Shown here one piece after another: positions 1 through 64,000 of a DNA stretch of 64,000 bases. The notes beneath the pieces were generated by a model that searched no databases, was not told the DNA's origin, and worked only from the letters and a program-made list of their open reading frames with translations. This DNA comes from Chrysoperla carnea. Taxonomy: Eukaryota > Arthropoda > Insecta > Neuroptera > Chrysopidae. The translations under genes and the position numbers were made by a program. Position 1 is the first letter of the stretch. The number at the start of each line of letters is the position of its first letter. The stretch lies in the NCBI RefSeq assembly GCF_905475395.1, contig NC_058339.1:93072520-93136519 (forward strand). Reading direction: 5' to 3'.

Positions 1-548
1 AATTTTATGATAGGGTACCAAAAAGCTTAAGAGTAAATTCTTTAAGATATTTTCTACTTTTGTAAAATACAAAATTTTTATTTATACAAAATAATTATAA
101 TAAGAATTATTACAATTGCAATTAAATTTATTAATTTTAATCAATATAACACAAGTTAATTAATTAATTATTTATTTAAAAGTTAAGTTAGTTAGCTGTC
201 TTGGTACTCTTGGTGGTATGATGAGTTGATTGACGTCATGTCACGTCACGTCATACATAAAAAATAAAATAATAGTGATAATAATGATAATTAATTGATT
301 GATACACATTCTTTTAAAATGTTTTTTAGAATTAATTAATAAAATTTTCCAGTTGCATCATATTATCAATCTTCAATACTATTGTTATTATTTTTATGAT
401 GAAATCAATCAAATCATTCATTCTTTTAGATATTTGTTTATAAATAGTTAAAATATGCGTTTTTTCCAAACGCATCTGAATGAAAATAGTGCAAATTATT
501 CTTCATTTAATAAATTAATTTGAATTTTAATGTATCTATAAAATTTAA
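1..548. other. AT-rich intergenic DNA, no gene seen
   Basis: Low-complexity AT-rich sequence. A short cluster of TGACGTCA-like words (about 231-253) resembles CRE/bZIP sites, but nothing links it to a promoter. No open frame or splice-like exon was found. Confidence 0.5.
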
Positions 549-760
549 AGTAGTCCGGTCGTCACGTGACTAGTCTACTAGGCAATTTGTGTGACGTAAA
601 TGTAAAAAAATGTCGAAAAAGCGTCAAAAACCAAATTTTTTTAAGTTTTCTTCTCGGAAAGCGCCGTAAGATTTTTTTTATGCATAAACAGAATCTGTGA
701 TAAATTTTCGTCATGGTGAAAGCTTTTTTGAAGCTCAAAATGTAAAAACCCCATTTCTGG
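549..760 (+). repeat. dispersed repeat E, copy 1
   Basis: Shares a block with 46144-46320 (same orientation) and 25225-25490 (opposite orientation). The common core runs from GGCAATTTGTRTGACGTAAA through a GAAAAAGCGTCAAAA word to CATAAACAGAATCTGTGATA. A CACGTGACTAGTC word precedes the core here and in the 25.4 kb copy. No coding potential; probably a non-autonomous mobile element of unknown class. Confidence 0.6.
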
Positions 761-793
761 GAAAGAATTTCAATTCATTTTTTTGTGATTCAA

Positions 794-1205
794 TCTTCTA
801 TATTATTATTCTAGCAAGTTTTATTCCTGTCCTACCCTTATCTTCCTTATTCCTTTACTAAATTCCTCGATTCACTCTTTTTAAGCTTACTATGTCTAGA
901 TTTGACGAAAAATATATACTTAGGGTTTAAATTGTACCGCTTAGTAAAAAACACGCTAGACAAATAATTTGAACGTAAAAATAAAGTTTATCAGGCAAAC
1001 ATGTTAGCTTGTACAGATGCTCTTCTAATACTGTAGACATAAATTAGTATTTTTAATACATGTTCTCCTAATATTAATTTAAGAACTTTTGACTTTTTTC
1101 ACCACTTTCCTACGAAATTTGTTGTTTGTTCTTTTTAGCTACAAGTACAGGGTAGCCGCGAGTTACGGTAACTACGGAAGCGGAATTCCGTACGAGTCGA
1201 GTTAG
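794..1205 (+). mobile_element. Helitron-like non-autonomous element, family 1, full copy
   Basis: The copy starts with TC after an A (793|794) and ends in TTAG before a T (1205|1206). Other copies of the family end in CTAG|T, so this end appears mutated from CTAG. A small perfect palindrome, CGGAATTCCG, lies about 12 bases before the end. TC...CTRR termini, A|T insertion and a 3' hairpin are Helitron hallmarks. It encodes no Rep/helicase, so it would be non-autonomous. Related copies: 39604-39818 (+), 16484-16866 (-), and partial copies at 1628, 10617, 12220, 14190 and 38376. Confidence 0.6.
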
Positions 1206-1298
1206 TTTACAAATATATTTTAAATTAAATTACTTTAATAACTTTAAAAAAACCGAAATGGAAATTATTGATATTATCAAGTAAATAATAAAAATTAA

Positions 1299-1341
1299 AA
1301 TAATTATGTGATATTATTAATTTTAATATCACATAATTATT
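1299..1341. repeat. perfect 18-bp inverted repeat, 7-base loop
   Basis: Arms 1299-1316 and 1324-1341 are exact reverse complements around a short AT loop, with the core word TATGTGATATTA. In such AT-rich DNA it may be chance or a cruciform-forming site; no gene is near. Confidence 0.6.
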
Positions 1342-1627
1342 AATATTTAATATTAAATATTATTTAATATTTATATTATTTATATGATAACAGATTGAAC
1401 AGGTAACAGAACAGGTAAATATTAATAATTATATTAATTGATATAATAGATTGATTCATTGATTCATTGACCATGGACCTTATTTTTTTATTTCATAATA
1501 TAATGTAATATTATATCAATATTGAATTTTAATATTTTATCAATGACCAGAGTTTTATTAAAACACTTACCTTACTTACCTTCTTTGCATAATTATCATT
1601 TTATTTAGTTATTGAAATAAATATAAA

Positions 1628-1735
1628 CTAGCTCAATCCGTGCGGAATTTTGCTCCCGTAGTTACCATAATCCATGGCTACCCTGTGTCCGTGAATAAAA
1701 ACAACAACAACTAATTTTTCCTAAAAATTACTACT
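1628..1735 (-). mobile_element. Helitron-like family 1, 3' part
   Basis: Read on the minus strand it ends in GAGCTAG followed by T. It carries the same GTAACTACGGRAGC and GGGTAGCC words as the copy at 794-1205, in the opposite orientation. The 5' part is absent or too diverged to see. Confidence 0.55.
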
Positions 1736-4339
1736 TTACTCCTTATTATCGCGTTAAAAAATTGGACGGGTTAATTTTTTTTTAATTCTGAGGAATTAAT
1801 AAATAATGAGGAATAGGAATTCAATATATTTGAGAGAAAGTATTAAAAAAGGTGGAAAATATAGAAAAAAAAATAATTTTTACATTTTGTTTTATTAAAT
1901 TTTTCATAAAATTTACAATTTGAATTCGGTTGAGTTTTTTTTTACATAGAAAATTCATTTGTTTTTTTTACATAAAAATAAAAGAAAAAATTAATCAAAA
2001 GAAAAACAAAATAAAAATACTGAAAGATAAATAAATAAATTCAATATAAAAATAAATAAATTAAGATCAAAATAAAATTAGTGGAGAAAAGGCTTTTTTT
2101 TAGTAAATACAAACTTTGTCCATGACTTTATGGACAGCGTCTGAAATAGTTTACTTTTTTTGAGTTTTATTTTGAATGTAGAATAAGATTTTTTTAGTTT
2201 AATTCTTTTTTTTTTTTAAATAAAATTTTTATAAAATAAATATTTTGTTATAAAAAAATACACATATAATTGGTTGTTGGTGTGGTGACTACCGGTACTA
2301 AAGCCAATTTTACATGAATCGAGCGAGAATCAATTTGATTCTGTACTTGAGCCGTGTAAATCAGGCTTAACACACACTTCTAATAAAATGTAAACAGACT
2401 ACATTCTAAAGCTACAGTTACACTACACACTACACACTACAGTACAGTACAGTTCTACAGCTACAGCTACAGTTTACACTAGACGATTATTTTTAAAGTA
2501 TATTAAGTATATTCGGCACCATTTGAAAAACAATATTAACTACAGCTAACAACTTTAAAAATAATATAAATCTGATCTACAATGATTATAAGAATATTTT
2601 TAATGTTTCAGTGTAGGTAAAGCAGTTAGTTTCTCCCAATTTAAAAAATAATAGTATTACTGCTCACTAATAGATGGAAGTAAGTGTCAAATTTTTCAGT
2701 TTTTCCTAAAAAAACGACATTTTTCGTCCAAAAAACCTCCAGCATACTAATTTTAGTGAAAATCTTTTGAGCCGTTTCCGAGATTGCTGATATATATATA
2801 TATATAATATATGCAAGCGTTGCTCGTTAAAATGATTGGGAAATTATTTTTCCCTTCTGCATTAAGTTTGAGCCAATATATTGTTCGTAAAATAGTTTCA
2901 ATTTGAAATGCTTATAATCATTGCAAATTATCAAAAATTTAATGATGAAATGTTTTTTTTAGGAGTGCATTAAACATTAGTCAAAACTGAATTAGAGGTA
3001 AATTGAATTGAACAAATTACAATAATTGAAAATCAATAGTTAATTAAATTATTTAAAATTCTTTGGTTTCAAATCAAATCATCAAAATTTTGATATCTAA
3101 ACTTTCACATAAGCCAATGCCTTCAACTAAGGCCAATTTATAATTTTACTAAAACGCGGATATAAAAAGTTTTTGAATGTCGTCAAAAACGTGGTAAATT
3201 TTTGACATTTTTAACTGTTCGAATTTCAATTAATGTAATTAAACAAAGCAAAAAAAATCAATAATTATTTTACAGTAGAATCCCATATTAATTTTTTAAT
3301 GGCCCATAAAATTATTCTCAATAATTAATTTATTTTGAATTTTAATTTAAAACTTATTAAACTGGAATGTTACCTATCTCTATAGTAATAATAAAATCTA
3401 TATAATTTTTTAAAGGGATTCTACTGTATTTTCATAGAACTATTGTCATAAAAAATATATATAAGTACTCTATTGTTTAATAATAGACACGTTAAAAAAA
3501 TACTGAATTAATTATGCCTTTATTTCTTCATATTATGATTAATTTTGGATTAAAAAATTAAACGAAAAACTTATTTTTTTTGGATCAGTTATGTCCATCT
3601 CAGGTTAAGAGATAATCGTGGTTTATATTCTTTTTAAATCCTCACATTTGTTGATTCATATTATAAACAAATATGGCGAGACTAACACGGCGAATTACAT
3701 ACCAAAAAAAAAAAAAATGAGTTCTAACATGAAGAAATTGGACATGAATTTGGTTTGCTTATAACAAAACATTGAATGTTTTTTGAATACGGGGATATAA
3801 ATTTTTGATTGTCTTAAAATTTAATAAATTAAAAAGTTTTAATCCTTAAATAAAAAATATTTACAATAATTTACTTTTGTAACTAACTAAGATCTTGTGT
3901 AAATAGGTAAAGGTTACATGACAAGAGATCGTACAACGTCATCATGTTAGATTTAATGACGTCACAACATCTCCCTTGGATGATGTCATGTAACCAACAG
4001 AACCGATAAAAAAGTATTTTAATTTTTAAAATCTTACAATAAAATGTACATCTACACTAGAAAATTAGCCGCGAACAGACACCAAACATTAGCACGTGAT
4101 CTTCTTGGCAAGAAGCTGCACTTACTAAAAATGAGAAGCATCCATTTCTAATTTTCAATGAACAATGAACATATTTACAAGTGGATCAAATGATTTTTTG
4201 ATTATACAACATATTTTGAATGCGCATGCGCACATTGTTTTTAATTTTGCTTTGGATTAGCTTACGAGAGCACGAGACGATATGTTGGACGGTGGTTGCT
4301 TTTTTTTTTTTAAATAGTATACTTTGCTTAGTTTAAGTC
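1736..4339. other. AT-rich intergenic DNA downstream of the secreted-protein gene
   Basis: Mostly homopolymer-rich AT sequence. It contains a short CTACAG/ACACTAC low-complexity patch (about 2410-2480) and a (TA)n run near 2789-2808. No convincing exon on either strand. Confidence 0.5.
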
Positions 4340-7300
4340 TCACGTAGCTTTTGGTCGAAATGCAAACGGATCATCTGGATTCGCTGCAGCTTGGGTTGCA
4401 TTTAAACATCTGTAAACATACGCACTGATTGATAAGTCGTCATCAGTTCGACCACATGTGAAATTTTCTGGGCAGGAACAACGTCTGTAAAGAAGAAATT
4501 AAATTGATTTATTATAAAATACTAAGAAATGCAAGTGCAAGGCACTACTCCAAGCCTACGCCACTGGCCCTCTCGCCAACCGACTACCATTTTTTCAAGT
4601 ACTGTGATTACTTTGTCACCGATAAAACCTTCGGCAATCAAGACCAGGTACAAACGGCCTTCGTCGACTTTATTGGATCACGTGCACCCAATTTTCATGC
4701 CGACAGAATTAATCGATTTGCGTAACGTTGGCAAAAGAGCATTGATTCAAATGACCCTTATTTCGATTAACCCTTATTTCGATTAAATGACCTAAAAAGT
4801 AAATAATAAAATTACCAAAATATACTTACGAATTCGTCATAAAATAGTCAATAGTTTTTGTAATCGAAGTATATACGGCCCATCCGCAAGGTGTTTGATT
4901 TTTACAAATCCGTTTCTGTTCACCAAGATCCGAATTCTTTTCAGCGATTGCTCTCTGTAAACAAAAAAAATTAAAAACTTATTAAATAATATACATCTGC
5001 GTAATGCGTAGATAAAGTTTTTTTTGGGGTCATTTAATTCTATTGATTGATTTATTATATTTTTATCATAAAAACATAAAAAAGGCGGGAAAAAAACCAA
5101 ATAGTTGAGTGACGCACATGAGATCACATGACCTAATGACGTTAATTCTATTTCAAATATAAAATAAAATGCGTTTGAGTTTTTTTTTTTTTAAATTCAG
5201 TTGAATAACCCACAAAGGTTTCTTTCCATAATGGATACAAAATGAATAAATTAATAATTAATAATAGTAATAAATAAATTGTTAATTAATGTTTACAAAA
5301 CAATTTAATAATTTTCTTGTCAACAAATAAATAATTTATATAAAATAGTTGGTAAAATATATTTAAAAAAAAGTCTGTTTTGTAAAGTTACACCACGTGT
5401 TTAAGAAAAAAAAAAATTGTAAACTACGACTAGAGAAGAGGATTACGATAACAAGCGTCATCTTGAGCGTCTGGTCTGTTAGCTGAAGCTAAATGTTGAT
5501 GTGATTAATTATAATGACTTAGCAATGCTGTTTGTCCGTCAGTCTGTCTGACTGTGCGGTGTCCATGCCATGCTGCTGCAAGTCATGCTTGATCGGCCCA
5601 GACAAAATAATACATAAATAATGACATCACACCATCTAAAGATGTTTTGTTGTTTGTCTATTTACACGTTAACGTTTAAGATTGAAATCTGTTTAAGTTG
5701 CATAAGCCATACTTGTAACAAATTTGGGCGATTAGTTCTCTCTAATAATTTGTTTATGAATAATAATAGTAAAACAAAAGAGGGGTACCGCAAGTGGGTC
5801 CCCAGCATCTAGACCAAGAGTCGCTATTAAAGTCGGATGAAGCTAAAGGATTCTATCGAGGCAAGACGCCAGACAGACTGCCCACAGCTTCTTCGTCGAG
5901 ATTTCTCCCAGGATAGATGGATTCAAGGTTTTGGACCCGAACATTCTGAATCTAACGCCCTGCAGATTTCTGGACGTCAGGCAGAATGCCCACAGCTGCT
6001 CCATCGGGATTTCTGCCAGGATAGATGGATCCAAGGTTTCGCAACCGAACATTCTGAATCTAACGCCCTGCAGATTTCTGCAGGTGCAAATAACATGTAT
6101 AGAGGTTTCGTCGTACTCAATATAGGCTCTACAAGTGGGATAATTAGAGAAGCCCATGTAATGAAGGTGATAGTTCAATCGACGTGTCCTGTAAGGAGTC
6201 CCACCATCCTTCTCAACTATGCTCTAGTAAGTTGCAGACGAGCACAGTCGAATGGCCTAGTTGTGGTTATACACAGTTTGGCCTGTCGCATGGCCTGGGC
6301 AAAGCCTCATTCATCAAGATTGGCTTGTCGTAGCCATTCTTTGATTCGGCAAATTACAGAGCATTTGGCTATGGGAATGATAGGCTCAGGTGAAAGGGGC
6401 GTTTGAGACGAACCCTCTCTTGCAAACGAGTCTGCTGTTTCATTTCCTTTAACGCCAAAGTGATCTCGAACCCAGATAAGCCCAACTTTGTTGTTTTGTT
6501 TGTGATTACTATTTATATTTTCCTACTGAAAAGCACAGTCGAATGACCTGGCTGTGGTTATACACAGTTTAGCCTGTCCCATGGCCTGGACAAAGCCTCT
6601 TTCATCAAGATTGGCTTGTCGTAGCCATTCTTTGATTCGATGAATTACAGAGCATCTGGCTATGGGAATGACAGACTCAGGTGAAAGGAGAGTTTGAGAC
6701 GAACCCTTTCGTGCCAACGAGTCTGCTGTTTCATTCCCTTTAACGCCAGAGTGACCCGGAACCCAGACTTTGTTGTTACTATTTATATTTTAGTACTAAA
6801 GATATTCGAAATTTACAAACTTTTAAAATTGTTTATTTTTGCGCTAAATTAGTAGAAGCAAAAAGTTTCAATTTTTGAATGAATTTCGTACGATCTCGAT
6901 TCTAAGAGATGAAGATAATTAAGCACCAATTAATAGAAATAATGGTCTCATGATGATGAGTTTGAATTTGTTAGCGTGTAAGCGTATAAAGGTTTTTTTT
7001 TTTGTATCTAAATACGCATAACGTGTGTGTACGTGTGTAACGCAGTGTGTGTCATGTCTAACATGATGCGTTGACGTATTTGTCGTATCTAATTTTAGTG
7101 GACATAAAGAATGATGTAAAACTTTTTTCTTTTTGTCTTTGAGTAAGAAACGTAAGTGTAAGTAGACAAAGAGGATGCTATTCTAATTCCGTGTTATAAG
7201 ATTATCCTTTTCTATTTACATGCACACTAAAATAGCAAAAATAACAAACTAAATTATTGCAGACCTCTCTAGACATAACATAATTGATATTTGCAATCTT

Positions 7301-9474
7301 TTTTTACATTTTGTTTCTATTTCTTTTGACATGATTTTAATGTCATCTTAAAGACTTGATGACTCAACAACCAACAAAAAAAATTTTGTTAGATGATCAA
7401 AGAAAGTTTTGTAAATTTAAACGGGATCTTTTTTTTGTACCTCTGTCTATAACAACATGGAAGAAATAACTCAAACTAATGGATCTCAGTTCTTAGAATC
7501 TAAATAATTGGAATTACATTAAATCTCTGTTTCACCTGCGTAATTGAATACATCTTTTTAAGAATAAGACAATCTTTAGTTAAAAATCAAAACTGCATTC
7601 TTTGATATGATACAAAATAGGAGGTAAAAATTATTAAACAAATTTTTGAAGCTAGGACTTTTAATAACAAATTTGATAAATTTTCCCATTTTTTGAAATC
7701 AACTATTCTCATTAGTAAAATAGTTAGAAAGCTACGCTTTTCCTGCAATGTCAAAGATCGTAGGTTGAAAAGATTACAATGTCAAAGGTCCCAGTATCAT
7801 CAAGAAACAAGATATTTTTGTTTAGTATCAATTTTGGGTAATTCTGGAATTTGGAAGTTATCATTCCAACACACATTTTTCATAGTAAATCTTTTTTCTC
7901 ATACCCGACATTTTTAATTGGCTGATAGAAGTTTTCACCGAATAACGAACTCGGAAATTGTATGTGTCGCCATATTTATGTTACACGATTACATTTTCTA
8001 AATAGAGTTTCGATTGGGCGAGATCACGGATAGGCAGTGATGTTTACGAAAAAATATTTCAAACAAAAGTTGTTTATTTTTTTTATAAGGAACATTTTTT
8101 AAACTTTTGTGCTATCTCTAACGGTTTACGAGATGGGTCCTACGGATTCAAGACCCAATTGACCTACGTTGCTCATTTAAGAAGAATTCTGCCTTAATTT
8201 CTACGTCCTATACTATAAAAACAGCATACTATAAGGCATACTATAAAAATTTCAGCTTGATATCTCATTTCGTTTTTGAGTTATCATGTCCACAGACAGA
8301 CGGACAACCGGAAATGGACTAATTAGGTGATTTTATGAACGCCTATACCAAAAATTTGTTAGTAGCATCAATATTTTTAGGCGTTACAAAGGGACTAAAC
8401 TTAGTATACCTTGATATGAACAATTTAAATTTGAGTCTAGATTTTAAGAACTTGAATTGAATTTAAAATTTTTCTGCAAGAATTTTTAAATATTACTAAT
8501 TTTGGAACTTCAATAATTTCAAATCAAGTGCGTACATAGAGGTAAGAATGAGTGCATCTCTGCAGCAAATATTTAATATTTTTTTCAATGAATTCCTGGA
8601 GGCCTGTTAATAACGGAATAGTTATTTTTTTTACTACTCTACTAGCAAGCAATAAGCGGCAACTTAAACATGTGAAGTGAAATAGATAAGACGGCAGACT
8701 AGTGAATATACCTACAAGCTACAGATTACAGATTACAGGCTTACAGGTATTCAACTTGTAAAATATATTAACGATTGCATCATTTTAAAATGACGATGAT
8801 AATCATTGGGGTTCGGGAGGTGTGACTGTGAGAGACGATCGTTATAAATAACTTAAATGATTCATTCATTGTTTAAATTCAAATACCGCTCAATTTTTTA
8901 ACAATTGATCAAAATTTCATTATTTAAATTTAAAAACGCTTCAAATTTTAACAATTACAAATTTAAATTTCGTTATTTACTCAAATCGTTTGAAATTTTA
9001 ACAATAAAGAAATTCAAATTTCTTTATTTACTCAAATTAATGTTTAACAAATAAAAAATTCAAATTTTATTTTTTATTCAAATCGTTTTAAATTTTAACA
9101 ATTAAGAAATTCAAATTTCTTTATTTTACTCAAATCGTTTAATTTTTAACAAATAAAAAATTCAAATTTTATTTGTTAATCAAATCGTTTTAAATTTTAA
9201 CAATTAACAAATCGAAATATCGTTTTTTTTTTTTACTCAAATCGGTTAAATTTTAACAATTAACAAATTCAAATTTCTTTATTTACTCAAATCGTTTTAA
9301 ATTTGAATAATTAAACGATTCAAATTTTATAATTTACGATTATTTGACTCGAAAGTTTATAAAAAATAAAAAAATTTAATTTACCTTTAAAACTAAACTT
9401 TTACAACTGCTTAAAACAATTAACGAAATAAACACTGTCACAAAAATTAATGTTTTTTGAATTTGTCGTGCCAT
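4340..9474 (-). CDS. small secreted cysteine-rich protein, three exons
   Basis: Joined from exons 9474-9385, 4954-4830 and 4484-4340 (stop at 4342-4340), giving about 119 residues. Exon 1 (30 codons) begins with ATG and encodes a basic start and a hydrophobic stretch (LIFVTVFISLIVL) followed by SSC, a plausible secretion signal. It ends at a GTAAAT donor in phase 0. Exon 2 starts after TTTACAG, encodes ICKNQTPCGWAVYTSI, and ends at GTAAGT in phase 2. Exon 3 starts after TTTACAG and encodes RCSCPENFTCGRTDDDLS, then AYVYRC and a short tail. The phases fit without a break. After the signal there are six cysteines, arranged C-x6-C, then a C-x-C-x5-C group, then a final C, suggesting three disulfides. 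I do not recognise the family by name; it may be an extracellular signal or defence-type peptide, which is inference. Intron 2 is 345 bases and intron 1 about 4.4 kb, full of mobile-element debris. Exons 2 and 3 are strongly supported; the link to exon 1 rests on phase and distance. Confidence 0.75.
4519..4767 (+). pseudogene. mariner-like transposase, C-terminal fossil
   Basis: The plus-strand frame reads LSPTDYHFFK, then DKTFGNQDQVQTAF and RINRFA, then an in-frame stop, then RWQKSIDSNDPYFD and a stop. This matches the C-terminal end of mariner transposases (consensus SP-D-LAPTDYHLF through RW-x-KCI-x-YFD). The catalytic third Asp position before the SPTDYH word reads Leu-Ala, so the triad is lost. 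Only about 80 of the usual 340-odd residues remain, with one stop. It sits in intron 2 of the secreted-protein gene, antisense to it, and is followed by a short duplicated CCCTTATTTCGATTAA. Confidence 0.8.
5837..6785 (-). pseudogene. non-LTR retrotransposon remnant: RNase H and C-terminal Cys motif, internally duplicated
   Basis: On the minus strand, 6776-6532 encodes GHSGVKGNETADSLARKG, typical of the RNase H domain of I/Jockey/R1-type elements (last His and Asp present). Nearly the same segment recurs at 6484-6225, with His-Ser changed to His-Phe and an in-frame stop. It continues into LLTGH and a C-x2-C...ETSIHVICTC motif, the usual C-terminal cysteine/histidine motif of these elements. 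Stops and at least one frameshift (near 6170) make it dead. The last 100 bases of coding sequence are also duplicated (period 108, see 5881-6085). It lies in intron 1 of the secreted-protein gene on the same strand. Confidence 0.8.
5881..6085 (-). repeat. 108-bp tandem duplication inside the retrotransposon tail
   Basis: Two copies starting at 5881 and 5989 share GGATAGATGGAT and AACGCCCTGCAGATTTCT. On the minus strand each encodes a version of RNLQGVRFRMFG...LDPSILAEI followed by a LWAFCL-like end. The frame is kept through both copies because 108 is a multiple of three. Confidence 0.8.
6786..8048. other. intron 1 sequence, no further feature recognised
   Basis: This is inside the long first intron of the secreted-protein gene. 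It includes a GTGTGTACGTGTGTAACG patch near 7023 and an ordinary AT-rich background. The open frame at 7693-7917 has no recognisable content. Confidence 0.45.
8049..8430 (+). repeat. dispersed repeat H, copy 1
   Basis: Shares the words TTGACCTAYGTTGCTCATTT, GAGTTATNRTG, CAGACGGACA and TAATTAGGTGATTTTATGA with 20517-20830 and 40917-41190. The same order recurs in each copy, so this is a real family, but the ends are unclear and nothing is encoded. Confidence 0.55.
8872..9345. repeat. 51-bp AT-rich tandem repeat, about nine diverged copies
   Basis: The repeating unit centres on TTTTAAATTTTAACAATTAA, then AAATTCAAATTTCTTTATTT and ACTCAAATCG. Unit starts recur near 8901, 8948, 8999, 9043, 9097, 9148, 9199, 9255 and 9304. 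It ends about 40 bases from exon 1 of the secreted-protein gene, inside intron 1. Confidence 0.8.
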
Positions 9475-10616
9475 TTTAAATAAACGATGGTTCTTTTTTA
9501 CAATTCACTTGTTTAAAAAACTGTATGTGTCTAAGTTTTCACTGAAGAGTTAACGATTTTACGTTTGATTTTGATTTTGTTTTTAGAACAATAAATAAGA
9601 GTTCTCTCTAAGAACGTTTTTAAGATCAGGACAATAAATGATATTGTGGGATGTTTGACTTCGAAATATATAGGCATCTTATACTCAACTCTCTGGTGAG
9701 TTGAATGTGAACAGGGAGGGGGGTACTTCCCCATAAAGTACACACGCGCGCATACAAATGCATATTATTTATTTTATTCAGAGAGTTTGATCAGCGATCG
9801 GTTTTTTTTTTTTTACATTTATTAATTTTAATAATAATTATTTTTTTAGGGTCGATTTGAAAGTAATTTTAATTTTTTGTTTCTTTCAAAGAAATTTAAA
9901 TATTATTTTTTTTGTTGTAACGTACAATAATTGTTACGTCATTCTATTTAAGTATTATTATTTGTTTATTAATAATAATAAAACGATGATTTTAAAATTG
10001 AATCCTTAAATGTGCCCCAGTAATAATTATTTCTAATTATTAGTTCCGAGTCAGCAGCCAATCTTTTTAAATAACAAAATAATAAAAAATTTTATTTATG
10101 TGTTTTTCATTTTAATAATTTTAATAAATTTATTTTTCATTTTTTATTAAAAGAAAATTTATTACTATGATTTATTACAATTTTTTTTATTTTAGTTTTT
10201 ATTTTTGTACTTCCGATTAAAATATCGATTTGTTCATGAATTTATTATTTCTTATTAGTTATTTCCTGTATATTTTTTTTGAAATTTATTTTTTGATTAA
10301 TTAAATAATTAATATATTTTCCTATCTGAATTTAATGGAAAAATTTTAGTACTTCAGTTGAGCATTATTTTTAAGATTCCGATTCCCCGAAATAATCGAT
10401 ATAATTTTTAATCGCTCGATTAAATATAAAAACTTGAATATTTTATTTAATATGACGCATCACGATCAAAATTTTACCCAACCTTAATGCATATTTTAAG
10501 AGATATTAAATATCGAATTTATTGATATTTTATCGCAGTTTAACTGGAAAAATGCCAAAAAAACTCTGTAGCACGATTTTTAAGAAAGGACTAAAGCACT
10601 TTTATTGATCAATTGA
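9475..10616. other. upstream region of the secreted-protein gene, then AT-rich DNA
   Basis: The first few hundred bases should hold the 5' UTR and promoter. On the minus strand a TTCAGTG word (near 9540) resembles the arthropod initiator, and AT-rich TATA-like words lie upstream. None is decisive. The rest is low-complexity AT sequence. Confidence 0.35.
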
Positions 10617-10695
10617 GGGGTGAATCATATAGAATTTGATAAAAGAATAGGAAAGATAAGGGCAGAAAAAAACTTGCTAGAGTAACAATATAAGA
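10617..10695 (-). mobile_element. Helitron-like family 1, 5' part
   Basis: Read on the minus strand it starts A|TCTTATATTGTTACTCTAG, continues through GCAAGTTTTTTTCTG and a CTTATC word, and stops inside the family sequence. It is a 5' fragment matching 794-880 and 39604-39690. Confidence 0.55.
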
Positions 10696-11941
10696 TTTAA
10701 GATAAGATTTTGGAAGTTCAAAGAATAATTTTAAAAATAAATAAAATTTCCAATCTGCCGTAGCGTGGTTAATTTTTTATTTAAAAAGATAAATAAAAAT
10801 ATGAATTAAAATTAATTTATAATTTAAAACTAAAATTAAAAAATGTAAACAAATAAAGTAACTTGTTAAGTTGTAAACAACATAAAAGTAAGAATAATGA
10901 ATAAGAAATAATAATAAAAAAATAAAAATAAATAAAACAATAATAATAATAAATGATTAGTTTTAATAATAATAAAATAATATTTTTTACGTATTTATTA
11001 TGTTAATGATGTTATGAGCTGAGCTATACTGTACTGTACTGTACTGTACTGTATTCAATAGACAAGACGAAAGTTTCAAATATTTACGGTAAAGTTTTTC
11101 CAATCGATTTTCTCGTACGCCGCTGAATAATTTATGATATTGTGGAGCGAGAATTTTTTATTCAACTGTATCAAAAATTGCTTACACCTTCTAATTTCGG
11201 ATAATTTTAAGTTGAATGTTTAAACATTTTTTGTAAAACAAGTTTTCGAAAAAAAGAGAGATGTCGTAGGACACCCGGTAGGAACTATGTTCCTATCGTA
11301 TCTTCGTATATTATTAATGTAGCGATTACTTTGTTACTCAGATTTGCTTTGATTCTTTTGCTGGTTTGAATGATTGATTATGCACATGTTCAATTTAGTA
11401 AGATTATTTTGTGCCTTCACGTGAAATATAAATTTTCACATAGGAATTTGACATTTTCGCCTTGTTTACATATTTTGTATTGTGCGTATTACGTATTTTT
11501 TTTAATAAATTCTTATCAATATCAAGTAATAATAATAACAATACAATAATAAATTGTAGTATTTGCCAAATAAAATTTATAAAGGTAGCCTTGACTTGCT
11601 TGTATATCACTATCAACATTTACTTGTAAGTTGAGGCCCACTATAACAACTATAAGTACTTACTCTCTGCATTATAATTATTATTAAAATTCATTCATAA
11701 ATAAATAAATAATAATTATTTTATCATTTATAAAAATTGATTATAAGTATTGTATAAATAATTTTATCAACTTAAATTATATGAAAATATTAAATAAATA
11801 TTTTAATTATTAATAAATCTATTAAGCTTCGTTTATTTTTTTTCTCTTAATTCAAATTATTATTCTAAACTGATAAAAATTGTTTTTGTAAAACCGTAAA
11901 GTTTGTATACTAGTTACAAAACTTTATAAACTAATTAATAT
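10696..11941. other. AT-rich intergenic DNA
   Basis: Contains a (GTACT)n-like run at 11030-11053 and a GTAGGACACCCGGTAGGAAC word at about 11268 that resembles CCGGGTGTCCCACGAC near 35050 in reverse orientation. No exon found. Confidence 0.45.
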
Positions 11942-12180
11942 AAGCGGGGAGTCTGTGACAGTAAAATTGCACTTACACAGATTCCGAAATTAATTTGTAA
12001 GAGACCCTTTTATTGCAAATTTTCTGTATTTTCAGAAAAATTTGATGTGACAAATCTTATCGTTGCAGAAAGATCTATTACACTTATTTTTAATAAATAA
12101 AGCCTAAACTTCTTTTTAAAATTTGTTGGTTTTGAGTTCTACTTTTGAAAATATCTCGATGTGACAGCTCAAAAACTTGA
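11942..12180 (+). repeat. dispersed repeat F, diverged copy
   Basis: Opens with GGGGAGTCTGTGACAGTAAA, the same terminal word as the palindromic element at 18423-18790. It also shares GACCCTTTTATTGCAAATTT and the TGTGACA...CAAAACTTGA blocks with the 18.4 and 27.1 kb copies. Confidence 0.55.
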
Positions 12181-12219
12181 GCAAAAAAACTGTTACACCA
12201 GTAAAAAATTAAAAAATCC

Positions 12220-12274
12220 TGGCAAAATATATTTACCGGAAGCCATGGTGTGGAATTCCGTACGATTCGAGCAA
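12220..12274 (+). mobile_element. Helitron-like family 1, 3' end only
   Basis: The sequence GTGGAATTCCGTACGATTCG followed by AGCAAG|T matches the last 50 bases of the copy at 794-1205, including the GGAATTCC palindrome. CTAG is changed to CAAG. Confidence 0.45.
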
Positions 12275-12884
12275 GTTTTGTTAAAATAAGTTTTTCATAT
12301 CGTATTTTTAATAAATTTAATAATTAATATTTTTTTTTTTTTTTTTAAATAATTTAAATAATTTATTTATGTTAAAATTTTCAAAATTAAATGTAAATTA
12401 TACATTTGTCTGTAAATTTTAATAAATTAACTTATTAAAATTAATTTTTATATAACTTTTATATAGTTTTAATAACTGTCTGTGTTCTAGAAACACGTTG
12501 ACTTATTAATCTATTATTTATTAATTTTCGTTCAAGAACCTAAGAACCTATAAATGAACCTAAAAAAACAATAAGCAACAGACGAATCAACGTGCCTTTT
12601 TATGTAAAAACTAAACTGTAAAATATTAATTTTAATAAATTAAATCAGTTTTTTTGAATTATTTTATCATTTTTTGAACTAATTTTACAATTAAAATGAA
12701 ATAAATATTTTATTTATGTGTCTGAGTGTCTGATTCAGGTGTTTGTTTTGTTCTTTTTAAAATAGTCTGGCCTGGATCTAAAAGTGGCAGGTCAATGAAT
12801 TAAGTCAATATCAATTCATGAATATATTTCATAACACAAATTAATTAGCAATAACTGATGAATCAAATATTCTGATCGCGTCAG

Positions 12885-13340
12885 CACTCGTATCAATCGT
12901 TCGTGATGAGAGATTTACTCACGAGTTCTGCACATGCGTCAGATATTTCGCGCTTTAAATATGCTTTAACTTTGTAAATCATAACCTCTGCAATAATCCA
13001 ATTCATTTTAACTAATTTCACCATATTTCTATAACAAGTTTTTTTTAATTTACTGAGTACGATTTATATTTAACTAACGAAAGTACACGAACAGGCCCGT
13101 AAATTTCCGAAGTTAAGTTCTTTTTTTTGCTTACACATTTACTTTCGTGATGAGAGAAATTGTTACAATTTCTGAAAGACTTTAAAAAAATATTTTTAAA
13201 AACTGTAGACTGGTTGAAAAAATCTTAAAAATTCATGATTTAAAAATAGATAAAAGTATTTGAAATATTAATGTTTTTTATGTTTTAAATAGAGCTTGAA
13301 CAAAATGTTCATAACGCGAGTGCTGACGGGTTTAAAAAAA
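12885..13340 (+). repeat. repeat J with CGTCAGCACTCG / CGAGTGCTGACG ends
   Basis: The left part carries CGTCAGCACTCG and the right end (about 13313-13331) carries its exact reverse complement in ATAACGCGAGTGCTGACGGG. The right half recurs at 35085-35235 (TGAGAGAAATT...ATAACGCGAGTGATGACGGG). Probably a short terminal-inverted-repeat element. Confidence 0.5.
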
Positions 13341-14659
13341 ATTAATAAAATTAACTGTATTATGTATTTATTTAACCTACAATTAGTTTAAAGCCTTTCG
13401 CACTCATTATTATTTCTTATAACTTCAAATGTGTAATTTTTTAAAATTATTTTTTATATAATAGTAAATTTGAATAATTATTAATAGCCGTTGCACCCAC
13501 ACACCCTTTTACTACCTTTCAACCCTTCCCCTTAACGAGAAATATTAATTAATAATAATCAAAAAGATTATCTAAAGAAGTTTTACTTCAAAACAAAAAA
13601 ATTATTTCTGATTGAATTGTTTTCTTAGAGCCTGAAGAAGAATTACATAATTTCGAAATATTGCGATTTTCCCAATTTTCTACTTTGTCCAATTTATTTG
13701 TAATATATTATTTATAAAATAAATAAAAAATCGGTGTAAAATAAATATAATGTGACAAGTAATTCAACTAAAAAGTGAATAATAATAATAATAATAAGAT
13801 AGAAATATGAATTTATTAATATATAATTTTTAATAATAAATTCATAACTTCTTTATACTATCAATAATTTTATTTAAATTAAAAACTATTTACTACATCA
13901 TATTTAATATATTTATGACGTATTTTATTATTTATTATTTTATTTATTTTTGAACCGTATCCAACTTCACACAATTCAATTCTTATTAAATATTAATAAT
14001 TTTATTATTGATAATAAATAAAATATAATTTGATGATAACATTTTAAGAAATTATAGAAAACTTCTTTATCAACAAAAAAAAAAGGAAAATTGTTTTTCT
14101 TTATGTGATCACTTAATTATTTCGAAATTTATTATTTTCATCCCGAAAAAATTCTCTTCTAATAAACCACCAATGTGGGACGCTACTCTAGCAAGTTATT
14201 TTCTGTCCTACTCTTATCTTCTTTATTCCTTAATCAAATTGCTTAGAAGATATTCTTTTTATTTTCTATAAGAAAAAAAAGATCTATCCATTTAGTGATT
14301 CCATTTTCTGTTTTATAAAATTGGCTAAATTTTTAACAAAAATTGATTGAATGACAGATGTAAAACGATGACGCTGAGAACTTTGTACCAAGTATTTTTA
14401 GATTCACTTTCAATTAATTATTTCATGACGTAAATATTCGGCCTTTTAAAAATTATTTCATTTCAATAGAGAATTTTTTTTTTTAAACAGATAATTTGAA
14501 TGTAAAGGCTGTATCACATCTATAAAATATTTTATAAGGGCTATGTAACAGATATGGATTCAAATATTCAGTATAGGTCGATATAAAAAAATAGGCCTTA
14601 TCGTTGAGGTCATTTTGGAATCAACTTCGGTTTTTAAAATAAGAAACTTATTTTTTATT
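13341..14659. other. AT-rich intergenic DNA with a Helitron-like 5' scrap
   Basis: The block at about 14186-14246 (CTCTAGCAAGTTATTTTCTG and following) is a 5' fragment of Helitron-like family 1. The remainder is AT-rich without exons. Confidence 0.45.
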
Positions 14660-14880
14660 ACCCCGACTACAATGTGTTTGACCGCTGTGTGTGTGTAACT
14701 GTCTGCATTTCTGTAGCATCGTAAGACCAAACAGATGAACCGATTTTGATTCGTTTGAAAGATAATTTAATTGAAAGTGTTCTTCATTCAGTACCCAAAA
14801 AAACTAAAAAATTGGCGATGATTAGTTTGGAAAAGGCTATAAAGGCGAGTTTACGGTTCCGGTAACTTTATTTTATTAGA
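14660..14880 (+). repeat. dispersed repeat I, copy 1
   Basis: Shares an ordered set of words with 44690-44940 and 59945-60160, both in the opposite orientation: ACCCCGA near the start, GACCGCTRTGTGTG, ATGAACCGATTTTGAT, and GGTAATTT/AGTGTTCTT. This type of sequence is common as a dispersed repeat in insect genomes; its transposition class is not clear here. Confidence 0.6.
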
Positions 14881-15546
14881 GAAAGACAAGATTTACGTTT
14901 AGATAATAGCTATATGTGTTGTTAAATGTGTAGCATCACCTTTATAAAATAAACATTTGTATGAGTCATTCTGTTTAGCTGTTTGTATAGTTTTTGTAAG
15001 GTTTTTAGATTATTTTAATTAGGGGCAAAATCATTAACAACAGAAAAAAAAATTAGTACAAATTTTATATTTAAATGAACAAGAAAAAAAAAAGAAATTA
15101 TAGATTTCTAAGAAAGTTTTGATAGAAACTAAAATATAAAATATTCCATGACGATTCGTGCCTTTTTTTTTGATATAATAATGAATTTTTTTTGTGTGTG
15201 TAATAAAATTAGGATTTCCCAACTAACAACAGCTGTAATTACAGATATTTATTAATTATTTAAAGTTTGACTAATTTAAACTAATTTTTAAGTATTTGTT
15301 AAAAATTGTATTCATCAATTTTGATATTTTATAATAAATTTTGTAGATTAAATATTATTACATCTTTGTTAAAAATTTGTGGAAAATTCTAGAAGTTATA
15401 TAGATATTTTGAAATGCTCACCGAAAAGTCGATAAAGTCTTTCTTTACTAGCTGTCACCAAATTTTGTCCTAAACGAAAAGAGTCAGATCATACTTTTAC
15501 ACATATTCATCTTTCATATTATTTCTTTAGCTTGTTTTATCCCTAG
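14881..15546. other. AT-rich intergenic DNA
   Basis: No exon or repeat recognised apart from poly-A/T runs. The open frame at 15034-15222 is low-complexity. Confidence 0.45.
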
Positions 15547-15738
15547 GGGATTTTTGGGATCGCCAAACACGAATATCGACGGTTCAGTGACTCTAAAAAC
15601 CCTCGAGTAACCAATTTGGACTGATTATATGACGAATTTCTCGAAAACTCCAGGAGACGACGGTGATACCGTTGCACCAGGTACCTCTGAGACCAATTTT
15701 GTCTCATTATTCGTGTTTAGCGACTCCAAAAACTCCTA
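15547..15738. repeat. imperfect inverted repeat, about 30-bp arms
   Basis: The left arm near 15547-15577 (GGATTTTTGGGATCGCCAAA...) pairs with the right arm near 15703-15738 (...TTTAGCGACTCCAAAAACTC). The 130-base interior is relatively GC-rich for the window. It may be a small foldback element. Confidence 0.5.
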
Positions 15739-15954
15739 AAATGCATATTAATTATGCTAATTGCATATTTTAAATTTCTTATAAATCAGACTAGGTCACA
15801 AAATTTCCTAATGCTCTCTCTATGAATTCAATGTCGAAAACCGCATTCAAATCCGACTTGCTTCTCTAATTTTTCGTACTTTGATCATTTTTTGTGCTTC
15901 GTTTCTTCGTTCAAATATGATTAACTATGTTCGAGTTAATTTGTTGCAACTTTA

Positions 15955-16195
15955 AACCTGGTGTACACTAAGCAGGCTGCCTATACCATAAATTAACATA
16001 GTTTATATCGTGTGAACATTCCTTTATAACTACTCTCATACATTTAATAGTAATATAAGAATATACTTGTGAAGTATTAACTGTGCTCGAGATATCTTGT
16101 AACAACGCCCTATACCTGGCATACACTAAGCAGCTGCTCTATAACATAAATAACTAAATACTTCGTGTGAACATTCCTTTAGAACAGTTCTCATA
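15955..16195 (+). repeat. two diverged direct repeats of about 90 bp
   Basis: Copies at about 15955-16050 and 16105-16195 both read CCTGG-then-TACACTAAGCAG and later CGTGTGAACATTCCTTTA, followed by an ACT/AGT CTCATA end. The spacing is about 155 bases. No coding potential. Confidence 0.65.
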
Positions 16196-16483
16196 ACACG
16201 ACTAAGATTGATATTGAAAGAAAAAAAATTTATTGCGCTTCGCTTAGCTGAATTACATTTATAATCGGTGCGGCGATTTAAAATAGTTTTAATCTAAAAT
16301 AATCATTAAAAACAAATCCATGTAGAGTGCTTTGATATCGCTTCATGCTACGCTCCAGACTGCTTTAATCAAATACAAAATTAATTTAAAAAATATGTTT
16401 TTAAATTGATACGTTTCGATTTAAGGTATAATAATATTTATGTTATGCTTGTAACCATATCATGAGATTTTAAATAAATAATA

Positions 16484-16866
16484 CTAGCTCGACCCGTGAA
16501 GAGTTCCGAACTCGTAGTTACTGTAACTCGAGGTTACTTTGTTCTCGTGGCTAAAAACAACAACCAACAGAACTTGTATTAAAAATAGTTATTATATTTG
16601 TAGAGTATTAGGAGAGCATCTGTAAAAACTAACATGTTTGCCTCATAAAATTATTAATAAATTTATGATATTTTTTCGCTCCAATTATTTTTCTAGCGTA
16701 TTTTTTCCTAAGCGGTACATTTTTAGGCAGTGAGTATATTTTTCTTCAAACCTAGGCATAATAAACTTGAAAATGAAAGGTGAATCATGGAATTTAATAA
16801 AGGAATAAGGAAGGTAAGAATAGGACAGAAAAAAACTTGCTAGAGTAATAATATACTCGTATAAGA
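16484..16866 (-). mobile_element. Helitron-like family 1, full copy
   Basis: Read on the minus strand it starts A|TCTTATACGAGTATATTAT, has the CTCTAGCAAGTT start block and the AACATGTTAGTTTTTACAGA internal block, and ends GGGTCGAGCTAG|T. Both termini fit the A|TC...CTAG|T rule. This is the best-preserved 3' end of the family. Confidence 0.65.
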
Positions 16867-18291
16867 TTGAAATTCTGTATAAAAATAAACATAATAAATA
16901 ATTAAATTGGTGTAAAGATAAAAACTCACGTTTTTTTACCCTTGATTAAATAAGAATAAGATATAATATTACTAAATTAAACAATGAACACATATAATAA
17001 TATAATAATTAAATAATATTATATTTATTAAATAAATAAATAAATAAACTATATTGAATTATAAAATATTTAAACTGGATTTAATTAGAATTAAATTTAT
17101 ATTGAATTTTAAATTATATATTAATCATCATTTATTTTGTAATTAACTTATTAATCTTTTTTATTTATTTAATTTTTTATTATCAATCAATCAGATTATT
17201 GATTTAAATAATTTTCATTCAATTTGTTGCATCGTCAATTCGATTATTTATTTTTAATTTTATAAAAAAACAATAACAAAAAAATGTCACTGATAAAAAT
17301 AGCATTATTTTAGAATTTTTAATTAAATTATATGAATCACAGAGTGTTCATAGACTGTAAAGAAACTGGTATTATTAAAAAGACAGTTGAAGAAAAAACA
17401 TTTTAATTATTTTTATTTAAAAATTCTAAAATTATTAAAAATAAATGCCCAAAATACCCAAATATTATGCTATGAATAGAGCCACAGATTTAACATCGTA
17501 ACCTACGATACTATAACTTTTTTCAATCGAAAAAACGACATCTATGTAATAATAATAAAAGCTGTGCAAATAACTATTAACTTAAGTGGTTCTGATCATT
17601 GGTTACTTCTGATTACTGTTCATAGATGGCATTCTTTTTTTTTATTACTAAGCATAATTTTTTTATACACGCATTACTTATTTTAATTTATATATTAAGA
17701 AATTTTAATTTTCATACTATAATTAATTAAATAAATTTAAAAAAAAGACACAGCATATTTAAGTTTCACTTTCGCCGACACTCCTCAAAACGGACTGTCT
17801 TTTTTTGAAAATTCTGGTATAGAATCCTAATTTCAGCAGGTTGACTCATGTCTGCAATTATAGTTAAGCTTTTAAGCTTAGTGGAACTTATTTGTTTATG
17901 AATTTACAATTAATTTGTTAATCCATAATTGTCAATTAACTGAGATTAAATTTTTAATAAATAACAAGTTCATAATAAATAATCATTAAAATTATTATAA
18001 ATTTTTTTTTTAATAAAAAAAAAAGAATTGAAAAGAAAGTTACTTAAATGAAAATTTAAAGAAATAATAATTTAAATATCATTAAGAACTTATTTGAATG
18101 GAAATGAAATAAAACGCAATAGGTAAGTAAATAAAGTAAGTAAAGTAATAAGTAATTGATAAAATAAAAATGACTTAAGTTAAGTTAAGTTACTACTGCT
18201 TTAAGTACTGGTATAGTTTTTATAGTTTTATTTATTAGATCTTTAAAACTTTCTCAATAACGTGGGAATCATCTCATCTTCATAACTTTTG
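16867..18291. other. AT-rich intergenic DNA
   Basis: Very AT-rich, with no exon seen. The stretch 17761-17880 is slightly richer in GC but has no open frame of interest. Confidence 0.45.
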
Positions 18292-18296
18292 AATTA

Positions 18297-18332
<36 letters not shown>

Positions 18333-18345
18333 ATAAATAAAGTAG
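18292..18345. repeat. (TAA)n/(TTA)n palindromic microsatellite
   Basis: A TAA run changes directly into an ATT run, so the tract is its own reverse complement and could extrude as a hairpin. Confidence 0.8.
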
Positions 18346-18422
18346 ATATAACTTGTTTATTTGTATGCTTACTTACTTTAAGTAACATTACAAGCACTTA
18401 CTAAAGACTAAAATATTAATAA

Positions 18423-18790
18423 GCGGAGAGTCTGTGACAGTAAAACTGCACTTCACATGGATTTCGAAGTTTCGTATATGAATCAATATTATTTAACGAT
18501 ATATACAACATGGACTAGGTGTGTCAAGGTGTATCCTGGCAAAAGTATTTTGCACTTTCAAGGAAATTTTATTTATTTTAGGAGACCGTTTTATTGCAAA
18601 TTTTATTTATTTTCAAGAAAATTTGGTTTAACAGCTCAAAACTTGACCAAAACATCAATATCATACAATATTTCTACTAAGATAAACCTTGGCACACCTA
18701 GTCGATATTGTACCAATCGTTAAATAGTATTGATTCATATGCGAAATTTCGAAATCCGGCGTAAGCACAGTTTTACTGTCACGGGCTCCA
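18423..18790. mobile_element. foldback MITE-like element with about 115-bp inverted termini (repeat F)
   Basis: The left arm 18423-18534 and right arm 18677-18790 are long imperfect reverse complements. Both contain GTGACAGTAAAACTG, a GGATTTCGAARTTTCGYATA block, TGAATCAATA and TATTTAACGAT. The interior is about 140 bases and non-coding. Related copies: 11942-12180, 27062-27290 and 43108-43185. This is structurally a palindromic miniature element; the superfamily is unknown. Confidence 0.75.
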
Positions 18791-20516
18791 GGACTATGTA
18801 AGTACTGAGTCAACATTTAAGTATGTATTATAGATCTTACATTTATTTAACAATTCATTAAAATCGATCAAGTGTGCGTATGTAAATGAGACTGTTAAAG
18901 AGAGACATTAGATATAAGTCATATATATTTATATATCAAGACTCTCTTTTGGATGGTCTCATTTCGATATAAATTAGCTATAATGATAATATATAATATG
19001 TTAACTATCTAATTGATTCAAGATTCCATTTAATTTAGCAAAGATTCAAACCAAATTTAACCAGCTTTTCCCTGTTGAATGTGTAATGAATCATCATTAG
19101 ATAGCTTTTTAACAATAAAATCATTATTTTATTAAACCTACAAAAGGCATAAATCTAACACAAATCATTTATTTTTTTACTGTATGTTAATTAATTCTAA
19201 TATTAGTTTAAAAAAGACATACTTCTGGTTAAGTAGTTGACCCAATATGTTCGTACATTATGTACATTTAGTTTGATCAGGATATTTATTATGACATAAC
19301 ATAACATTTCAAATTATCTCTATTATCTTTAACTTCTGATAACTCACTTTTATAACTCATTTTTTTTAAATGAAAATTTTGACAAAAAATTGGCAAATTA
19401 TAAAAATATTTTTGCATATTCTCAAAATTCATGGCAAGCTGAATCGATTGAAAAAATTTAGGTGAAAATGGTCGGTTTTAGGTGTTGTTTTTTTTTTTTT
19501 TGCAACTTTCTATTTGCCTTTACCTCTCAACCAACGATTACGTGCATTAAGGAACATAGTTCCAATAATTGCCAGTTATGGCATCCTTATTGATTATTAT
19601 TACATCTGCACATAATATAAATTCATCATCAATTAATTTCATATTTAAATTTATTGATTTGATTTGAATATCAAATCTAGACTGAATTTATTTATTTCCG
19701 TTGCATTTATTTACAAAGTTTTTAAAGTTTCCTTGTGTGTCCATTTAAAAATACCAATTTATGTTGATTAATTGTATTTTGATTTTACAATTTTTTTTAT
19801 TATTTATACATTACAAGATTGATACAGAATGGAAAATTTTGAATAATCTCTTTTTAGAATTTCATTTGAGTTCATTTTAAATAAATAATATTTATACATT
19901 CATCTGATTTCCGCAGGAAGTCAAGTGCGTAATGTATATAATGTCTCTTAAGGTATTTCTAACAACATGCAAAAAATAGTTTTTCACGAAAAATTACGAA
20001 TATATTAAAAACTAGAAAGTTGACACAATTTTTGAATTTTTTTTGGAACTTGGTATTTGACGCTGTATTTATTTGAGTAGAATAGATATTCGACTTTCTT
20101 TTTATTCTTCCTCGAAACAGCAATCCAACGAGATACTATTTATCAAAGATAAATGGCACAAATGGCAAAGCTAGAAGGGTTCTAAGATTTTTAAACTTTG
20201 ATTTTTATTAAAACAAATGGACAAGGCGAAATTATAAGAATATATTTTTTTATCTTTAATAACCAACCTTAAAAACCATTAAATAATATCTTGGGCCATT
20301 ATTATTTAATAACCTCCCCCTCCCACCTTGCGTCTTCAAAAATATACGCCACTGTACATAGAATGTAATTTTATAATGATAAAAGAATAATTTTTTTTGT
20401 TATTAGTAGACATATTGTCTAGTAAAATAAAAAAAAAAAGTGACTCTTCTTTCCTGACTAAATACTGAATGAATAATAAGAATAAAAAAACCAATTGACT
20501 GAGTTAATTGTTGAAA
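18791..20516. other. AT-rich intergenic DNA
   Basis: No exon recognised. GGAACATAGTTCC at 19551-19563 is a short perfect palindrome also seen (as GGAACTATGTTCC) at 11280-11292. Confidence 0.4.
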
Positions 20517-20830
20517 TACCCTGTATAGAATATGTTGAATTGTGAGTGCCTCAATTAGTTCGTTTTCGAAAATTTTCGAAAGTATTATATGGATTATTTT
20601 TTACACTTAAACTTTTGTTGTATACATTTAATCGGGGTTTACAAGATGAGACCTAAGAGATTGACCTATGTTGCTCATTTATGCGAACTCAATCTCACTT
20701 TTTACGTCTTGAGCACGCTAATTTTAACTTGTTATCTCTTTTCATTTTCGAGTTATGGTGTTGGCGAACAGACGGACACAAAAGCGGAATATACTTGAGA
20801 CTAAAATTAATATACCTTGATATATATTGC
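20517..20830 (+). repeat. dispersed repeat H, copy 2
   Basis: Starts near TTGTTGAAATACCCTGTATA (shared with 40937). It contains TTGACCTATGTTGCTCATTT and CGAGTTATGGTG...ACAGACGGACA, shared with 8049-8430. The short overlapping open frames here are by-products of this repeat. Confidence 0.55.
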
Positions 20831-23800
20831 GTATATACAGAGTATATAAATTTAAGAAAAAATCTGATTCAAATCGATGTCATCTTACTTAGTTACAATT
20901 AGATAACATAAAATTTACAATTATTAAATAATTTATGAATTATTAAAATTAATTAAAACCAGATCGGAGCGGTTTAATATATTTACATATGTATATGTAT
21001 TTTTCTAGAAAATCGTTACCCATAATGAGGCGTTCTAATTCTAAACAACGTTCTAACTTTAAAGAAATCAGATTTTTTCGATTTTCGGATTTGGGCTTGT
21101 TTTGTCTGTTTTAAAATTTAAAACGTTAAAGAAATAGTAGAAAGCTTGCAAACATCGTAACGACATACAAATCGAAGACATCGAAACAATCTTGGTCGTT
21201 CAAAAGTCAGATAAAATTAGCCATAAAATGGAAATGGTGGAGGGAACGGGAAATGAAAAAAAAACTTCCAAACATTTTAAAAATAAATAAATTTTATTGA
21301 AATTAATTATTGATTATTAATACATTTATTGATTGATATTTGATCAAAGTATGGTTTCTCCAGAAGTGAATTACGTAGAAAATAAGATTTGTAAAAAATG
21401 ATAAACAAAATAATTAAAATACTCAGCTGCAACAAATCAACAAATGATTGTAATCAAAAAGGAAATAAAAATATCCCAAAAGGTTAAGGTTAATAGGTTA
21501 ATCAAACATTTAAATGGTTGACTGATTGACTGATTGACACACACACAAGTGTGACACACAAATAAAGACACACACACACCATTTAGGTATCCAATACATA
21601 GAGATATAATAGTGAAACTAATCGTCAAACCTAACTTATTAAAGTTGTCCATTTCAATGTGAGACAGTTAATTAATCATATTTAACAAAAAATTACATTC
21701 ATACTAAAAATATTATTGTACAGGCTGTTTAATTTAACAAATGTTTGAAATTCGATAAATAAATTTAATCGAGAAGTATTCTTCAAACGAAAAATCATAG
21801 GCTCAAGTGAGGTTTTAAATTTGAGACAAAAAAAGTAGTTGAGAAAAGATCAGATTTTGAAATGTACATGATCATCGAGAATTAGTTCAAAAGATACCTA
21901 TTATTTAGCTCTAGCCAATTCTCCGGCGGGCATTTTACGGCGTCTTTTTACACGTTGTTGTATCAATATCCCATTTTTCACAAAGATACTTCAATCAATC
22001 GCTTTTCCATTATTTCTTTACAGATCTTGCTTCGAATATCGGCTAGTTCAGTCGCTAATGATTCAAGATCATATCTAACATAATATTTTATCTGACAAAT
22101 TAAGAAAGGAGATAATTTATGTAGCCACACAGCGAAGAACCACACAGGTCAAGTCAACCCTGCCAGTAGAAAAGACGTGCCATTTTTATTACCTATGAAT
22201 TTATTATTACAGTTTGATTAAGACTATTATTTTTCTTTTTATTTATGAATTATGATATTATTATTCTTTGTGCGTAGCGCCCGGGGCATGATGCAACCCC
22301 TCACCCACCCCTTGTTATGTCAGTGCCTGCCGTGGCCCAGCTGAAAGGTATTTAATATTATTTTTAGTATAAATGTACCATATAAAAGGAAATAAAGTAT
22401 ACAGTATGGTAATGCAATGGTACACATATGTATAGATATTATTTTAAAGGAATAATTTGTGATGTGATCCAAGTCAAGTCACAAATAAATAATAATTATT
22501 ATTAAAATATTGTTCCAATTAGTTTACTTTAAATAACTAAGTTGTGTTAGATAAGACTATTAGCAGCTACTCCATTAACGTTCCGTTAATCTGATTCAAA
22601 AATAAATGATTGTATTCATATATCAAAATATATATCAAAATTACCACTAACTAACTACTGATGAAGATCAAAATTAATTATAAAATTAAAACTCATGTAT
22701 TATTTTTAAAATTGTAATCTAAAGTCAGCCATATTTATTAAGCCACGCCTCTATTGTCAATTATCAATAGAGGAGGCAAATTCAAATGTATTTATTAAAA
22801 TTTTGTAAATTCTTGAAGCATTCAAATCGGGAACATCTACAGACTTTTATAAATAGTAGAAAAACTGCAAAATTTAAACCCAGAATTGATTTAGACTTAG
22901 TCCAACTTTACATAAAAAAAATGAAGCTTTTTATTTAAAATTTCTTTGGTGCTTGTATATCCTTAAAAAATTTTTCGATTTTGATTTTTGTGGTGAAAGC
23001 AAGGTAACTTTGTATCACACATAGCTAAACAAATGTATATGGGATATGCCAGTATGGTATTACATATAATATGGTTTGCATGTCCATGATGCACGTCTGA
23101 TCATGTAATGTGATCACAATTTGTTGGTATCTATCTCTTGTTGCTATCATATGACTTAACTTAAGTCAACTTAACTTAACAGACAGATAGACTACACAAC
23201 ACTAAAGTCATTATTATATTACTTAGCCTGCTTACTTACTTACTTACTTACTTTGCTGTTTAGTTAGACTGTTAGACTGCTTGGCGTGGCTACAATCACG
23301 TATAACTTGTGGTATTTTATTTCATTCTTGTTTCTTTTTTAATTTAATATCAATTAATCTTTATATTCTGTTTGTATTTATGTACCATGTACTATGTAGT
23401 GTACTTACTTAACTTAGTTGTTAACCTGTTGAAACTAAACTGAAACTTAATCTACAGCGGTTTAAAAGAATGTACAGAATGTCGGTACAGTAGTGGACTT
23501 AAGACACTAAAATCAATAGTAATCCGAATGTCGCGTTCAAATCTGACCCGAAGAAATCTAAATTTCTTTTAAATAAACCTAATAAACCTGCTCATGTGGT
23601 TGTGATAATCACATCAGTATTGTATTATAATATTTATAAGTGGTAGTACTAATCAAAACAAGATTGTTTCATTTCTATGTTGCATTTCAAAACAATAATA
23701 TTTGAAATTTGTTAAACAGTATATTACTTTTTTTTCATACAAACAACTCATGTGTTTGTGTCAACTTCACCAGTCAACCCCGTACGGTAACTGTAACACA

Positions 23801-25224
23801 TTCGTGGCTCCATTCGCAATATTTGATCTCGCGACGAGGTTGAGACAACCTTATAGCGGTTGATATTAAGAATTTTTCTTTTCAGTGGACAGAAATCATG
23901 CGGGAACATAAAATGGTAGCAGACATATAGGGCAGACGCAGCTAGTGTTATTGTGATTATGATCAGCTACCTTGACACATTGAATCTTCAACAATATTAT
24001 TGAATCCAGACATCCATTTTATTCCATTTATTTATTATATAATAATCATAATTAATAATTAGACAAATTTTGATGAAATAATTATGGTCTTTTTTGCTTG
24101 TTACTAGCTACACATGTTGCTAAGCAGGTATTTACTATCAAACTGTAGCTGTACACTTGTTTTATCAATGACTAAAGTAACATTAATTCTAAGTTGTACA
24201 ACCTTGACTTCACCTGTGTGCTACCCATAAAAGCTAACATTATTAATCCTTATATAGCTCTCAGTTTGATAACAACAGCTTTAAAGCTCCTTTGGGTAAC
24301 AAAATCTTTTTGAACCAAGTTATGACTCCGGAAAATTTTCTTTTAAAAATATTATGAAATTTATTATTTAATGAATGAAATATTAACGTAATCAAATTAA
24401 ATTTTCATTGATAAATAGATAAACACGGTTTTTGATTTGTATTTATTGATTTATTGATGTGTAAATTAAGTAATAGTAAAATATTTTGCAAAATTAACAC
24501 AAAATGAAAAATATTAATTGAATAAGCTAAAAATATATAAATTGCAAGTTATAGATTTTTACGGATACGGATTACTTACATGTTATAAAATGTATGTTAT
24601 GCCATCGATTGATTAAATTCAATTAAAATTTTTATTGATAATGAAAAACTCGTGTAAGTCCGAGTTGGATGCATAGCTGCCAAGAAAACTTAAAAAAATG
24701 AGCGACAATATTCGGTTTTAGATTTGCTCATAACTTTTTTTTTATTTTTCGATTTTAAAAGTTATTATTTAGTGAAGTTATGAGCAATGGGTTTACAAAT
24801 CTTCAGATGCGGGGCGAATACCATTTTCCAATAGCGCATCCAATTAATTTGTGAATTTGAAATGAGCAAAACCAACAAAAAATTGGTCTCGGAAGTCGAA
24901 GTAAATTATGTTATTTACGATAATGAATCGAGCATTGAGTTAAGAACTAGTCAGCCAGCCAACCAGGTGTTTATAAACATGTGACTGAGGTGAGATAACA
25001 CGTTGTGTGTGTTCCAAACAGAATCATAAATTGAACGATAAATTACCATAAATTAACGGTCAAACGATCGCTTGACACCCAACATCCATGTTTTTATATT
25101 TTTTTTATTATTTTTGAAAATATTCAAATCAATAAATTGATTCTGAAATATAAATAATAGTCAAGTATGTATTGGCGTAACATAATGTGTGCGACTTTCG
25201 ATGCATTGATTGCCAAAGTGTCTT
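20831..25224. other. AT-rich intergenic DNA
   Basis: Contains CA/AC-rich microsatellite sequence at 21537-21577, a CTTA tetranucleotide run at 23231-23253, and small GC-richer islands at 21920-21960, 22265-22350 and 23760-23850. The last ends near CAGCTAG|T at 23940, a possible Helitron-type end. I could not build an exon in any of them. Confidence 0.4.
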
Positions 25225-25490
25225 CATTATTCAAAATAGCTTTGATCATGAAGCAAATTTATCACAGATTCTGTTTAGACAAAAAAAATTGCCTTACCGC
25301 GATTTCCAAACAGAAAACATACAAAAATTTTAATTCTTGACGCTTTTTCGATATTTTTAGACCATTTTTTTACACTTACGTCATACAAATTGCCTAGTTT
25401 ACGATATTTTTAAAGCATTTTCTTACATTTACGTCATACAAATTGCCTAGTTAACTAGTGGACTAGTCACGTGATAGCCGAATCACATTA
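25225..25490 (-). repeat. dispersed repeat E, copy 2
   Basis: Reverse-orientation copy of the 549-760 repeat. It contains an internal duplication: the TTTACGTCATACAAATTGCC plus TAGTT block occurs twice (about 25374-25400 and 25428-25455). Confidence 0.6.
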
Positions 25491-27061
25491 TATGTTTTCA
25501 TAAATCTACTTCGAAGGCTTGTTCAAAAACGCACGAAAAAATTTTGTGATATAGTTTACGATTGTGGTTTCGCCGGTACATACTAGACTAAAACAGGTCA
25601 TTCATGATATCAATAAGTAACTACTTAAAAGTTTGTAAATAAGTTGTACGCTACGACCAAAACACTTCTGACTACGCATTATCTTTTTATTAAAAAAATT
25701 CACACATGAGAAATAAATTCTTATTTTTGTTTATTATGCTAATTCAAATTATTTAACCCTCAGTAGGTAGTGTGCACAATGATTTGTGACACAATTATAC
25801 AAGTTGTGTTTGTGAAAATTTGTGTTTAAAGAGAGCTGTAACTAACGTAGAGCTGTAACATACCTAAGTTTTTTCTTTGCACATAATTTTCGGCGAAACG
25901 ATAAATAGTTAATTACTTATCTAAACGCCTGCGAAATATTTTTCGACCACTAGAGGGCTTAATAAAATAATGAATTGAATTTTAATTGAAATAATTTGCA
26001 CTTTAGTAGGTCACATGACATGACAATATTGATTACTATTGGTCATACGATTTAAATATTGTTAACTGTTATTGATTACATTAAAGTTTATCAATATTCA
26101 GTCACATTCAATATTATATTTATCCAAAGAAGTCGATTTTCAAACAATTCTGTCTCGAGCAGAATTTGATGGACCACGTAAAGTCATTTTCTGAGATATT
26201 TACACAAATATATTATAAAAATTATCAATATGGTTTATTTCAAACTCACTGTAAGTTAGTAAAAACAATCTTTATGTAGTTGACACAATCACATATGGAC
26301 TAGACATTACAGCTATATGTTTGTAATAACCAAATCTTATATTTAAAGCAAACGTAAGTATTAAGTGCAAATTAAGTGCAATTTCCATCAAAAAGATGCA
26401 TGACTTTAAATCAATCTCTTTCATAGAAGTGATATCTTTGTTTATTTAACTTCAGTGATTTTGTATCAATGAATTCATATTTTAAATTCAATCCCATTGA
26501 ATCGTCATTATTTTAATTTTTTTCAGTGTATTCTCTTTTTCTTAACTATTATTAACATGCGTGCTATGCCTACAATAAAAATTTTTTTTTTTTAGCAGGT
26601 CAAACCTACAATCATTTCATTATTACGATCAGAATCTGTGAGACGTGCAGACGACATAAAATCAGTGTCAGCCAGATTAAAGTGATCTGAGTCCACACAT
26701 TGACTTGGCAGGCATCAGCATCATGAAGTAGTTGAAATAAAATAAAATATAAGTTTTTATATGAATGAACGTAAAAATATTATTACTCTCTTGACTGAAA
26801 CTGATTAGCAACCAAGAGGCGTTGCTGCATTCTATATTGCGTTGTACGTTGCGTTTGTAAGTCTACTTAGTTTATAAACTCGTAACGATTCATTCAATTC
26901 AAGCTGATGTGATCTTTACTTTGAATCACGTCCACAAAATTACTTAACATAAGTATGTTTATAATACAGAATGATTCAAAAGTCAGTTCATCATACGATT
27001 AAATTCATATTTATCGAAATGATATGCTTTCGATTAGGAATGATATTTTAAAATCTTTTAT
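25491..27061. other. AT-rich intergenic DNA
   Basis: No exon recognised. The patch 26600-26730 is GC-richer and begins after a TTTTTTTTAGCAG acceptor-like sequence, but I see no extended open frame or donor to support an exon. Confidence 0.4.
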
Positions 27062-27290
27062 TAGCCGTGGAGTCCGTGACAGTAAAACTACACTTACAAT
27101 TATTTCGAAATTTTGGTCAAGTTTTGAGTTGTCACATCGAGATATTTCGAAAGTACAACTCAAAACGAACAAATTTAAAAAAAAAGGATTTCCGCGACAA
27201 GGTTATTGGCTTTATGTATTAAAAATCGGTGAGACACACCAAAAACTTTTCTGAAAATAAATAAAATTTGCAATAAATGGCTAATGATAT
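27062..27290 (+). repeat. dispersed repeat F, diverged copy
   Basis: Begins GTGGAGTCCGTGACAGTAAA and keeps the ATTTCGAAATTT and TTTGCAATAAA words of the family. The inverted right terminus is missing. The open frame at 27024-27254 lies in this repeat and is not a gene. Confidence 0.5.
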
Positions 27291-28155
27291 GGTTTACAAA
27301 CGGTGGACTATTTTATTCTTAAATCCTATTGTCAATAGAATTTCGAATCACCTGTTTAATACAAAATCACTTGACTCTTCTTACAATCAAGAGAGATTGA
27401 GAGAGAGATACAAGTGTGTAAGTAAGTGCGTTTATTAATGATTCGACCTAAGTCTATATTATCATTGATAAGTCCGTCTAGATAGATGATTCTAACTGAT
27501 GGACACACAGACAGTTTTTAATATTCTTTAATTTCTTCCATTCACAGATTCTTTAACTATACATATAGTAACCAGTTTTATAAAACAGCAAAGCTACATA
27601 AATTATTGTATTTTACAGATTCAAAGCGTTCCAAATTACAGCAAAAAATGGAGAAATGCTTTGTCTTTTATAAATTGACTAGCTGTACACCCTCCCCCAC
27701 CCTAACACTCTTCTGTGGGACATTGTGACTGCATGGACTTTTTGAATACAAACGTTAAAATTATTTGGAACATTGATAATGTTGTCGCTCCGTTTCGAGT
27801 TGTTCCAACCTCCAACGTGTGTACTTGTCACTGTCGATGAGCTATTTTAGTTTTTTTTTCTGCTACATATGTTGTGTCATGTCATGTTGTCGTCTGTCCC
27901 GTCTAAGAAAATTTTTATTGGCATCAATTCAACTAGTACGGTAGCTAAAGTGTACATTGATTGATTTTTTCTTACTTTAGATTATGGGTTGAAATTATTA
28001 GTACCTTATATTCAACTTTGGTGGTAAATTCTGTCATAACTTCATGAATGTAGACGGAAATCTTATGGAAAAATAAGGGAAATCAGCTCAAGCGTGATGC
28101 CAAGCCATTGCATGGCGTAGGTACTAAATATCAAAATATTTATATCTAAAATATT

Positions 28156-28797
28156 TATTAAGGATGTATGAGCAAGACAACAATGTTTGATTTAAAGGCT
28201 CAAAATTTGTTTGTAGGTAGTCTTTTACTCAAAGAATATGTGGTTAAAATTTCAGCTTAGGTATCCGTGCAAATTTTTAAGAAAAAAGTAATTAAAAATC
28301 GATATAAAATACATTGGCTCTTATGGAGGAATCTCAAAAAACGACATATTTTGGAAGTTTTTGATAATTTTCATTTGGAATGAATGAAAACAAATTTAAA
28401 AAAAACTTTTTAATAGAAAGTAAACAGATTAGCAATGAATTAGAAAAGAAAAAAACTAAGTGTCACCGTCCATATAAGGGATGTAAAAGCAGGGTAGATT
28501 AAGGGTTGAAATTATTTTTATCTTATTTTCAACTTTGATGATGAATTTTGTTATAACTTCATGAATGTAGACGAAAAATAAGAATACAATTTTTCGATAT
28601 GTGTCTTGGTTTTCGAAATATCGAAAGCTGAATAATTAAACAAATTTTCAATTTTCGATATTTTGAAAATTACGCCAGGTATTGAAAAATTGTATTCTTA
28701 CTTTTCGTCTTATATCGTCAAGTAATAAATTTATCATCAAAATTGAAAATATCTATTTTTAAATTTGTGCCCCACTACCATGCTCATACATCCTTAA
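28156..28797 (-). mobile_element. TTAAGGATGTATGAGCA element, full copy
   Basis: Both ends carry TTAAGGATGTATGAGCA in inverted orientation (28156-28172 and 28781-28797), 642 bases in total. The interior is non-coding with a pair of opposed TTTTCGATAT-type blocks. It is nearly the same sequence as 38907-39551, which lies in the opposite orientation. TTAA at both outer edges in every complete copy fits either a TTAA target duplication (piggyBac-like) or termini that include it. A related scrap lies just outside at about 27985-28065. Confidence 0.8.
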
Positions 28798-30045
28798 CTA
28801 TTTGACTAGACTACTGTGTATTGTGTACACACATATTCATAAAAACTTGATACATTTGTACACACACTTACACACATGTGTGTAAAAGTATTTAATGATT
28901 TAATTGACTAATAGGAAAATGTTATAACTCATTAAGTTTTTACTACGAAACAATTAACTTGCCTTGAATATAATTAATGGCTACTACTTAACTTTTAACT
29001 GAACTGACTTATATATATATTTAAGTCAAACATTACATTTTTATTTTAAATAGTTCATATTCTTTCTTTTTAATTCTGTTTCTTGGAAAATGTTTATGTC
29101 CTCAATATTTTGTAAACTTGTGTTTGTGTAAATATGTACAGTACAACCTGTACTACATCAATCTTTTATTCAAGGAATTTTAAACATTTCCTGTTAAAAA
29201 AGATTCAGATCTTATCAAATATTCTAGGAAAGTTTTATAGTTTTAAAAGATTCACTTTATCAGATGGTTTTACCATTAAATGTATCGAAACATGAGCAAC
29301 AGTTAGCATGGGCGCAGTATAAATCCGGACGCCAGTGTCTGTGAAATCCCAAAATTTACCTCTAGATCATCGCCTGTTTTCAGATAAATTATGGTTAAAT
29401 AAGGCTAATTTTAAAATAAAGATAACTTTTGCATTTTTTCTCCTATATTTTTACTTGGACAAATACCTAGAATTCATACTTTTCCTATTCCATAAATAAA
29501 CTCCCCTCCCCTATTTTCCATCGATTGGCGACGCCCTTGCCTTTGCGACATTTTCAATGTATTTTGAAACTATACTGTAGAGTTGAACTTATTTACTAAT
29601 AAAAGTGACGCCTAAGTTTTTGTACCATACAGTATTGTAAATAACGCCATAGTTATGAATTTTATCAGTCCATATACCATACCAGCATTGTAATAAACGC
29701 CATACATTTGAATTAAAGAGAGAATTGAAAATTGCCATACATTTGTTTACCATGAATTACCAACCTATTTTGTGTCATAGCTTCCAGTGTAATTAAATTT
29801 TATTAGAAGGTTTCACTGTAGTATATTATGTTAATATATTAAGAGAAATAAATAATTTTTTGGTGAATATTTTTTATAAAATTTATGCTGAATTAATAAA
29901 CATTTTTATTATGTTTTGACTAACTTAATAAATGTGAGATGTTTTAATATTAATTTTAACATATGTGATGTAAGTCTGTCTGTGTACTGCTGCCTGCCAT
30001 TTTAGACTTTAAAGTCAACAGTTTTTTTTTTTTTTTTTTTGTTTG
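28798..30045. other. AT-rich intergenic DNA
   Basis: No exon recognised. A GC-richer patch at 29300-29350 and another at 29505-29555 have no extended frame. Confidence 0.4.
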
Positions 30046-30092
30046 TTTTTACTTAGAAAATAAAATATTAAATTTTATTTTCTAAGTAAAAA
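30046..30092. repeat. perfect 21-bp hairpin with 5-base loop
   Basis: Arms 30046-30066 and 30072-30092 are exact reverse complements, with the core word ACTTAGAAAATAAAAT. A poly-T run directly precedes the left arm. No gene is adjacent. Confidence 0.7.
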
Positions 30093-32179
30093 GATTTCAT
30101 TTCATAATGCAATCATATTTAAAAAATTACGTTTTAAAAATATTTTATTTAGAATTTTAAGTTCAGCATACTCAGCATAAAAATCACATGACGTATTATT
30201 GATGAATATTAGCTTTTATTTCAAGGTCATCAAATTTTTATCAAAAATTTTATTACTTTTTATATACTTCATTAAATATCAATTATTTTTTAAAATTAAT
30301 ATTCATAATATTTTTATTACAAAATATATATCGGTTTTCTAAAATATTACGCATTTGGGTAAAAAATTATTTTAAACTTTTTTAATTTTTGAGCTGTTAT
30401 AATTCTTATATATAGATCTGGAAATAGTTTTTCTAAAGTATAAATTCAAATGGCAGTAACGTCAACACTTCGTTTTCGTTACGTTAACGTTAATTATAAC
30501 GCATATTTCCATAGAAACCGATTGACTTACAGCCTCAACGGTTGTAAATACGTCACTACTGTTTTTTTTTATTCAAAAATATAACTATTTTTTATTAAAA
30601 ATTAATACAAAAAATGAAATTATTAATTTTTTTTTTAAATTATCTAAATATACTTTAGATGAATTATTCTTTCATTTATTTATGAATTTGTAGCAAAAAA
30701 AAAGCAAGTTTCCTATTAGTCCGGCTGGGTATTGCAACCAAACTGTTCAGCTTTATTCTAATTAGTATTGATTCTTTAGAGCAATCTCGCATAGTCTGTC
30801 TATTGCATGTTGCAGTTGTATAGATAAATAAACTATTGAATATAAAATAAGGAAATAAAATTGATAAAATAATAAAATTCCAATGTCATGCAACCATTTT
30901 AAAATAATTACAATAATTATTGATAATAACGTAAATACGTCTTCCTACATTGATCGTTGTTGTTTCACGTTTAAAAAATAAAGTTGTAAGTAACTAAAAC
31001 GTGATCGTCTTAAAACATTTAATTGATTCAGATAAAATTCATTCATTAATTCATTCATTCATAAATTTATTTAAAACGGTATTCACTGTTCTCATGGCTG
31101 CTATCAGAAACTTATCAACTTTTAAATATTTGCTTGGTTAAAGATTCTATTTGCTTGGTTTTTGATAACAAAGGATATATATGATTTTATATCAAATTAT
31201 ATAAAATAATATTTATATTTGTATATAGGGTGTCCCTTGACTCGATGAACATAGCTTAAGAGCGTATTCTTCAGACAATTTTAAGGCGAAAGTGTCTTTG
31301 AAACTTTTGTCCAAAAATCAATAGTTAAGGAGTTATGTAAACTATTCATAAACAATAAAGTAAAGTGTCTTCATATTAAACGCATTCGCTCCGTGCGTGA
31401 GTTTCGTTTCCATGGTAACGATACACTACTTTACTTATAGAATTGTATGGATGCATATATAATTGTATGGATTGCTTTTAAGACTTACATTTAAAATTTA
31501 ATATTATTGTCTCACAAATTTAAATAAATAATTATGATAATTTACATTTGAAAAATAATATTTGTTCAATTTCATTTCTTATTTTCACAATTTTTAATGC
31601 ATTAAGTTTAATTAATTCGTGTTTTTCAATAATTTTAATTTGACATTTCTATAACATTAACATGTAAAGAATTGCAAATTAGTCATAACAGCCCCCTTTA
31701 ACTCCAAAATTTTTCACTGGAAGCGCTGGCATTGATTTTATTGTCCCTACCATGACTACGCACACAACGAATAGATATCGTGTTCGTTCAACCTTAATTA
31801 ATGATGATATATATGATGTGTATATAGTTAAATAAATGAATAAAATTGCATCAGATCCATTTTAATAGTATCGATCGCATCTACGTTCATTCAAGTTGAT
31901 TGATAGATTCATCTTACAATAATTACTATAATTATTGTATGTTCTTGAATGTAATTATTAAATTATACATACATTTTAAATATCTTTACATAGAATAGAT
32001 ATTTACATATCTGTATCTAGATCTGTATCTGATGCAATCTAAATTATTTATTGATGATACAAAAAAAAAATGTATAAAGAATATATAGCTTAGTAGTAGT
32101 TGTTAGTTATTAGAATCATGAATTAACAAATTCCTTGAATACCATCAATATTTACGGTAGTACGAGCACCATAGAAAAT
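30093..32179. other. AT-rich intergenic DNA
   Basis: Nothing coding was seen. CGTTACGTTAACGTTAA near 30477-30493 is a palindromic low-complexity word. A TTTCCAT-GGTAACG word occurs near 31408. Confidence 0.4.
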
Positions 32180-32400
32180 TTTAGATTTAGGGTTAAAATT
32201 ATTTGTATCTTATTTTCAACTTTGGTGATGAATTTTTAATGAATGTAGGCGAAAAATAAATATAATTTCTTTCGATATGCCTTGGTTTTCGAAAGATCAA
32301 AAGCTAAATAAAAATATTTTCAATTTTCAATACCTTGAAAATTACTGCAGATATCCAATAATTTTATTCTCTCTTCGTCTTCGTCTTTTATTGTCAAGTT
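32180..32400 (-). mobile_element. internal remnant of the TTAAGGATG element
   Basis: Shares the order TTATTTTCAACTTTGGTGAT, then AATGTAGNCGAAAAATAA, TCGATATGYCTTGGTTTTCG and a GACGAAGACG-like block with the interior of 28156-28797. Both ends are lost. It abuts a Helitron-like fragment at 32430. Confidence 0.6.
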
Positions 32401-32429
32401 TTAACATAATTCATCAGCAATATTTTAAC

Positions 32430-32693
32430 AGATGTCTATGAATTGTATTTTTACCATTTTTACAATTTTACCTTTACTATTTTTACAGGAATCTTTAATT
32501 TATTGTTCAAAATGACGAAGTGAAATGTCAAAATTTTTTAAATTTTTATATAAATTATAGCTCATGTGTTACTCTGATATATAAGCTATAATGTTGTTAA
32601 ATTTCATTCAAATCCATGCAGTAATTTTGCTTTAAAGCGTCACAAGGAAACAAACCAACAATTTTACTTTCACATTTATAATATAAAAAGGGA
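32430..32693 (-). mobile_element. Helitron-like family 2, 5' part
   Basis: Read on the minus strand it starts A|TCCC, then ATTATAAATGTGAAAGTAA, TTTGAATGAAATT, and ATCAGAGTAACACATGAGC. It matches the first 250 bases of 57380-57839. The 3' end is missing. Confidence 0.6.
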
Positions 32694-34392
32694 TAAGGAT
32701 TGAAACCACCCCTTAAAATAAATAATTATTAGGTTCAAAGGTTTTTCTAAACAATAAATCCACAAGTTTGCATGTGAATTTAGTCACGTAGGCATTACAC
32801 TGGTATATCGATGATATATTTAAATATATTTATACTTACTTTAGCTTGAATTATGTATTATCATTGATACATTTTAAATTTTTATTAAAAACAACAAATT
32901 ACTTGATGAAAATAACATTCTAGATTTACCTACTTCTTCTATTATCGATTTAGAAAAATCGATCAAGTGCGAATCGAACGGACAGCGTAGTCTAAGTAAC
33001 AGGGTTCCGTTGCTTAATCTTTGGGTACGGAACCCTGAAACAAAATATATAGAAAATTATTATAGGGTATTTCAAAAAAAAAACCGTTTTTCAAGTGTTC
33101 TTAACAAGATTTTCTCACTCAAATACAAGTCACAAACTACTAGTCAATTGATATCTTAAAAATTTAAATACGCTCGCTATACAAATAAAATTTATAAATT
33201 GATCACAGGCCGGAGTGAGCAGACACACACACACACACACACACACATATGGGATACGGATGTCTGACTGAACTCAAAGGAAATGTAATTTACGAGCAAC
33301 AAAAATCGTAAAAGTGTAATAAACCGTTTTTTTTTTAATGTTTTAGCATTTAGCGTCTGATTCTGTTTATACCAGTTAGTTAGTTATGTGCTGCAGTTAA
33401 ATAAGTTAAGTTGATTTGACTTAAGTTCGCACAGGTTTTAAGTCAATAAAATACAAGTATAGTACTGGATTCGGATTTTATGATTGTAATAATTTTTATA
33501 AGTTTATTAGCACAGAATATAATTTTTAGCGAATTGCCCGAAGGAAATGCGAGCTATTGCTTTTGTACGGATGATGAAATTTTCGAAAAAATTTCTTCAA
33601 ATGTTCATCGATCCTATCTAATAGATGTTAAAAATGACCATTGTTAAAATTTGTATATATAACATGTATGTGTATACATATTACCCTCTGTAGCGGTCGC
33701 AATTTAAGTCCGATTTAAATAAAATTTGGTATCAATAAAGGTTTTGGTATTTGAAAGGTCAAGTTCGTTAATGAGAAAATCGAAAGATAAATACAAGGGG
33801 TAGGAGGGTGCGCAAAGTACAAAATATTGATTTTTTCCAAAATAAAAAATAAATTTTTGTATTTTTTGATCAGTTTTAAGCAAGTAGTCTTGTGATTTTT
33901 TCTCTAGACACTTAATTTTCCAAATAACAATTCTTGAATAATAATAAATGCAATATTCGATTTTAAGAAAAATGTGTTATTTGTTGTTCCATCTCTGAGG
34001 GAATTCGCTTAGGTAACGCAGCTCCTGCGCTACGAATTTTTTTTTTATTCATTACTTAACTAACTCATTTACTTATGTTATAACGTAATATAATTAGGTA
34101 TTATTGTGGGAAGTACAATACCAATACCACACCAATAAGTATATAAACTTACAGGGTGGACCGACCATATTAATCTATTATGGTTAATAAATCGTAGTTA
34201 ACAGTTACATTAATAATCAATAAATATGCAAGGTGAGAGATTGCACTTTAAATAAGCCTTTGCCCGATTATTTAAATAAATAAATGACTTAAGATTTCTC
34301 CAAAACTAGTTGATGAAAATTACAAAAAAAAAAAAAAAAGTTAAAGCTTATTAAATTATTGAAAACAAAAAAATCGCGTTCTGCGCGAATAA
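32694..34392. other. AT-rich DNA with a GGGTTCCGT-type repeat scrap
   Basis: About 32955-33050 holds GATCAAGTGCGAATCGAACG and, on the minus strand, CAGGGTTCCGTACCC followed by ACTTAGACTACGCTGTCCG. This combination is seen in dispersed insect repeats. An (AC)n microsatellite runs 33223-33247. No exon found. Confidence 0.45.
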
Positions 34393-34480
34393 TTAAGGAT
34401 GTATGAGCACGGTAGTGAGGACACAAATTTATAAATAAAATTTATTTCAAATTTTGATGTTATAACTTTTCTTTTTCCAG
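34393..34480 (+). mobile_element. TTAAGGATG element, left end only
   Basis: Starts TTAAGGATGTATGAGCACGG and follows the family for about 80 bases, then diverges near the TATAACTTTTC word. Confidence 0.6.
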
Positions 34481-35039
34481 AAAAAAATCAAATTCTCAAA
34501 CATCCTGTATATTATAAATATGAAATTAGCTTTCTGTTATAAGTAAGTATCTACCTATATATAATAAAATAAAATTTACATTTGCAAAACAAATAAACAT
34601 TAAAATCTTTTATTTATTATAATTTTTAATAATAAATATTTTATATATTTTATGTTTTTTAATAAAATTTCATTTAAATTCATACAAAATGTAGTAAGAA
34701 CAACCTCTAGCAGTTATGTTACAACTTTAATGAGTTTAAAACCGATTCATTCATAATTGAGGTTCTTTTGGCGGTATCACATACAAATTTTTTTTATAAA
34801 ACTGGAACTCACATTACAGGTTAACAAAAAACTTGTTTGAATATAAACACACCTGAATCTTATAGATTTCAGAAAATTATTGATCTGGCTTAGTAGGGTT
34901 TTTTTGAAATTTGAAATGCACTAGCTAATTAAAAATTTTCAATTCATTTTGTTCAATTTTTGACCTAATTTCCTAGATCAATTTTTTTGTATTATATAAA
35001 TACATATTTCGACTACTAAGTATCCATCATCAGTATGAA
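34481..35039. other. AT-rich intergenic DNA
   Basis: No feature recognised. Confidence 0.4.
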
Positions 35040-35240
35040 TTAGACAATCGTCCGGGTGTCCCACGACACTTCTCGATTTTTTTTTGCTTACTTTTGTGCT
35101 GAGAGAAATTCTTAAAGGTTCTAAGGGTCTTCTATGAAGATAGAAGAAGTTTCTACCACACATAACATTTGAAAAAAAGTTTTTTTTAAAATTAAGCGTG
35201 AGCAAAATACTCATAACGCGAGTGATGACGGGTTTAAACT
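35040..35240 (+). repeat. repeat J, second copy
   Basis: Starts near CCGGGTGTCCCACGACAC and ends ATAACGCGAGTGATGACGGG, matching the right half of 12885-13340 (shared GAGAGAAATT and AAAATNYTCATAACGCGAGTG). The 78-codon minus-strand open frame here is repeat-derived. Confidence 0.5.
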
Positions 35241-35854
35241 ATATTACTTGTAAAAATAGTTCGCATTCACAGGTATATCTACCAAATTAATCTAATTAAG
35301 CAGGTGGTTAACACCTGCAATTATTAAATAATTCATATTTTTATTCATATAATTATTATTAGCATGCATTTTAAACATTATAGGTATGCGTTAATTAAGT
35401 ACTAGAGCTATTACTTAGATTAGATCAGACGTGAAGTGATTGGTTTAGATTTCAGCCTCTAAATCAGAATCAAACAGGTAGGTGAATGAACCCACTAGTT
35501 AATAGTTAAAGTATAGCTTAGCTCAGATCTCATTCAATAGGTATAGATTGTTTTTGTTAGTTAATAACTAGGTAGCTATAAATTAAATGTAGCTATGCGT
35601 ACCTGCAATTAAATATGTAAATTTTATAATTTTATTACCTGTTTATTGATTCATCATATTAAAGAGACCGCAATGGGTTTATAAATCATTATTATAGATA
35701 GATATTTTCAACGAAATCCGTTAAAAAATCAATGGTATACTTGCTAGTTTATATTAAATGTGACTGAATTAATTTTTGAGATATTTGCTCAATTATAGAA
35801 CATTAAACACAGTACATGGATGAGTATGAGTATGAGTATGGAGGTTAGCGGACC

Positions 35855-36250
35855 ATGCTCGAGCATCGGGCCTCGAAGCAATGGTTCAGAGCACTTAGCC
35901 AAATAGACCCTTGTACTCTATCCTCGCTACGCTTTTCAATGGCTATTATAACCTACCGATGTACTGAAACCCAGGATCTGCCTAGCGCTGTGTTTCCTAA
36001 TTTCTTCTGGTTCGACTATGGCCGGACCAAACCATTTCCTTCGCTGCTGTATGAGCGCCGAGCAGTAACAGAGAAAGTGAATCGAATTTCCGCATCTGTC
36101 ACACGCGGGTGATTGTCTTTTTCCAATCTGATGTTGGAACTTGTTCAGGTTATCATGCCTTGTGAGTAACTCTACGTTGACTCTAATATCAGCTCTGTTT
36201 AGTTTCAAGATCTCCTCGGCTCTGTTACCGAGCGAGTTCCCTTCACCCAA
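35855..36250 (-). pseudogene. non-LTR retrotransposon RNase H tail
   Basis: The minus-strand frame encodes ILKLNRADIRVNVELLTRH, then IGKRQSPACDRCGN and HFLCYCSALIQQRRKWFG, then VEPEEIRKHSARQILGF and a stop (about 35936). This is the C-terminal layout of I/Jockey/R1-type ORF2: LLTGH-like motif, C-x2-C, H-x3-C-x-C, and the EPEE...LL-F-x2-T-G/Y end. The downstream minus sequence resembles a retroelement 3' UTR. Upstream of 36250 the frame continues without recognisable domain content, so the element is 5'-truncated. It belongs to a different family from the 6 kb fragment. Confidence 0.8.
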
Positions 36251-37966
36251 CAGGCTTTTAAACAGTACATGGATACATTCAACAAAATGATTTATTAAAT
36301 AGAATTGATTGATTGAATTTAAATAAGTATTCAGCTTTAGGCCACCACTATTAGGTGTACGTAATACGTGACAAAATGAATGTATAGATTTATCATTGAA
36401 ATGCTTGTATCTTTTTTTTGTATTTCCTAGAAAACGGAATTGAACCATTAGTTGTAAGTAAAGAAATACATATAATGACCGTAAGCGATTTGAGTTTTAC
36501 CCAGCACAGAAAATCACCTGGAGTTTAATGGAATGGAACTTTTTGAATTAATTATTATAAATTCACTAGTGGAAAAATGAACCTAAGTATATGGACATGG
36601 ATGATTTTCATGTGATGATTCCAGGAAAAAGTGAATTAATGGAAACAAAAATATTACTGTCTTTGATGGATAAAAATATTTTAGTATGGTGCCAACAAAA
36701 TGACGTAAAGTAAAACGTATTTTGGGTCAACGATAACGTCACATGGATGATTGATAATATAGATATCGCTCTTCAATCATCAATACTCTAAACTATAGTC
36801 GTTTCTGTTCATCGAATGATGGATCTTCGATGAACTCAAAATTCAATAAAACTACAAGATTGTCTAAATATTTTAGATAGTTTTTTATCACACTCTGTAG
36901 ATTTTTTGATATAGAAATATCTAATTAATTAAAAGGTCGATGTTATATAATAAAGTATACCTTAAAAACAGTTTAATTAATATACGATTTATATGATTGA
37001 AGCGCAAACTTCAACAGATGAAATCTTTAAATTTAATACCGCAAGGAATATTTAAACATTTACCTGCTTATAAAGGGCATTACTGAGAATGCGTAATTTT
37101 TTTGGCAACATCCTTAATGATATGAATTTGTTAATTATTGATTGAGATAAAGAAGAACGAATATTTAAGGAAAAATACTATAAAAAAAATATCTGTTACA
37201 AGAAATTTTTGATAATTATTATTAAACAAATTATGAATAATGATCGTATGGAAAAGACCATGCACGTTATACTTTATAGTTGAATGAGTTAAATTAACAA
37301 AATCGCCATGAACGAGATCTTTTTTTTTTATTCTTATCTTGTGTTGTCTTTCAAAAGACTTCAATCAAATGAAATATTGTGGAAAATTACTTGAAAAAAA
37401 TAAATTTGTAAAATAATTTAACTCATACTCAAAGTAATATAATTATATATTTATTTTATTATATGTGTTGAATATTATTTAATCTTTTATACATATCAGA
37501 TAAATTATTATAAGTAAAGGCTGCTTCACACTCATTAGTAGAATTGTTTTATTAGTGCAATAGCTAGTTACTTGATTTGTGCATTTCCTCTTCAAGAAAA
37601 TTTACGTACATATAGATTTTGTACCAATAACATGATCTGTTATGGTTAATAGCTCGTTTTGTGAATTAACTAATCAAAAAAATAACTTAAACAAAAGTTT
37701 CAGTTTCGAGTTTAATGGGGGGACATTATACTTTACACCTTTTGGTTAAACTATTTTTCTTTCGATCAAATGCAATAATTATGATGTCAGAACATGATAT
37801 CCCTTATCAAACTCTACAACTTTTGTTTAAGATATTTTTTGATTGTATATCTACAAAACAAACTATATTACCCTTAATAGATTAAAATGGTCCACGGTTT
37901 TTTCTCTTTCAATAAAAAAAATAGCCAATTGTCAACTAGCTCTTAAAAAGTTGACTTGTGTTAAAT
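36251..37966. other. AT-rich intergenic DNA
   Basis: No exon or named repeat recognised. Confidence 0.4.
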
Positions 37967-38042
37967 ATGGTGGAAGTGCAAATAAATATAGTGTACATAG
38001 TATTAACTGATATATACCATGATTTATTTGCACTTCCACCAT
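37967..38042. repeat. perfect 21-bp hairpin with 34-base loop
   Basis: Arms 37967-37987 and 38022-38042 are exact reverse complements (ATGGTGGAAGTGCAAATAAA plus one base). The total is 76 bases, a size compatible with a miRNA-like precursor or a tiny foldback element. The arms are richer in G and C than the surroundings, so the match is unlikely to be compositional. Confidence 0.7.
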
Positions 38043-38375
38043 TTTATTTTGATTTATCCACATTTTTAGTTTATTTATTTTCAATTTTTATTATATTGAT
38101 CGTGTGAAGATTATAAGGGTGATTCCAAATGTGTGACTGACACTACATTTCCACCCAAAATGCGTTTTATTTTTCGTCGTATTATAAATACTATTATGTC
38201 AACGGTTTTAGTTTTATGGTTGATTCCACATTTATCCTTCTGCAGGAAAAAATGTGCTTCTGTTTATTTAACAAAATATGAATGTGACCGACACTACATA
38301 CAAAAAGAAGTCACGATCGAGAGTGTTTTTAAATTTCGAATATCTTCCTGATTTTAAATTGTATCTCGGGTCAAA

Positions 38376-38532
38376 TTACCAAACATGTTAGTTTTTACCA
38401 ATGCTCTAGAAATTTTGATTTTTTTTCTTCACTTTTCTGTGAAATTTGTTGTTTTTTGTTTTTAGCCACGAGTATAGAGTACCCACGAGTTACGGAAACA
38501 ACGAGGATGGAATTCCGCATGGCTCGAGATAG
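38376..38532 (+). mobile_element. Helitron-like family 1, 3' part
   Basis: Runs from AACATGTTAGTTTTTACCAA through CTGTGAAATTTGTTGTTTTT and GAGTTACGGAAACAACGAGG to GGAATTCCGCATGGCTCGAG, ending ATAG|T. It lacks the 5' portion. Confidence 0.6.
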
Positions 38533-38906
38533 TATTCATATAATACTTTTATTGGCAATAAAAAAAATTTATTTAAATGAATAATGTGATCGATTTTTTA
38601 ATCTATATAATAGTAATTAATATCTATATGTTATAGTTAATGTGGATCAGGCATAACATTAAAGAATACATGTCTTATTTAAATATTGAGTGTGAAATTT
38701 GATTGTATATCTCAGCTCTGGTTGATACTTAATGTAATGAATATGAACTAAGTTAAAGGATAGTGTAATTAGCTTGTTACATTATTACTTACATTACTTT
38801 ACTTTACACAGCACACAGGTGTTCGTTCAATTTTAATATTATTATTCAGATTTTACAAAACTAACTTACTTTAAGTCATTACTTATTTACCGACTGACTG
38901 ACTGAC

Positions 38907-39551
38907 TTAAGGATGTATGAGCACGGTAGTGGGGGCACAAATTTAAAAAATATATATTTTCAATTTTGACGATAAATTATATTATAACTTGACGATATAA
39001 GACCAAAAGTAAAAATTAAATTTTTCAATACCTGGCGTAATTTTCAAAATATCGAAAATTGAAAATTTTGTTTAATTATTCAACTTTTGATATTTCGAAA
39101 ACCAAGGCACATATCGAAAAATTTTATTTTTATTTTTCGTCTACATTCATGAAGTTATAACAAAATTCACCATCAAAGTTGAAAATAAGATAAAAATAAT
39201 TTCAACCCTTAATCTACCCTGCTCTTACATCGCTTATATGGACGGAGACACTTAGTTTTTTATTTTCTAATTCATTGCTAATATGTTTACTTTCTATTAA
39301 AAAGTTTTTTTAAATTTGTTTTCATTCATTCCAAATGAAAATTATCAAAAACTTCCAAAATATGTCGTTTTTTGAGATTCCTCCATAAGAGCCAATGTAT
39401 TTTATATCGATTTTTAATGACTTTTTTCTTAAAAATTTGCACGGATACCTAAGCTGAAATTTTAACCACATATTCTTTGAGTAAAAGACTACCTACAAAC
39501 AAATTTTGAGCCTTTAAATCAAACATTGTTGTCATGCTCATACATCCTTAA
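38907..39551 (+). mobile_element. TTAAGGATGTATGAGCA element, full copy
   Basis: It is 645 bases with inverted TTAAGGATGTATGAGCA termini. The sequence is close to 28156-28797 in reverse orientation and to 43452-44080 in the same orientation. It carries the GCCAATGTATTTTATATCGA and CACGGATACCTAAGCTGAAA blocks common to all three. Non-coding. Confidence 0.85.
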
Positions 39552-39603
39552 GTGTCATTTTTTTTACACCAAAACCGTCCAATCTATTAGTAAGTAGTAC
39601 CTA

Positions 39604-39818
39604 TCTTATATATTATTACTCTAGTAAGTTTTTCACTGTCCTACCCTTATCTTCCTTATTCCTTTATCAAATTCCATGATTCACCTTCCATTTTCAAGCT
39701 TATTATGTCTAGGTTTGACTGAAAAAATACGCTAAATAAATAATTTGAACGAATTTGTTGTTTTTAAGCCACGGGTTACGGTAACTTCGCGAGCGGAATT
39801 CCGAACGGGTCGTGCTAG
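39604..39818 (+). mobile_element. Helitron-like family 1, short full-ended copy
   Basis: Starts A|TCTTATATATTATTACTCT and ends GGGTCGTGCTAG|T, with the GGAATTCCG hairpin near the end. It is only 215 bases, about half the length of 794-1205, through loss of the interior. Confidence 0.65.
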
Positions 39819-40916
39819 TATAATAATAAAACCTGTTCAATCAACAGACATTGCTATTTTAATAATAAATATATATATATCGTGCTTTGTCAGTCAATTA
39901 GTTATGCATTCATTAAATAAATATCAAAAAATTTCATTCAAAAATGAAACCAATTCATTGCATTTACAATATTGAGAACTGTCTTAGCCGCCTTTAGCCT
40001 TTTTTTTTTTACAGACAGATAATTTTAGTCTAACCAGAGTATTTTTTCGAAATATTAAAATAACTTAGAGTATCAAAAAGCTAAGGAAATTTCTCTTAGC
40101 TTAGAATGAAAACGACTAATCGACAGTGCAATATTTTATTTTCCAATTACTTTAGCAGCTTCATAAGAGTTATTACAATTTAAAATGACAATAAACCATG
40201 AATAATTTAGTATCTCATTTAAATGTGCTAGTCAGAACATACTACTTATGAGAGCTTGTTTAAATAAATCTATAGAATAGGAAACATGGAACACACTTGC
40301 AGCCTAAACTTAAACTCTAAGGTAAGAAACGTTCATACTAAATTTGTAAATCTGTAGAGCTTGTATTTTCGAAAAAAAATCGAATGCGATAAATGAATGA
40401 ACCAGAGTTGTTTGGGATATATAAAATATGAAACATACATAAGTTATTCATCGATATATTTTGATTTGATTGTTTTTTGCTTCCTAGTTCAAAGACAATG
40501 TATCAGATTACCACTTACAAAACATTGATATGATATCAGTCAGTCACGTGATATAAAAAGTATGTATTATTTATGATTTGTTTTTGTTCTTTGAAGATAT
40601 ATAGTTGGTAAGTAACATCTGCTACTCGATTTGTAAATTTATCCACAACATATCACACATCATAAAAAAACCTAACATCAATTCTGGATCAAATATCATT
40701 TTATATTGTACCTATATCTAATATCATTGCATCACTATTCTATTCTAACTTGTCTGCTTGTCACTGGTGGTAGGTACTTATCAAGTTAAACTTATCACGT
40801 TTCATATAAAAACAGTGTTCAAGTTAACAGTGCTTGTAAACTAAGCACTTATTAGAGAACGCAACCAACAAAACTATTCTAAGAAATTAAAAAATATATA
40901 TATATACTAGCGAAAA
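39819..40916. other. AT-rich intergenic DNA
   Basis: No feature recognised. Confidence 0.4.
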
Positions 40917-41190
40917 GAAATAATTGACTGAGTTAATTGTTGAAATACTATGTATAAAGAATGTTGAATGTGGAATTTTTCTTTTACATCATCAAAGAAA
41001 AGAAAGATAGCCATTCTTACACACAAAGTAATATAAGTATCTTTCTTCTCACTTCCTCAGTGGATATAGTATGACAGACAAAAATGGGATAATTAGGTGA
41101 TTTTATGAAGATCTATAATGGAATTTTATTCATAGCATCAATTTTAGGACAAAAACTAATTATAATTTTATACCTTTGACAGCATTGTTA
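40917..41190 (+). repeat. dispersed repeat H, copy 3
   Basis: Opens AATTGACTGAGTTAATTGTT like the sequence just before 20517. It later shares GATAATTAGGTGATTTTATG and TAGCATCAATTTTAGG with 8310-8390. Confidence 0.55.
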
Positions 41191-41212
41191 ATTTAGATGG
41201 ACCTTAAGAACC

Positions 41213-41280
41213 TACATAAGACCGGAGATCGAACCCATAACCTTTAAGTGCTGTCCAATCGACTAAAGCTCTCCAGTTTT
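41213..41280 (-). repeat. degraded tRNA-like sequence (possible SINE head)
   Basis: The minus strand reads GAGAGCTTTAGTCGATTGGA, then CAGCACTTAAAG, then GGGTTCGATCTCCGG. It has a GGTTCGATC B-box-like word and an A-box-like TAGTCGATTGG at a tRNA-like distance. The T-stem does not pair well and I see no proper acceptor stem, so it is not a functional tRNA. A tRNA-derived SINE promoter is possible. Confidence 0.4.
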
Positions 41281-41989
41281 TCACAAACATTCAATGTAAA
41301 TAAGCTTTAGATTTATTTTAAGTGTCATCATTTGTATGATAGATAAAATGTAATCGATATCGATATCGTATATAGTATGGTATATCTCATATCTATTGTA
41401 TGATATCCTTCAATTTATCCATTTTCCATTTTATATGATTTTCATACCAGAAATGTAAAATTTTATTTTTATTAAATTTTGCATATTTGATTGATTCTTC
41501 CATCATCGCTCACCAACAGTTTTTATTATCGCACATTCATTTTAAATTTAATCTAAGTTTACTTTCTTATCGTAAAATAGTTTTACGAGCACTTGCGGTG
41601 AAAGAAAGTTATAGTTGAAGAACTAACCTTTCTCAATAATGAAATCATTTGGTATACAGATTGATGCAAAAGTAGAAACACGACAAAATTGGTCTATTTC
41701 CCGGGTCTATGTTTTTGGGAAAAGATTTATCCAAAGACAAATTAATTAAGAAAATATGTGAGCTTGAAATTTAAATGATAAAGAATTTAAATTAAATTTT
41801 AATTAACCCAAATAAATTGAACAAATAAATGACATAATTAATTAATAATAATGATCATGAACTTATTGATTTAAATGCGATTGGGTTAGGATTGGTTAGG
41901 ACTGACCGAGTAGGAATGCGTAAACACACAGAACAGAGAACAGATGTAAGTCTAAATACGCATATTATTACATGCAAAGGAATTTTAAA

Positions 41990-42497
41990 TTAAGGTAGTA
42001 CCAGCATGAAATCACTTTTCGACAGATTTGGCCGAATTTTTTTTCTCGGGTTTATAATAGCTTTATTTATGAATTCCTAAAAATTCATAATTTTTGACCG
42101 TTTAGATCGCGAGATATTTAAAGACAAAGTTCGCGATTTTGAGGGTCATGTCCCATTTAAAGCATGTAAAATGTCCGGTCTCTCCAACTATTTTTTATGA
42201 TATTATTATATATTGAAGAAAAAGTAGAAAAAAATGTTTATACAATACAATTCTAAAAAAAAAATTTAGAAATTAATTTTCACTTTCGAGATATTAATTT
42301 TGACGTAAATTGATCGAAATTGGGACGTTGGCATAATTATTTCCCATTTTAAACGGTCAAAATTTCTGAAACTTTGGGAATTAATAGTAAGCATTATTAA
42401 ATTCTTAAATTTAATTTTTCGTTAAATTCTGTCGAAAAAAAAATTCTACCATTGCTTTAACATAGAAACTGCAAATACCATGCTGGAACATCCTTAA
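41990..42497. mobile_element. TTAAGG...CCAGCATG inverted-repeat element
   Basis: The left end TTAAGGTAGTACCAGCATG and the right end (minus strand) TTAAGGATGTTCCAGCATGG are inverted imperfect termini of about 20 bases over a 508-base element. The TTAAGG start links it to the TTAAGGATGTATGAGCA family, but the interior differs. Non-coding. Confidence 0.7.
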
Positions 42498-43107
42498 TTA
42501 TGAGTATTAGACCGTAAGATTATGTCGAGTTAATGTATCCCATTTTTTCGTTTCTGCATCACAGAGAGAAGAAAATTATCCTAGTAATGAGTATAATAAA
42601 AGGAAAGTGTGTTTTAATTTATCTCGAAAACTGGAAACGAATTTGTGGTTCTATGATGGTATTTTTGTTAAAAGTTTTTTAAGTTATGAAACTTGATCAT
42701 TATCATACGACCTGACCTGTTGACCATGTTCAATGTTGGATGTGAATCAGATTCAGGTCCTATATTTAATAATAATTAATTTAATAATTGACGTAGAATG
42801 TGTTCAATAATTTCTAGGAACGCGTTTTTTTGATTGCTAATAATTATTAATATTGTTATTAATATTAAAAACAAGTGAAGTATATGTATAAGTATTTTAT
42901 AGTTCTGATAAAAGAGGTGTGAGTGAACTTTTTGAAGGGTAACTGCCATTTTATTTTATTAATTGCTGAGTCAAATACGTTGTGCGTTCTGTTGCGTACA
43001 TACAAAACAACTTGTGATGGATATAACTTGTTAAAAGCCACACCAATCACTTTCTATTTTTGGGAATTATTGTATTCGTCAAGTCAAGTTGTTCATTTAC
43101 CTTTAAT
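42498..43107. other. AT-rich intergenic DNA
   Basis: No feature recognised. Confidence 0.4.
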
Positions 43108-43185
43108 AGCCCTGGATTTTGAAATTTCGCATATGAATCAATACTATTTAACGATAGGTATAATATGGACTAGTTGTTCCAGGGC
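43108..43185 (+). repeat. repeat F terminus fragment
   Basis: Contains TTTGAAATTTCGCATATGAA, TCAATACTATTTAACGAT and ATATGGACTAG, matching the inverted arms of 18423-18790. Confidence 0.6.
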
Positions 43186-43451
43186 TTACCCTACGACATT
43201 GACAACAGCCATTCTTTCTGTAATTTTTTGAAATGACATATTACAGCAATCCTAGCCGACTTCTCGGCCTAACTTCTCGGCACTATTTTCGCTTAAATCA
43301 ATAGTTTAGCCGATATTACAAAAAAAAACAACTTTAAAATAAGATGGTGGCCTTCCGCTACGGTGTAGTATCCCGCCTTTTTTATATTTAAACCTATCTT
43401 TGTCTACCTTAAACGTACGTTACCAAAAAGTCGGGCCCCCAAAAATACGAT

Positions 43452-44080
43452 TTAAGGATGTATGAGCATGGTAGTGGGGGCACAAATTTAAAAATAGATA
43501 TTTTCAATTTTCATGATAAATTTATATTATTACTTGATGATATAAGACGAAAAGTAAGAATAAAATTTTTCGATATCTGGCTTAATTTTCAAAATATCGA
43601 AAATTGAAAATTTTGTTTAATTATTTAGCTTTCGATATTTCGAAAACCAAGACACATATCGAAAAATTTTATTCTTATTTTTCGTCTACATTCATGAAGT
43701 TATAACAAAATTCATCATCAAAGTTGAAAATAAGATAAAAATAATTTCAACCCTTAATCTACCCTGCTCTTACATCCCTTATATGGACGGTGACACTTAG
43801 TTTTTTTCTTTTCTAATTCATTGCTAATATGTTTACTTTCTATTAAAAAGTTTTTTTTTTAATTTGTTTTCATTCATTCCAAATGAAAATTATCAAAAAC
43901 TTCCAAAATATGTAGTTTTTTGAGATTCCTCCATAAGAGCCAATGTATTTTATATCGATTTTTAATGACTTTTTTCTTAAAAATTTGCACGGATACCTAA
44001 GCTGAAATTTTAACCACATATTCTTTGAGTAAAAGACTACCTACAAACAAATTTTGAGCCTTTAAATCAAACATTGTTCA
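43452..44080 (+). mobile_element. TTAAGGATGTATGAGCA element, right end truncated
   Basis: Follows 38907-39551 closely from TTAAGGATGTATGAGCATGG to AAATCAAACATTGTT, then breaks off about 20 bases before the expected right terminus. Confidence 0.75.
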
Positions 44081-44689
44081 TCAAGTAGTATCAGTCAAAT
44101 ACTACAACTTTATACAATTTTTTTTAACTTTCCATTTTCTGGATGAGTACCATAACTTTGAATCAGATGACAGCTACTTAATATTATTAGATGTAGTTTA
44201 ATTAATTTTTGTTACCTTGACCTATAGATTCTATCTAGAAGAACAAACAACTTAAGTCATATACACCACAAAGTACTAAGACTGACTAACACATCACATA
44301 CTAAACTTACTTATAATGTCATTTCAATAACAATTATAATTAATACAATTTTATTAATTAATTTTATTAATATTAATTAATACCTGTTTATGATTTTTTT
44401 TTTTATTTACAATAATTAAATACCTTGTTATACTTGTAATGGCAGCGCGAGGGAAGAGGGCTTGAATAAGAGGGTGTGTACGATATTTATACATAGGTAT
44501 AGGTAAAATATTGACGAAGGTCATTTTTGACACGTAATTGGTAAAATTGATGAACATTTCAAGGGTATTTTTATGAAATTTCCAATCGAAATTGACATAG
44601 CCAGTCGAAATTGGTATCAGAACAAAGATAATTTAATTATGAATTCTAACACTTGAAACATACCTAAAAATACTCTACAATTATCTTTT

Positions 44690-44940
44690 TCCATAGAGCC
44701 TTTTCCAAGCTGAGCCGATTTTGGAGGCAATTTTTTAGTTTTTTCGGGTACTAAACCCTAAACTTGCACTTGAATCATAGCTAAGAACCCTTCTCCATCA
44801 AATTATCATTCAAACGAAACAAAAAAAATCAAAATCGGTTCATCAGTTTAGGTGGTACGATGCCAAAGACAGACAGACAGACACACATACATAACGGTCA
44901 AACTTATAACACCTCTTTTTTTTTAGTTCGGGGATTAAAA
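44690..44940 (-). repeat. dispersed repeat I, copy 2
   Basis: The minus strand reads CCCCGAACT, GGTGTTATAAGTTTGACCG, GTGTGTCTGTCTGTC, ATGAACCGATTTTGAT and later TCTTAGCTATGATTCAAGTG. It matches 59945-60160 (minus) and 14660-14880 (plus). Confidence 0.65.
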
Positions 44941-46143
44941 AATATATCTGCCCTTTCAATGCCAAGGTTATGGATAACAGAAACACCCCACGCACTTTTA
45001 ATATTTTTTTTTTTAATATTATCAATTAATTAATTAATAATCTATATTGATTTATAAATATAAACAATACAACTACTTATTATTTCAAAAATATTTTTTA
45101 TAAAAATTTTAATTAATTTAAAAAAAAAAAAAAAATTTAGACAAAAATCAAGTTAATTCACTTTATTTTTGTTCAATCTTTTTTTTTTTTTTTTTTTGTT
45201 CAATAAAATATAAAATAGTTTTTAAGTGTTGACAAAGATAATAAATAAAATAAAATAATGATATTATTGATTTGCGTAATAAATTTTATTAAAAAAAAAA
45301 ATTAATAATATAAATATTTTGCAAAATATTTAATTTAATAAGATTTCAATGACCTTTACAAATCGAAATAATAAGTATTTTAAAATTCAATTTATTAGGC
45401 AGGCATTAAGGGACGTCACTCACATAATGGAATCATCCACCTACAATCTAAATATGAAGAAAAAATAAAACGGGAGCGTTATTCAAGACGGTTTTTTTGT
45501 CAGGCGTTTTCGTTTCTCTTTTGAAAAGTTCTTTTAAAACTGTCTGTAACTTTATAATTATCATGAAAAAATAAAAATGAAAACAGTTTTGTTATAAAAC
45601 TTTTATATAATCTTTTCGTTTCTATCCAAAAAGAAATTTGGTTTAAAATTCCAATTATTCGTCTTTCACTTTCCGATATTTCACGTTCTCAAATAAAATT
45701 GTGTGTTTACAATAATCATACACCTATGTAATGTGTATTGCCTACATTGATTTATAATTTGGAAAATAAGTGCTTTAATTTATTCAATTTTATTTTTTTT
45801 TTAAATCAATCGATTGCCTCTTTATTTAAATAGTTTGGTAGTAAAAACAATGAATAATTAATAAATATTAAATGGTAGTTAGTAAGTGCGTCATTAAGAG
45901 TACAATCTCAATCTCATTATTACACTAAAATACAATAAATATAATAAAGGTCGTAACCTTAAATAAATAAATATTGTTATAATAATGTTTAAATAATACT
46001 TAATAATGAATGATTATATTATTATATGATAATGATAACAAAAAAATTGTTTAAAATTATTATTAATTCAATTCTAAATAGCAAGATATTGTTTTCATGC
46101 TCAAAAATCAAAATCAGAAGAGGGAACGAATTAGTAATTAGTA
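44941..46143. other. AT-rich intergenic DNA
   Basis: Dominated by A/T homopolymer runs (45000-45310). No exon was seen. Confidence 0.45.
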
Positions 46144-46320
46144 AACTAGGCAATTTGTATGACGTAAATGTAAAAAAATGTTTTAAAGATATCGAAAAAG
46201 CGTCAAAAGCAAAGTAATGTTTTTTTTGCATAAACAGAATCTGTGATAAATTTTCTTCATGATGAAAACTTGAATGAACATTCACCGTACTTGCTCAAAA
46301 GGCCGAACCACTTTAAAATT
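46144..46320 (+). repeat. dispersed repeat E, copy 3
   Basis: Shares TAGGCAATTTGTATGACGTA, TATCGAAAAAGCGTCAAAA and CATAAACAGAATCTGTGATA with 549-760. Its end (TGAACATTCACCGTACTTGC plus a GCCGAACCACTTT word) recurs at 61966-62010. Confidence 0.6.
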
Positions 46321-46577
46321 GCAATTCTAAAAAAATTTACTAAATTAGAAAGTGCTTGATGTTACCTCTACAGGTCAAACCTTCTACGGATTTTAATATT
46401 ATTTTATCAATAATATATGAATAATATTGATATGTGCGTGTTTGTAGAACACAAAAGAAATATTTAGTTGATAACATTTTATTATTTTATTCATTCATAG
46501 ATTATTAATTATAATATTTAATATTTATAAAAGACGTAATTTGGGGTGTGTTGTTTGTGCGTCTTTCTAATTTTTTA

Positions 46578-46840
46578 CTAGCCGTTATCCGACCGCTTCG
46601 CAGAGAAATTTCAACTTTAAGAACTACTGGATTATAGCCTTCGCATGTGCCTTGCCCTACCTATATCCCTCTTTTGCCCTCAATTGCATAAGTTTTAATT
46701 GTTTTGGTACAGAGCCTAAATTTTTGTGAAATTAAAATACAGCTCATGTTACTCGTTGATAATGTTGCTTTATATTGGCGAAATAATTTTTTAAATCGAA
46801 CGTGTATTTTTTAAGTTTATCCATTACAAACATAATTGTC
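46578..46840 (-). mobile_element. Helitron-like family 2, 3' part
   Basis: On the minus strand it ends CTCTGCGAAGCGGTCGG...GGCTAG|T, aligning with the end of 57380-57839 (TGTGAAGCGGGCGGG...AGCTAG|T). It includes a family-like GAGTAACATGAGCTGTA word. The 5' part is not seen. Confidence 0.55.
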
Positions 46841-47225
46841 TTTATATGCAACCGTATATACAATTATGTCGAACAAGTTGCATATAAATAGAAAAATATT
46901 TTATGAAAAATGTAATAAAAAAAAGAGAGTTTTATAGGAAAAAAAACCTAAGAGGATCCGAAATTTTTCCAAGGGATTTCTAAGTACTTGAACTGGAAAA
47001 TAATTCGATCGCTGATAATAAAGTTACTTGAATTCTGAGTGAATGAATATTGAGATGACCTATGGAAATGATCTTTGATAACTAATCGTGGTCAAACAAT
47101 AAACTGAATTAATTATTAATTATGGTGATTAATCATCTGCTACTGTTCTTAAGATTACTGAATACTTATTCTTATTATTGGAATCTTTATTAAACACTAG
47201 CATTTATTTGATCTGATCTTATAGC

Positions 47226-47816
47226 TCTAGGGCCAGTCGACTTTAACAGACGGAGCTCATTCTTGAGAAAATATGAGTCAGCCCCGACTGTAAAAGTCGC
47301 TATATAAACTACTGGACTTGTTTCTTTCTTTCCAGATTTCATTTAACACAGTCGGAATTTTGCTTTTTTTATATTATTTATTTTATTTTAGATTTTTTAG
47401 TATGCCAGCACTACAAAAAACCCTTTTATTAAACTAATTAAAACTTTTAAACCAATTTATTATTCCTACTTATATTTAAACATATAACTTATATTTATTT
47501 TTGTAATCCCTTCTTAATTTCCTTTATTTTGATGTCCTACTCGATAGGTTTTGCTAATTTTTTTTAAATTAACGTATTACTTTTTCGATTCAAAAATCCG
47601 CCATTTTGTTTTGTTTTTTCAAACACCTATCTAAGAACACTTGAGTTCTTGATACTAATATACTGATACCTTAATTATGCAATCCATTGAGCCCATTGAA
47701 AGATAAGAGGTAATAAAGAAATTTACAAACAAATATACATACATATCTCAGTGTCACAAAAAATGCATTTTTTGCTTTAACAAAACTGAATTTTCATATT
47801 TCAACACTGGCCCTAG
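47226..47816. mobile_element. possible element with TCTAGGGCCAGT inverted ends
   Basis: TCTAGGGCCAGT near 47226 and its exact reverse complement ACTGGCCCTAGA near 47805 bracket about 590 bases. No coding and no clear target duplication, so a chance match is possible. Confidence 0.35.
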
Positions 47817-48234
47817 ACCTATCATTAATATTGTACACGTAATGATCATACGATTCATTTTTGATATCTACACACACACACACATTTTTTTACGCATTTT
47901 AATTCATCCTGAACAATTCTTACAATTTCATTTCATTATTATTATTTATTACATCCGGTCGGTCTATCCATCCATCTGTCTGTCTGTCTATTACAATCAT
48001 CGTTATTTACTTTCTTTATCAATTCAACTGTTCATTTATTTGAATTTTTTGTGTTAATTCAGCCACACAAAGTCTATATACAGAGGTTATTTAGTTGACT
48101 TCTAAGTTTAATTATGAAGTGATTATTTTTTAAGAGGAAGAGATTCTAAGAAAAATGTTCCTTCTAATATCATTAACAAAATACGAGGTTCTTAAATTAC
48201 TTATCGGTCGTTATTTTGAAGATGTAACTTGATA

Positions 48235-48530
48235 TGACGCTTGACGGTGGCTTTGAGCGTCAAATTAGGAATCCACTTAGCTGAAAAAAATAGAACTATG
48301 TGCAGCGTCAAATTTAAAAGATGTTTGACGCTCATGATGACGCTTGACGCTGCCTTTGAGCGACAAATTAGTAATCCACCTGGCTGGAAAAAATAGAACT
48401 ATGTGCAGCGTCAAATTTAAAAGATGTAACTTCATGATGACGCTTGACGCTGGCTTTGAGCGTCAAATTAGAAATCCACCTAGCTGAAAAAAATAGAACT
48501 ATGAACAGCGTCAAATTGTAAAAAAGAGCG
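48235..48530. repeat. three-copy about 100-bp tandem repeat, GCGTCAA-rich
   Basis: Units begin TGACGCTTGACG at 48235, 48338 and 48438. Each holds CTTTGAGCGWCAAATTAG, an AATCCACYTRGCTG block, AATAGAACTATG and CAGCGTCAAATT. A single inverted relative lies at 58967-59097. It sits directly downstream of gene A's 3' end. Confidence 0.85.
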
Positions 48531-48593
48531 ACAAAAAAGTAAACAACCTTAAAAATGGATATAAATAAAAATCGTTACAATTTTAAAATAAAA

Positions 48594-48599
48594 TTTATT
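48594..48599 (-). terminator. poly(A) signal of gene A
   Basis: AATAAA on the minus strand, about 50 bases after the stop. The same position and flanking sequence (AATAAA, then TTTATTTTAAAAT) follow gene C, showing the 3' flank was duplicated with the gene. Confidence 0.55.
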
Positions 48600-48649
48600 T
48601 TCTTAAAACAAATTCATAATTTTTATTAAAAAAAAAAAAAACACACTTT

Positions 48650-49951
48650 TCACGTTAAAGACACCATTAAAGGCAATTCAAACGAGTTTTCCTTTTTTAT
48701 GATTTGCCCGTTATCATTTTCCGTTAATAAATGTTTTTTCTTATGTTTCTTTAAACTACTCGAATCATAAAATCCTTTACAACAGATCGAACACAAGTAT
48801 GGTGTTTCCCCCGTATGGGTACGCACATGTACCGTTAAATTACTCTTTAACGAAAATTGTTTTTCACAAATATTACATTGATGTGGTTTGTCCCCACTGT
48901 GGGTGCGCGTATGCACTTTTAAATGATGATGTTGTCGAAAACTTTGCTCACAAATCTCACATTTATATGGTTTACCCCCCGTGTGAATTAATTCATGGGA
49001 CGTGCATGTAGTCCGATGTGTAAATTGTTTTTCACAAAACGAACATTTATAACGTTTCTCACCGGAGTGCGTTAGTTGATGTGTACTTAGCGCAGCACTT
49101 TGTGAAAATGATTTTTCACATAGTTTACACTTATAAGGTCGTGCGCCGGTGTGAACATTTATATGCACTTGTAAAGCTGCACGTTGTGCAAAACCTTTAC
49201 CACAAATACTACATAAAAACGGTCGTTCGCGATTCGATAATTTCGCACCGTCTTCATTCGGATACATTTCATGAGCCCGAATATGTTCTTTCAAAGCGTA
49301 TTTTCGTGTAAAACTACGATCACAAAGATTACAAGCGTATGGTTTTTCACCGGAATGACTTCGTAAATGTCGTTTATAATTCGAACTGAGTGAAAATTCT
49401 TTGAGACATGTTTCACATTTGTACGGTTTTTCATTCGTATGAGATCGCATGTGTTCATATAATTTCGTTACACTTTGGTTACATATTTTACACATTCGCT
49501 TTTTCCTTACAATTTTTTTCTTTGTTTTAATAACTTTTTCCTTTTCATCTTCTTCGAAATTATTCGACAATTCGATATCCTCGTTCGCTATAAAATACTT
49601 TTCTTCGTGAATGCTCTCGAAATCGTCTTTCGTATCCAAATTATTTAAATACTCTTCAAATTTTTTTCGAGTTTCTTGACATTGCTGTTTAAAATTGTAC
49701 GCTGAATATAATTTATCCAAACAATTTGTGCAAATATTTTGTGGATAATTATCATTTTCGATTACCTGTAAAAAAAGAAAACAAAGCTTTGAAGTAAGGA
49801 CTTTAAGTAAAAGTGTATTTTAAATATTTATTACCGTAATATCAACAATTTCTGTTAACATTTCAATTATATTAAACGAAAAATTATCGAATAATGACTG
49901 TAATTCGCCATCCGAAGAACATGTTCGACAAATTGTTTCAAAATTATACAT
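48650..49951 (-). CDS. gene A: ZAD-type C2H2 zinc-finger protein, nine fingers
   Basis: Exon 1 is 49951-49835 (39 codons, ends ACG|GTAATA). The intron is 69 bases. Exon 2 is 49765-48650 (371 codons plus stop, starts after TTTACAG). The protein has about 410 residues. The ZAD spans both exons: CRTC at residues 8-11, CTNC at 51-54, with MYNFETICRTCSSDGEL at the start. An acidic stretch and a basic KTKKKIVRKKR (possible nuclear signal) follow. Nine C2H2 fingers run from about residue 131 to 384 with TGEKP-like linkers. The first finger is short (C-x2-C-x9-H-x3-H). ZAD proteins are insect transcription or chromatin factors whose ZAD dimerises; the target here is unknown. Closest local relative is gene C (shared finger series and 3' flank). 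The ATG is supported by the matching first exons of the four genes. Confidence 0.9.
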
Positions 49952-50030
49952 AATTTCGAGTTTTTGCAAGAATTTTTGACAACAATTCTAACCTTTTAAT
50001 ATCTACTGTCAAACTTTTAAAAATACAGTT

Positions 50031-50072
50031 AACACCGGACTTAGTGGCGAAGTTCTTTCGAAAATTTACCAC
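50031..50072 (-). promoter_or_regulatory. conserved upstream block of gene A
   Basis: AACACCGGACTTAGTGGCG followed by AAGTTCTTT is found about 80 bases upstream of the ATG. Near-identical blocks lie at the same distance before genes B and C. Between block and ATG, a TTTGACAG...GGTTAGAATTGTTGTCAA stretch is also shared with gene B. Likely core promoter or 5' UTR. Confidence 0.5.
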
Positions 50073-50473
50073 GTTTTAGCGTTTGTACTATTCGATTTTA
50101 ATACTTACGAACCATCTAGTGGTAGATAAGAGAACTGAGTTGTCAACTCTCATAGAACAAAAGGTTTAACGGAAATGTGTTTATTTGTGGATTATTATTG
50201 ACTATTAAAAACTAAAATGGATATTGGTTAGATATTGAATTACATCAAACTAATAAATAATAATTTTAAATATGTTAATAATAAAATGAATGCTGTTAGA
50301 AGACAATTAAATATAAATGTCATGTTCAGTAGAGTTGCCTATCTATGTAATAAACTTGGTGGGTGGGTTAACCATGCTTAGAGGGCGGGTTAATCATAGT
50401 ATAGGTATATAGAATTGGAGTTGCAGGTTACTTAAGGTATTAAAAATAAAAATTACATAAAATTATTTAGTTT
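50073..50473. other. spacer between genes A and B
   Basis: AT-rich, 400 bases, with a GGTGGGTTAACCATGCTTAG patch near 50361. Nothing coding was seen. Confidence 0.45.
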
Positions 50474-50479
50474 TTTATT
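50474..50479 (-). terminator. poly(A) signal overlapping the stop codon of gene B
   Basis: The stop region reads GAATAAAAA on the minus strand, so AATAAA overlaps the TAA stop. If it is used, the 3' UTR would be only about 20 bases. Other AT-rich alternatives downstream cannot be excluded. Confidence 0.4.
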
Positions 50480-51886
50480 CAACTTTCGGAATTTTTAAGG
50501 ATGCATTCGATTGATTTGTTGATTCCTCATTTTGTCGCTCATTTTCTGTTAATAAATGATTCTCTTTACGTTTATTTAAACTAGGTGACTCCCTTCGAAC
50601 AGATGGTACACTTGTATGACCTTTCTCTGTGTGAATACGCTCATGTACAGTTAAATTCCCCTTCAATGCAAAATTTTTATCACAATATTGACATTTAAAT
50701 GGTTTTTCGCCCGTGTGGGTGCGTAAATGAGCGATTAAATGATGTCGTTGGCGAAAACTCTGCATACAAAACTGACATTCGTATGGTTTCTCCCCCGTGT
50801 GAATTAATTCATGACTTTTCCACGTGCTACGATGTAAAAATTCTCGTTCGCAAAACGAACATTTATATTGTTTCTCCCCGGTGTGATTCTTTTCATGACT
50901 CAAACAATGCGATCGAACTCGAAATTGTTTCTCACAAAAGGAACATTTAAAACGTTTTTCATCGGTGTGACTCGTTTCGTGAACCCGTAATGAAGCACTG
51001 TATGCAAATGTTTTCTCACAAACAGCGCACTTGTAAGGCTTTTCACCGGTGTGTACGACCCTGTGCGTAACCAATCCCTGACGATTTGCGAAACTTTTCC
51101 CACAAAAGCTACACAAAAATAGTTCATTTTCTTCTTCATTCGTAGCAGTAACTAAACCCGCCTCTCTTGGTTTGTATTCTGTAGGTGTTCGAGGTTTCCG
51201 TTGCTCACCCAGACATCGATGCGTTTGTAAAGTGTGCTTACGCGTAAATCTTCGCTGACAGATGTCACAACCAAATCGTTTTTCACCTCCATGAATCCGT
51301 AAATGTCGTCTATAGTTTGAGATAAACGAGAATCGTTTATCACAAGTTTCACATTTGTACGGTTTTTCTTTTGTATGTTTTCGCATGTGTTCAAATAATT
51401 TTGTAACACCTTGATTACATATTTTACACATTCGTTTTTTCTTTACAACTTTTTTCTTTGTTTTAATAACTTTTTCTTTTTCATCCTCTTCGTAATTATT
51501 CGAGAAGTCGATATCTTCTTTTACAATAAAATACTTTTCTTCGTGAATGCTATCGAAATTATCTTTAGTATCCAAATTATTTAAATACTCTTCAAACTTT
51601 TTTCGAGTTTCTTGACATTGCTGTTTAAAATTGTACGCTGAATATAATTTATCCAAACAATTTGTGCAAATATTTTGTGGATAATTATCATTTTCGATTA
51701 CCTGTAAAAAAAGAAACAAAGTTTTGAAGTAAGGACTTTAAGTAAAAGTGTATTTTAAGTGTTTATTACTGTAATATCAACAATTTCCGTTAACATTTCA
51801 ATTATATTAAACGGATAATTATCGAATAATGAGTGTAGATCATCATCCGAAGAACATGTTCGACAAATTGTTTCAAAATTAAACAT
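50475..51886 (-). CDS. gene B: ZAD-type C2H2 zinc-finger protein, mosaic, last finger lost
   Basis: Exon 1 is 51886-51770 (39 codons). The intron is 68 bases. Exon 2 is 51701-50475 (408 codons plus stop). The protein has about 447 residues. The ZAD (CRTC 8-11, CTNC 51-54) and linker up to the first short finger are almost the same as in gene A, including the KTKKK basic run. From HMRKHTKEKPYKC onward the protein follows gene D: CDICQRRF finger, HRCLGEQRKPRTPTEYKPR spacer, then AVCEKTFAYS and further fingers. Nine finger units are present. The third lacks a normal final His (reads H-R-C). Where gene D has a tenth finger (YKCTIC...HEKKH), gene B reads EKGHTSVPSVRRESPSLNKR: a 1-base and an 8-base deletion shift and restore the frame. 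Head-to-head with gene C. Confidence 0.9.
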
Positions 51887-51977
51887 TATTTCAACTTTTT
51901 AAAATAATTTTTATGTTTTTTGACAACAATTCTAACCTTATTTTTCAATATCTACTGTCAAACAAAATATATAGTTA

Positions 51978-52018
51978 ACACCGGGCTTACTGGCGAAGTT
52001 CTTTCCAAAATTATCACA
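51978..52018 (-). promoter_or_regulatory. conserved upstream block of gene B
   Basis: AACACCGGGCTTACTGGCG plus AAGTTCTTT lies about 92 bases before the ATG and is the counterpart of the blocks before genes A and C. Confidence 0.5.
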
Positions 52019-52294
52019 TTTTTGTGTTTGTGGCATAGATAATAAAATAATAGTAGAGATGGACTATATAGTATTAAAAATGTTAAGAAATGTTATTATT
52101 ACAAGATTTCACACTCAACGAAACCATTTTTTAATAATAACGTAAATATGTAAATTTACTTGAGATGTTCACTGGTCAGTGGTTGATTGTATACTAATAT
52201 TCAGTGAAAATATTCATCGTCTTTTGTCGTCTTCACGGAAACATATACTTGTTGGCTATGCTCCATCTGTACTATTACAACATCTTTGGTGTTT

Positions 52295-52335
52295 GTGGTA
52301 ACTTTAAAAAGAACTTCGCCACTAAGTTCGGTGTT
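52295..52335 (+). promoter_or_regulatory. conserved upstream block of gene C
   Basis: GAACTTCGCCACTAAGTTCG followed by GTGTTAAC lies about 89 bases before the ATG. It reads as the reverse complement of the gene A block when both are written on the plus strand, so orientation relative to the genes differs in presentation only. A bidirectional promoter in the 537-base B-C spacer is possible. Confidence 0.5.
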
Positions 52336-52423
52336 AACTTTAACTGCATTTTTAAAAGTTTGACATTACATTGATTAAAATTATTATCGAAAAATTTAAA
52401 AATTATTTTAAAAAGTCGAAATA

Positions 52424-53638
52424 ATGTATAATTTTGAAACAACTTGTCGAACATGTTCTTCGGATGGCGAATTACACTCAATATTCAATAACTATCCGTT
52501 TAATATAATTGAAATGTTAATAGAAATTGTTGATATTACGGTAATAAACACTCAAAGTCACTTTTATTTAAAGTCCTTACTTCAAAACTTTGTTTTTTTT
52601 TTACAGGTATTCGAAAATGATAATTATCCACAAAATATTTGCACAAATTGTTTGGATAAATTATATTCAGCGTACAATTTTAAACAGCAATGTCAAGAAA
52701 CTCGAAAAAAATTTGAAGAGTATTTAAATAATTTAGAAATTAAAGACGAATTCGATAGCAATCACGAACAAAAGTATTTTATTGTGAACGAGGATATCGA
52801 ATTGTCGAATAATTTCGATGAAGTTAAAAAGGAAAAAGTTGCTGTGAAAGAGGAGTTGGAATTGTCAAATAATTTCGTAGAAGATAAAAAGGAAAAAGTT
52901 ATTAAACGGAAAAGGAAAAAAGTCGTAAGAAAAAAACAAATGTGTAAAATATGTAACCAAAGTGTGACAAAATTATTTGAACACATGCGATCTCATACGA
53001 ATGAAAAACCGTACAAGTGTGAAACATGCTTTAAAGAATTTTCATTATGTTCGAATTATAATCGACATTTACGAAGTCATTCAGGTGAAAAACGATTTGC
53101 TTGTCATCTTTGTGATCGTAGATATACACAAAGTCATTCTTTAAAAGAACATGTTCGAACTCATGAATTGGATCCAAACTGCTCGAAAGACGATTCGAAA
53201 TTATCGAATCGTGTAAGACCGCCAAGCCAACCGCTCTTATGTAGTATTTGTGGTAAATGTTTTACACATCGGGCAGCTTTCAATGTGCATCAAAATGTTC
53301 ACACCGGTGCACGACCTCATAAATGTAAAATTTGTGAAAAATCATTTTCACAAAGTGCTGCGCTAAGTACACATCAACTAACGCACTCCGGTGAAAAACG
53401 TTATAAATGTTCGTTTTGTGAAAAACAATTTGCTGTGAAGTGTTCGTTAACGATACATGTGCGTACCCATACGGGGGAGAAACCATTTATTTGTTCAATC
53501 TGTTGTAAAGGATTTTATGATTCGAGTAATTTGAAGAGACATAAGAAAAAACATTTATTAACGGAAAATGATGGACAAATCATAAAAAAGGAAAACACGC
53601 TTGAATTGCCTTTAAAGGTATCTTTAAGTGAAAAGTGA
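52424..53638 (+). CDS. gene C: ZAD-type C2H2 zinc-finger protein, seven fingers
   Basis: Exon 1 is 52424-52540. The intron is 52541-52606 (66 bases, GTAATA...TTTACAG). Exon 2 is 52607-53638. The spliced protein has about 382 residues. The intron is a multiple of three with no stop, so an unspliced mRNA would add 22 residues inside the ZAD; splicing is preferred because the other three genes share these sites. ZAD cysteines are as in gene A. The linker has a duplicated ELSNNF-acidic unit and a KRKRKKVVRKK basic run. Seven fingers follow, the first short. Compared with gene A, two fingers are missing: YKCSFCEKQF of A's finger 6 is joined to the second half of finger 8, at the shared CEKQF word. 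Promoter block, exon 1 and 3' flank resemble gene A. Confidence 0.9.
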   Translation: MYNFETTCRTCSSDGELHSIFNNYPFNIIEMLIEIVDITVINTQSHFYLKSLLQNFVFFLQVFENDNYPQNICTNCLDKLYSAYNFKQQCQETRKKFEEYLNNLEIKDEFDSNHEQKYFIVNEDIELSNNFDEVKKEKVAVKEELELSNNFVEDKKEKVIKRKRKKVVRKKQMCKICNQSVTKLFEHMRSHTNEKPYKCETCFKEFSLCSNYNRHLRSHSGEKRFACHLCDRRYTQSHSLKEHVRTHELDPNCSKDDSKLSNRVRPPSQPLLCSICGKCFTHRAAFNVHQNVHTGARPHKCKICEKSFSQSAALSTHQLTHSGEKRYKCSFCEKQFAVKCSLTIHVRTHTGEKPFICSICCKGFYDSSNLKRHKKKHLLTENDGQIIKKENTLELPLKVSLSEK

Positions 53639-53678
53639 TTTTTTTTTTAAAATAAAAATTATGATTTTGTTTTGAAAA

Positions 53679-53684
53679 AATAAA
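53679..53684 (+). terminator. poly(A) signal of gene C
   Basis: AATAAA about 40 bases after the stop, in a flank homologous to that of gene A (both continue with TTTATTTTAAAAT and, later, CCATTTTTAAGGTT). Confidence 0.6.
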
Positions 53685-53810
53685 GTTTATTTTAAAATGA
53701 GAACGATTTTTATTTATTATCCATTTTTAAGGTTTTGATAAAAGTGAGAGTGCGATCTCATTGTTCCTCTCACTCTATCCCATATAAAATACATAGAAGT
53801 ATCTCACTTG

Positions 53811-54274
53811 TGCTCCATACCACAAGTCATAGTAAAATACTATGACTTGTGCTCCACTTCACAAGTCATAGTAAAATACTATGACTTGTGCTCCACTCCA
53901 CAAGTCATAGTAAAATACTATGACTTGTGCTCCACTCCACAAGTCATAGTAAAATACTATGACTTATGCTCCATACCACAAGTCATAGTAAAATACTATG
54001 ACTTGTGCTCCACTTCAAAAGTCATAGTAAAATACTATGACTTGTGCACCACTTCACAAGTCATAGTAAAATACTATGACTTGTGCTCCATACCACAAGT
54101 CATAGTAAAATACTATGACTTGTGCTCCACTTCACAAGTCATAGTAAAATACTATGACTAGTGCTCCATACCACAAGTCATAGTAAAATACTATGACTTG
54201 TGCTCCACTCCACAAGTCATAGTAAAATACTATGACTTGTGCTCCACTCCACAAGTCATAGTAAAATACCATGA
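53811..54274. repeat. 39-bp minisatellite of perfect hairpins, 12 copies
   Basis: Each unit holds CAAGTCATAGTA, AAA, then TACTATGACTTG, an exact 12-bp inverted repeat with a 3-base loop, and a 12-base spacer (TGCTCCACTTCA or close variants). Twelve AAAATACTATGAC-type units can be counted. Variation is mostly in the spacer. Because 39 is a multiple of three, one frame stays open over most of the array (units read as VIVKYYDLCSTPQ), broken by a TAG in unit 9. I do not regard it as a gene. Confidence 0.95.
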
Positions 54275-54464
54275 AGCATATAGGCAAGAGAACGATCGCT
54301 ATAGAAAGTATTGTCCCCGAAATAAGGATAAAATAAGTGAGGCGCTGCGATCAATACGTAGTATCAATAAAAGCGGGCTGTTGTGCGCTAATTTCAAATG
54401 ATATATCAATTTGTACATTATGCTAACAACAACAGCTAACTTCACAGATACTACTTCTTGATGA

Positions 54465-54565
54465 CAGCGCGGCTGGTGGCTTAAAAATGAACTATAAATG
54501 CTACAAATTTTTAGGGACAGGTACGCTAATGCTTTAGTACATAGCGATCTTTCTCCTGTTCTATA
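54465..54565 (+). repeat. inverted repeat left of gene D
   Basis: GGCTGGTGGCTTAAAAATGA, then ACTATAAATGCTACAAATTT, AGGGACAGG and GCTAATGCTTTAG...AGCGATC match 56960-57053 in reverse orientation over about 95 bases. The pair brackets gene D. Possibly copies of a small mobile element. Confidence 0.7.
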
Positions 54566-54637
54566 ACCTTCATGATACAGATGTACAATTTTACCATTTT
54601 AAACGTTACGCTAGTTTTCTATCCCATGTGAACGTAG

Positions 54638-54650
54638 CTTTATATATAAG
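54638..54650 (+). promoter_or_regulatory. TATA-like sequence before gene D
   Basis: TTTATATATAAGG lies about 100 bases before the ATG. Gene D lacks the AACACCGG block found before A, B and C but keeps a diverged TTTTGACAG...GGTTAGAAATATTGTCAA stretch. A TATA-dependent start is an inference. Confidence 0.35.
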
Positions 54651-54743
54651 GTTAAGTTATCAATGTTTTGACAGCAAATTCTTTTACAGGAAAGGTTAGA
54701 AATATTGTCAATAAATCAAAATTGAATCCCAAGTGTAATAATA

Positions 54744-56769
54744 ATGTTCGAATTTGATAAAATTTGTCGAACTTGTTCGTCTTCAGACGGTGAATTACAT
54801 CCACTGTTTGATAATTTTCAATTTAATGTAACTGAAATGTTAACGGACATTGTTAATATCAGGGTAAGAGACTTTGATTTTTTTTCATATAGCCTAAAAT
54901 ATACACCCCAATAGCCAGAGCAAAAAAAGTAGGTTCATAATACAATTAACTACAGAGTTTTTTTTCTTGTTGGAGTGTGTTGAGAGGTATCCCCTGAATG
55001 TAAACCCAAGTTGATTGGACGCGGGAAGGTGTCGAGATTTAGTCACCATCTTAGAAAACAGGTTTTTATCGACAATTTCGTGAACAATGCATCGTACGAA
55101 AAAAATAGTAGGGGCATATTGTACAAAGTTTTGAACGCTATAAATAAAAATCTATGCAATAAACAGAAAAAAGTTTCAAATAAAAGTTATAGAAAATGTT
55201 TTTATCTACAAAAATGATCCCTACTAAAATGATCCCTAAAACTTGTTTTCCAAGATGGCGGATGAAGCTCGAGCCTTGAAAAAACAAGCCTCTTTTTGTA
55301 ACTGTATTATTTTATTTACGTTTCGAATTTGTTTCTAAACTTAGGTATTCGAAAATGATAATTATCCACAAAATATTTGCATAAATTGTTTGGATAAATT
55401 ATATTCAGCGTACAATTTCAAACAACAATGTCAAGAAACTCGAAAAAAGTTTGAAGAGTATTTAAATAATTTGGATACTAAAGATAATTTCGATAGCATT
55501 CACGAAGAAAAGTATTTTATTGTAAAAGAGGATAACGAATTGTCGAATTTCGTAGAAGTTAAACAGGAAAAAGTTTTTGCGAACGAGGATATCGAATCGT
55601 CGAATAATTACGAAAAAAATGAATTTCTGATTGATAACAGCTACGAAGAAGGAATAGAAAATGAATCATCGAATTACTGCAAAGACGAACCAAAAGAAGG
55701 TGATAATTCCAGCGAAGAAAATTATTTCAAAGAAGTCGAATATGAAGAATCATCGAATCACAGCGAAGACGAATCAAAAATAAGCATCAAAAAAATACGA
55801 AACAAAAATGTACCGCGAAGTGGAACTTGTGAAATCTGTAACCAAACTGTAACGAAATTATACGAACACATGCGAAAACATACGAAAGAAAAACCGTACA
55901 AATGCGAAACTTGTGACAAACGATTTTCGTTGAGTTCAAACTATAGTCGACATTTACGGATTCATCGCGGTGAAAAACGTTTTGGTTGTGACATCTGTCA
56001 GCGCAGTTTTACGCAAAAGCATACTTTACGAGCGCATCGATGTCTGGGTGAGCAACGGAAACCTCGAACACCTACAGAATACAAACCGAGAGGGACGGGT
56101 TTAGTTACTGTTACGAATGAAGAAGGAAAAAAACGATTTTTATGTAGCTTTTGTGGGAAAAGTTTCGCACATCGTCAAGGATTGGTTACGCACAGGGTCG
56201 TGCACACCGGCGAGAGACCTTATAAATGTGCTGTTTGTGAGAAAACGTTTGCATACAGTGCTACATTACGGGTTCACGAACTGACTCACACCGATGAAAA
56301 ACCTTTTAAATGTTCTTTTTGTGAGAAAATGTTTAAAGTTCGATCGCATTGTTTGAGTCATGAAAAAAGTCACACCGGAGAGAAACAATATAAATGTTCG
56401 TTTTGCGAACGAGAATTTATACATCGTAGCACGTGGAAAAGTCATGAATTAATTCACACGGGAGAGAAACCATACGAATGTCAGTTTTGTATGCAGAGAT
56501 TTCGTCAACAACAACAATTAACCAGCCATTTACGCACTCACACGGGCGATAAACCATTTAAATGTCAATATTGTGATCAACATTTTGCGCTGAGGGGTAA
56601 TTTAACTGTACATGAGCGTATTCACACGGGAGAAAAACCATACAAGTGTACGATCTGTTCGGAAGGATTTTACGAGTCACGTAGTTTAAAGAAACATGAA
56701 AAAAAACATTTGTTAACTGAAGAAGTTCGACAAAATGAGGAATCATCGAATCAATCGAATGCATCTTAA
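54744..56769 (+). CDS. gene D: ZAD-type C2H2 zinc-finger protein, ten fingers
   Basis: Exon 1 is 54744-54863 (40 codons, ends AGG|GTAAGA). The intron is 54864-55344 (481 bases, with an inserted foldback element). Exon 2 is 55345-56769 (474 codons plus stop). The protein has about 514 residues. Exon 1 is the most diverged of the four (MFEFDKICRTCSSSDGEL, one extra Ser), yet the start of exon 2 is almost identical to the others. The linker is longer and strongly acidic (ESSNYCKDEPKEGDNSSEE region) than in A-C. Ten fingers follow: the first short (TCEICNQTVTKLYEHMRKH), the third with H-R-C instead of His at the end, then a HRCLGEQRKPRTPTEYKPR spacer and seven standard fingers. It is the intact counterpart of gene B's finger array. 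Flanked by inverted repeats. Confidence 0.9.
55044..55260. mobile_element. small inverted-repeat element in the intron of gene D
   Basis: The left arm CACCATCTTAGAAAACAGG (55044 on) and the right arm AACTTGTTTTCCAAGATGGC (to 55260) are imperfect 23-base reverse complements about 217 bases apart. Its insertion explains much of why this intron is 481 bases while the others are 66-69. Confidence 0.6.
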
Positions 56770-56829
56770 AAAATAACGAAAATTGAAAGAAAAAAAAATT
56801 AATTTTATGTAATTTTCTTGTATTTTTAA

Positions 56830-56835
56830 AATAAA
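56830..56835 (+). terminator. poly(A) signal of gene D
   Basis: AATAAA about 60 bases after the stop; a second AATAAA lies near 56892. Confidence 0.5.
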
Positions 56836-56954
56836 TTAATTTAAAAACGTTTCTTAATTTTTTTATGACTTCCTCAGACACGTATAAAAATAAATAAAGT
56901 TATTTTAAACAATTTAACCTAATTTTATGTTTTAATTATTATAAACCATGGAGG

Positions 56955-57055
56955 TTAGAGAGAAGGAGAACGATCGCTACGCGCTAAAGCATTAGCGCGT
57001 CCGTCCCTGAAAATTTGTAGAATTTATAGTTCATTTTTCAGCCACCAGCCATAGT
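56955..57055 (-). repeat. inverted repeat right of gene D
   Basis: Reverse-orientation match to 54465-54565. It contains the palindrome ACGCGCTAA-AGCA-TTAGCGCGT (56979-57000). Confidence 0.7.
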
Positions 57056-57379
57056 ATCAAGTCTAGTTTTACATTTTTATGAGTAATGTGGCCAATTCCA
57101 CATCATGATTATCCCCTATTACCTGTATTATTTAAAGCAAAGGTAATAAATTATTATCTTCGTCGAACTATGATTGCGTTTTAAAAATAATTTAAATTAT
57201 ATGATCGATTCCAAAGAGAATTGATTCTATGAATTCAGGAATAAATATTTTGTAATTATGGATTTTGACGCCCTTCCCATTTCTTAATAACCACTTGCAT
57301 ATTTCTTATTCATATCTCCCTGTCCCCGATAAAAGTAAGATGCGTGCAGTAAATAGTTTATGCGTCGAATTCATAGAAA
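57056..57379. other. intergenic DNA
   Basis: No feature recognised. Confidence 0.4.
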
Positions 57380-57839
57380 TCCCTATATATTATAGATGTG
57401 AAAGTAAGAATGTTTGTTTGTTTGTTTGTTACGCTTTCACGTAAAAACTACCGATAGATTTGAATGAAACTATACAATAATATAGCTCATACATCAGAGT
57501 AACACGTGAGTTATAACTTATAAAGATATATTTTAAAAAATTACATTTATTTTGACATTTTACTCAACCATCTATGATTTTGAACTATAGATTAAAGGTT
57601 TCTGTAAAAATTAAAAATAATAAATGCAAAACAATTCATGGTCATTTTTTTCTGATTTACTCAATGAATAATGACTATTTTACACTTAACAAAATTGAAA
57701 ACTGTGCATATATTTTAGCTGTGTAAAACAATTCTTTCTAGTTTTATGGAAGGGGGATAAGTGAGATCAATAGAAGTGCCGTCTATAAAGTGGTGGTTTT
57801 TACTTTTAAGTCCTGTGAAGCGGGCGGGTATCAAGCTAG
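57380..57839 (+). mobile_element. Helitron-like family 2, full copy
   Basis: 460 bases, A|TCCCTATATATTATAGATGTG at the start and CAAGCTAG|T at the end. A small hairpin (CCTG-TGAAG-CGGG) lies about 15 bases before the end. The TTTGTTTGTTTGTTACGCTTTC start block is typical of insect non-autonomous elements of this type. Non-coding. Confidence 0.7.
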
Positions 57840-58639
57840 TAAAACATAATTGTATTAAAAATTTTTTTTAAAAATATTACAAATATTACTAAGAATTTGA
57901 TTCGAAGACAAATTGATTGGTAAAAATATTGTATTGTTATTATTAACGCCGTGTTTTTTAAGTATAATCGAAATCGTAAATGTGAATATTTTGAAAAATG
58001 TTATGTGTTTCTAGAAATTTGTATCTGATCAGATTACTTCGAATTCTTTAAAATAATATTAAATTTTAATATCTGTTCTGATCATTTCTTTTCAGACAGT
58101 TATTATAATAAGCTAGTATAATAAATGTAATTTTAAGTTGTTAAGTAATAATTAGGTTAGCTTTAGTTTACGCTTAGCCAGCACTCCAGCAATCTGAACT
58201 CTCACCATCAGCTCTCAACTCCCTTGCCCATTGGCTGGTTTTATTATTACTTCCAAAGAATTCATTAAAAACATTAATAAATATAAAATATACAAAGAAT
58301 GCCTCAACGTACTCGCTTGTACATAAAAAATTCATCAATTTCTGTATTGTTTCTTGGTAAACATTTTCAAAACGAAATATTATCTAATTCTTAGTACAAT
58401 CATTCACAGAATACTAAATATTTTAAGGGTATGCGAAACCATCAAATGGGATGAACTTATCCATAAATCAAAATTTAAGAAAAAAAATAAAACAACCTTT
58501 TTTTTTTAAATCATGTGAACGGATTCTTTTATACATAGTTTATTTTTTTTAAATAAATCTATACGTCATTGTAGTTTTTTATTGTGGACTATCGCGTTGG
58601 TTTTAGTGTCTTTACATGTCTACCTTGAATCTTTACTTT
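57840..58639. other. intergenic DNA
   Basis: AT-rich, with no feature recognised. Confidence 0.4.
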
Positions 58640-58646
58640 TTAAAGA

Positions 58647-58910
58647 CCATTTGGAGCTGTTTAAGAACAGCAGGAGGGCTTTGACGTCGACTGACTTTAG
58701 GTCGGAGAGGTCGTCAAAGAGAGACTGGCTCAAGTAAGTCCATCTCCTCATGACGAGAGCTGGGTAGTGACAGAGATGAGACATAATTCAGACAATGTCT
58801 CCTCCTCGTCATCACTGTGACAGCTCCAGCAGTAGTCGTGCTACACTGCCAGACCTAAGCGTTCAGCATGCTTGCCGCCCACCCAGTGTCCTGTGACAGC
58901 TGCAACAACT
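58647..58910 (-). pseudogene. non-LTR retrotransposon ORF2 C-terminal fragment
   Basis: The minus strand encodes VVAAVTGHWVGGKHAERLGL, a stop, then HDYCWSCHSDDEEETLSELC. This is the TGH...GKHAERLG and C-x2-C...EEET...L-C layout of Jockey/R1-type RNase H tails. It ends at the word CAGCTCCAAATGG. That same 45-base end region reappears at 61447-61491 and continues there. Confidence 0.75.
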
Positions 58911-58966
58911 TTGTGAACAGAGTACTCAAACCATAAAAATGAGGTTATGGATTAATAACCTTTTTT

Positions 58967-59097
58967 GTTTTTTGTCGCTCATTTTTACTTTTTCCAATTT
59001 GACACTGCACATAGTTATATTTTTTTCAGCTAGGTGGATTCAGCTAATTTGACGCTCAAAGCCAGCGTCAAGCGTCATCATGAGCGTCAAACATCTT
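58967..59097. repeat. inverted single copy of the GCGTCAA repeat
   Basis: Reads TTTTTGTCGCTCATTTTTAC, then AATTTGACACTGCACATAG, CAGCTAGGTGGATT, and GACGCTCAAAGCCAGCGTCA. It is the reverse-orientation counterpart of 48340-48540 next to gene A. The match includes the TTTTTTGTCGCTC spacer found between gene A's 3' flank and its tandem repeat. Confidence 0.8.
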
Positions 59098-59944
59098 TAG
59101 AGAGAATTGGTATGTAAATATATTTATGAATTCGTTCGTATTGATAAAATGAATATGACGTATTAATAAAATGAATAAAAAAGTAGTATAAGATGAAATG
59201 TTTCTTAGAACAAATAATCTTTGATCTATTTATTGAATTCAAGTATCAGAATCAGTTGATGCGTAAAAATGTTCTTTTTACTGTAAGAATGAATTTCTTA
59301 GAAGAATTTTTGCTAAAACATCCATCAGTAATTTAGCATCCGAGTATTTGTAATTCCATTCTACATCTAGAGGCAGAGAAGAGTTAGTTATCACCAATAA
59401 TAATCAATAAAATATACCTACTTATAAGTCAAATAAAAATGAATGCTTGTTTTATTATTAATTATTAAATTATTACCTGTAAATAATTTATTTTTACAAA
59501 TACATACAACTTGTTTTTAATTGAAGAACTATTAAAAATAAATTATGTAGGTAAAATAAAATAGACTCAAAATAATTATAATACAACATATAAAAATTTA
59601 TTAAAATCAATGAATTCATATTTGATAATTAATTCAAAATATACATAAAAATAATATTTATATAGGTATCTATCTATCTATCTATAAAACTGTGTTTGCA
59701 TCTTGATGCGCGTTGCATTCATTAGGTATTATAATAATAATTAATTAATTAATATAAAGGCCTGGCCATATGTTTACAAAATACTAGCTAATTAACTAAA
59801 GGCACATCGATTCAATCAATAATAACATCAAATACTTTATATAAAACAATGGCTTAAATAAATTCTCTTCAAAATTCATTCAATTCTACAGGCCGTATCT
59901 CAAAATCGTCCAATTTTGCCGAGGATGCTAGCAGTCGTCATCCG
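59098..59944. other. AT-rich intergenic DNA
   Basis: A (TATC)n run occurs at 59669-59686; otherwise no feature. Confidence 0.4.
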
Positions 59945-60160
59945 ATTTAGAAGATTATCGCCTATTTTTCGGTTGTTTTGGGTACGGAACGCTAAACTCG
60001 TACTTGAAACAAAGCTAAGAACACTCCCCATTAAATTACCTTTCAAAAGAAACAAAAGAACCAAATGGGTACATCCGTTTCGGTGATACGATACCACAGA
60101 CAGACACACATAGCGGTGACAAACTTATAACACTTCTATTATTTGGTTCGGGGGGTTAGA
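59945..60160 (-). repeat. dispersed repeat I, copy 3
   Basis: The minus strand reads CCCCGAACC, AAGTGTTATAAGTTTGTCAC, TGTGTCTGTCTGTGG, AACGGATG and GTGTTCTTAGCTTTGTTTCA, matching 44690-44940. Confidence 0.65.
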
Positions 60161-61381
60161 AACTGCTCGTTTCAGAATTGAGTATAAAGAATTCCGTCTA
60201 TTTCACTCTCGAAACAATTGGACCATTTTGAGTATATCCTGTATTTTTCACATACCCTGTATAAACTTACTTCAAAATAAAATATTTTCAAGCATATTTC
60301 ATATTAAGTCCATGGAAGAAAACCATTTTGATTTAATATTTATTAGAAAAGTCTTTAAAAATGGAAAACCGAGAACAACAAAATATACTCAAGCAAAGTA
60401 TTAAAAAAAACATTTTTTAACACGAAATTTCTAACAACTTTATCTTAGCGAAAAATCATCGAATTTGAAACCGCAATAGCTAGATATTCCAGTTCCAAAT
60501 TCGATAATTTTCCACAGAAATACAGTTGTCAGAAATTTTGGTAAGAAGAGTATATTGAGAAAAGAGTTAAAATTTTTCTACCAAAATATAATTCTTTGGA
60601 AAAATGATTAAAATTACTGAGCTACAAATAAAAAATATATCATTTAGAAAAAAAAAAAACATGGCAAATTTTATCTTTATGTACAAGTTTTTAAAAAAAA
60701 TCGACTTTTATACAAGTCGTAACAAATTTATAAATCTATGAATTATTCAAATTTTTGCTTTTAAAAGTAATTATACCCGATTTCCTAATTTTAGTTAGTA
60801 AAATCTTTTAAGGAGTAAACAACTTGAATGGAAGCCTGGTTAACGGGGAAGTACTGAAATCGAGCACAACAATTATGGAGTGTAGAGTTAAAGAGAATCA
60901 TCTTTGTATATAAAAAATACAGACTGAAAGCACTGTAGCAAAAGTGTTAAAAAGAAAGTAATAAGAGTAAGATAAAGATCTAAACAAATTGTTAGAGAAG
61001 GATAAAGAATTTCACATCAAACACGTTGTTGCTACAAAAGCGCCATTCAGGTCAATTTCAGAACTGTTTTTTAAGATTGTTCTCCTTACCTCTACCCTTC
61101 TTAATAACAATTTAGAATAACAAAACAAATGCAAGAACAGGCCATTATTAATGCTAAATTCGATGTAAAATGGTATCTAGAAACACTTTTTGACCCAATG
61201 CGTTAAATAACAGGATCTAAAGCCTGATAAAAACTGTTATTTATTCAGAATTTAATATATTTGAAGGAAATAATCGCAATTTGATCATAAAAAGTTTTCC
61301 TGTCACGTTAACGACAAATTGTTCGAATATCGATGTATTCTTTTTTAACGTTTTCTATTATTTAAGAGTTACATAACGTAC
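60161..61381. other. intergenic DNA
   Basis: No exon or named repeat recognised. Confidence 0.4.
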
Positions 61382-61634
61382 TTAAGGTAGTAGAGCAGTA
61401 TCGAAACGGGAAACAGTTGTCAAATCATTAATCAACAATCTTTTTTAGTCGACGTCAAAGCCCTCCTGCTGTTCTTAAACAGCTCCAAATGGTTCATGGA
61501 GTAGTGGTCGGGGATAGGCCAACCCATTTACGGTATCACAACGGACCCTATCGTCTAAGTGTGTCCCACCCCAGGACAGCCACTCTAACCTAACCTAACC
61601 TCAACCTCGATACTGCTCTGCCATACTACCTTAA
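61382..61634. mobile_element. TTAAGGTAGTA-ended inverted-repeat element with nested LINE tail
   Basis: The left end TTAAGGTAGTAGAGCAGTAT (then CGA) and the right end (minus strand) TTAAGGTAGTATGGCAGAGC (then AGTATCGA) are inverted termini, differing by a short insertion. The 253 bases between are mostly a retrotransposon 3' end. The TTAAGG start groups it with the elements at 41990 and 38907. Confidence 0.6.
61447..61606 (+). mobile_element. 3' end of a Jockey/R1-type retrotransposon
   Basis: The plus strand carries the last codons (ALLLFLNSSKWFME and a TAG stop) and then a 3' UTR ending in CTAACCTAACCTAACC, a simple tail typical of such elements. The first 45 bases duplicate the end of the fragment at 58647-58910. 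Confidence 0.7.
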
Positions 61635-61790
61635 AAATAAATGAGTTGACCATAAGCAGAAATGCACTTTGATAATAATTATGGTACAGATCTAATATTC
61701 CATAATAAAGCTGACTATTTATTTATTTATTTATTTTTTTGGCAAATGGTTGGTTAAGTTGTTTTAAATCTTAAGTGAATAATACTTAAT

Positions 61791-62010
61791 TTTAATTCTT
61801 AAGTGTGACTAACACATGATTTAAGTGTGACTGTGACCCTTTATCAAATTCAAGGACACACAGCTGTCTCTGTCTTGCCGCTGTAGCGCGCTTCTCATGA
61901 AATAATTCAAAATTTTGCCCAACAAGACGCCCCAAAACTGTGTTTATTGTGATCAAGGAACAAAAAATGAACATTCATCGTACTTGCTCAAATAGCCGAA
62001 CCACTTTTAA
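61791..62010. repeat. repeat scrap related to repeat E
   Basis: The end (ATGAACATTCATCGTACTTG, then GCCGAACCACTTTTAAA) matches 46272-46316. The preceding GC-richer part (CTGTCTCTGTCTTGCCGCTG) has no frame of interest. Confidence 0.45.
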
Positions 62011-62338
62011 ACAACAAATTCATGACTATAAAATTTTAGTATTTAAAAAAGCTGGTAAGCACGACTTGTAACAGCAGCTTTTAAAATTTCTAATCATTCT
62101 GAAATGATTGTGAAATACTACGCTGGCTCCTAGACCTTAAAAATACTTTTTCTATATAAAATTTTTAACAAAAAAATTAGAAAAAAAAAATTATTAATAA
62201 TTTTAAGTCGATGTGTGTTTTTTTCGTTTAATAGAAAAAATTAAACGCGCGAATTAATCGCACGTCATCTAAGTAAAAAGAAAAGTTAATAGTAAGTAAT
62301 AAAACTTGTGGTGGACGATCAGGAGAGGGAGGGGGGCG

Positions 62339-64000
62339 TTAATTGTGATCATCGTTGTTGGTATTACGTGATTGTGACTGTTGTTGCGGTTGTGAGCGTT
62401 GTAATCGTTCAGGATGAGAACATGCTAAATGTGAAAAATCTCGTACAACATCATTAAATGTATCATCACCAGTTCCACCCATTTCTGAATCTTTCATTTC
62501 TTCATTTAATCGTCCTAAGCGTAACCTAAAATCAAGTGAAAATAAACAATTTACTTTTTTTTAAAATGGGTCCTATAAACACGTTACAAAAAGTTTCATT
62601 AAAATCGGTGCTGTTTCCTTACTTTTCCACTTTCGACACTTTTTTCCGGCTTATTCATTCTATTATTAAGGTTATTCGATACATTTAAGATCTGAGACAA
62701 GTACTTACAAAGTAACAATATCAGCATTCGCTTGTTTCACAGCAATATCCAATGGTTCAATACCATGGCAATCTTTTAGATGTTGATTGGCACGATGTTT
62801 TAACAACAAACAAACTTGAGCGGTGTTTCCTAATTCCGTAGCTAAATGTAACGGTGTCCTACCATCCACATCCGTTATATTAATTTTGGCACCATTTAAT
62901 AACAAATATTCACAAGACATTACTGAACCACTAAATATTGCTTGATGTAAAGCGTTACGTCCATGGTCGTCAGCATTTGTCCATAATTTATCCGCTCCAA
63001 ATGAGAATGCCTCACACATTATTGGTAAATTATGGGCAGCAGCCGCTTTATATAGTAATAAATTTGGATCTAATTTTGAAATATCTTCTTCATCTGTAAA
63101 AAAAAAAGTGAGTTTAATCTTGCCCGCCAGGTTATTGTCAGTTTTAAATAATAGATGCTTTGTCTGTTGTGCTCTTCAGAACAAAAAATGAGGTTATATT
63201 CGATGAACTTACCAACAAGTTCATCATCTTCACCGCCAGTTGAATCTTGATCACTGCTCAAATCAATTGGATCAGCTAATATTGGTTGTTGTTGAAAATC
63301 ACAGCCAAATAACAAAATATCATTAGATCGTTGTATTCGAGCCTGATCAGCGTCATCTTCAGTCTGACCTGGTGATGTTGTCGTCTCGTCCATACTCCGT
63401 TCTGAATGTTCGGATACATTATTCACAGATATACCCGATTCCGATTTAGAATCGTCTTCATCATCACCATCATCTCCATGATTCGGCCTGGTTTTATCAT
63501 CTTTAATTTTTTGTAATGTGGTTAGATTTGCATGGGATGATTGACGTGATGATAATTTCTTATCACGACTCTTTGGTCGACGTCGTAATTTTCGTACACT
63601 CCATTTTTTAATTGACATACTACCACGAGACGCACGCGATTGACCTTCATTTGATGTCATTTGTGTAATTGATTTTAAATCTTTTACAAATTTCTTTTCA
63701 ACATATTTCGCTTTTATCCAATTTTCCCGTACATTCCTGTATAATAAGAATAATAATCTTAGTTTAAATAAAAATGTTGAGGAATTCATTGAAATATATA
63801 ACATTTTATTTGTCCTTAACTGTATACATAATACCAGTACAGTTTAGGACAAATTTAAAGTTAAGTTTTATACGTACTATTATTTAACTTACCCCGAACA
63901 TTTGGTGGCAGACGGTCGAGTAAAATCTGGTGGCACATTAGCTTCGTATATTTTATTAACAATTGTATTACCTAATTCTGCCATAACTTTAACAATTTCT
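62339..64000 (-). CDS. CenB1A: ACAP-type ArfGAP with ankyrin repeats, 3' part (four exons)
   Basis: Exons: 64000-63893 (5' end outside the window), 63736-63213, 63093-62709 and 62525-62339. Each intron is GT-AG (156, 119 and 183 bases, phases 2, 1, 2). The joined frame is open for 400 residues. The first exon encodes VMAELGNTIVNKIYEANV and PPDFTRPSAT, the end of an ArfGAP domain. Exon 2 opens NVRENWIKAKYVEKKFV, standard for ACAPs, then a long basic, Ser/Asp/Glu-rich linker. Exon 3 carries three ankyrin repeats (NALHQAIFSGS, GRTPLHLATELGN, IEPLDIAVKQANADIVTLL). The last exon ends RLNEEMKDSEMGGTGDDTFN and DVVRDFSHLA, the conserved ACAP C-terminus, plus a Gln/Asn-rich tail. ACAPs hydrolyse Arf6-GTP at membranes during recycling and actin changes. 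BAR, PH and the Arg-finger part lie outside the window. Confidence 0.93.

Follow-up and report, generated by a model that had tools for sequence, protein, structure and literature searches.

The tandem array between two zinc-finger genes in this DNA is very probably one copy of a palindromic minisatellite that is dispersed through the genome and is carried, in part, as cargo of non-autonomous transposons of the P superfamily; the copy seen here would most likely be a truncated composite of array and transposon. "The window" denotes the whole 64,000-nucleotide stretch analyzed (C3:93072520-93136519), and the genome searched comprised 559 Mb.

Structure and setting of the array

The array and its neighbors in the window are as follows:

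52424..53638, + strand, gene C, a zf-AD plus C2H2 zinc-finger protein of 404 aa (Pfam zf-AD match)
53722..53798, + strand, fragment of a dispersed repeat left of the array, parts of which match 12 other places at 76-93%
53806..54269, + strand, minisatellite array of 39-base units, 11 full hairpins plus a 12th cut at GTAAAATAC
54270..54574, + strand, 305-bp putative P-type MITE (CATGAAG...CTTCATG), abutting the last hairpin at its loop (GTAAAATAC followed directly by CATGAAG)
54575..54672, + strand, 98-bp segment following the MITE, otherwise seen at near full length only next to a MITE of the C2:82.73M composite (97%)
54744..56769, + strand, gene D, a C2H2 zinc-finger paralogue with predicted exon ends
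56947..57050, - strand, older fragment of the 3' end of the 305-bp MITE, just after gene D (86% over 104 bp)

The original prediction placed the array between two paralogues of the same direction, just after gene C, and this is borne out: two C2H2 zinc-finger genes flank it, and 167 bp separate the end of gene C from the array start. Gene D was assigned because it resembles gene C; its first exon (about 54744-54866, the second starting near 55390, exon ends again predicted) gave no Pfam match when searched alone. Four C2H2 zinc-finger paralogues cluster at window positions 48650-56769, two per strand, with a Pfam zf-AD match in two of the four as delimited here. Further tandem arrays lie at 48219-48523 (period 103, three copies) and 6241-6767 (period 291, 1.8 copies).

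The 39-base unit consists of a 14-bp arm, an AAA loop, a second 14-bp arm and an 8-base spacer. Since the common arms are 14 bp long (CACAAGTCATAGTA-AAA-TACTATGACTTGTG), the 12-base spacer originally proposed shrinks to 8 bases. Tandem Repeats Finder reports a period of 39 and 12.0 copies with 93% matches over 53806-54274. The 12th unit, however, ends after GTAAAATAC at its loop and the MITE starts at 54270; the array therefore ends at 54269, and 54270-54274 is MITE sequence. An array of twelve units at 53811-54274 had been proposed; the period and the reality of the array stand, but only 11 units are full, the 12th being cut by the MITE, and the bounds become 53806-54269. A perfect 12-bp hairpin was claimed for every unit and is present in 8 of the 12 (an exact 27-mer palindrome with 8 occurrences), while three units have a single mismatch in the arms and the last unit is cut. 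In 100 dinucleotide-preserving shuffles the expected count of the hairpin 27-mer is 0.00. As RNA, the window array folds at -226 kcal/mol vs -80 in 100 shuffles (z = -26.6).

The 305-bp MITE and its link to the P superfamily

Window positions 54270-54574 match 305-bp copies elsewhere, a first look having scored 40 of 920 candidates. The 5' 35-mer of the MITE occurs at 175 genome places with up to 3 mismatches. Among 34 full copies extracted, 20 are flanked by an exact 8-bp target duplication. The other 14 include 10 that abut an array, two (L022 and L032) that are left ends of longer elements with their own duplication, one (L033) nested in a MITE, and one (L037) whose 8-mer pair has one mismatch. 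The MITEs not beside arrays look young: 22 of 24 lie within 1% of their consensus, one departs by 1.3% and one, of another subfamily, by 8.2%.

By matching the lists of MITE 5' and 3' ends, a 5.75-kb element was found at C3:2500904-2506653 and its sequence was read at both ends. Over its first 140 bases it agrees with the MITE at 136, over its last 94 at 93, and it is flanked by an exact 8-bp duplication, ATACAAAC. A match to the P-superfamily transposase PF21787 at C3:2503973-2504395 (E = 6.9e-27) falls inside this element by coordinates, and may instead mark a P element nested within it. With its 8-bp duplications and with ends common to a transposase-spanning element, the 305-bp element appears from its sequence to be a P-superfamily MITE. 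The genome has 65 P-type transposase matches. These matches and the zf-AD gene cluster in the window suit an insect genome, zf-AD being linked to insects. A link through three other transposase loci that were read (L080-L082) was ruled out; the MITE ends are not common to them.

Four more long elements have MITE ends and exact duplications: ATAGATAG (C3:75.75M), ATGTACAC (C4:2.68M), GTCAGTAC (C4:3.24M) and TTGTCATT (C1:127.86M). Longer DNA between such ends has therefore moved in this genome. The elements at C4:2681239-2685771 and C4:3243389-3248316 (L022, L032, L095, L096) share identical sequence just inside the left MITE, and are perhaps further cargo moved by MITE ends.

Dispersal of the unit

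The unit 27-mer was found in the genome, at up to 3 mismatches, at 1471 forward and 1483 reverse places; a perfect unit is counted on both strands because it is nearly its own reverse complement. These approximately 1,500 places per strand rule out a unique array. Array edges, in a one-pattern search, were found on all six large contigs. Of the loci that hold at least two units, 24 were read, the window included, and at least two additional array loci, C5:17.75M and C5:69.68M, were present among the matches listed. L073, with one unit at most, was left out of the 24. Five stretches with single half-unit matches (L062, L063, L064, L066 and L068) lack the unit sequence. Scattering of units through the genome, which the original prediction took as counting against its proposal, is largely what was found, in the form of dispersed arrays, partly with transposons; a single satellite block is ruled out. 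An assembly artefact, the other objection it raised, is unlikely, many loci having their own unit order and flanks.

The spacer CTCCACTGCA, which gives longer arms, is found in many arrays with no MITE seen, and MITE-linked arrays have mostly CTCCACTCCA and CTCCATACCA. This split is a tendency only: L052, L070 and L074 have no MITE seen, yet mostly CTCCACTCCA. Whole-array identity did not single out one donor array for the window, the best value being 0.968 (C3:92.69M) and those of other MITE-linked arrays 0.955-0.966.

Composites of arrays and MITEs

Arrays joined to MITEs were seen at 8 of the 24 loci read; these loci were picked partly via MITE junctions, so the fraction is not a genome-wide rate. 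Locus counts are lower bounds. At four of the eight, one exact outer 8-bp duplication surrounds MITE and array:

C1:54.70M, outer duplication ACTATGAG, 63 units
C1:79.20M, outer duplication AAGGATAC, 40 units
C2:82.73M, outer duplication CTGTAGAT, about 160 units
C5:13.98M, outer duplication GTGTAAGC, higher-order repeat of arrays and ~124-bp MITE pieces

This is the organization of a composite transposon, with one duplication outside both MITE copies, the left copy at C5:13.98M being a remnant of the last 3-4 bases only. Because the single duplication encloses both MITE and array, the two moved together. The remaining four MITE-linked loci (the window, C3:92.69M, C4:2.95M and C2:7.03M) have a one-sided MITE and no outer duplication. 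Joins between MITE and array at the loop GTAAAATAC were found at 13 exact places in the order array-then-MITE and at 5 in the order MITE-then-array, in searches for those joins only. A common G is present in 7 of 10 array-linked MITEs vs 1 of 24 others, and many of the array-linked MITEs therefore look like one lineage.

The following route would account for this anatomy. An array would have come to lie between two 305-bp MITEs, each joined to it at a hairpin loop (GTAAAATAC), and a P-type transposase, presumably acting on the outer MITE ends, would have moved MITE, array and MITE as one composite. Such a move would leave a single 8-bp duplication around the whole, as the anatomy at the four loci shows. 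To judge from the order of units, tandem recombination would afterwards have shrunk or expanded the arrays and formed higher-order repeats. From the window composite the left MITE would be gone, and perhaps some of the array as well. The youth and homogenization of the arrays would explain why hairpins persist. Several findings speak against this route. The window and three other MITE-linked loci have a one-sided MITE and no outer duplication. A join at the loop, moreover, requires either that 9 bp be duplicated or that two insertions be offset from each other, and the MITE family makes 8 bp.

The minisatellite could also be an ordinary dispersed one that spreads alone, for example by extrachromosomal circles reinserted through short homology, with MITEs landing in it. 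No MITE was seen at 16 of the 24 loci as far as they were read (both edges in 10, one in 4, none in 2), and MITEs are therefore not the sole way of spread; the array edges at or near the loop (TAAAATA) in L049, L052, L056, L059 and L061 also fit spread of this kind. The single 8-bp duplication around MITE and array at four loci and the nearly private base of array-linked MITEs argue the other way. Independent spread is on balance unlikely, and it is compatible with carriage by MITEs. At L052 an empty site derived from a tandem host repeat was unusable, since other copies of the repeat differ at that point.

Origin of the unit

A foldback-like element may have been the source of the unit. In 25 places, spread over six large contigs, the unit comes after GGAAGTAAACTACTG with at most one mismatch, and at C1:62.92M this boundary marks the end of one arm of a long inverted repeat; the other arm likewise enters unit sequence. 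The array had originally been suggested to be a product of foldback amplification. This may be half right, given the fixed boundary of the unit, which at one locus closes a long inverted repeat. A stronger version, in which the unit arose in such an element and is still spread by it, P-type MITEs being a later and minor vehicle, is quite possible if somewhat on the doubtful side; it too is compatible with carriage by MITEs. Against it, outer ends and a target duplication of the C1:62.92M element were not found, the GGAAGTAAACTACTG boundary occurs at none of the MITE-linked array edges read, and the right edge of the window array is left unexplained. More palindromic repeats, of the ACGGTATACCGT and ACCGTGTGCGGTATA types, lie beside hairpin units at L069 (C4:2029400-2031200), L073, L088 and L089.

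History of the window copy

A left MITE and matching flanks around 53806-54574 were looked for and none was found. With one MITE only and no outer duplication, the history of this copy has to be read from its relatives, and the sequence comparison indicates that it is most likely a truncated composite that came to lie between two zinc-finger genes.

The 98-bp segment that follows the MITE ties this locus to one of the composites. Elsewhere it is represented by one ~50-bp piece at 86% on C1. At C2:82.73M a 22-base stretch with CTTCATG at its end comes next, and then the outer duplication; in the window it continues past GTTTTGAC toward gene D. On one reading of these flanks, the C2:82.73M composite would have been born at the window locus, carrying off 98 bp of host DNA. 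The reverse direction, from C2:82.73M to the window, may also apply to this flank, because likeness to the DNA upstream of the paralogues begins only near 54691.

The hairpin loop as a possible landing place

The composites could also owe their origin to the array itself. The unit loop would then be a preferred landing place of the P-type transposase, so that an array gathers MITEs in register, pairs of them become composites, and the minisatellite recruits its own vehicle and is spread by it. The MITE target duplications show a GT start or an AC end in 13 of 20 cases vs 9.6% of 20,000 random window 8-mers, with the full GTnnnnAC in 3 of the 20. The Drosophila melanogaster P element target motif is given as GTCCGGAC (PMC3276498), and the Galileo target as palindromic and stem-loop-prone with a GTATTAC core (PMC4168063). 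The loop GTAAAATAC has both the GT and the AC ends, in a length of 9 bases. The idea is retained because it agrees with these ends and with the palindromic targets published for P and Galileo. Under the 20-position target matrix of the MITE family, however, the loop is not the best site in the unit and spacer sites rank best, and recruitment of this kind is rather improbable. The MITEs on the two sides of an array could have arrived in one event or two.

Relation to known systems

MITEs carrying tandem repeats are already known (reviewed in PMC9659126). The P-MITEs of Anopheles gambiae resemble the 305-bp family in being short and non-autonomous, with P-element ends, exact 8-bp duplications and longer P-type relatives; palindromic minisatellite cargo is not described in the accessible part of that paper (PMC1562414). 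Galileo is a foldback-like member of the P superfamily with a palindromic target motif able to form a stem-loop, and tandem repeats can expand within it. Its repeats, however, lie inside its own inverted repeats, whereas here the array stands between separate MITEs in direct orientation and every unit is built as a hairpin (PMC4168063). Tetris, the foldback element of Drosophila virilis that seeded a satellite, likewise carries tandem repeats that also form longer free arrays, but these are ~220-bp repeats in long inverted repeats, the suggested superfamily is Mutator, and Tetris is not a P-type composite (PMC4079207). The lepidopteran (GTCY)n repeats and miDNA4 and Xstir of Xenopus likewise link tandem repeats to non-autonomous DNA transposons, which carry them or from which they grew. 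There the repeat is in, or derives from, one MITE, unlike the present case, in which MITEs bracket a repeat that exists elsewhere too (PMC9659126). In a search largely confined to papers outside subscription, no title among the matches listed named a minisatellite bracketed by two P-type MITEs.

This single assembly appears to capture an intermediate between a dispersed transposon and a satellite: a minisatellite of palindromic units that P-type MITEs bracket and that has moved with them in one piece, its arrays occurring side by side in short, long and higher-order forms. How short tandem repeats enter gene-rich places thereby becomes a testable question at named loci.

Variation and the fold

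Variation was assessed in nine stretches linked to MITEs; of their 449 units, 13 that were inverted or lay at junctions were left out, giving 436. Departure from the consensus unit averages 1.5% for the arms, against 8.1% for the spacer. The expected concentration of variation in the spacer, with arms mostly intact, is thus present, but is due mostly to three positions with inherited variants; without these, spacer departure in the same 436 units falls to 2.3%. Of the two causes originally offered for this pattern, homogenization gains support from common spacer variants, higher-order repeats and inverted units. Constraint on the fold does not: none of 248 changed arm pairs is compensated (0/154 in the 436 MITE-linked units, 0/94 in 228 units of other arrays), a test low in power, as 1.2 pairs changed on both sides would be expected by chance in 436 units, and none was seen. 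An earlier count that kept junction units gave 214 changed pairs.

Selection on the fold is accordingly not supported. The roles first suggested for the array in the gene cluster and at the 3' ends of transcripts gain no support here. The hairpin might function at such 3' ends, in small RNA or chromatin, or in recombination within the zinc-finger cluster; the very strong fold (z = -26.6) and the end of gene C only 167 bp before the array would suit such a role. The uncompensated arm pairs, low in power as that test is, the small gap between arms and non-variant spacer positions (1.5% vs 2.3%) and the presence of similar arrays at many other loci make it highly improbable. Perfect 12-bp hairpins were found in 337 of 436 MITE-linked units and 152 of 228 other units. 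Inverted units occur within otherwise uniform arrays at L057 (C5:13981500-13985300) and L079.
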